From positions 1 to 31,205 of IMG/VR virus record IMGVR_UViG_3300036770_002879: DNA of 31,205 bases. The stretch is one strand, 5' to 3'. Both the position numbers and the translations under genes were made by a program. Below the pieces are notes generated by a model. The model had not been told where the DNA came from and ran no database searches. It saw only the letters and a program-made list of their open reading frames with translations. Origin of the DNA: a virus. The stretch's first letter is position 1; the number at the start of each line of letters is the position of its first letter. Below, one piece after another: positions 1 through 31,205 of this stretch.

Positions 1-9
1 GAGCCTGTT

Positions 10-92
10 GCTTCAGTGGTGGAACGGTAGACACAGCGGACTTAGAATCCGCCGCCCTAAAAAGCGTGGAAGTTCAAATCTTCTCTGGAGCA
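10..92 (+). tRNA. tRNA-Leu (anticodon UAG)
   Basis: The acceptor stem GCTTCAG/CTGGAGC pairs over 7 bp with one wobble. The T-arm GGAAG-TTCAAAT-CTTCT is present. The anticodon loop CTTAGAA gives UAG, reading CUA. The extended variable region and 83-nt length fit a class II leucine tRNA. CCA is not encoded. Confidence 0.92.
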
Positions 93-93
93 C

Positions 94-122
94 TTGACAA
101 TCAAACCTAAATGGTTTATGAT
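94..122 (+). promoter_or_regulatory. sigma-70-type promoter
   Basis: TTGACA (94-99) and TATGAT (117-122) are separated by exactly 17 bp. The site lies just past tRNA-Leu and upstream of the first HNH gene. The spacer and -35 fall within an inverted repeat (GACAATCAAACC at 96-107 with 113-126), so the promoter is embedded in a hairpin. Confidence 0.65.
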
Positions 123-147
123 TGTCTTATATCAAAAGGTATGATAT

Positions 148-159
148 AATAAATAAATA
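148..159 (+). promoter_or_regulatory. overlapping late-promoter motifs (NATAAATA x2)
   Basis: Two overlapping copies of AATAAATA (148-155 and 152-159) lie 18 nt before the HNH start codon. They match the T4-like cyanophage late motif NATAAATA. A flanking inverted repeat (AAGGTAT near 137 and ATACCTT near 164) could form a stem around them. Confidence 0.45.
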
Positions 160-176
160 TATTATACCTTAAGATT

Positions 177-530
177 ATGCCATATAAAAACAAAGAGGAC
201 TATAAAAACTGGGAAAAGAGATATCGTAACGAATATTATCAAAGACCAGAAACAAAACAAAGATTGTCAGAGCAATCTAAGTTGCGTAGAGAACGAAATA
301 AAAGTTTTGTTCTAGATAAAATGATTCCTTGTATTGTATGTGGTGAGAGTGACCCTATTGTTATTGATTTTCACCATTTAGATGAATCTCAAAAAGATAA
401 AGGAATTTCTCAAATGATGCAAAGTAATTATTCTTTGCAAAAAATACAAGAAGAACTTGACAAATGTGTTTGTTTATGTTCTAATTGTCATAGGAGAGTT
501 CACGCAGGAACTCTTACTTTGCGGGTATAG
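177..530 (+). CDS. HNH homing endonuclease running into tRNA-Gly
   Basis: This 117-aa protein is a small HNH nuclease. A zinc-binding C52-x2-C55 is followed by the catalytic D-F-H-H (64-67) and by C101-x2-C104-H105 with H109. The N-terminal 45 residues are basic and probably bind DNA. Its stop codon TAG (528-530) lies inside tRNA-Gly, at tRNA positions 8-10, so the two genes share 10 nt. The protein is a paralogue of the HNH at 1959; both start MPYK and both abut a tRNA. I infer that it is a homing endonuclease targeting tRNA loci; the actual cleavage site cannot be read from the sequence. Confidence 0.85.
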   Translation: MPYKNKEDYKNWEKRYRNEYYQRPETKQRLSEQSKLRRERNKSFVLDKMIPCIVCGESDPIVIDFHHLDESQKDKGISQMMQSNYSLQKIQEELDKCVCLCSNCHRRVHAGTLTLRV

Positions 531-591
531 TTTAGGGGTAAAATGCCATCCTTCCAAGTTGGAGTCACCGGTTCGATTCCGGTTACCCGCT
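521..591 (+). tRNA. tRNA-Gly (anticodon UCC)
   Basis: The acceptor GCGGGTA/TACCCGC pairs over 7 bp. The T-arm ACCGG-TTCGATT-CCGGT is canonical. The anticodon loop CTTCCAA gives UCC. The first 10 nt are also the 3' end of the upstream HNH gene. Confidence 0.93.
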
Positions 592-720
592 CTGAACCTT
601 TGGGTTCTTAAAATGTGGTTCTGGGTGGAATTCCCAGCGGTTCCGTTAGGGACTGTCCTTTGTAGGTTCGATACCTACATCTTCCTTATGGGAGATAAGA
701 ACGGCTATTGGAAACCACAA
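592..720 (+). other. structured non-coding stretch with tRNA-like fragments
   Basis: No credible gene is seen here. The stretch holds several inverted repeats. There is a 5-bp stem with a 7-nt loop at 621-637, and a T-arm look-alike GTAGG-TTCGATA-CCTAC at 662-678. This is followed directly by ATCTTCC (679-685), which pairs with GGGAGAT (690-696) downstream. Longer-range 7-bp matches also exist: 604-610 with 696-702, and 614-620 with 713-719. These pairings partly exclude one another. It may be decayed tRNA genes or an unrecognised small RNA. Confidence 0.4.
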
Positions 721-792
721 CCTCTGGTAGTCTATTGGTAAGGACAGGCAGACAATGCACTTGGATACTAGGTTCGATTCCTAGACAGAGGA
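721..792 (+). tRNA. tRNA-like element, probably degenerate (isotype unclear)
   Basis: The 72-nt element has a 6-bp acceptor (CCTCTG/CAGAGG), a good D-arm (GTCT/GGAC) and a perfect T-arm (CTAGG-TTCGATT-CCTAG). The anticodon arm (746-762) is poor: it forms only a bulged stem, and no U stands before a plausible anticodon. I read it as a tRNA relic or an atypical tRNA rather than assign an amino acid. Confidence 0.5.
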
Positions 793-796
793 CAAC

Positions 797-874
<78 letters not shown>

Positions 875-888
875 AATCAAAAACTATA

Positions 889-1326
889 ATGGAAACTTTA
901 TATGAAGTGCTTCATAAAGCACAGACAACATTATTTTGCTTGATGCAAAAGACTTGGGTATATCACTGGAATGTTGTGGGTAGTGAGTTCTTTCAATTGC
1001 ATGAAGCATTTGGAAATCAATATGAGACTATGATTGAAGAAATTGATAGACTCACTGAACATATGAGGTACTTGAGAATGAAAGCAGTCGCACCAATTTC
1101 CATGGTTGCTGATACATCAGAAATTCCTGAAGCTACTTCTGGAGCGTCTGATAGAACCATGGTTGCTCAACTGTATAAAGACAACCAAAAACTGATTGAG
1201 GTCTTTACAGAAGCAATTGAAGCAGCAGAAAATAATAAGCAACGCTCTACTTCCAATTTACTTCAAGATCTGGTAGAATCTCATGGTAAAAATGTTTGGA
1301 TGCTCAGATCATTTTTGAAAGAATGA
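889..1326 (+). CDS. Dps-like ferritin
   Basis: This 145-aa protein belongs to the Dps/ferritin-like family: four-helix proteins that oxidise and store iron and protect DNA from peroxide. The signature Y-H26-W-N-V and L-H38-E are followed by D53 and E57. The spacing is identical to the E. coli Dps ferroxidase ligands H51, H63, D78 and E82. The ligand equivalent to D67 is G42 here, so one iron ligand is missing. The gene follows a late motif and is coupled (ATGA) to the next small gene. Role in infection is inferred: protection of phage or host DNA during oxidative stress. Confidence 0.85.
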   Translation: METLYEVLHKAQTTLFCLMQKTWVYHWNVVGSEFFQLHEAFGNQYETMIEEIDRLTEHMRYLRMKAVAPISMVADTSEIPEATSGASDRTMVAQLYKDNQKLIEVFTEAIEAAENNKQRSTSNLLQDLVESHGKNVWMLRSFLKE

Positions 1327-1523
1327 AAGACAAAAAATTTAAAAAACTTATACAGAAACCATTGAGGTTTCATCACCAAGATATACATGAAGAACTTGAT
1401 GAAATTAAAGGGATGCTAAAAAATGTTATCAGTCAGATGCAAAGTTTGCAACAAAGAGTTGTCGAGCACGAACAAAACACAGTGCTGCGGATGCCCGAAC
1501 ATGACAACCGTGAGGGAGGATAA
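1323..1523 (+). CDS. small basic/coiled-coil protein
   Basis: This 66-aa ORF starts at the ATG that overlaps the Dps stop (ATGA). The N-terminus is lysine-rich. Residues 20-50 are heptad-like (IHEELDEIKGMLKNVISQM) and suggest a coiled coil. Its last third overlaps the next ORF by 101 nt in another frame. No family is recognised. Translational coupling supports expression, but the end of the ORF may be shaped by the overlapping zinc-ribbon gene. Confidence 0.55.
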   Translation: MKDKKFKKLIQKPLRFHHQDIHEELDEIKGMLKNVISQMQSLQQRVVEHEQNTVLRMPEHDNREGG

Positions 1524-1671
1524 AATCTCTGCGGTTGACTTAAGTAAAGTTCTATTGCTAAATTCCGAAAAGAAGGTAAATAATCATGGAATCCTGACAA
1601 ATAAGGATTTAGAATTTCAAGAGAACAGACGGAAACGCAAAGTTCGTAAACTTTACTTTGAAGAAAGATGA
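1423..1671 (+). CDS. small zinc-ribbon protein
   Basis: This 82-aa protein has C6-x2-C9 and C21/C22-x-C24, a compact zinc ribbon at the N-terminus, followed by a charged tail ending in a basic stretch (NRRKRKVRK). Small zinc-ribbon proteins of this look occur in T4-like cyanophages; their function is unknown. The start lies inside the previous ORF. A start at the internal ATG 1501 would remove the cysteines, which is why the longer form is preferred. It couples to the next gene through ATGA. Confidence 0.65.
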   Translation: MLSVRCKVCNKELSSTNKTQCCGCPNMTTVREDKISAVDLSKVLLLNSEKKVNNHGILTNKDLEFQENRRKRKVRKLYFEER

Positions 1672-1895
1672 TTAACCTTCACCAACGATTCAATCATTAT
1701 CTCAATACAGATAAAACAATCAATGAACAAGACGTGAATGAGAAATTGATTAGTTATGGTTGGTTAGATAATGGTGTAGACATCACGGGATACTATCTCT
1801 TGACAGAGAACTTTGAATTGGTGTATGATATGCAAGAGAACTTCAAGCATAAGGTCCCACGGAGATCCTATGCTTGCCTCAAAACAAAAGGATAA
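1668..1895 (+). CDS. hypothetical protein
   Basis: This 75-aa ORF overlaps the preceding stop (ATGA), so it is likely the third or fourth cistron of the Dps unit. No signal peptide, membrane segment or known motif is visible. It ends 1 nt before a tRNA-Ser 5' relic. Function unknown. Confidence 0.6.
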   Translation: MINLHQRFNHYLNTDKTINEQDVNEKLISYGWLDNGVDITGYYLLTENFELVYDMQENFKHKVPRRSYACLKTKG

Positions 1896-1896
1896 T

Positions 1897-1920
1897 GGAA
1901 AGGTGGTCGAGTGGTTGAAG
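1897..1920 (+). pseudogene. 5' fragment of a tRNA-Ser
   Basis: These 24 nt match the acceptor 5' strand, linker and D-arm of a bacterial tRNA-Ser (CGAGTGG followed by TTGAAG). No anticodon, variable or T-arm follows. Instead a 10-bp hairpin (1920-1929 with 1938-1947) begins and then the HNH gene. The intact tRNA-Ser at 2312 has a different 5' half and a different acceptor stem, so this is a relic, probably cut off by insertion of the HNH gene. Confidence 0.7.
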
Positions 1921-1947
1921 TTCTAATTTTTCTAAATAAATTAGAAC

Positions 1948-1955
1948 CATAAATA
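1948..1955 (+). promoter_or_regulatory. late-promoter motif CATAAATA
   Basis: NATAAATA motif only 3 nt before the HNH start codon, right after a 10-bp hairpin. A transcript from it would be nearly leaderless, so it may instead serve the tRNAs downstream. Confidence 0.35.
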
Positions 1956-1958
1956 ATT

Positions 1959-2348
1959 ATGCCATACAAGGATATAAAAAAGCAAAGAGAAGCGCAGCGA
2001 CTCTGGGCTGAAAAACAATCTAGTGAGTTTAAAAAGGTAAAATACCAACGAGAACAAAACCACAAAAAGTTGATGGTTGAAAAACTAAATCAACTAAAAT
2101 TAGAAAAAGGTTGTTGCGAATTGTGTGGTGAGTATCATCCACCATGTTGTTTTGATTTTCATCATTTGGACAAAACAACTAAATCAAAAGAAGTATCTCA
2201 GTTAGCTGCAAAAGGATACAAATGGGACACAATCTTGACTGAAGTTGAGAAGTGTGTTATGCTATGTGCTCCATGTCATCGTAAGATACATGCGGGACTG
2301 CTAACAATCTTGGAGAGTCAATCCGATTGGCGACGGAACCTGTCTTGA
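1959..2348 (+). CDS. HNH homing endonuclease whose stop codon is the tRNA-Ser anticodon
   Basis: This 129-aa HNH nuclease is a paralogue of the one at 177. It has C53-x2-C56, D-F-H-H (66-69), C103-x2-C106-H107 and H111. The N-terminus is strongly basic. From about residue 118 the reading frame runs through tRNA-Ser. The TGA stop (2346-2348) is exactly the tRNA anticodon UGA. It sits between a tRNA-Ser 5' relic and an intact tRNA-Ser, the pattern expected of a homing gene that invades a tRNA and carries its own replacement end. Confidence 0.85.
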   Translation: MPYKDIKKQREAQRLWAEKQSSEFKKVKYQREQNHKKLMVEKLNQLKLEKGCCELCGEYHPPCCFDFHHLDKTTKSKEVSQLAAKGYKWDTILTEVEKCVMLCAPCHRKIHAGLLTILESQSDWRRNLS

Positions 2349-2398
2349 AAACAGTTGAGGTGTTAAAGCCCTTGGGCGTTCGACTCGCCCACTCTCCG
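2312..2398 (+). tRNA. tRNA-Ser (anticodon UGA)
   Basis: The acceptor GGAGAGT/ACTCTCC pairs over 7 bp, and the T-arm GGGCG-TTCGACT-CGCCC is canonical. The anticodon loop CTTGAAA gives UGA. A long variable arm and 87-nt length fit class II serine. The first 37 nt are also coding sequence and stop codon of the HNH gene. The D-arm differs from the usual serine D-arm. Confidence 0.9.
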
Positions 2399-2400
2399 TT

Positions 2401-2417
2401 GCTTTTTTATAAAAAGC
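2401..2417 (+). other. tRNA spacer hairpin
   Basis: GCTTTTTT and AAAAAGC form a short stem between tRNA-Ser and tRNA-Pro. It may guide processing or act as a weak terminator. Confidence 0.4.
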
Positions 2418-2426
2418 ATATTTCTT

Positions 2427-2500
2427 CGGGCATTAGCGCAGTTTGGTAGCGCGTTCCGTTTGGGGCGGAAAGGTCATAGGTTCAAATCCTATATGCCCGA
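2427..2500 (+). tRNA. tRNA-Pro (anticodon UGG)
   Basis: The acceptor CGGGCAT/ATGCCCG is perfect. The anticodon stem TTCCG/CGGAA with loop TTTGGGG gives UGG. The T-arm ATAGG-TTCAAAT-CCTAT is canonical. The length is 74 nt. Confidence 0.94.
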
Positions 2501-2527
2501 TATATAAAACAAGTAACTAAAACTCAA

Positions 2528-2710
2528 ATGTCGTTACCAAAAAATCAAATCACAATTGATGAATTCAGATCTAATCATGAACATTACCTAGAAAGAATGC
2601 AAGCTGGAGAAACGTTTTCTTTCACAGATTTTGACCAAAATAAACATAACTTACATGAACCAGTAAACAATAAAGGAATACCGATCGATATTGAAGAGAT
2701 CAAATTCTAG
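2528..2710 (+). CDS. small protein resembling a Phd/YefM antitoxin N-terminus
   Basis: This 60-aa ORF lies between tRNA-Pro and tRNA-Met. Residues 8-33 (ITIDEFRSNHEHYLERMQAG then ETFSFTD) resemble the Phd/YefM pattern of a short strand, a helix ending YL-x2-hydrophobic-x-AGE, and a strand with T/S. The C-terminal tail is short and acidic. No toxin partner lies next to it. Resemblance is by eye; it could equally be a lineage-specific small protein. Confidence 0.55.
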   Translation: MSLPKNQITIDEFRSNHEHYLERMQAGETFSFTDFDQNKHNLHEPVNNKGIPIDIEEIKF

Positions 2711-2720
2711 TCTAGTGTTT

Positions 2721-2793
2721 GCTGGTTTAGCTATCTGGTGAAAGCGCCCGACTCATAATCGGATACAGGTGAGTTCGATCCTCACAACCAGCA
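2721..2793 (+). tRNA. tRNA with CAU anticodon (Met, or Ile if lysidine-modified)
   Basis: The acceptor GCTGGTT/AACCAGC is perfect. The anticodon stem CCGAC/TCGG surrounds a loop with CAU. The T-arm GTGAG-TTCGATC-CTCAC is canonical. Whether it is elongator Met or Ile2 (CAU modified by TilS) cannot be settled by eye. Confidence 0.88.
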
Positions 2794-2828
2794 TTGGAGT
2801 TGACAGCAACTCCAAATTGTCCTAAAAT
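2794..2828 (+). promoter_or_regulatory. hairpin with embedded sigma-70-type promoter
   Basis: A 9-bp hairpin (2794-2802 with 2807-2815) directly follows the tRNA. TTGACA (2800-2805) lies in its 5' arm and loop, and TAAAAT (2823-2828) follows after exactly 17 bp. It is placed to transcribe the gene at 2851. Confidence 0.6.
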
Positions 2829-2850
2829 GACTGGGTAAACACAAAGTCCA

Positions 2851-3063
2851 ATGTCTATTTCAGAAAAGTTTCAAAAGTACCTTCCTATTCTTGAAGAAGC
2901 TGTTGAAGGATCCGTTTTTCTTGATCTTAAAAACCCCAAACTTTATAAAAAAATTGTTCGTTATTACGCAAATGAGGGTGTAAAGTTCTATGACGATCCC
3001 AACGAAGACTATGCCACAGTGGTAGAATGTCTTGCAAATGATCTGAAGAAGGTTGCTCGATGA
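2851..3063 (+). CDS. hypothetical protein
   Basis: This 70-aa ORF lies 23 nt after a strong promoter candidate and overlaps the next start by ATGA coupling. It has mixed charge and looks soluble, with no recognised motif. Its position suggests an early gene. Function unknown. Confidence 0.65.
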   Translation: MSISEKFQKYLPILEEAVEGSVFLDLKNPKLYKKIVRYYANEGVKFYDDPNEDYATVVECLANDLKKVAR

Positions 3064-3293
3064 AACCAAATGTTCTTATGGAGCGGCACCCATACCGCTA
3101 TGTGAGCACAGGAACTCTGGAAAATGGGTTCCCAGATTACAGAATTCAAAAGTTCAATGAATGGTCAAAACGTTATTCTGACATGTATCTGTGTGACAAT
3201 CAAATGCAAATTTTGACTGCCATTGAAGATTTTGAATATACAAAGTGGTTGGATCCAGATCCTGAAGTCGGTGCCTATAGGCATTGGACATAA
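3060..3293 (+). CDS. hypothetical protein
   Basis: This 77-aa soluble ORF is coupled to the previous gene by ATGA. It is rich in aromatic and charged residues and contains a WLDPDPE motif near the C-terminus. No family is recognised. The stop overlaps the late motif that precedes the next small gene. Confidence 0.6.
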   Translation: MKPNVLMERHPYRYVSTGTLENGFPDYRIQKFNEWSKRYSDMYLCDNQMQILTAIEDFEYTKWLDPDPEVGAYRHWT

Positions 3294-3299
3294 TAAATA
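3292..3299 (+). promoter_or_regulatory. late-promoter motif AATAAATA
   Basis: NATAAATA motif 25 nt before the 57-aa ORF at 3324. Confidence 0.45.
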
Positions 3300-3323
3300 A
3301 CACAGAAGATTTTCAATTCACCA

Positions 3324-3497
3324 ATGGTAACTTCAAAGTCAACAACTGGATCGTTCACATCTGAAATTGAAAAGAGACTACAATCTCTTGAAGAAAAAGC
3401 ACATGCTCCCTGTGGTGGTGCTTCTGTTCCTGCAGATTTAGCTGCTAAGTTTGAAGAACTTTGGGGTTGGTATCAATCCGTAAAATCAAAAGTTTGA
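3324..3497 (+). CDS. small hypothetical protein (57 aa)
   Basis: The ORF starts ATGGTAACTTC and ends TGA at 3495-3497. It has a helical middle (EIEKRLQSLEEKAHA), a glycine break (CGGAS) and an aromatic C-terminus (EELWGWYQS). A late motif lies just upstream and codon use looks like the neighbours. No family is recognised. Confidence 0.6.
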   Translation: MVTSKSTTGSFTSEIEKRLQSLEEKAHAPCGGASVPADLAAKFEELWGWYQSVKSKV

Positions 3498-3500
3498 TTT

Positions 3501-3519
3501 CTTATTTTTTCAAAATAAG
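3501..3519 (+). repeat. hairpin family copy 1
   Basis: An 8-bp stem (CTTATTTT/AAAATAAG) with 3-nt loop TTC, preceded by GATTT and followed by TGGCG. Copy 2 has the same flanks, stem length and loop length, but a different stem sequence. Confidence 0.6.
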
Positions 3520-3534
3520 TGGCGCGTCTGATTT

Positions 3535-3553
3535 CCTAGTTTGGCAAACTAGG
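3535..3553 (+). repeat. hairpin family copy 2
   Basis: An 8-bp stem (CCTAGTTT/AAACTAGG) with 3-nt loop GGC, preceded by GATTT and followed by TGGTG. The rest of the gap to 3618 shows no gene. Confidence 0.6.
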
Positions 3554-3618
3554 TGGTGGAGTCAATGACCCAAAGACACGGATGGTCTATAACAGCACTG
3601 GTCGGGAGAACCCCCCTT

Positions 3619-3846
3619 ATGGCAAAGTCTAATGTATTTCGATACATTGGTAACTTTCTTCTCCTAGCAGGATACTTTTTTCTGCTCTGGGGAGATATGA
3701 AGATTGGATTATTTGTAAAATGTATAGGAAACATATTTGTTGTTCCTTTTGCAATCAAATATAAGTTTTGGGACATTCTTTTTTTATGTGGGTTTTATGC
3801 CGCGATAGAAGTTCCAAAACTAATTCAATTACTGATTGTTAAATAG
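3619..3846 (+). CDS. small membrane protein
   Basis: The 75-aa product has about two to three hydrophobic segments (residues 7-20, 27-41 and 48-62). ATG 3619 is chosen because GGGAG (3604-3608) gives a Shine-Dalgarno about 10 nt upstream. The open frame extends back to 3553 but would read through hairpin copy 2. The gene is flanked by two hairpins on each side. Function unknown; the proteins of this kind I recall are from cyanophages. Confidence 0.65.
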   Translation: MAKSNVFRYIGNFLLLAGYFFLLWGDMKIGLFVKCIGNIFVVPFAIKYKFWDILFLCGFYAAIEVPKLIQLLIVK

Positions 3847-3849
3847 TTT

Positions 3850-3870
3850 CCAATTTTTCTCAAAAATTGG
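3850..3870 (+). repeat. hairpin family copy 3
   Basis: A 9-bp stem (CCAATTTTT/AAAAATTGG) with 3-nt loop CTC, preceded by AGTTT and followed by TGGTG. It begins 4 nt after the membrane-protein stop codon. A second small stem (GCGGA/TCCGC) follows at about 3875-3898. Confidence 0.6.
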
Positions 3871-3905
3871 TGGTGCGGATGGGGAATTCTTTCTCCGCCT
3901 AGTTT

Positions 3906-3928
3906 CTTGGTTCTAGTCAAAAACCAAG
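3906..3928 (+). repeat. hairpin family copy 4
   Basis: Stem CTTGGTT/AACCAAG with a 9-nt loop, preceded by AGTTT and followed by TGGCG. A further partial match, AGTTTCTTG, lies at about 3942-3950, just before the first glycan gene. Confidence 0.55.
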
Positions 3929-3958
3929 TGGCGAGCATATTAGTTTCTTGAGTATAAG

Positions 3959-4858
3959 ATGCAAAAAGTACATTGTATTGTAATGACGCGCAATGATGAT
4001 TTGATCATTGAGCATTGGATCAAAAAGCACATCAACGTCTTTGATACTATCTCAGTTGTTGATGGATCTGATGGTGACTTTACAGAGAATCTCTGTAAAC
4101 AATACGATATCCTCTATACCAAAGACCCTGCCGATAAGCCGTTTCACGAACAGTATCTTCGTGAGGCGGCTTTTAATAATTTGAAACCACACATTGAACT
4201 TGGGGAGTGGGTAGGATGTTTCATGGCAGACGAGTGGGTATACCATGATCCACGTAAAGTAGTTGAACTTGTGGAACCATGGGCAAATGTGATTTCATGG
4301 AATCAACTTAATGTTCTTCCTCACCCATCGGAAAGAGAAGAATATGATAAAAGTATCAAAGAAAATAATTATAACCCAACTGAAGTATTCAAACATTATT
4401 GGTTCCGAGATAATACCAAGACATGTTTTGAACCAAGAATGTTCAAGTACACTGGCGATGAATATTGGACTCATCAAATTCCTAGTGAAAATCCAGTAGC
4501 AGGAAGAATTGAACCAGTATCACATAATACAAAATCTAATATTATTCCTACATACTTTCACTATAAAGTTTTTGATCTTGATCCTGGTAAGTATAAGAAT
4601 GATGGATTTGCTCACTTTGAAAAGAGTAATCTAAACACTGGTATTGGTTATGGCAAAGGTCAAAGTGTAAGGACCATTGAAAATATTGATGATCTTTTCT
4701 TTGATGAAGACAATATCTATTGTAATATGGGAACAGCAGATGATGGCACTGATTACGTTCATGGATATTGTGCTAGAATTGGTGATAATGGGTTAATTCC
4801 AGAAGGTACAAATTACAACCGATTAGGTAACAGCGAAGACGTGAGATTAATTCTATGA
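3959..4858 (+). CDS. GT2-like glycosyltransferase
   Basis: This 299-aa protein opens with a GT-A type strand ([10 protein letters not shown]). It has a DGSDGDFT loop and a metal/nucleotide site resembling DxD in ADEW (about residues 83-86), as in the Glyco_tranf_2_4 group. It is the first gene of a 17-gene one-strand glycan cluster and couples to gmd by ATGA. The donor and acceptor sugars cannot be told from sequence. No clear promoter was found between the hairpins and this start. Confidence 0.7.
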
Positions 4859-5925
4859 AACGTGCATTGATTACTGGAGTCACAGGACAAGATGGATCTT
4901 ATCTTGCCGAACTCCTTCTCTCTATGGGGTATGAAGTTCATGGTATCAAGAGAAGAAGTTCTTCTTTCAATACCGATCGTGTCAATCATATCTTCAACAA
5001 TAATAAAAACTTCACCATGCATTATGGTGATCTAACTGACTCCACAAACCTCATCCGAATCATTCAGATGGTTCAACCTGATGAGATTTATAATCTTGGT
5101 GCTCAAAGTCATGTGAAAGTTTCATTTGAAACCCCAGAGTACACTGCAAACAGTGATGCTCTGGGGACTCTTCGTATTCTTGAAGCAATTCGTATTCTTG
5201 GATTAGGAGAAAAGATTCGCTTCTATCAAGCATCTACTTCAGAAATGTTTGGTTTAGTTCAGGAAAATCCTCAGAAAGAAACAACTCCATTTTATCCTCG
5301 TTCACCATATGGTGTTGCTAAACTGTATGCTCATTGGATTACTAAGAACTACCGTGAGTCTTATGGAATATATGCTTGTTCTGGGATTCTGTTTAATCAC
5401 GAGTCACCTCGTCGTGGAGAAACATTTGTAACTCGTAAGATTACTCGTGACCTTGCCCGTGTAAAACTTGGATTGCTCAAAACTTTGAAACTGGGTAATC
5501 TAGATGCTAAACGGGATTGGGGACATGCTAAAGATTATGTTCGTGCAATGTGGTTGATGCTCCAACAAGATCATCCAGATGATTATGTAATTTCTACCAT
5601 GCAACAAATTACTGTTCGTGAATTTTGTGAACGAACTGCTAAAATTCTGGGCATGAATATTGAATGGAGAGGAGAAGGTTTGGATGAAATTGGTGTGGAT
5701 ACAGTAACTGGAAATACCGTAATTACAGTTAGTCCAAGATACTTTCGTGATGCAGAAGTTGAAACACTTCTTGGAGATTCCACCAAAGCACGTGAAGAAC
5801 TTGGATGGAAACCTGAGATCACTGTTGATCAAATGATAGAAGAGATGGTCAAAAAGGATCTTGAATTTGCTCTAAGAGATGAACATCTTGCCGCAGGAGG
5901 ATTCAGTAAGTATGCATACGAATGA
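4855..5925 (+). CDS. gmd: GDP-mannose 4,6-dehydratase
   Basis: This 356-aa extended SDR enzyme converts GDP-D-mannose to GDP-4-keto-6-deoxy-D-mannose. The dinucleotide motif [13 protein letters not shown] is at residues 7-19. Catalytic ASTSEMFG and Y152-x3-K156 are present, as are the GDP-mannose-binding [15 protein letters not shown] segment and the family-typical length. The product feeds the Fcl and ColD homologues immediately downstream. Overlaps fcl by 14 nt. Confidence 0.96.
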
Positions 5926-6841
5926 TAAAATTTATATTGCAGGACACAATGGACTTGTTGGATCTGCAATCGTAAGAGGGTTGAGGCAACAAGGATATAA
6001 AAATCTTATCCTAAAAACAAGAAAAGAACTAGATCTTACAGATGAAAATGCGGTAAAGATTTTCTTTAGAACAGAAAGACCAGACTATGTTTTCTTAGCA
6101 GCTGCAAAGTGTGGTGGAATTAAAGATAACATTGATCATCCAGTTCAATTTCTTGAAGATAACATAAAGATTCAAAACAACATCATTCATTATGCTCATA
6201 CTGTAAATGTAAAAAAACTAATGTTCTTGGGGTCGGCGTGCATCTATCCTAAAGACTGTCCGCAACCAATTAAAGAAGAATATCTTCTTTCTGGATATCT
6301 TGAACCAACGAATGAAACATATTCTCTAGCAAAAATTGCTGGCATCAAATTGTGTCAGGCATACAGAAAACAATATGGGTGTAATTTTATTTCGGTTCAA
6401 CCTTCAAATGTTTATGGTCCTAGAGATAACTATGATCCAGAATCAAGTCACGTGATCGCTGGTTTGATTCATAGATTTCATGATGCAAAAATTAAGAATC
6501 AAAAAGAAGTTGTATGTTGGGGATCTGGTTCTGCAAGGAGAGAATTTATCTTTGTTGAAGATCTTGCAGATGCTCTTATCTTTTTGATGAAATCATATAA
6601 TAATAATGAAATTATCAATGTGGGAGTTGGGAAAGATATTTCCATCAAAGAATTAGTAGCACACATTGTAGATGTGATAGAATATAAGGGAAAAATATCT
6701 TGGGATTTGAGTAAACCTGAAGGTATGAAACAACGTCTTTTAGATACAACTAAACTAAGAGAACTTGGTTGGCAACCAAAAACATCATTAGATGAAGGTC
6801 TTCGTCTTGCATATGAATATTTTAAGTTGGAGGTAAAGTAA
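5912..6841 (+). CDS. fcl: GDP-L-fucose synthase (epimerase/reductase)
   Basis: A 309-aa SDR converts GDP-4-keto-6-deoxymannose to GDP-L-fucose with NADPH. It has [11 protein letters not shown] near the start, the SACIYP segment and Y137-x3-K141, matching E. coli Fcl Y136/K140. ATG 5912 is chosen because AGGAGG (5895-5900) lies upstream; the earlier ATG 5879 would add 11 residues before the Rossmann strand. A related enzyme, ColC, makes GDP-colitose, so with ColD next door the substrate could be either. Confidence 0.9.
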
Positions 6842-8007
6842 TGTATTGGCCCTTGATGGAAGACACGATTACATTGAGTGATCGTATGAAAATGGCAACA
6901 TTTTTGTTGACAAGTAGCAGACTCACTAATGGTCCAAAGGTTCGTGAGTTTGAATCTGCCTGGTCAAATTGGTTGGGAGTAAAGCATTCACTGTATGTTT
7001 CTAGTGGCAGCACTGCTAACTCTCTATTGATTGCTGCTGTAAAGGAAAAATATGATTTGAAAGATGGTGATAAAGTTCTCGTTCCTGCAACTACTTGGAT
7101 GACTAATGTTGCTCCAGTGTTTCAGGCAGGACTACAACCAATCTTTTGTGATATTAACTTGGGGAACTTTTCTTTTGATGAAAAAGAACTAGAGTATGTT
7201 GCGACTCAGTATCCAGATATCAAGGTTGTTTTTATTACACACTTGATTGGTCTGTCTTCCAACGTTGAAAAAGTTCGTGAGATCTTTCCAAATGCAATCA
7301 TTTTAGAAGACGTTTGCGAATCTCATGGAGTATGTGGACCTGATGGAGAAAAGAGAGGAATAAAATCTACTGGTTCTACTTTTAGTTTCTATTTTGGTCA
7401 TCATATGACTACTATTGAAGGTGGAGTTGTATGCACCAATGATACTGAATTGTATGAACTGATGCGTCTCAAGCGTAGTCATGGTATGGCAAGAGAAGCT
7501 TCTCCTCATATCTTTAAGAAGTATGCAGAACAAAATCCAGAAATTGATAAAATGTTTTTGTTTGTGACTGATGGATATAACTTCCGTAATCATGAAGTTT
7601 GTGCTGTGCTTGGTTTATCTCAATTGAAGAGACTTGATAGAAATATTGAAATTCGTAGAAGTAATTACAAAAAATTTCACACTGGTTTAGTGCATACTTC
7701 GGGATACAAACTTCCCCACTATCAAAAAGGTAATAGTAGTTTCTCTTTCCCAGTTATTGCAAATGATGAAAGCACTATCAAGGTGCTGAAAAAAGTTTTG
7801 ACTAATAATCAAATTGAGTATCGTCCAATTATCAGTGGCAATCTTTTGAGGCATCCAGCATTTAAAAAATATGAACTTTGCACACAAAGAGAAAATCCAA
7901 ATGTAGAAATTCTTCATCGCAATGGTCTTTATGTTGGTAACAGTCAATTTGTTACTCATAAAAAAGTAGATCGTCTTCTTCAGATTCTTGAACAAGTATC
8001 GTCATGA
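6841..8007 (+). CDS. ColD-type GDP-4-keto-6-deoxymannose 3-dehydratase
   Basis: This 388-aa fold-type I PLP/PMP enzyme is of the DegT/DnrJ/EryC1/StrS family. The position that is lysine in aminotransferases is histidine here: SFYFG-H187-H188-MTT-IEGG. ColD of E. coli O55 (also 388 aa) uses His188 to remove the C3 hydroxyl. Other shared segments are SSGSTANSLLIA, EDVCES, YNFR and IEYRPIISGN. It should make GDP-4-keto-3,6-dideoxymannose rather than an amino sugar. Starts on the fcl stop (TAATG). Confidence 0.85.
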   Translation: MYWPLMEDTITLSDRMKMATFLLTSSRLTNGPKVREFESAWSNWLGVKHSLYVSSGSTANSLLIAAVKEKYDLKDGDKVLVPATTWMTNVAPVFQAGLQPIFCDINLGNFSFDEKELEYVATQYPDIKVVFITHLIGLSSNVEKVREIFPNAIILEDVCESHGVCGPDGEKRGIKSTGSTFSFYFGHHMTTIEGGVVCTNDTELYELMRLKRSHGMAREASPHIFKKYAEQNPEIDKMFLFVTDGYNFRNHEVCAVLGLSQLKRLDRNIEIRRSNYKKFHTGLVHTSGYKLPHYQKGNSSFSFPVIANDESTIKVLKKVLTNNQIEYRPIISGNLLRHPAFKKYELCTQRENPNVEILHRNGLYVGNSQFVTHKKVDRLLQILEQVSS

Positions 8008-8417
8008 AAAAAGTTCCCACAGTTTATCTTGCAGGACCAATTGAGGGATGTACAGATGAAGAAATTTTTATTTGGAGAAATGAAGCAAAAGATCTATTAT
8101 TTGATGGGGTAAGGGGAATTTCACCTACCAGAATGGAACTATTAGATCCATCTGCTGTAATCACACAAAATTACATGGACATCAAAACATGTGATGTTGT
8201 TCTTGCATATCTTCCAAAATGTATTAGTGATAGGAGATGTTCCTATGGAACTATTTGTGAAGTTGCCTGGGCATATTCGCACCAAACTCCAGTTGTCATA
8301 GTTTCTGATGATCCGTACATTCATGAGCATCCTGTTCTAAAAATGATCGGAGTTCATTTTGATTATCTAGAAGATGCTACAACATACATAAATCAATTGC
8401 TTGGTGATTATGTTTGA
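8004..8417 (+). CDS. nucleoside 2-deoxyribosyltransferase-like protein
   Basis: The 137-aa protein starts with VYLAGPI. It has a D-x2-x-DVVLAYLP segment and S-YGTICEVAWA, whose glutamate matches the catalytic Glu of the Ndt family. These enzymes cleave or exchange N-glycosidic bonds of nucleosides or nucleotides. It is coupled (ATGA) within the glycan cluster, where a role is unclear: base salvage, or a glycosidic reaction on a nucleotide sugar. Confidence 0.75.
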   Translation: MKKVPTVYLAGPIEGCTDEEIFIWRNEAKDLLFDGVRGISPTRMELLDPSAVITQNYMDIKTCDVVLAYLPKCISDRRCSYGTICEVAWAYSHQTPVVIVSDDPYIHEHPVLKMIGVHFDYLEDATTYINQLLGDYV

Positions 8418-9177
8418 CGTAAAAACAACTGGCACTCTTTCATCTGAGGGTCAGTATAAAAAGAAGGTTCATATTGCATATGATTCTTTAGTTTATGATC
8501 CTAATTGCGATGTGAATGTGATGGTTCAGATTGAACCACCTTCTATCATTAATATTGTTGATGATATTCGCAATCGTGCCGAAAATTTTGATCTTATTCT
8601 GACTTGGAATGAGGATCTCCTTGATCTCCCCAATGCCCAAAAGTTTTTATTTGGAACGTGTTGGATTGACTTTGATACTTTTGAATTGAAGAAAAGGGAT
8701 GTTGTATCTTTTATAACAAGTGATAAGGGATGGGCACCAGGACATCAACTTCGCCAACAAATCTGGGCAGGTCTTGAGGATGCTGAAGATCTAAATGGAA
8801 TGTCAATCATTAAACATAAGTCACCACCGCGAGTGCCGAACAAGAACTTCCTCTTTGAGGAAGCTAAATATCATATAGTTGTAGAAAACGAACAACGAAA
8901 CAATTGGATAACAGAAAAACTTATTGATTGTTTCGCTTCTAGAACTATTCCAATTTACTGGGGTGCTCCAAACATCGGAGAATATTTTGATACCGATGGT
9001 ATGATTATTTTCAATACTATTGAAGAACTCAAGGATATACTTGACAATATATCTCAAAGATTTTATTTTGATCATACAGAAATTATTACTGAAAATTATG
9101 AAAGATCCAAGCAATATTGGGACTTTCATGCTAGAATTAGAAAAACTATTGAAGATTTCGTAGAAAACAATGACTAA
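8410..9177 (+). CDS. GT10 (alpha-1,3/4-fucosyltransferase family) glycosyltransferase
   Basis: The 255-aa protein carries the GT10 C-terminal signature: YHIVVENE, then NNWITEKLIDCF, TIPIYWGAP and NIGEYFD. These bind GDP-fucose in known members. ATG 8410 is chosen; an in-frame TTG at 8401 is less likely. Overlaps the preceding stop by 8 nt. With Gmd and Fcl upstream, L-fucose or a related GDP-sugar (L-galactose, colitose) is the probable donor. Confidence 0.85.
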   Translation: MFDVKTTGTLSSEGQYKKKVHIAYDSLVYDPNCDVNVMVQIEPPSIINIVDDIRNRAENFDLILTWNEDLLDLPNAQKFLFGTCWIDFDTFELKKRDVVSFITSDKGWAPGHQLRQQIWAGLEDAEDLNGMSIIKHKSPPRVPNKNFLFEEAKYHIVVENEQRNNWITEKLIDCFASRTIPIYWGAPNIGEYFDTDGMIIFNTIEELKDILDNISQRFYFDHTEIITENYERSKQYWDFHARIRKTIEDFVENND

Positions 9178-10207
9178 AACTGCACTTGTTTGTGGCGCTG
9201 GTGGATTCATCGGTAGTCACATGGTCCGCCGACTGAAAGAAGAAGGATATTGGGTACGTGGTGTTGATATCAAATATCCAGAATATTCTCAATCATCTGC
9301 CGATGAATTTATTCTGGGCAATCTCACTGATCAAAAGTTCGTAGAAAGAGTAGTTCGTTACTCTGGAGAACAAGGTAATTTTTATCATCAAGTGCCTGAA
9401 AATTTTCAACAACCATTTGATGAGATTTACCAGTATGCTGCTGACATGGGCGGCGCTGGTTATATCTTTAGTGGTGAAAATGATGCAGAGGTAATGTATA
9501 ATTCTGCCATGATCAATCTCAATATTTTGAGAGCACAATTTGAACTTAATAATAGAAAAGAAACTAATAAAACTAAAATATTCTACTCTTCATCTGCTTG
9601 CATGTACCCTGAATATGCTCAGATGGATGTGGATAATCCTGGACTGAAAGAGTCTGATGCATATCCTGCTGGTCCTGACTCTGAGTATGGTTGGGAGAAA
9701 CTGTTCTCTGAGCGTCTGTATCTGACGTTCAATCGTAACCATGGCATTCCTGTTAGGATTGCTCGCTTCCATAACATCTACGGTCCTGATAGCACCTGGG
9801 AAGGTGGTAAGGAGAAGTCTCCTGCTGCTATGTGCCGTAAGGTTGCATATGCTGAGGATGGTGGCACCATTGAAGTATGGGGTGATGGTGAGCAGACACG
9901 TTCATTCCTTTATATTGATGAGTGTGTTGAAGCAACCCGTCGTCTTATGGAGTCCGATTTCCTTGGTCCTGTGAACATTGGTTCTGAAGAAATGGTTAGT
10001 ATCAATCGCCTGGTAGAAACTGTTGCTAAGGTGGCAGGCAAGACAATCAACATTGAACACGTTGATGGTCCTTTGGGTGTGCGTGGTCGTAACTCAAACA
10101 ACGATCTCATTCGTGAAAAACTTCAGTGGGATTATGGCATGACTCTGGAAGAAGGTATTGCTAAAACTTACGCATGGATCTCTGAACAAATTGCTGCTAA
10201 GAAATGA
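9170..10207 (+). CDS. gme: GDP-mannose 3,5-epimerase
   Basis: A 345-aa SDR closely resembling plant-type GDP-mannose 3',5'-epimerase, which makes GDP-L-galactose. Matching segments are AADMGGAGYIFS, SSACMYPE, Y-x3-K in EYGWEK, RFHNIYGP-STWEGG-EKSPAA, WGDG-QTRSFLYIDECVE, PVNIGSEEMVS and VRGRNSNN. The family is known from plants and some bacteria. A second product from GDP-mannose widens the sugar set made by this cluster. Coupled to the next gene by ATGA. Confidence 0.9.
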   Translation: MTKTALVCGAGGFIGSHMVRRLKEEGYWVRGVDIKYPEYSQSSADEFILGNLTDQKFVERVVRYSGEQGNFYHQVPENFQQPFDEIYQYAADMGGAGYIFSGENDAEVMYNSAMINLNILRAQFELNNRKETNKTKIFYSSSACMYPEYAQMDVDNPGLKESDAYPAGPDSEYGWEKLFSERLYLTFNRNHGIPVRIARFHNIYGPDSTWEGGKEKSPAAMCRKVAYAEDGGTIEVWGDGEQTRSFLYIDECVEATRRLMESDFLGPVNIGSEEMVSINRLVETVAKVAGKTINIEHVDGPLGVRGRNSNNDLIREKLQWDYGMTLEEGIAKTYAWISEQIAAKK

Positions 10208-11067
10208 AAACTGTAACTATTCTTGGATCAAGTGGGCAGATCGGTGCCTACTTGACCACTTATCTTCGTGACAAAGGTTACAAGGTATATGAGTTTGATA
10301 TTGTCAGATCACCTCTTGAAGACCTGACGTATTTTCCTAACCAGATTCTTGAAAAAAAGATTCAGGATAGTGACTTTGTGTTCTTCTTGGCATTTGATGT
10401 GGGTGGTTCACGTTATCTTGCCAAGTACCAGCACACATTTGATTTCATCAATAACAATACTAGGTTGATGGCACAAACTTTTAGTCTTCTTGAAAAATAT
10501 AAAAGACCATTTGTTTTTGCATCATCCCAGATGAGTAACATGAGTTACTCTCCCTATGGTGTACTCAAGCGTGTAGGAGAACTTTATACCAAGTCACTCA
10601 AAGGATTGACCGTAAAGTTCTGGAACGTATACGGCATTGAGCATGACGAAGAGAAATCTCATGTCATCACAGATTTCATTCGTAAAGGATTTGAAGTTGA
10701 GAGCGGTGGAACTGTTGAAATGTTAACTGATGGCACAGAGGAACGTCAGTTCTTGTATGCTGAGGATTGTTGTGAGGCACTAGAAGAAGTGATGAATTCA
10801 TTCAGTGATTTCAAAGTTGATGATCCTCTTCACATCACATCTTTTAGGACTACAACCATCAAAGAGATTGCTGGTATTATTACTGGTCTCTTTAATATTG
10901 CAGGAAAGCAAGTCATCTTCAAACCAGCAGAGGCAAAGGATACTGTACAACAGAATAAAAAGAATGAGGCAGACACTTACATTACTGGTTGGTGGATGCC
11001 GAAAACAAACATTCAAGATGGAATTCAAAAAGTTTTCAATGACATGAAAAGGGAGTATACAAAATGA
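10204..11067 (+). CDS. NAD(P)-dependent SDR epimerase/dehydratase
   Basis: This 287-aa extended SDR has TILGSSGQIGAYL at the start, FASSQMS as the catalytic serine region and Y-GVLK as Y-x3-K. The reaction cannot be assigned by eye. Candidates are a reductase or epimerase acting on the keto sugar from Gmd or ColD (a ColC-like step). Coupled to both neighbours by ATGA. Confidence 0.8.
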   Translation: MKTVTILGSSGQIGAYLTTYLRDKGYKVYEFDIVRSPLEDLTYFPNQILEKKIQDSDFVFFLAFDVGGSRYLAKYQHTFDFINNNTRLMAQTFSLLEKYKRPFVFASSQMSNMSYSPYGVLKRVGELYTKSLKGLTVKFWNVYGIEHDEEKSHVITDFIRKGFEVESGGTVEMLTDGTEERQFLYAEDCCEALEEVMNSFSDFKVDDPLHITSFRTTTIKEIAGIITGLFNIAGKQVIFKPAEAKDTVQQNKKNEADTYITGWWMPKTNIQDGIQKVFNDMKREYTK

Positions 11068-11924
11068 GTATTGGATATAATGGACTTGGAAACAATGGTC
11101 GTCTAGGAAATCAGATGTTTCAGTATGCCGCTCTTCGTGGCATCGCTGCTCATCGTGGATTTGACTTCATGATTCCTCCTCCGTATGACAGCGTAGATAA
11201 TTACGGTCTTCACGATTGCTTCAAACTGACTAATGTGAATGATAGGAATATTGGATTCCATCCTTCACAGCAGTATGTGCAAGAAAGTCAGTTTCATTTC
11301 AATGAAGAATTGTATGAGAATTGTCCTGATAATGTAAACCTATATGGTTTTTATCAGACCATGAGGTACTTTGCTGACATTGAAAATGATGTTCGTCAAG
11401 ACTTTGAATTCAAGAAGGGTATTCTTGAACCGTGTCAAGAGATGATGGAAAGTTTTGATGTCCGTCCTATCATGCTTCACGTTCGTCGTGGTGATCCTAA
11501 TCTTGCTGATAAGCGTGGATTCAAATGGGCATATGTGAACCTGCAAGATCAACATCCTGTTCAGACTCTAGAGTATTATGAGGAAGCACTGAAACAGTTC
11601 CCTGAGGATGTACCCGTGATCGTATTCTCAGACTCAATTGAATGGTGTAAGGAACAGGAGTTCTTTGCTGATGATCGCTTCAACTTCTCCGAATCTACTG
11701 ACACTCATGAAGATGGTGCTCTGGTTCCTTTTGTTGATTTGTGTTTGATGTCTCTGTGTGATGGTGGCATCACTGCCAATAGTTCTCTATCATGGTGGGG
11801 AGCTTTCCTTCAGAAGGATCGCACCAGAACTCTTGTGTCTCCAGTCAAGTGGTTTGGTCCCGCATATGATTGTCATGATACAAAAGATCTAGTTCCAGAA
11901 AATCGCAATTGGATTCGTCTATGA
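11064..11924 (+). CDS. GT11 (alpha-1,2-fucosyltransferase family) glycosyltransferase
   Basis: This 286-aa protein has all GT11 motifs: GRLGNQMFQYA near the start, the donor-binding HVRRGD in the middle, and ITANSSLSWWGAFL near the C-terminus. Known members use GDP-L-fucose; some use GDP-L-galactose or L-colitose. The neighbouring GDP-mannose 3,5-epimerase makes L-galactose transfer a real option. ATGA coupling on both sides. Confidence 0.9.
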   Translation: MSIGYNGLGNNGRLGNQMFQYAALRGIAAHRGFDFMIPPPYDSVDNYGLHDCFKLTNVNDRNIGFHPSQQYVQESQFHFNEELYENCPDNVNLYGFYQTMRYFADIENDVRQDFEFKKGILEPCQEMMESFDVRPIMLHVRRGDPNLADKRGFKWAYVNLQDQHPVQTLEYYEEALKQFPEDVPVIVFSDSIEWCKEQEFFADDRFNFSESTDTHEDGALVPFVDLCLMSLCDGGITANSSLSWWGAFLQKDRTRTLVSPVKWFGPAYDCHDTKDLVPENRNWIRL

Positions 11925-12694
11925 AAGTACTAATTGTTGGATATGGTTTTGTAGGATCTGCAGTAGGTTCTATTTTTTCAGAAGAAGAACAAGTCATCAT
12001 TGATCCAAAAATCAGTGATGATAAAATTTCAAATCATAAACTAGAAAAATTTGATGCAGTGTTTGTTTCTGTGGATACTCCACAGGCAGAAGGGTTCAAA
12101 CTTCTAGATTCAGTTTTGAATGAACTGAATGAGAACATGATTCCAGGGACTCCAGTGTGCTGTAAATCAACTGCCACACCTCAATTTTATTATGATGTGT
12201 GTGAGAAATATCGGAACATTCAAATTTTGCATAGTCCAGAATACTTGAATAAATCCAATCCAATTAAAATGTTTCAGGAGCAGAAGTTCTTTATAATTGG
12301 TGGAAATAGTGCTGCTGCTAATACCGTTGCAGAAATTTTTCGTTCAAGACTAAAACATGTTCAAGATATTCGTATTACAGATATTAGAACTGCTGCCATG
12401 GTGAAGTATGGAGAAAATGCATTTCTTGCTTTGAGAGTTACTTTCTTCAATGAAATGTATCTTGCCCATAAGAGTCAGGGGTGTGAGTCCACCTATTCAG
12501 AATTTGCAGAAATGCTAGGACTTGATGAAAGAATTGGTCAATCACATTCTAAAGTACCTGGTGATGATGGTAAGTTTGGGTGGAGCAGTCACTGTTTAGA
12601 TAAAGATAACTATGAGTTGGAAAAGTTTAGTCAAAGTCCTTTGATTAAATTCATGCGAGAACTAAATCAAATTCATCGCTCTAGAGAAAAATGA
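11921..12694 (+). CDS. short UDP-glucose/GDP-mannose dehydrogenase-like protein
   Basis: A 257-aa protein of the UGD family, which oxidises a nucleotide sugar to the uronate. It has GYGFVGSA, SVDTP, KSTATP and SPEYL, a K-x2-NAFLALRVTFFNE helix, and a cysteine site SSHCLDKD in place of GGSCFPKD. The C-terminal nucleotide-binding domain of full-length members (about 390-450 aa) is absent. It may use a smaller or GDP substrate, or be a structural variant. ATG 11921 is chosen over the in-frame TTG 11909. Confidence 0.8.
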   Translation: MKVLIVGYGFVGSAVGSIFSEEEQVIIDPKISDDKISNHKLEKFDAVFVSVDTPQAEGFKLLDSVLNELNENMIPGTPVCCKSTATPQFYYDVCEKYRNIQILHSPEYLNKSNPIKMFQEQKFFIIGGNSAAANTVAEIFRSRLKHVQDIRITDIRTAAMVKYGENAFLALRVTFFNEMYLAHKSQGCESTYSEFAEMLGLDERIGQSHSKVPGDDGKFGWSSHCLDKDNYELEKFSQSPLIKFMRELNQIHRSREK

Positions 12695-13380
12695 AAATCG
12701 CAATTGTAACGGCTTCAATTGGTGCTGGTCTACCAATTGAATCTTTGAATCCAATTCAAGGAGTAGACTATCATGCCTTTGTAGATTTTGATTCTGATTT
12801 AGAACGTCCTGCAGAAAGCATGTGGCAATTTCATGATGTTCCAAAATGGACAATTGATAAAAGATATACTGATAGGAGACACGCAAAGATATTCAAAATT
12901 CTTCCACATCTTTTTGTGCCTGGATATGATTACTATATTTGGATTGATTCAACTCATATGGTTGTAATGGATCCAATTGATATCATCAATACTTACTTGA
13001 AGGATAGTGACATCGCACTATTCAAACATCCAGAAAGAAATTGTGTTTATCAGGAAGCAGAAGTCATTAAGTCAGTAAACTTTGATCAACTTTCTTTTGT
13101 GGATTCTCAAATGATTTTTTATGAATCAATGTCGTATCCAAAAGAAAATGGTCTTTATGAATTACCGTGTAGGATTCAAAGAAATACTTCACAAATTCAA
13201 GCACTTATGCTAACATGGTGGGAGTTGATTTGTAAGTATTCATCTAGAGACCAACTTAGTCTTCCCTTTGCATTACATATGCATGGCATTACTCCATCAA
13301 TCATGCCTGGAAATGCAAATGGAATGATGAGGAACACTATTTTTCCACAGGTAACAACATCAAATCATTCTAGAACATAG
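12691..13380 (+). CDS. DUF616-type putative glycosyltransferase
   Basis: The 229-aa protein has the DUF616 pattern: a RRHAKIFKILPH block, YDYYIWIDST as the metal-site-like strand, FKHPERNCVYQE and a late R-N-T-S segment. DUF616 proteins are GT-A-like; their activity is poorly known. It lies between the UGD-like gene and the AsnB-like gene with no gap. A role in the same glycan is inferred. Confidence 0.75.
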   Translation: MKIAIVTASIGAGLPIESLNPIQGVDYHAFVDFDSDLERPAESMWQFHDVPKWTIDKRYTDRRHAKIFKILPHLFVPGYDYYIWIDSTHMVVMDPIDIINTYLKDSDIALFKHPERNCVYQEAEVIKSVNFDQLSFVDSQMIFYESMSYPKENGLYELPCRIQRNTSQIQALMLTWWELICKYSSRDQLSLPFALHMHGITPSIMPGNANGMMRNTIFPQVTTSNHSRT

Positions 13381-14712
13381 ATGTGTAGTTTTATTTTTTC
13401 TAGTAAAGAACCGAATGCCGACTCCAATCGTTTGATGGTGCGTCGTGGTCCTGATAACACCACGCTCACTGAGATTGGAGATTTTTATTTTATGCACAAT
13501 CTTCTCAGTATTACGGGCGAGTTTACTCCTCAACCTTTTATTGATGAAGAACGTGAAGTGGTTGTTGTATACAATGGTGAAATTTATAATGCTGAAGGAT
13601 ACAAGAGTGATGGTCACATAATTATCCCTCGGTATTTTCAGTATGGATTTAGAATGCCAAACATGTTGGATGGGGAATTTGCTATTTGTTTGGTTGACTA
13701 CAGGAATCAAAAAATTATTCTTTCCACCGATGTGTTTGCTACCAAACCTTTATGGTGGAGTGTAGAGGATGGTGAAATCGGTGTTGCCTCTTATGAGTCT
13801 GCATTGCTTGAACTTGGATTCAAGAATCCCAAAAAGGTTCCTGCTAATACTAGGATTCTGATTAGCATGGACCCTCATAATAAAGAATATATTATTCAAG
13901 ATAAGGGAAAACTTTTTGATTTTAATTTAGATCAACGCAAAGATTCTTTTGTTGATTGGAATACTGCTTTTGAAAATGCTATTCGTAAGCGCACACAAAA
14001 CTGCAGAGAGAAAATTTTTATTGGGTTGTCCAGTGGATATGATAGTGGGGCAATTGCATGTGAACTTCGCAGACAAAATGTTGCACACACTGCATATTCA
14101 TTGACTGGAACAGAAAATATGAGCGTGATGCAAAATCGTCATGAACTATTCAATGATAACTCTACTCACAAAATTTATACACTACCAGAGCATACAAGAG
14201 GTCCTATTGTAGATTATATTCGCAATAATGTAGAACCATTCAAAAATACAATTCACTCTTCTTCAAGTAACTACAATGAATATGGAATGGATATCGTTGA
14301 CGATCATGGTGGTGGTTCTCTCGCTTTTATATGCGAACACGCCATCAAAGATGGAAACAAAGTCTACCTATCAGGATCAGGTGCAGATGAAATCTTTTCC
14401 GACTATGGATTCCAAGGAGTAAAGAAATATCAGCATAGTAATTTTGGCGGTCTATTTCCTGATGATTTATCTACGGTTTTCCCCTGGGCATCTTTCTATG
14501 GAAGTTCTCAGGAGACATACATTGCAAAAGAAGAACATGTCGCTGGATCCTTTGGTATAGAGACAAGGTATCCTTATCTGGATAAATATGTCGTTCAGGA
14601 GTTCTTAAATCTCACTGCTGAACTCAAAAATTCAAAATACAAATCAGTTCTTTACAATTATCTGACACAAAATAATTACCCCTTCTGTGAAAACGAAAAA
14701 ATTGGTTTCTGA
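13381..14712 (+). CDS. asparagine synthase-like glutamine amidotransferase
   Basis: A 443-aa AsnB family protein with two domains. The N-terminal class II glutaminase has Cys2, RRGPDN, YNGEIYN and DGEFAI. The C-terminal ATP-pyrophosphatase has SSGYDSG, SGSGADEIFSDYG and GIETRYPYLD. It is shorter than AsnB (about 550 aa). In O-antigen loci such enzymes amidate sugar uronates; with the UGD-like gene two positions upstream, a uronamide is a reasonable inference. Begins immediately after the preceding stop. Confidence 0.85.
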   Translation: MCSFIFSSKEPNADSNRLMVRRGPDNTTLTEIGDFYFMHNLLSITGEFTPQPFIDEEREVVVVYNGEIYNAEGYKSDGHIIIPRYFQYGFRMPNMLDGEFAICLVDYRNQKIILSTDVFATKPLWWSVEDGEIGVASYESALLELGFKNPKKVPANTRILISMDPHNKEYIIQDKGKLFDFNLDQRKDSFVDWNTAFENAIRKRTQNCREKIFIGLSSGYDSGAIACELRRQNVAHTAYSLTGTENMSVMQNRHELFNDNSTHKIYTLPEHTRGPIVDYIRNNVEPFKNTIHSSSSNYNEYGMDIVDDHGGGSLAFICEHAIKDGNKVYLSGSGADEIFSDYGFQGVKKYQHSNFGGLFPDDLSTVFPWASFYGSSQETYIAKEEHVAGSFGIETRYPYLDKYVVQEFLNLTAELKNSKYKSVLYNYLTQNNYPFCENEKIGF

Positions 14713-14713
14713 T

Positions 14714-15514
14714 ATGACTGTAACAATTGGAAAAGGTATTCGTGCTGGTAAGTATGGTGGATGGAACTTCTCTACAGAAGAGAATTTTCAATTCAGCAAC
14801 TTAGGAACGAACATTTATGAACTTGCAAGAGTTGTAGATAAGTGTGGTGAGAACAACGTCTTTGTTGATCTTGGGGTTGACTATGGAGTTTCTTCTCTTA
14901 CCATGACCTATGACGCTGTAGAGAGAAACAATACAGTTTATGGTATTGATGTTCAATTCAAACGACTTGGATTTGATCTCTGGCAATATCCAAACTATAA
15001 TTTGATTCAAGGTGATAGTTCTAGTGTCGGAAAACACTGGGACACTAATGAATATGGAACAGTCAAACTATTGTTTGTGGATTCCATTCACGTCGCATGT
15101 CAAGTTCTATCAGAACTTTATCACTGGTGGGACCATATTGAAGAAGGTGGTTACATCATCTTTCATGATACGAATTGGCCTGCTGGTATGCATGACTTAA
15201 CTTGGCATCCTGAGGTTCAAGAGAAAGGACTCAAGTGGGATCGTCCAGAGGTTGCTGTTGGCAGATTTTTTGCCATTCAACCTTTATTTGAAGAACACGG
15301 AAACACTGGATTCACTTATGAAGATAGTCATATTCATGTTCGCCATCGCCCAGAATCTTGGGGTATGACTACAGTTCATATCAAAAATAAAGATAGAGAT
15401 TTTAGGAACAACATTGGAAATTGGGATGAAGTGTTTCAAGATAGAAACACTGTTGTCGGATACTTCCAGAAAGAACCAGAAGCATTTTTACTTGAAGATA
15501 TTAGAGAAGAATGA
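14714..15514 (+). CDS. class I SAM-dependent methyltransferase
   Basis: A 266-aa protein of the Methyltransf_24-like group. The SAM-binding loop is VFVDLGVDYGVSSL, motif II is TVYGIDVQ, and a VKLLFVDSIH strand leads to the active site. An alternative in-frame GTG at 14687 would overlap the AsnB-like gene. It probably O-methylates a sugar of this glycan. Ends in an ATGA overlap with the next gene. Confidence 0.75.
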   Translation: MTVTIGKGIRAGKYGGWNFSTEENFQFSNLGTNIYELARVVDKCGENNVFVDLGVDYGVSSLTMTYDAVERNNTVYGIDVQFKRLGFDLWQYPNYNLIQGDSSSVGKHWDTNEYGTVKLLFVDSIHVACQVLSELYHWWDHIEEGGYIIFHDTNWPAGMHDLTWHPEVQEKGLKWDRPEVAVGRFFAIQPLFEEHGNTGFTYEDSHIHVRHRPESWGMTTVHIKNKDRDFRNNIGNWDEVFQDRNTVVGYFQKEPEAFLLEDIREE

Positions 15515-16386
15515 ACCCGATCCGACATTTTCATGTATGCTGTGACGGAAGTTTCGGCAATAGATATAGTGGTTTGATAGGAGGTCTCACACTAGCAAGA
15601 CTGTGTGGACTTCCTGTAACTGTAAGTTGGCCAAGCACTAACATGTGTCGTGCTCTCTGGGAGGATATTTTTCAACCTTTGGATATTGATGTTGTTGATT
15701 GGAGACTGAAAGAATTTTATCCTCATGCGGATAAGTATGATTTCATTTCGGTCAATGATCAACATATGAAGTTTTTTGGTAAGAATGCTATTGATCCAGC
15801 AAACTTATCACCACAACAATTTGTAGAGTTAGTCCGAAGCAGTAGTAAAAATATTTTTTATTACACTCCTCTTCTTTATGAATGGATTCCTCAGGAAGAG
15901 ATCAACAAAACAATCAGAGCATTGCAGTTTAGTGATCATATCATGAGAGAAGTATCTACATTCCTCAAAGAAAATCAACTAAATGGTGGGTACTATGGTA
16001 TTCATCTTCGCATGACTGATTTTGTAAACATTGAATCTTTTGATGTAGATCATTGGATTCGTGTTGTAAATAGAGCAGTAGATCAAAAGTTTTTTGTTTG
16101 CTCCGATGATCCAGAAACTGAAGAACGTTTTAATCAACTCCCCAATGCGTTTTCTTATCCCAAAAAGTATAAGACCGAAAAGTTTATACCAGAAGGAGAT
16201 TGGCATCATCCGTACACTGATGAAGATGGAAGATACTCTGTCTTCAATGTTGAACGAGGGACAGAACACGTCAAGGAAGCGGTAATTGATTTTCTTCTCC
16301 TTGCTATGTCAAAACCATTTGATACGGGAAAGCAAAGTACCTTTTTGAAGATGGCAAAGCGAGTTGGAGATGCGTTCAATGGATAA
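15511..16386 (+). CDS. fucosyltransferase-like (GT-B, GT23/GT65-like) protein
   Basis: This 291-aa protein has GSFGNRYSGLIGGLTLARLCG at the N-terminus, then YYGIHLRMTDF with the key arginine, and a later FFVCSDDPETEERF strand. These follow the pattern of NodZ/FUT8-like transferases that use GDP-fucose. Classification is by motif only and the acceptor is unknown. It is the third fucosyltransferase-type gene in the cluster. The next gene starts 8 nt before its stop. Confidence 0.65.
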   Translation: MNPIRHFHVCCDGSFGNRYSGLIGGLTLARLCGLPVTVSWPSTNMCRALWEDIFQPLDIDVVDWRLKEFYPHADKYDFISVNDQHMKFFGKNAIDPANLSPQQFVELVRSSSKNIFYYTPLLYEWIPQEEINKTIRALQFSDHIMREVSTFLKENQLNGGYYGIHLRMTDFVNIESFDVDHWIRVVNRAVDQKFFVCSDDPETEERFNQLPNAFSYPKKYKTEKFIPEGDWHHPYTDEDGRYSVFNVERGTEHVKEAVIDFLLLAMSKPFDTGKQSTFLKMAKRVGDAFNG

Positions 16387-17122
16387 GATTTCTATTGCAA
16401 TTCCTGCTTATGAGATGAAGGGGTACGGTTCAGCATATTTGCTACAACTATTCTCAAGCATTCATAGGCAGTCATATAAAAATATTGAAGTTCTTGTATC
16501 CGATCATTCAAAAAATAATGAGATCCTTGATCTTTGTGAGACATATTCTGATAGATTCAACATAGTATATGTAAGGAATTTCTATGACCATGGAAATGGT
16601 CCTGCAAATACTAATGTTGCAATCAAACATTGCACGGGTGATCTAATCAAGATCATGTTTCAGGATGATGTCTTTACTGATGAGTTTGCCTTACTAAGAA
16701 TCCGCGAAAGATTCTTAGACACCAACGCATCTTGGGTGGTTACAGGGTTTGCTCATACTAGAGATGGGTGTGATTTCTATAGACCAATGATTCCTCGTTG
16801 GTCTGATCATCTCTTAGAGGGACAGAACTTTATGGGAGGTCCTTCAATTGTTACGATGAGAAAAGAATGCGTAGAACTGTTTGATCCAAATTGTAAGATG
16901 CTGATGGATACAGAGTTTTATCATAGGATGAGGTATAATTATGGTATGCCATCTATCATAGAAAACATACTTGTTGCAAGCAGAGAAGGTGATCATCGGA
17001 TCTCTGCAAATTTAGATCTCGATATTGTTTGTCAACATCCCGATGGATCTTGGGAAGCTAATAGTCAAGAACTTGAGTATGTGACAAACAAGCATAAGGA
17101 GACTAGAGAATATGCAAATTGA
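16379..17122 (+). CDS. GT2 family glycosyltransferase
   Basis: The 247-aa protein has a classical GT2 N-terminus: ISIAIPAYEM, QSYKNIEVLVSDHS, ANTNVAIKHCTGDLIK and FQDDVF as the DxD-like site. ATG 16379 is used; earlier in-frame codons (TTG 16364, ATG 16370) would lengthen the overlap. No membrane segment, so it probably acts at the inner face of the membrane on a soluble nucleotide sugar. Confidence 0.85.
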   Translation: MDKISIAIPAYEMKGYGSAYLLQLFSSIHRQSYKNIEVLVSDHSKNNEILDLCETYSDRFNIVYVRNFYDHGNGPANTNVAIKHCTGDLIKIMFQDDVFTDEFALLRIRERFLDTNASWVVTGFAHTRDGCDFYRPMIPRWSDHLLEGQNFMGGPSIVTMRKECVELFDPNCKMLMDTEFYHRMRYNYGMPSIIENILVASREGDHRISANLDLDIVCQHPDGSWEANSQELEYVTNKHKETREYAN

Positions 17123-17939
17123 TTTATCAAACGCAACCTTTATCATGCCTCTCAGAATTGAGAGTCAAGATCGTCTTCGCAATATTGTACTCAGTCTTGC
17201 TTACCTCTTGAAAAATTTCAAAACAAATGTTATTATTCAAGAAGTTGATGAAGATTCAAAGTTTCAAAAGTATGCTGCACCTCAATTAGAGCATCTTCTT
17301 GAGGACCTATCATCAGTTACTTTGATCTATGAAGAGAGCAAAGATCCTATTTTTCATAGGACAAGAGTTCTCAATGATATGCTGATGGAATCCAAAACCG
17401 ATGTTGTAGTTAACTATGACACGGATGTAATCTTTCCAGTAGATAGTTACTACAAGGCGTATCATATGATTCTAGAACAAGGATATGATTTGGTTTATCC
17501 TTATGGTCAAGGAGAGTATCAATACAAAGTTAATGTTGATCAAGATCTAATTAATAGTCTTGTCAACTCTAACTTTTCAGAAGAATCTTTTAAGAATCAT
17601 CCAGATAAAGAACAATCAACATCCGACTATGGATGGGCTCAATTCTTCAAACGCCAGTCTTACATTGATGGTGGCATGGAGAATGAGCATTTTGTTTCAT
17701 ATGGTTATGAGGACAATGAAAGACCTGTCCGATTTGAAAAACTAGGTTATAAAGTTGGTAGAGTAAGGCAAACCATTTATCATATGGAACATGCCAGAAC
17801 AATGAACTCCTGGTTTACTAACCCACATATAGAGAATAATAAAAATCTATATGAATCACTCAAAGATATGACACCTGATGAATTACGAAACTACTATGAA
17901 AACGTCGATTATGTGAGGAGAAGAAATGGACAAGAATAA
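17112..17939 (+). CDS. GT7-C-like galactosyltransferase-type protein
   Basis: A 275-aa GT-A enzyme. The metal motif DTD sits in VVNYDTDVIFP (about residues 98-108). The acceptor domain GGMENEHFVSYGYEDNE matches the GT7 C-terminal pattern (GGxNExFxGxGxEDxE). Known relatives transfer Gal or GalNAc; the phage donor is unknown. Overlaps the previous gene by 11 nt and the next by 14 nt. Confidence 0.8.
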   Translation: MQIDLSNATFIMPLRIESQDRLRNIVLSLAYLLKNFKTNVIIQEVDEDSKFQKYAAPQLEHLLEDLSSVTLIYEESKDPIFHRTRVLNDMLMESKTDVVVNYDTDVIFPVDSYYKAYHMILEQGYDLVYPYGQGEYQYKVNVDQDLINSLVNSNFSEESFKNHPDKEQSTSDYGWAQFFKRQSYIDGGMENEHFVSYGYEDNERPVRFEKLGYKVGRVRQTIYHMEHARTMNSWFTNPHIENNKNLYESLKDMTPDELRNYYENVDYVRRRNGQE

Positions 17940-18747
17940 AGCAGCGTATAAACTGAAAGGTATTCCTCCTGTTCTCTGGATTAATCTAGACTCCGATGTC
18001 CATCGGCGTCAACATATGGAGAATCAGTTCAAGTATTGGGAGATTGAAAACCATACTAGAATTTCTGGAGTTGATGCACGTCAAGATGATCCAAGTGTTC
18101 ATCTAAGTGGTACAGTTCCTCATACCATGATTCCCAATGAGATTGGTTGCTGCATGTCTCATCTGAGAGCAATCAAATATTTTATTGAAGAAATGGACTG
18201 TGATGAAGTTATCATCATGGAAGATGATGCTTGTTTTGATCCAGTAAGATATTGGCCTTTTACATATAAAGAAGCGGCGGCCTTGTTTCCATATAACTAT
18301 GATGCAATGCAGCTTACCACAATCAACCCTGCTGTGGTTTATGTGACGCTACATAATCGCTTCATTAATGATTTTTCTGCAGCGGTATATGTGCTGAAGC
18401 GTTCACATGCTCAGAAAATTTATAATGCCCATGTGCGTGGTAACAAATTCAAACTTGATCAGGATGTAAGACCTAGAGCAACTTCCGAAGATGTTATCTT
18501 TGAGAGCGGAAAAGTATATTGTATTCCTCTATTTCTGTATCGTTTGGATCTTGGTTCGTCAATTCATCCAGAACATATTGACATATTCCACAGAAACAGT
18601 TATAATGGTATCTCCAATTTTTGGGCAGAGTCTAATAAAATTGATGATTGGAAGACTCTGTTCAATTGGAACGCATATTTGGGAAGACTTCCTCCTGGAT
18701 ATGATGAAAATGGAAAAATTGAAGGGCATCCTGCTCATCAATCATAA
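17926..18747 (+). CDS. GT25 family LPS glycosyltransferase
   Basis: This 273-aa protein has WINLDSDVHRRQHM at the N-terminus, EIGCCMSHLRAI, IIMEDDACF and a later FKLDQDV segment, the GT25 layout. GT25 enzymes add hexoses to lipooligosaccharide cores. It is the last gene of the glycan cluster; its TAA stop lies within the late motif that starts the next unit. Confidence 0.85.
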   Translation: MDKNKAAYKLKGIPPVLWINLDSDVHRRQHMENQFKYWEIENHTRISGVDARQDDPSVHLSGTVPHTMIPNEIGCCMSHLRAIKYFIEEMDCDEVIIMEDDACFDPVRYWPFTYKEAAALFPYNYDAMQLTTINPAVVYVTLHNRFINDFSAAVYVLKRSHAQKIYNAHVRGNKFKLDQDVRPRATSEDVIFESGKVYCIPLFLYRLDLGSSIHPEHIDIFHRNSYNGISNFWAESNKIDDWKTLFNWNAYLGRLPPGYDENGKIEGHPAHQS

Positions 18748-18750
18748 ATA
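18743..18750 (+). promoter_or_regulatory. late-promoter motif CATAAATA
   Basis: NATAAATA motif overlapping the GT25 stop codon, 54 nt before the SLH-protein start. It likely makes the outer-membrane-like protein a late product. Confidence 0.55.
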
Positions 18751-18804
18751 AAGTCTTGAAACTTTACAGTTTCTTTATACTTGTCGTTTAGTACTAAAAC
18801 ACAA

Positions 18805-19683
18805 ATGATTATTCGTTCACTAATTGCTACTGCTGTTGTTGCAACTGCTGCAGCTCCTGCCATGGCACAAGTCACCAGTGTGACTCAACTTAAGGACGTT
18901 CAACCTACCGATTGGTCTTATCAGGCACTTTCCAACCTGATTTCACGTTACGGTTGCGTTGCTGGTTATCCCAATGGCACCTTCCAACCTGGTCAACCTG
19001 CTACCCGTGCTGAGCTTGCTGCTCTCACCAATGCTTGCCTTGACCGTATCAGTGAGTATCAAAGCGCCGCTGACGCTGCTCTCGCCGCCGCTCTACGCGC
19101 TCAATTCTCCAAAGAGATTGCTGCTACCAACACCCGTGTGAGTGCCCTTGAGGTTGCTGCTGCTCAGAAAGCACAAGGCGTTGGCAACTATGTTGGTCTT
19201 GGCGTACTGCTGAACCAGCAGGGCGTTTCTGGTGCTGGTCAGTCTGCTCAGAAGACCGTTGGTGGTGCTACCCTTCAGGCACGTTATGCTGTGAAGACTT
19301 TCAGCAATCAAAATGCTGTGTCTGTTCGCCCTTATCTGAATGCTGTTGCTGGTCCTTCGGGTAACATCGGTAGTGCTGGTGGTGCTCTCGTGTCTTATGA
19401 CTGGAGCGTTTCCCGTGCTAAGTCTGGTGTAAGTCGTGCCAATGTGTATGCTGGTGCTGGTTATCAGGTTCCTTTTGTGAACAATTCTGATGCTAACTAT
19501 CAGTCTGCTGTTGGTAACCGTGGACAGGTTGTGTTTGCCCTTGGCGTTGAAGGTCGTATTACCAATTCACTAATTGGTTTTGCTGATCTGAAGTTCCCCA
19601 CCACCAATGCTGCTAACAGCTACGGTGCTACCAACGGAACCTATTCACCTGTGTTAACCACTGGTCTTGGTATCAAGTTCTGA
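18805..19683 (+). CDS. secreted SLH-domain mini-porin
   Basis: A 292-aa protein. Residues 1-21 form a signal peptide ending AMA-Q. An SLH domain follows (about 28-75: KDVQPTDWSYQAL, GYPNGTFQPGQPATRAELA), then an alanine-rich helix and about 180 residues of alternating strands ending GLGIKF, with the terminal Phe of outer-membrane barrels. Cyanobacterial SLH porins are about 500 aa, so this is a shortened version with a small barrel. Codon use is more GC-rich than neighbours, as in psbA. It probably sits in the host outer membrane. Confidence 0.75.
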   Translation: MIIRSLIATAVVATAAAPAMAQVTSVTQLKDVQPTDWSYQALSNLISRYGCVAGYPNGTFQPGQPATRAELAALTNACLDRISEYQSAADAALAAALRAQFSKEIAATNTRVSALEVAAAQKAQGVGNYVGLGVLLNQQGVSGAGQSAQKTVGGATLQARYAVKTFSNQNAVSVRPYLNAVAGPSGNIGSAGGALVSYDWSVSRAKSGVSRANVYAGAGYQVPFVNNSDANYQSAVGNRGQVVFALGVEGRITNSLIGFADLKFPTTNAANSYGATNGTYSPVLTTGLGIKF

Positions 19684-19711
19684 TACTGATCTGTTCCGAT
19701 CTTAAAACATT

Positions 19712-19739
19712 AGGGGGGGTTGACAGACCCTCCTTTTTC
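19712..19739 (+). terminator. intrinsic terminator with promoter -35 in its loop
   Basis: A G-rich arm (19713-19720) pairs with ACCCTCC (19727-19733) around the loop TGACAG, followed by T5. It ends the SLH gene transcript. Confidence 0.8.
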
Positions 19740-19748
19740 ATATATAAT
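19720..19748 (+). promoter_or_regulatory. consensus sigma-70 promoter for hli operon
   Basis: TTGACA (19720-19725) and TATAAT (19743-19748) are perfect consensus boxes with exactly 17 bp between. The -35 lies within the preceding terminator hairpin, so the unit both stops and starts transcription. The first gene starts 28 nt after the -10. Confidence 0.9.
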
Positions 19749-19775
19749 TGTGTAACAATTCGTAATAAAACGAAA

Positions 19776-19985
19776 ATGACTGTAACAACTAATGAGCGTG
19801 GTCAACAGAATATGTGGGCAATTGAACCGCCCGTTTATATTTCAGATGAAGACGCTATCAAATATGGGATGAAAACTCATGCAGAACGTGCTGAATCCGC
19901 TAATGGACGCTGGGCTATGGTCGGCATTGTTGCTGGTTTCATTTCTTATGCTTTCACTGGCAAACTCTTCTTCGGTATCTTCTGA
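19776..19985 (+). CDS. hli: high-light-inducible protein (Hli)
   Basis: This 69-aa single-helix chlorophyll-binding protein has the Hli core AE-x2-NGRWAMVGIVAG followed by ITG-like AFTGK. Hli proteins bind chlorophyll near photosystem II and help dissipate excess light. The extra N-terminal 38 residues are hydrophilic. Driven by a consensus promoter; its stop overlaps the next start (TGATG). Confidence 0.92.
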   Translation: MTVTTNERGQQNMWAIEPPVYISDEDAIKYGMKTHAERAESANGRWAMVGIVAGFISYAFTGKLFFGIF

Positions 19986-20071
19986 TGACTGAAATTATTT
20001 GGATAGCAACCACAGTTGCTTTTTTTGTAACTCTGGGTTATGCTGTAGAGAAACTTGCTGAAACTTATTGA
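19985..20071 (+). CDS. 28-aa single-span membrane peptide
   Basis: ATG overlaps the hli stop by 1 nt and its own stop overlaps the next ATG (TGATG). The peptide is one hydrophobic helix (IIWIATTVAFFVTLGYA) with a charged C-terminus, like small photosystem or cytochrome subunits in size. It does not match PetG, PetL, PetN, PsbM or PsbT that I can recall. Its place between hli genes suggests a thylakoid role. Confidence 0.55.
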   Translation: MTEIIWIATTVAFFVTLGYAVEKLAETY

Positions 20072-20232
20072 TGAGTGCTGATATGCTTGGGCAACTAAGT
20101 CTTGCCCTTCAAGAACTTTTAGAAAGTGGTGCTTGGTCTAATGATGATGAACTTAAAATTTGTGTAGCAGGCACTCTTCCAAAAGATAAATTTATTGTAA
20201 TTCAAAACACTACTAAGAGGACAAAACAATGA
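20071..20232 (+). CDS. small hypothetical protein (53 aa)
   Basis: ORF coupled on both sides by overlapping stop/start codons (TGATG, ATGA). It is soluble, with an amphipathic N-terminal helix (MLGQLSLALQELLESG) and a basic C-terminus. No known family. Its position inside the hli operon supports expression. Confidence 0.55.
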   Translation: MSADMLGQLSLALQELLESGAWSNDDELKICVAGTLPKDKFIVIQNTTKRTKQ

Positions 20233-20336
20233 ACGAAAGAGCAGAACGTATTAATGGTTGGGCAGCGATGATTGGTATTATTGCTGCGATGGGAAGCTAT
20301 GCTGTTACAGGACAGATCATTCCTGGTATTTGGTGA
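20229..20336 (+). CDS. hli: minimal high-light-inducible protein (35 aa)
   Basis: The peptide ERAERINGWAAMIGIIAAMG then TGQIIPGIW is the Hli chlorophyll-binding helix with almost nothing else. The conserved E, N, G and the C-terminal TGQ-x2-PG are intact. It is half the length of the first Hli. Last gene of the operon before a terminator/promoter element. Confidence 0.85.
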   Translation: MNERAERINGWAAMIGIIAAMGSYAVTGQIIPGIW

Positions 20337-20363
20337 AGTCTTGAACCAATTTCTAAATTGCCC

Positions 20364-20391
20364 ATCCCCCTCTTGACAGGGGGATTTTTTT
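20364..20391 (+). terminator. intrinsic terminator with promoter -35 in its loop
   Basis: ATCCCCCT (20364-20371) pairs with AGGGGGAT (20378-20385) around loop CTTGAC, followed by a T-run (seven T from 20385). Ends the hli operon. Confidence 0.85.
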
Positions 20392-20406
20392 ATGTTATGA
20401 TAAATA
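20373..20406 (+). promoter_or_regulatory. composite early (sigma-70) and late promoter for psbA
   Basis: TTGACA (20373-20378) and TATGAT (20396-20401) are 17 bp apart; the -35 sits in the terminator loop. The -10 runs directly into the late motif GATAAATA (20399-20406). psbA could thus be transcribed both early and late. Confidence 0.75.
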
Positions 20407-20564
20407 CACATTAAGAAACGTAACAAATCGTAACGTTTCTGATTCCTCTTCCTAACCGAGACCTATGGGGAGGTTAAACACAGTCTCTCATGCCCACACT
20501 GGAGGGTAGTGTGGGGAATACCGTAACATCCAGATACCCCCTGGATCATACCTACCCTTTTCAA
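20402..20564 (+). promoter_or_regulatory. structured psbA 5' leader
   Basis: This roughly 160-nt leader carries two 8-bp hairpins: 20414-20421 with 20433-20440, and 20493-20500 with 20508-20515. A 5-bp stem lies near 20530-20546. An in-frame ATG at 20490 would extend D1 by 25 residues not found in D1 proteins, so it is treated as leader. Likely controls psbA mRNA stability or translation. Confidence 0.5.
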
Positions 20565-21644
20565 ATGACTGCTACTATTGCTCAAAGACAATCTACTAAC
20601 TCCTGGGAACAGTTTTGCCAGTGGGTTACTTCAACGAACAACCGCCTTTATGTTGGTTGGTTCGGAACTCTGATGATTCCTACGCTGCTCGCTGCAACCG
20701 TATGTTTCATCGTCGCCTTCATTGCCGCACCTCCGGTGGACATTGATGGTATTCGTGAACCTGTTTCTGGTTCTCTCATGTACGGAAACAACATCATTTC
20801 TGGTGCTGTTGTTCCTTCATCCAATGCTATTGGACTGCACTTTTATCCCATCTGGGAAGCAAATTCACTAGACGAGTGGCTATATAATGGTGGTCCTTAC
20901 CAGCTGGTAGTATTTCACTTCCTGATTGGTGTCTTCTCTTATATGGGTCGTGAGTGGGAACTTTCTTACCGACTTGGTATGCGTCCTTGGATTTTTGTTG
21001 CCTACAGCGCACCCGTTGCTGCTGCTACTGCAGTGTTCCTCGTCTATCCCTTTGGACAAGGTTCCTTCTCTGATGGTATGCCTCTTGGCATTTCAGGAAC
21101 ATTTAACTACATGCTTGTTTTCCAGGCGGAGCATAATATCCTCATGCACCCCTTCCATATGCTTGGGGTGGCTGGTGTATTTGGTGGTGCTCTTTTCTCT
21201 GCTATGCATGGATCTCTGGTCACTTCTTCGCTCATCCGTGAGACAACTGAAGAAGTAAGTCAGAACTACGGTTACAAGTTTGGTCAAGAAGAAGAGACGT
21301 ATAACATTGTTGCTGCACACGGTTACTTTGGTCGTTTGATCTTCCAATACGCATCGTTCAACAACTCTCGTTCACTTCACTTCTTCCTCGCTGCATGGCC
21401 TGTAGTTGGTATCTGGTTTGCTGCTCTTGGTGTTAGCACCATGGCATTCAACCTCAACGGTTTCAACTTCAACCAGTCGCTGCTTGACAACAACGGTCGT
21501 GTGATCAACACTTGGGCTGATATTCTGAACCGTGCCAATCTTGGTTTTGAGGTAATGCATGAGCGCAATGCCCATAACTTCCCTCTTGACCTTGCTGCTG
21601 CTGATATCACTCCTGTGGCACTAGTAGCACCTGCAATCGGTTGA
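20565..21644 (+). CDS. psbA: photosystem II D1 protein
   Basis: This 359-aa D1 protein keeps photosystem II running during infection by replacing photodamaged host D1. Numbering matches host D1: Y161, D170, E189, H190, H198, H332, E333, D342 and A344 are all present, and the C-terminal 15-residue extension past A344 is kept for processing. Residue 130 is Glu, the high-light type. No intron is present. The first residues MTATIAQRQ fix the start at 20565. Confidence 0.98.
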
Positions 21645-21669
21645 CACTCAAGGTATACCTTGATAAAAT
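21641..21669 (+). promoter_or_regulatory. sigma-70-type promoter with palindromic spacer
   Basis: TTGACA (21641-21646, overlapping the psbA stop) and TAAAAT (21664-21669) are 17 bp apart. The spacer is almost wholly a perfect 16-bp palindrome, TCAAGGTATACCTTGA (21648-21663). The expected start of transcription falls inside the stem of the following terminator. Confidence 0.7.
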
Positions 21670-21670
21670 G

Positions 21671-21692
21671 GGAGGGGAAACCCTCCTTTTTT
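21671..21692 (+). terminator. intrinsic terminator after psbA
   Basis: GGAGGG (21671-21676) pairs with CCCTCC (21681-21686) around a GAAA tetraloop, followed by six T. Confidence 0.9.
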
Positions 21693-21693
21693 A

Positions 21694-21801
21694 ATGATTA
21701 GTTCAGAAACTCCATATAAACTAGCACAGATTATTAGAGACACTTGGCCTCAAATTTATAGACCAAATAAATCAAATAAAAAAGAACCTAAAAAATCTTG
21801 A
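21694..21801 (+). CDS. small basic hypothetical protein (35 aa)
   Basis: This ORF begins right after the psbA terminator and ends in TGA within the next -35 box. The N-terminus is soluble and the C-terminus is very lysine-rich (NKSNKKEPKKS). No Shine-Dalgarno is visible. A promoter whose start lies inside the terminator would supply a short leader. It may be a real tiny gene or chance. Confidence 0.4.
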   Translation: MISSETPYKLAQIIRDTWPQIYRPNKSNKKEPKKS

Positions 21802-21826
21802 CATGGTATTCAATCCGTGCTAACCT
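21798..21826 (+). promoter_or_regulatory. sigma-70-type promoter
   Basis: TTGACA (21798-21803) and TAACCT (21821-21826), spacing 17 bp; the -10 is weak. Located 25 nt before the secreted protein at 21851. Confidence 0.5.
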
Positions 21827-21850
21827 GCAAATGTTCATACTGATTTTGTT

Positions 21851-22108
21851 ATGATTGTCCGTTTACTTATTACTTTTGGATCTTTAGTTGCTATGAATGC
21901 TCCAGCATTTGCATATGGCAACTACCCTCAAGCACAATATAATCCTCCTTCTTTTTATTCTCCTGGAGGAAATTCATCTCCTGTTGTTGTTCCACCAACG
22001 GTAATCATGCCTGGTGATGTGAACTCATCAAAAAAGAGTTGCAAGGAAAACGTAATTGATTTCTTTTTGATTTCTTGGAGAACAAGAACGGGAGATTGTA
22101 CAGAATAA
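21851..22108 (+). CDS. secreted proline-rich small protein
   Basis: The 85-aa product has a signal peptide (residues 1 to about 22, ending in AFA-Y), then a proline/serine-rich stretch (about 25-55). A C-terminal region with two cysteines (KKSCKEN and GDCTE) could form a disulfide. It is probably exported to the periplasm or outer surface. No family recognised. Confidence 0.7.
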   Translation: MIVRLLITFGSLVAMNAPAFAYGNYPQAQYNPPSFYSPGGNSSPVVVPPTVIMPGDVNSSKKSCKENVIDFFLISWRTRTGDCTE

Positions 22109-22141
22109 TAAAAAATATTAAATAAAAGAAAACTCACAATT

Positions 22142-22384
22142 ATGTCCTTTACTGTTTATTCAAAAGACAATTGTCCTTATTGTCAAAAAATTGAACAACT
22201 TTTACAGTTTGCTGAAGTTCCTTACGTCATTTATAAATTAGACAGAGACTTCACACGTCAGGCATTTTATGATGAGTATGGTGTAGGAGCCACTTTTCCT
22301 CAAATCACTTTTGGAAATACTCATATAGGTGGTTGTTCTGATACAATTAAGTTTCTAAAAGAACAAAAACACTTACCGCAATAA
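22142..22384 (+). CDS. glutaredoxin
   Basis: The 80-aa protein has the active site CPYC (residues 11-14), a cis-proline segment TFPQI and the glutathione-binding GGCSD. It would reduce disulfides, probably of ribonucleotide reductase or ThyX-linked metabolism. The stop overlaps the next ATG by 1 nt (TAATG). Confidence 0.93.
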   Translation: MSFTVYSKDNCPYCQKIEQLLQFAEVPYVIYKLDRDFTRQAFYDEYGVGATFPQITFGNTHIGGCSDTIKFLKEQKHLPQ

Positions 22385-22728
22385 TGGAAGATCTTCTCTA
22401 CGTTGTTGAGACCGCAATTGATTATGCATTTACAAAGGACAGATATGTTCTCAACATGTATGAATATGCCAAGTCATCTAAAATGACAAAGCATCAAGTG
22501 ACACAGTTTATTCAAAGCTCTGTTGCTCTAGAGATTAGCAATTTAGTTGAAGATCTTGATGAGTATCTAAAAGGCGGGGCAGACAATGTTCACAAACAAT
22601 TACGAGAAGCATATGGACACATACCAAAACCACGTGCTCGTAAGATAAGAAACTATTTGTACGGAATATTGGAGGATGCCTGGCGTTATGAGCGAGACAA
22701 GAAACCAGGGAGGAAAAAGAAATCCTGA
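22384..22728 (+). CDS. hypothetical protein
   Basis: This 114-aa, mainly helical protein ends in a basic tail (KKPGRKKKS). It starts on the glutaredoxin stop codon, so the two are co-translated. No motif is recognised. The basic C-terminus suggests nucleic-acid contact. Confidence 0.75.
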   Translation: MEDLLYVVETAIDYAFTKDRYVLNMYEYAKSSKMTKHQVTQFIQSSVALEISNLVEDLDEYLKGGADNVHKQLREAYGHIPKPRARKIRNYLYGILEDAWRYERDKKPGRKKKS

Positions 22729-22734
22729 TCTGGA

Positions 22735-22742
22735 AATAAATA
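22735..22742 (+). promoter_or_regulatory. late-promoter motif AATAAATA
   Basis: NATAAATA motif 14 nt before the start codon chosen for the 46-aa gene at 22757. Confidence 0.45.
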
Positions 22743-22756
22743 AAGGTGTGGAGCTG

Positions 22757-22897
22757 ATGCTCCGAAATAAAAACAAACAGGGGAGGAAACCAAAAACATT
22801 CCAAATTCGTTTTGGTAAGATGGTTTCTCTCCTGAAAAGAGAGATTCACATCTTCTTAGAATTTTCCTTTGACTTAAGGAAACAAAACTCAAACTAG
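22757..22897 (+). CDS. small basic hypothetical protein (46 aa)
   Basis: It starts MLRNKNKQGRKPKTF and is strongly basic, with a hydrophobic/aromatic C-terminal half. The open frame reaches back to 22676 inside the previous gene. ATG 22757 is preferred because a purine-rich GTGTGGAG lies upstream and a late motif precedes it. No family recognised. Confidence 0.55.
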   Translation: MLRNKNKQGRKPKTFQIRFGKMVSLLKREIHIFLEFSFDLRKQNSN

Positions 22898-22907
22898 GAG
22901 TAGGAAG

Positions 22908-23144
22908 ATGTTAGCAGTTACTTTGACAATAGGCACATTAGTTAGTATAATGTTCTTATTTGTCGGTATCGTTATTGGATGGTTGGCAAAAGAGCACGTT
23001 ATCAAAACAACTCCTCATCATCCAGATACACTAAACTTACATCCTGAGTTCCTAGATGAAAATGGGAATGTAATTCCAGACCAAATTTTTGCCTTGAGAT
23101 TTGAAAATGCAGAAGACTACTACGACAGCGAAGACGACGACTAG
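22908..23144 (+). CDS. membrane-anchored acidic protein
   Basis: This 78-aa protein has one N-terminal membrane helix (residues 2-26). A hydrophilic region follows, ending in an acidic tail (EDYYDSEDDD). AGGAG lies upstream at a proper distance. The acidic tail is encoded by the same DNA that encodes the start of the next protein in another frame. Confidence 0.7.
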   Translation: MLAVTLTIGTLVSIMFLFVGIVIGWLAKEHVIKTTPHHPDTLNLHPEFLDENGNVIPDQIFALRFENAEDYYDSEDDD

Positions 23145-23646
23145 ACCAAGGTCAACCAAGACCACAAAACCAAAAGAGGTTGTGGAGGAAGTGACATCTA
23201 CAAATCTTCCTCCCAATCCATTCCAAAGTGAAATTCTAGACTTAGTTTCTAAAGCTAGAACTCGCCAAAAGAAAGTTGAACTTCTGAGGCAGTATAGAAA
23301 CGATGCTCTCGTTTCACTTCTCATTTGGAATTTTGATGAGAGTGTCATCTCTGTGCTCCCTGAAGGAACGGTTCCTTACAAACCAAATGAGGCACCCAAA
23401 GGCACTGAACATACTTCTTTACGCTCTGAACAAAGAAGTTTCTATAACTTCGTGAAGGGTGGTAATGATACTCTGTCTAAAACAAGACGAGAAACTATCT
23501 TTATTCAAATTCTAGAAGGTCTTCATCCAGAAGAGGCAGACCTGCTTGTTCTTGTAAAGGACAAACGTCTTATTGACAAATACAACATCAACCGCAGTCT
23601 GATTGAGGAGGCATATCCTGACATCAAATGGGGTGGTAGATCTTGA
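23107..23646 (+). CDS. conserved T4-like cyanophage protein (possibly DUF6433)
   Basis: This 179-aa protein has a threonine/lysine-rich N-terminal tail (about 25 residues) followed by a compact helical domain (SEILDLVSKARTRQKKVELL, then IWNFDESVISVLPEG and RRETIFIQILEGLHPEEADLL). I recall the domain as widely shared among marine T4-like phages; the DUF number is from memory. Function unknown. ATG 23107 is used instead of TTG 23101. Overlaps the previous gene by 38 nt. Confidence 0.75.
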   Translation: MQKTTTTAKTTTRPRSTKTTKPKEVVEEVTSTNLPPNPFQSEILDLVSKARTRQKKVELLRQYRNDALVSLLIWNFDESVISVLPEGTVPYKPNEAPKGTEHTSLRSEQRSFYNFVKGGNDTLSKTRRETIFIQILEGLHPEEADLLVLVKDKRLIDKYNINRSLIEEAYPDIKWGGRS

Positions 23647-23906
23647 GTATCAAAGTCATTCACCAAAATTGCGATCCAGAACTTGCAAATGATAGGTCGT
23701 TACCATATACGGCCTATCTTGTTCAGTATGAAATAGACGGAGCAATTGCATATGACATTGTTATTACAGATAAGAAGGTAGATATATTTGATCACTATTG
23801 GGACCGATATAGAGAAGGTCTCAAGTGGTATAAGCAGACAGAAGGAAGAAAGAATCCCAAACTATGGGGTTATGTACCTCCAGAAAAAAAGAAAGGTAAA
23901 AAGTAA
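23643..23906 (+). CDS. hypothetical protein with TTG start
   Basis: This 87-aa ORF starts at TTG, which overlaps the preceding stop (TTGA). The next start overlaps its TAA. It has mixed beta-rich sequence (AYLVQYEIDG, YDIVITDKK) and a lysine-rich tail. No family recognised. Confidence 0.65.
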   Translation: MSIKVIHQNCDPELANDRSLPYTAYLVQYEIDGAIAYDIVITDKKVDIFDHYWDRYREGLKWYKQTEGRKNPKLWGYVPPEKKKGKK

Positions 23907-24085
23907 TGGCAGGGTTTAGTAGCAAACCAAAGGTAACTTTGGATCTTGATGGTATCAATGATGTTGTAAAAGAGTATAAGCAGATTAAAAAATATATGAA
24001 ATCAAATTTGTTTCAGGTAATGACCATGGATGGAACTGAAACGAAAGTAAAAAATCTTCTGAATAAATACGGAGATTCTGAATAA
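23906..24085 (+). CDS. small hypothetical protein (59 aa)
   Basis: It begins MAGFSSKPKV on the TAATG junction with the previous gene and ends TAA at 24083-24085. It is charged and helical, with no signal peptide or membrane segment. Last gene of this operon; no terminator is obvious before the next promoter. Confidence 0.6.
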   Translation: MAGFSSKPKVTLDLDGINDVVKEYKQIKKYMKSNLFQVMTMDGTETKVKNLLNKYGDSE

Positions 24086-24119
24086 AGTATAAAAACTGTA
24101 TCACATTTTACAAACTTAC

Positions 24120-24148
24120 TTGACTAGATAATGCATAAGATCTATAAT
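24120..24148 (+). promoter_or_regulatory. sigma-70 promoter of the riboswitch unit
   Basis: TTGACT (24120-24125) and TATAAT (24143-24148) with exactly 17 bp between. The predicted transcription start (about 24155) falls on the first base of the riboswitch. Confidence 0.85.
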
Positions 24149-24154
24149 GATCTT

Positions 24155-24252
24155 ACGTTCATTCCCAATGGGAACGGAAGTAAGCCGACGCGGAACGGAT
24201 CGTTCATTCGCTATTTGCAAATAGCGAACGCAAACGCCGACTGAAGGAACGC
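24155..24252 (+). promoter_or_regulatory. glutamine riboswitch (glnA/downstream-peptide motif), tandem-like
   Basis: It carries the conserved CGTTCA (24156-24161), a CCC-AAT-GGG hairpin, CGGAAGTAAG (24175-24184) and GAAGGAACGC (24243-24252). P1 pairs CGTTC with GAACG. This is the cyanobacterial/cyanophage downstream-peptide class that binds L-glutamine. CGTTCATTC, GCCGAC and GGAACG each occur twice, 45-54 nt apart, as if two aptamers lie in tandem. A perfect 22-bp palindrome lies at 24207-24228. It precedes a tiny gene, as is typical. Confidence 0.8.
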
Positions 24253-24284
24253 TCTTTAACCTAAACAACTAAGGAGAAAACCTA

Positions 24285-24422
24285 ATGTCACAAGTAGTAT
24301 ATCGTGGTGTCCCATATGACACCGAAGTTCGTCGCCAAGCACAGGCACAACAACAGCAACAACCTCAAGCATACAACGAAACATATCGTGGAGTTAAGTT
24401 TGTAAAGGAGGCAACAAAATGA
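24285..24422 (+). CDS. DUF4278-like small peptide under riboswitch control
   Basis: The 45-aa product has two YRG motifs (VVYRGVPYD and ETYRGVKF), the mark of cyanobacterial DUF4278 proteins, around a glutamine-rich linker with a run of five Q. A Shine-Dalgarno AAGGAG lies at 24271-24276. It is directly downstream of the glutamine riboswitch, the usual setting of such peptides. Role inferred: nitrogen-status response during infection. ATGA overlap with the next ORF. Confidence 0.8.
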   Translation: MSQVVYRGVPYDTEVRRQAQAQQQQQPQAYNETYRGVKFVKEATK

Positions 24423-24505
24423 ATTGGTTGAATGTAATTCGTAAACAAATTCAAAAACAGAAAAGACTCCAAGAAGCACAATACTACATTGCAACTCTTG
24501 GATAA
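24419..24505 (+). CDS. 28-aa basic peptide
   Basis: The ORF starts at ATGA overlapping the DUF4278 stop, with a strong Shine-Dalgarno AAAGGAGG 7 nt upstream. The peptide is an amphipathic, basic helix (NVIRKQIQKQKRLQEA). It is the second product of the riboswitch-controlled unit. Confidence 0.65.
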   Translation: MNWLNVIRKQIQKQKRLQEAQYYIATLG

Positions 24506-24513
24506 TTGAATGA

Positions 24514-24541
24514 AGAGGGTCTTGACAGACCCTCTTTTTTT
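24514..24541 (+). terminator. intrinsic terminator with promoter -35 as its loop
   Basis: AGAGGGTC (24514-24521) and GACCCTCT (24528-24535) form a perfect 8-bp stem whose 6-nt loop is exactly TTGACA. A run of seven T follows. Confidence 0.92.
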
Positions 24542-24550
24542 GTGTAAAAT
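24522..24550 (+). promoter_or_regulatory. sigma-70-type promoter
   Basis: TTGACA (24522-24527) is the terminator loop; TAAAAT (24545-24550) follows after 17 bp. It would drive the small ORF at 24574 and thyX. Confidence 0.8.
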
Positions 24551-24573
24551 TAGCTTTGTCAGCGAACATAAGA

Positions 24574-24741
24574 ATGGATCAAGAAAGATTAAAGCTCATA
24601 GTAAGAAACCTAGAACTACTTGTAGAGTCATTGAAGTCTGAAGTTTATTCGGATGCAAATAGATACATAGAAAATGTACAAAGCAATTTCATCAGCGATT
24701 ATGATGAAGTGTTTGAAGATGATGATGGTTATCCAGATTAA
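24574..24741 (+). CDS. small acidic hypothetical protein (55 aa)
   Basis: ATG 24574 is chosen since the predicted transcript start (about 24557) lies after the upstream TTG. The product is helical with a strongly acidic C-terminus (DYDEVFEDDDGYPD). Its stop overlaps the thyX start (TAATG). No family recognised. Confidence 0.6.
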   Translation: MDQERLKLIVRNLELLVESLKSEVYSDANRYIENVQSNFISDYDEVFEDDDGYPD

Positions 24742-25385
24742 TGACTAAGAAAATGAAAGTAAAACTGATTCAAGCAACACCGAATCCTGAACAGAACATG
24801 GCTTACATTGCACGTGTAAGCAATCCAAAAAATCAAGACAATGAAAGTTTTGAAGGTTTGTTAAAATACTGCATCAAGCATCAGCATTGGTCTGTATTTG
24901 AACAAGCATATATGACGCTACAGATTGAAACCAGTCGTGCAATTGCTGCTCAGATTTTGAGGCATCGTTCTTTCACATTCCAGGAATTTTCGCAACGATA
25001 TGCCGATAGCACTGAACTAGGAAAGATTCCTCTTCCTGAACTTCGTAGACAGGATGTAAAGAATCGTCAGAACAGTATTGATGATCTTCCAAAAGAAATT
25101 GCAGAAGTATTTCGTAAGCGTATCAAACTTCAATTTGATCATGCCGTAGATCTGTATGAAGATATGCTTGAAGCAGGAGTTGCTAAGGAGTGTGCAAGGT
25201 TCGTTCTGCCGCTTGCTACGCCCACTAGAATCTACATGACCGGTTCTTGCAGGTCATGGATCCATTACATCTCTCTACGGTCTTCTAACGGCACACAGAA
25301 GGAGCATATGGAGATTGCAGAAGACTGTAAGAAGGTCTTTGCTGAGCAGTATCCTACGGTCGCTAAAGCATTAGAATGGATATAA
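24741..25385 (+). CDS. thyX: flavin-dependent thymidylate synthase
   Basis: This 214-aa ThyX makes dTMP from dUMP with FAD and methylenetetrahydrofolate. The ThyX motif RHRSFTFQEFSQRYA is present, and the C-terminal ATPTRIYMTGSCRSWIHYISLR segment supplies the dUMP-binding arginine. Start at ATG 24741, coupled to the preceding stop. A second ATG at 24753 is possible. Supplies dTMP for an AT-rich genome. Confidence 0.95.
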   Translation: MTKKMKVKLIQATPNPEQNMAYIARVSNPKNQDNESFEGLLKYCIKHQHWSVFEQAYMTLQIETSRAIAAQILRHRSFTFQEFSQRYADSTELGKIPLPELRRQDVKNRQNSIDDLPKEIAEVFRKRIKLQFDHAVDLYEDMLEAGVAKECARFVLPLATPTRIYMTGSCRSWIHYISLRSSNGTQKEHMEIAEDCKKVFAEQYPTVAKALEWI

Positions 25386-25903
25386 AAATTATTGACAACT
25401 TCCTACCAAAGGAAGAATTTGAAGAACTAAAAGGAAACATAGTTTTTAATGCAACTTTTCCTTTCTATTTTCAAAGCTATGTTTCTCATGATCCAAGATT
25501 TCAAGTTGATGAAAAAACAAATGAACTTTGGAACTGGTATGCAACACACAGTTTTTATAATTATGACAAACCAGAAAGCAATTACTGTCCTAGGATAGTT
25601 GAAATATTCATTCCCAAATTTCAAGAGATGGGAATTTATAAATCTTTAATGAGAATCAAAGCAAATTTATATCCCCATACTGATGTCATTAGAGAACACT
25701 CTCAGCATGATGACTATTCTTTCAAACACTATGCTGCATTATATTCTCTCAACACTTGTGATGGATTTACTAGAATGAGTGATGGAACAAAGATTGATAG
25801 TGTGGAGAATAGAATTTTTTTCTTCGATGGAAGTGAATTTCATAACTCATCTACCACAACAAATGTCATGGCAAGATATAATATTAACTTCAATTTTCTA
25901 TAA
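25376..25903 (+). CDS. 2OG-Fe(II) oxygenase family protein
   Basis: The 175-aa protein has a likely iron-binding H-x-D in NLYPHTDVIRE (about residues 99-109). A distal His occurs in GSEFHNSS and an Arg that would bind 2-oxoglutarate in ARYNINF. Such enzymes are common in cyanophages; the substrate is unknown. Overlaps thyX by 10 nt. Confidence 0.8.
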   Translation: MDIKIIDNFLPKEEFEELKGNIVFNATFPFYFQSYVSHDPRFQVDEKTNELWNWYATHSFYNYDKPESNYCPRIVEIFIPKFQEMGIYKSLMRIKANLYPHTDVIREHSQHDDYSFKHYAALYSLNTCDGFTRMSDGTKIDSVENRIFFFDGSEFHNSSTTTNVMARYNINFNFL

Positions 25904-25909
25904 TAAATA
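25902..25909 (+). promoter_or_regulatory. late-promoter motif AATAAATA
   Basis: NATAAATA motif at the end of the oxygenase gene, 20 nt before the next start codon. Confidence 0.45.
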
Positions 25910-25929
25910 TTCTTACATTATGTAACGTT

Positions 25930-26181
25930 ATGGCAATTTATCCTGTTATCAACAAAGAAACTGGTGAGCAAAAAGAAGTGATGCTCAGTGTTCACGACTG
26001 GGACCAGTGGAAAAAAGACAATCCAGAATGGGAAAGAGACTGGTCTGATCCTTCCACATGTCCTGGTAGCGGAGAAGTTGGCGAGTGGAAAGATAAACTC
26101 GTCAGGTCTAAACCTGGTTGGAATGAAGTGCTTGAAAGAGCACAGAAAGCCCCTTCTGCAACTCAAAAATTCAAGATCTAA
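25930..26181 (+). CDS. hypothetical protein with Trp-rich N-terminal half
   Basis: This 83-aa protein is rich in Trp and acidic residues (DWDQWKKDNPEWERDWSDP), followed by TCPGSGEVGEWKDKL and a basic C-terminus. It is reminiscent of FmdB-like small phage proteins, but only one cysteine is left, so no zinc site. Function unknown. Precedes phoH by 3 nt. Confidence 0.7.
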   Translation: MAIYPVINKETGEQKEVMLSVHDWDQWKKDNPEWERDWSDPSTCPGSGEVGEWKDKLVRSKPGWNEVLERAQKAPSATQKFKI

Positions 26182-26184
26182 CTC

Positions 26185-26940
26185 ATGGCAAGAAGAAGAA
26201 AAACCGAAGATCCAATTGGAGTTGGTTACACTGCAAAGCAACTCCGTCGTAAGAAACCAATTAATGCTGACATCTTAGTTGACATTGATCCTCTTACAGA
26301 TAATCAAAGAAGATTCTTTCAATCTTATGATGAGGGTAAACATCTTTTTGCATATGGTTGTGCTGGAACTGGTAAAACATTCATCGCACTCTACAAAGCA
26401 CTCAAGGATGTACTAGATGAAAGGTCTCCTTACGAAAAGATCTATATCGTTAGGTCTCTTGTTGCTACTCGGGAAATTGGTTTTCTTCCTGGTGATCATG
26501 AAGACAAGTCTTCTCTTTACCAAATTCCATACAAAAATATGGTAAAATATATGTTTGAGTTACCAACAGAATCAGAATTTGAAATGCTGTATGGTAATCT
26601 TAAAACTCAAGGAACAATTAGTTTCTGGAGCACATCATTCATTCGTGGAACCACACTTGATAATGCGATCATCATTGTTGATGAGTGTCAGAATCTAAAC
26701 TTCCATGAACTTGATTCAATCATTACCCGTGTTGGTGAAAATTCTAAGATTATGTTTTGTGGTGATGGTGTTCAATCTGACTTGACAAAAACTTTTGAAA
26801 GAAATGGTATCTCAGATTTCACACGCATTCTTGCAAAGATGGAATCTTTCTCTCTAATTGAATTTGGAGTAGAAGATATTGTTCGTTCTGGTCTAGTCAA
26901 GGAATACATCCTAGCAAAGAACGCAATTGGTTTAGTATGA
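26185..26940 (+). CDS. phoH: PhoH-like ATPase
   Basis: The 251-aa PhoH family P-loop protein has Walker A GCAGTGKT (residues 58-65) and Walker B IIIVDECQN. VRS and GDGVQSDL motifs follow. PhoH proteins are ATPases linked to RNA handling and phosphate stress, and are a marker gene of marine phages. The Arg/Lys-rich N-terminus is a phage extension. Coupled to the next gene by ATGA. Confidence 0.95.
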   Translation: MARRRKTEDPIGVGYTAKQLRRKKPINADILVDIDPLTDNQRRFFQSYDEGKHLFAYGCAGTGKTFIALYKALKDVLDERSPYEKIYIVRSLVATREIGFLPGDHEDKSSLYQIPYKNMVKYMFELPTESEFEMLYGNLKTQGTISFWSTSFIRGTTLDNAIIIVDECQNLNFHELDSIITRVGENSKIMFCGDGVQSDLTKTFERNGISDFTRILAKMESFSLIEFGVEDIVRSGLVKEYILAKNAIGLV

Positions 26941-27620
26941 ACTTTATTCATCATAATTATCTCGGTGAACTTGAACTTGATAAAAAGGAAACGCCAGGGT
27001 GCCGACTCTACCAGTTACCAAATGGAGAGTGGGTTCCCTCTATTACTTCTGTCACTTCTTTCTATAACCGCCAAATTTTTGTTGAGTGGAGAAAGCGAGT
27101 TGGAGAGGAAGAAGCGAATCGAATTACGAAGAAAGCAACCTCACGTGGTACAGATTTCCATGAAGCTGCACAGGCGTATCTAGAAAACAAGGAATTGAAC
27201 TGGGATGATTATCAACCCCTGACAAAGTTCATGTTCTTTCATGCCAAACCATATCTAGATAAGATAAATAATATTCACGCAATTGAAAGAACTCTCTATT
27301 CAGAATACCTGGGACTTGCAGGTAGAGTAGATTGTATTGCAGAATATGATGGCGAATTAGCAATCATTGACTTCAAGACTTCTGATAAAATCAAACCAGA
27401 AAAGTGGTTAGAGCATTATTTTGTACAGGAAACTGCGTATGCCTGTATGTACTATGAACTGACTAAGATTCCTGTCACCAAACTTATCACTTTGATGGTA
27501 ACTCCTGGTGGTGAGGTTGAAGTATTTGACAAACGGAATAAAGAGGAGTATATTAAGTTATTAGTACGATACATAAAAGAATTTGTCACAAACAATCTAT
27601 CTCACACCAATGCCGAATGA
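26937..27620 (+). CDS. PD-(D/E)XK nuclease (exonuclease-like)
   Basis: This 227-aa protein has an N-terminal GTDFHEAA helix, then GLAGRVDCIAEYDGELAIIDFKTSD, giving the catalytic D...D-x-K triad. A QETAYACMYYELT helix follows, as in RecB/Cas4-like exonucleases. Likely a DNA end-processing nuclease for replication or recombination. Located directly before gp33. Confidence 0.88.
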   Translation: MNFIHHNYLGELELDKKETPGCRLYQLPNGEWVPSITSVTSFYNRQIFVEWRKRVGEEEANRITKKATSRGTDFHEAAQAYLENKELNWDDYQPLTKFMFFHAKPYLDKINNIHAIERTLYSEYLGLAGRVDCIAEYDGELAIIDFKTSDKIKPEKWLEHYFVQETAYACMYYELTKIPVTKLITLMVTPGGEVEVFDKRNKEEYIKLLVRYIKEFVTNNLSHTNAE

Positions 27621-27867
27621 ACTCGACGAAGCTTTTGATAAAAAGTTTTTAGGTCCCGCAAAATTTGCACAAGAAATTGAAAGAATCGTTCTTGAAAATA
27701 GTGACCTAAACTATATTGATGCGATCGTAGTTTATTGCGAACAGAATAATATTGAACTTGAATCTGTTCCTAAACTTATTTCCAAACCATTGAAAGAAAA
27801 ACTAAAGTATAATGCAATGGAACTTAACTTCCTCAAGAGAAGTTCCAGAGCAAAACTGCCTCTTTGA
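27610..27867 (+). CDS. 33: gp33 late transcription coactivator
   Basis: The 85-aa protein matches T4-like gp33, which links RNA polymerase with the late sigma (gp55) to the gp45 clamp for activated late transcription. The helical middle (SDLNYIDAIVVYCEQNNIELESV) and a terminal NFLKRSSRAKLPL are typical. ATG 27610 is preferred over ATG 27583, which lies far inside the nuclease gene. It explains the NATAAATA motifs here. Order 33-59-32 is as in T4. Confidence 0.88.
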   Translation: MPNELDEAFDKKFLGPAKFAQEIERIVLENSDLNYIDAIVVYCEQNNIELESVPKLISKPLKEKLKYNAMELNFLKRSSRAKLPL

Positions 27868-27922
27868 TTCTATTTTACCTGGAAATTTTTCCGGTAAAAA
27901 TTTCTTCGTATTACTTTTTAGA

Positions 27923-28513
27923 ATGATGCCCTTTGAGTGCTATAAAACATATCTTGCAATGAAGCAACACTTCACAAAAGATAGTTACGACTATCTGAAG
28001 TATTGCGGTAGATCTAAAGCATCTCTTCAATCATTTTATAAAAGAAAGGACAGATATTTTTTTGAAAAGATGTCTCGTCAACATTCGGACAATGAAATTG
28101 AAAATTTCTTCATTGCAAATTTCGTGGGATGTGATGATCCACAAACTCTTTATATCGTAGATATCATACAGAATGGAGAACAAAGATACCGAGACTGGCA
28201 AAAACGAACACAGTCACTCTCGTACATCTTCCGAGGAGAAATTGAAGCAACCTTCAGTGGAAGAGATTTTGATAGTCTGTTCAAAATTGAAGAAAATAGA
28301 CATCCACAAATTGTCAAAGAGTTTATCCGAAAGAACATCTCAATCGAAACTTTAATCATTATTGATAAAATAATCAAATATAAATCAACGTTTGATAAGA
28401 AACTAAATGATCCTGTGTGGAAACTCATATCACAAAAAATGAACAAGTATTCTCCCTTTCTAAATATCGATGTACCTCGTTATACGACAATCCTCAAGGA
28501 GGTTATTCTATGA
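27923..28513 (+). CDS. 59: gp59 helicase-loading protein
   Basis: This 196-aa protein resembles T4 gp59 (217 aa), which loads gp41 helicase on gp32-coated DNA. The start MMPFECYKTYLAMKQHF and KRKDRYFFEKMS segment match the family. The open frame extends upstream, but the gp59-like sequence starts at the ATG pair 27923/27926. A hairpin (about 27873-27898) lies between gp33 and gp59. Coupled to the next gene by ATGA. Confidence 0.88.
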   Translation: MMPFECYKTYLAMKQHFTKDSYDYLKYCGRSKASLQSFYKRKDRYFFEKMSRQHSDNEIENFFIANFVGCDDPQTLYIVDIIQNGEQRYRDWQKRTQSLSYIFRGEIEATFSGRDFDSLFKIEENRHPQIVKEFIRKNISIETLIIIDKIIKYKSTFDKKLNDPVWKLISQKMNKYSPFLNIDVPRYTTILKEVIL

Positions 28514-28848
28514 GTTTCTTTGACTCAGAAGTAGTCCGTTCAGAAATGACTGAGATTACTGAACTTCAAGAGGAGATTTATCAGAAAGTGTTCCAGTTTC
28601 CTACCATGACACGGGAAGAAAAAGTAGAACACGTGGCAATGCTAGAGAAACTTCTAGAAAAGCAAAGAGTCTTATACACTAGACTCTCGCTATCAGATGA
28701 TCCAGAAGCAAAGCAAATGAAAGAAAATATTATTAACTCTGCGAAACTAATGGGTATGCCTGATAACATGGATATGAACGTTATTTTCCAAAACATGGAA
28801 AAGATGCTTGAAGTTATGCGTTATCAGATTGACAAGAGTTCCATCTAG
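28510..28848 (+). CDS. DUF1825-like protein
   Basis: The 112-aa helical protein starts MSFFDSEVVRSEMTEI and continues with a helix-rich body ending FQNMEKMLEVMRYQ. This fits the cyanobacterial DUF1825 family, which starts M-x-FFDSEVVQ. Function unknown; presence in both hosts and phages suggests transfer. It sits between gp59 and gp32, and the promoter of gp32 lies in its last 20 nt. Confidence 0.8.
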   Translation: MSFFDSEVVRSEMTEITELQEEIYQKVFQFPTMTREEKVEHVAMLEKLLEKQRVLYTRLSLSDDPEAKQMKENIINSAKLMGMPDNMDMNVIFQNMEKMLEVMRYQIDKSSI

Positions 28849-28857
28849 TCCTATAAT
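28829..28857 (+). promoter_or_regulatory. consensus sigma-70 promoter for gp32
   Basis: TTGACA (28829-28834) and TATAAT (28852-28857) are both perfect, with 17 bp between. The -35 is within the end of the DUF1825-like gene. It gives gp32 its own strong early promoter. Confidence 0.9.
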
Positions 28858-28895
28858 AACAAGGTACACAAAAGCCAAATTACAAGCCAAATCTT

Positions 28896-29801
28896 ATGTC
28901 TTTTTCCGATCTCAAAAAACAATCCCGTCTTGGTTCTCTCACTTCTAAACTGGTCGCAGAAGTAGAGAAAATGAGCACCAAAACTAATGGTGCTGATGAG
29001 CGACTCTGGAAACCTGCTCTGGATAAGAGTGGGAATGGTTATGCTGTTGTTCGCTTCTTGCCTGCTCCTGAAGGAGAAGAAGTTCCCTGGGCAAAAGTAT
29101 ACTCCCACGCATTTCAAGGTCCTGGTGGTTGGTACATCGAGAACTCTTTGACCACTGTTGGTCAAAAAGATCCTGTATCAGAATACAACCGCGATCTTTG
29201 GAACAGTGGTAGTGATGCAGATAAAGATACTGTCCGCAAACAGAAGCGCAAACTGTCTTACTATAGCAACATCTATGTTGTAAAAGACCCCGTAAATCCT
29301 GAAAACGAGGGCAAAGTTTTTCTTTTCAAATACGGAAAGAAAATCTTCGACAAGATCATGGCGTCCATGCAACCAGAGTTTGAGGATGAATCACCAATCA
29401 ATCCCTTTGATTTCTGGCAGGGAGCTAACTTCAAACTTAAGATCCGCAAGGTGGATGGCTACTGGAATTATGACAAGTCAGAGTTTGACTCTGTTGAGCC
29501 TCTCCTTGATGACGATGAAGCTCTTGAGTCCATTTGGAAAAAAGAATATTCTCTAGAGGAGTTTGTAAAACCCTCCAATTTCAAGTCCTATGAGGAACTT
29601 GAGCGCCGTCTGAATCAGGTTCTGCGAGTATCTCAACCTGCTCGCCGTGTTGATTCTGAGGTTGCTGATGAAGAAGATTCCTATGATCCCGTTGAAGAAG
29701 AAGTGCGTCAAAAAGTAAGTCTTCCTAACGTCTCATCTAAAGTTGATGATGACGATGAAGACGATGCCCTAAGTTATTTCCAAAAACTTGCTGAGGCATG
29801 A
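28896..29801 (+). CDS. 32: gp32 single-stranded DNA-binding protein
   Basis: This 301-aa T4-type SSB has an N-terminal cooperative-binding region (KKQSRLGSLTSKL), a core (YAVVRFLPAP, GGWYIENSLTTVGQKDPVSEYN) and a very acidic C-terminus (VDDDDEDDALSYF) that recruits partner proteins. No cysteine occurs in the protein, so the zinc site of T4 gp32 (His plus three Cys) is absent. Has its own consensus promoter and a strong terminator. Confidence 0.96.
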   Translation: MSFSDLKKQSRLGSLTSKLVAEVEKMSTKTNGADERLWKPALDKSGNGYAVVRFLPAPEGEEVPWAKVYSHAFQGPGGWYIENSLTTVGQKDPVSEYNRDLWNSGSDADKDTVRKQKRKLSYYSNIYVVKDPVNPENEGKVFLFKYGKKIFDKIMASMQPEFEDESPINPFDFWQGANFKLKIRKVDGYWNYDKSEFDSVEPLLDDDEALESIWKKEYSLEEFVKPSNFKSYEELERRLNQVLRVSQPARRVDSEVADEEDSYDPVEEEVRQKVSLPNVSSKVDDDDEDDALSYFQKLAEA

Positions 29802-29806
29802 TACTA

Positions 29807-29836
29807 TGGGGGGATCTTTCCCCCCTATTTTATTTT
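29807..29836 (+). terminator. intrinsic terminator after gp32
   Basis: Six G (29808-29813) pair with six C (29820-29825) around loop ATCTTT, followed by a T-rich tract. It separates convergent gp32 and gp53; the gp53 stop codon lies at its edge. Confidence 0.9.
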
Positions 29837-30484
29837 AATATTGTCTCCTTGCTTCAAGGTGTCGCTAATGTATTGAGAGGACTCTGTATAAGTCATCATA
29901 TCTTCAATATCATTGATAGCAATCTCAACAAACTGAGGTTTCAGTACGTAGATATTTCTCTTTTCATTTTCAATTCTTTGCTCATATTCTTGATAGGTAA
30001 CTCCAGAAGAGATATCGCTGGCAATTAATTCAGTGCCAGTTCCAGCATCTCTGTAGGTAATTAAGTAACCTTCATCAATAATAAGACCCTCTGGTAGAAT
30101 AATATTTCCAAGAGTGTCTCTTGTTTCTTTGGATTCGTAGTGTTTTATTGCACTGTATCCTTCAACTGATCCATACTTTTCAATTAGATAATTTTCAAAA
30201 TCTTTCTGAGTGAGTGGCCATTCATTTCTCACATTGACTATATTATTTGCGTGTAATATTAACCAGTCTAACGTAGAGTCATTATAGAATTTGTATGCTA
30301 CGGAGTCAGGTCTTTCATCGCCAATGATTGTATACTGAGTGAAAGTTGTAAAGTCATTGAAAAGATCTTCTCGGATCTTTCCTCTTCTGAAAAGATTTTT
30401 AACTTCAATATAGTCCGAACTAGAGTTTGGATTGTTGAGTCTTGAAACGTAATTGAAATTAGGAAGTTGTCTGAAGTAAGTCAT
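29825..30484 (-). CDS. 53: gp53 baseplate wedge protein
   Basis: This 219-aa protein is of the T4 gp53 family, part of the baseplate wedge. Typical segments are MTYFRQLPNF, ERPDSVAYKFYNDSTLDWLILHANN and EWPLTQKDFENYL. It overlaps gp48 by 1 nt (TAATG), as in T4-like cyanophage operons. Transcribed towards gp32 and ending in the shared terminator region. Confidence 0.93.
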   Translation of the reverse strand: MTYFRQLPNFNYVSRLNNPNSSSDYIEVKNLFRRGKIREDLFNDFTTFTQYTIIGDERPDSVAYKFYNDSTLDWLILHANNIVNVRNEWPLTQKDFENYLIEKYGSVEGYSAIKHYESKETRDTLGNIILPEGLIIDEGYLITYRDAGTGTELIASDISSGVTYQEYEQRIENEKRNIYVLKPQFVEIAINDIEDMMTYTESSQYISDTLKQGDNIKIK

Positions 30485-31205
30485 TAGAATCCCATCCCCT
30501 CTGCTCCTTTACCGCTATCATAGTCTTGTGCATAGACTGGCTCTAGTTCTTTGAATGAAAATGCTATTTCATACGCTATGGGAGAACCGTCTCCATAAGT
30601 CATATATGCATTGTCTGGAGTATAATTTACTCTAAAGTTGGTAAGAGCACAAGGTTTTATTTTATCCAAGAACGGATGTGGTTGGTCCCCAGCAAATCTA
30701 AAGTCAATTAGAAAAACATTAGGTGTCTGCACAAACAATTGTCCTTGAACAATGTTTGCTGCCATTCCTCTTTTGAATTGGCGAATGATTTCTTTGATTT
30801 GTGTTGTTTCAGTATTTGACCTAGGAGTCATTCGGTATGTAAACGAAAATGATCTAAGTTCTGGACCAGTGAAAAGCAGTTCTAAGTTGCTATTTGTAAT
30901 TGCTCCTGTTGCTCTCGTGAACAGGTTTGATCCAGCAATTTGACCAGAAATACTTTTAGTAAGTAATTTCTTCAATGACTCTTTGTTGGTGCTAATAGTC
31001 GCACCAATGTTTGATAATGAATCATCTAATGTTCTTCCTCCAGCAATGACTCCTTCTGCAAGTCCACCTTTCATAGCAGCGACAAAATCCAATTTGTCAT
31101 CACCCCACCCAACGGAATTGTCAGAAGATACGTTTGTTGGTATTGGCAAGATAACATCTTGCAATGACTTGACTGTTGCCATTCTTTCTGATGGTCTGGC
31201 AATTG
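30484..31205 (-). CDS. 48: gp48 baseplate tail-tube cap protein (C-terminal part; start outside window)
   Basis: The protein resembles T4 gp48 (364 aa), which caps the baseplate and starts tail-tube growth. The NSNLELLFTGPELRSFSFTYRMTPRS region and the C-terminal YEIAFSFKELEPVYAQDY are typical. An in-frame ATG occurs at 31182, but the frame stays open to the window edge and 232 aa is too short. The gene is therefore taken as truncated by the window. Confidence 0.88.
   Translation of the reverse strand, partial: IARPSERMATVKSLQDVILPIPTNVSSDNSVGWGDDKLDFVAAMKGGLAEGVIAGGRTLDDSLSNIGATISTNKESLKKLLTKSISGQIAGSNLFTRATGAITNSNLELLFTGPELRSFSFTYRMTPRSNTETTQIKEIIRQFKRGMAANIVQGQLFVQTPNVFLIDFRFAGDQPHPFLDKIKPCALTNFRVNYTPDNAYMTYGDGSPIAYEIAFSFKELEPVYAQDYDSGKGAEGMGF

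What the first reader, a model, noticed from the sequence alone, without database searches (positions are those of the whole stretch)
19712..24550. Terminator-promoter fusions: the -35 TTGACA lies in the loop of an intrinsic terminator
At 19712-19748, 20364-20401 and 24514-24550 a GC-rich stem with a T-run has TTGACA at or in its loop. A TATAAT-like -10 lies exactly 17 bp downstream in each. At 24522 the six loop bases are exactly TTGACA. After psbA (21641-21692) the order is reversed: the promoter start falls inside the terminator stem, so new transcripts cannot form it. At 2794-2828 and 94-122 the same TTGACA-in-hairpin design follows a tRNA. The design stops readthrough and restarts in under 40 bp. 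Competition between RNA folding and polymerase binding could couple neighbours.
Basis: partly seen in the sequence, partly recalled or inferred. Interest (0 to 1): 0.82.

Follow-up and report, generated by a model that had tools for sequence, protein, structure and literature searches.

The report
Promoters built into transcription stop signals
In a virus of cyanobacteria, the start signal for one gene is folded into the stop signal of the gene before it, so one stretch of about 40 letters could end one message and begin the next; the arrangement recurs at the same genes in related viruses and looks like a tighter version of elements already named in T4-like phages.

Summary
The core observation holds. 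Three intrinsic terminators in this T4-like cyanophage fragment (19712-19748, 20364-20401, 24512-24550) carry TTGACA at the hairpin loop, with a -10 box 17 bp on; 300 dinucleotide shuffles gave none. The two tRNA-linked sites lack a T-run and are not the same design.

The architecture recurs. TTGAC lies at the loop of 30 of 276 distinct cyanophage terminators (1.8 expected). In psbA-linked contigs, 17 of 21 such terminators have a -10 box at 17 bp. For one promoter/T-run pattern, 38 of 95 viral and 0 of 72 bacterial sites have the hairpin. All three window elements stand at positions shared with relatives: before hli, before PhotoRC-II/psbA, before a phrog_878 gene beside thyX. Stems there differ in sequence yet match their own partners (phrog_878: 10 of 12 promoters, arm-swapped mean 3.1).

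Best reading: a dual-use insulator that ends the upstream transcript and starts the next from a host-type promoter. Closest known: PeSLs of T4-like phages; Vibrio phage nt-1 has a form with the -35 in the stem. New variant of a known kind. Competition between RNA folding and polymerase binding is untested. No transcript ends were measured.

The parts
19712..19748 (+). Composite 1: terminator hairpin 19712-19735 and T-run 19734-19738; -35 TTGACA 19720-19725; -10 TATAAT 19743-19748
19776..19985 (+). hli gene (phrog_178), 56 bp after the -35 start of composite 1
20364..20401 (+). Composite 2: hairpin 20364-20385, T-run 20385-20391; -35 TTGACA 20373-20378; -10 TATGAT 20396-20401, running into a late-promoter-like GATAAATA 20399-20406
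   Evidence: late motif NATAAATA from PMC2984593
20431..20529 (+). PhotoRC-II leader RNA (RF01717, 70 bits)
20565..21644 (+). psbA (phrog_182), 192 bp after the -35 start of composite 2
21641..21669 (+). Promoter overlapping the psbA stop codon: TTGACA-17-TAAAAT
21670..21692 (+). Terminator after psbA: hairpin 21670-21687 plus T-run
24512..24550 (+). Composite 3: hairpin 24512-24537 with T-run 24535-24541; -35 TTGACA 24522-24527; -10 TAAAAT 24545-24550
24574..24741 (+). phrog_878 gene (unknown function), 52 bp after the -35 start of composite 3; followed by thyX at 24741-25385

Best explanation
These are composite terminator-promoters, a compact variant of the promoter-terminator elements of T4-like phages. 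RNA polymerase finishing the upstream gene transcribes both arms, the hairpin folds at the T-run and the transcript ends. The same DNA is a sigma-70-type promoter for host polymerase: its -35 lies at the terminator loop and its 17-bp spacer holds the 3' arm and T-run, so the new transcript starts beyond the hairpin and does not carry it. The fit is geometric: the 3' half of a terminator (arm plus T-run) fills a spacer whose sequence the polymerase hardly reads. The result is an insulator of about 40 bp that would give hli, PhotoRC-II/psbA and the phrog_878/thyX block their own transcripts. Shown: the architecture, its enrichment, its place before three genes, and stems that differ between relatives but pair within each. 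Inferred: that it terminates, that it initiates, that both happen in the same infection, and that insulation is the benefit.
For: Window: 3 composites, 0 in 300 shuffles. TTGAC in the loop (plus or minus 3 nt) of 30 of 276 distinct terminators from nine cyanophage isolates and 80 psbA loci, 1.8 expected from flanks, behind only the two UUCG 5-mers. Of 21 psbA-locus terminators with TTGAC in the loop, 17 have a -10 box (5 of 6 or better) at 17 bp; no other spacing from 8 to 31 exceeds 4. 19 of 152 terminators score 10 or more of 12 as promoters at the loop, 0-6 when the loop is shifted by 15-120 bp. T-tailed hairpins over 29 of 846 promoter-like TTGAC sites against 3 of 5510 TTGAC sites without a -10. 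One pattern in two collections: hairpin at 38 of 95 viral and 0 of 72 bacterial sites, all held loci (first counted as 25 of 65 and 0 of 48 on the listed loci). Among 80 distinct composites 11 lie 53-56 bp before hli and 8 lie 192-202 bp before psbA; 19 lie 49-60 bp before the phrog_878 gene, whose products are 44-71% identical to the window's in the 18 relatives. Arm swapping on loci not chosen for the motif: phrog_878 10 of 12 against mean 3.1, maximum 7 of 1000 swaps; hli 7 of 19 against 1.8, maximum 5; psbA 4 of 37 against 0.64, reached once in 1000. All seven isolate composites stand at junctions of co-directional genes.
Against: No transcript start or end was measured. Four of nine isolates (Syn9, S-CRM01, P-HM2, P-SSM2) have none at the strict threshold and the others one or two, so the element is dispensable for the group. 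At hli 14 of 25 promoters lack the hairpin, and 12 of 14 non-composite hli promoters show no other T-tailed hairpin in the 250 bp before them, so insulation there is not needed by all. At psbA 8 of 46 promoters are composites, and the psbA arm-swap test is the weakest. Eleven promoters carry a hairpin over the -35 with fewer than 6 T in 9, so hairpin and T-run do not always go together; in two of these (L267, L040) a T-run is there but the count cuts it short. Swapped arms still pair fairly often because many arms are G or C runs.
Confidence: 0.82

Rival explanations
1. Mobile PeSL recombination cassettes: the shared promoter-terminator sequence serves mainly as a point of exchange between otherwise unrelated genes, and its transcriptional role is secondary.
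For: PeSLs are reported to mediate gene shuffling in T4-like phages (titles and a citing passage). nt-1 has seven nearly identical copies. Composites 1 and 3 of the window share 30 of 43 bases.
Against: Composite 2 shares only 18 and 20 of 43 bases with the others. The same genes lie downstream in relatives and the stems are unlike each other. The S-PM2 study found PeSL-like elements too sparse to explain its acquired genes.
Confidence: 0.1
2. Operator: the inverted repeat around the -35 is a binding site for a dimeric regulator on duplex DNA, and the T-run is incidental.
For: Eleven promoter sites have a hairpin over the -35 without a counted T-run. The post-tRNA repeats at 94-132 and 2794-2815 have none.
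Against: Repeat sequences share no consensus. The T-run goes with the promoter: 29 of 40 hairpins over promoter-like TTGAC sites have it, 3 of 33 over TTGAC sites without a -10.
Confidence: 0.04
3. Terminators only: the hairpins end or protect the upstream mRNA and the promoter-like letters are not used as a promoter.
For: No start sites were measured. Some -10 boxes are weak (TAAAAT here; CATACT, TAAATT and TAAACT in isolates).
Against: -10 boxes pile up at spacing 17. At hli the promoter stands at the same place in 14 relatives without the hairpin, so the promoter is kept on its own account.
Confidence: 0.04

Closest known systems
PeSLs (promoter-early stem-loops), composite promoter-terminator motifs of T4-like phages (Arbiol 2010; Comeau 2014). 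The papers are not held; known here from titles in reference lists, one citing passage and recall
   Same: A sigma-70-type promoter joined to an intrinsic terminator in T4-like phages. Vibrio phage nt-1, recalled as a subject of the 2014 paper, has seven elements whose terminator hairpin includes the -35 and whose -10 follows the T-run; KVP40 has one.
   Different: In nt-1 and KVP40 the -35 is in the 5' arm of the stem and the copies are nearly identical. In RB49, 12 of the 14 promoters with a T-tailed hairpin within 60 bp have it centred 29-46 bp upstream of the -35. Here the -35 is at the loop, the stems are unlike each other, and position and downstream gene are shared with relatives.
Overlapping early and late promoters reported for RB49 and cyanomyoviruses (PMC2984593, passages)
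   Same: Composite 2 joins a sigma-70-type -10 to a NATAAATA-like late motif; many other psbA upstreams have the same run of letters.
   Different: That work describes promoters overlapping promoters, not a terminator.
RNA polymerase recycling and reinitiation after intrinsic termination (PMC6978380, passages; PMC6978322, abstract and outline)
   Same: A terminator with a promoter within reach of the polymerase that remains on the DNA.
   Different: Shown with E. coli polymerase and separate terminator and promoter; nothing here shows it for these elements.

Membership tests
PeSL | strong sigma-70-type early promoter | tested here: met
   TTGACA-17-TATAAT, TATGAT and TAAAAT, 11-12 of 12. Sequence only; activity and timing not measured
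PeSL | stem-loop with the form of an intrinsic terminator, joined to the promoter | tested here: met
   Hairpins of -13.6 to -17.4 kcal/mol with T-runs inside the promoter
PeSL | stem-loop shown to terminate transcription | not testable with these tools
   Needs RNA data
PeSL | carried by a T4-like phage | tested here: met
   Nearest records are cyanophages through psbA; SSB, thymidylate synthase and baseplate families
PeSL | near-identical repeated copies within one genome | tested here: not met
   Window pairs share 30, 20 and 18 of 43 bases; nt-1 copies nearly identical. That this feature is defining is recalled, and the window is only part of a genome
PeSL | mediates gene shuffling by recombination | not tested
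   No breakpoint analysis made
Intrinsic terminator | GC-rich hairpin followed by a T-run | tested here: met
   Three composites and 21670-21692; 94-122 and 2794-2828 have no T-run

The most novel reading that the evidence does not exclude
The overlap is a polymerase hand-over device: polymerase that releases the upstream RNA at the T-run stays on the DNA, as E. coli polymerase does in vitro, and finds itself on the next promoter, so that expression of one phage gene feeds initiation at the next without any read-through RNA.
Probability: 0.1. Interest if true: 0.85.

Novelty: new variant of a known kind. Interest (0 to 1): 0.58.

Why it matters
One 40-bp sequence obeys two sets of rules at once, and the geometry (the 3' half of a terminator fits a 17-bp spacer) predicts where to look elsewhere. 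It marks likely transcript borders of photosynthesis genes (hli, psbA) in cyanophages, including a likely start for the PhotoRC-II leader. Tools that call promoters and terminators separately can miss the joined form. If polymerase is handed from stop to start, these elements would be a natural test bed for recycling after termination.

Tried and rejected
Chance: rejected. The tRNA-linked sites as the same design: rejected for lack of a T-run. The same form in T4 or RB49: 0 of 18 and 0 of 32 strict terminators. Compaction that replaces a separate terminator: not supported at hli, where 12 of 14 non-composite promoters have no other T-tailed hairpin in the 250 bp before them. G001:87875 and G002:91239 looked composite from their spacers, but their upstream sides do not pair; at least three composites remain in each of these 194- and 184-kb IMG/VR records. 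A column-based covariation count was not made, because loop lengths differ and shift the register of the stems; arm swapping was used instead. Pfam scans did not run. Searches used the listed 80; one search repeats the main counts on all that is held (viral 38 of 95, 37 of 93 distinct; bacterial 0 of 72; psbA-type pattern: 32 of 50). One search used the listed loci and not L173-L212 or L555-L593. An eighth isolate row, S-SM2 2140, was dropped because its loop is off the hexamer. The 80 psbA loci are those most like the window's psbA, so 'not chosen for the motif' does not mean unbiased. Named genomes were picked by accessions recalled from memory; OP535465 and NC_031922 were also in the list. 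Phage Phi1 was only pattern-counted.\n\n
Full report
WHAT THE WINDOW IS. The 31,205-bp window is a whole virus record of IMG/VR. A 7-kb query around the finding matched 162 phage records, nearly all named for Synechococcus, Prochlorococcus or cyanophages; none covers 80% of it, and the 40 listed matches are over psbA. The window encodes hli, psbA, a thymidylate synthase, a gp32-type single-strand binding protein and baseplate proteins. It is a fragment of a T4-like cyanophage.\n\nTHE OBSERVATION. Three intrinsic terminators on the + strand have TTGACA at the loop and a -10 box exactly 17 bp on. The hairpins fold at -15.0, -13.6 and -17.4 kcal/mol. My strict scan finds five T-tailed hairpins on the + strand and one on the - strand; three of the six are these. 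None of 300 dinucleotide shuffles held a composite. The window has 12 forward and 0 reverse TTGACA-17-TANNNT sites, and 0 for the pattern read backwards. The two tRNA-linked sites are stable hairpins without a T-run. The promoter followed by a terminator after psbA is as described; 12 of 80 psbA ends examined, the window's included, have a promoter at the stop codon.\n\nIS IT A PATTERN? I took 80 psbA loci from IMG/VR (920 kb), chosen by psbA and not by the motif. Of their 152 strict terminators, 19 have a promoter match of at least 10 of 12 with the -35 at the loop; moving the loop by 15-120 bp gives 0-6, the 6 at -30, close to the place where the promoter at the psbA stop precedes its terminator. 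Of 21 terminators with TTGAC in the loop, 17 have a -10 box at spacing 17 and no other spacing from 8 to 31 exceeds 4. Pooling these loci with nine isolate genomes gives 276 distinct terminators; TTGAC is in or within 3 nt of 30 loops against 1.8 expected from flanking DNA, behind only two UUCG 5-mers. Of sites with spacing 17, 38 of 95 viral and 0 of 72 bacterial have a hairpin over the -35, on all loci held (on the listed loci alone 25 of 65 and 0 of 48). Viral contigs with at least three ORFs like those of my T4-like reference genomes have it at 30 of 50 sites, with one or two 5 of 23, with none 3 of 22.\n\nNAMED PHAGES. Strict composites are in S-PM2 (124310), S-CREM1 (65750, 79007), S-SM2 (46772, 167151), S-RSM4 (51389) and S-CAM9 (141742), and none in Syn9, S-CRM01, P-HM2 or P-SSM2; an eighth row, S-SM2 2140, has its loop off the hexamer and was dropped. 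All seven stand at junctions of co-directional genes: six in gaps, and the S-PM2 one overlapping the end of the upstream gene. Those of S-PM2 and of S-SM2 at 167151 precede an hli gene, as composite 1 does.\n\nPOSITION AND COVARIATION. Among 80 distinct composites from the loci examined, 11 lie 53-56 bp before an hli start, 8 lie 192-202 bp before a psbA start and 61 before neither. Composite 3's place is the best kept: 19 composites, the window's included, lie 49-60 bp before a phrog_878 gene, in a set in which 30 loci match that gene; the products are 44-71% identical to the window's in the 18 relatives. Some of these loci were fetched by the motif, so the fair test uses the others: promoters are chosen by -35, -10 and distance alone, then upstream flanks are swapped among them. 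phrog_878: 10 of 12 have the hairpin against a swapped mean of 3.1 (maximum 7 in 1000). hli: 7 of 19 against 1.8 (maximum 5). psbA: 4 of 37 against 0.64 (maximum 4, once). At hli the promoter stands at nearly the same place (51-57 bp) in 14 relatives that lack the hairpin. This suggests hairpins gained or lost around a fixed promoter; it also shows that they are not indispensable.\n\nHOW IT MOST LIKELY WORKS. The spacer of a sigma-70 promoter is read loosely (established knowledge), and 17 bp hold a terminator's 3' arm plus T-run. Placing the loop at the -35 lets a terminator and a promoter share DNA. Upstream transcripts would end in the spacer; new ones would start beyond the hairpin and not carry it. 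Composite 2 also has a late-promoter-like GATAAATA at its -10 and is followed by the PhotoRC-II leader (RF01717, 20431-20529) and psbA. These steps are inferred from sequence; no RNA was measured. Folding of RNA and binding of polymerase to duplex DNA act on different molecules, so coupling, if any, is more likely through occupancy of shared DNA. E. coli polymerase can remain on DNA after intrinsic termination and restart at nearby promoters (PMC6978380, passages; PMC6978322, abstract and outline). Another paper doubts that T7, T3 and SP6, which have their own polymerases, gain from this (PMC11347151, passages); early genes of cyanomyoviruses are thought to use unmodified host polymerase (PMC2984593, passages). 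That recycling underlies these elements is my boldest reading, at odds of about one in ten.\n\nAGAINST WHAT IS KNOWN. PeSLs are composite promoter-terminator motifs of T4-like phages. The two defining papers are not held; I know them from titles, one citing passage and recall. Tested directly: Vibrio phage nt-1 has seven copies with the -35 in the hairpin's 5' arm and the -10 past the T-run, and KVP40 has one. In RB49, 12 of 14 promoters with a T-tailed hairpin within 60 bp, of 110 promoters, have it 29-46 bp upstream of the -35. T4 has none within 60 bp of its 24 promoters. So the idea is known and the register here is a variant. A cyanophage paper that looked for PeSLs in S-PM2 named other sites, not the one at 124310, and judged them sparse. 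In the listings of my searches of the held library and the passages I read, I saw no account of a -35 in a terminator loop; the PeSL papers themselves may contain one.\n\nVERDICT. A recurrent, conserved, apparently dual-use element: a new variant of a known kind, of solid interest to specialists in phage transcription.

Noticed in passing
window 24120-24420: A promoter (TTGACT-17-TATAAT, 24120-24148) precedes two glutamine-riboswitch-like stretches (RF01739 at 24156-24197 and 24199-24255; 23.7 and 33.8 bits, both under the gathering score of 35) and a short ORF: possibly a tandem glutamine riboswitch in the operon that composite 3 would end.
   Followed up: partly
window 3842-3942: wcaG RNA (RF01761, 94.1 bits) just before the ORFs that start at 3959; the ORF at 4855 matches a nucleotide-sugar epimerase family.
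   Followed up: no
window 20396-20406 and psbA upstreams in other loci: The psbA -10 box runs into a late-promoter-like ATAAATA (TATGATAAATA); the same fusion recurs upstream of psbA in many loci, mostly at about -181 to -202 or -94 to -106.
   Followed up: partly
window 21650-21665: Perfect 16-bp palindrome TCAAGGTATACCTTGA between -35 and -10 of the promoter at the psbA stop; not kept in L017 or L091, which have a promoter at the same place.
   Followed up: partly
window 94-132 and 2794-2828: Stable hairpins overlapping promoters directly after tRNA-Leu and tRNA-Met, without T-runs; perhaps tRNA 3'-end processing or operators.
   Followed up: partly
RB49 NC_005066, e.g. 33307-33335 and 117381-117409, minus strand: Several RB49 promoters have an inverted repeat that fills the spacer between -35 and -10, with no T-run after it in the matched letters: another way of placing a hairpin in a promoter (list cut).
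   Followed up: no
L237 position 2146 and other rows: Strong hairpins over a -35 without a T-run, e.g. a 10-bp stem with 7 G-C pairs in S-PM2: decayed terminators or something else.
   Followed up: no
L167 positions 274 and 2382: Two composites in a 130-kb IMG/VR record with no ORF matching my T4-like references: the form may occur outside T4-like phages.
   Followed up: no
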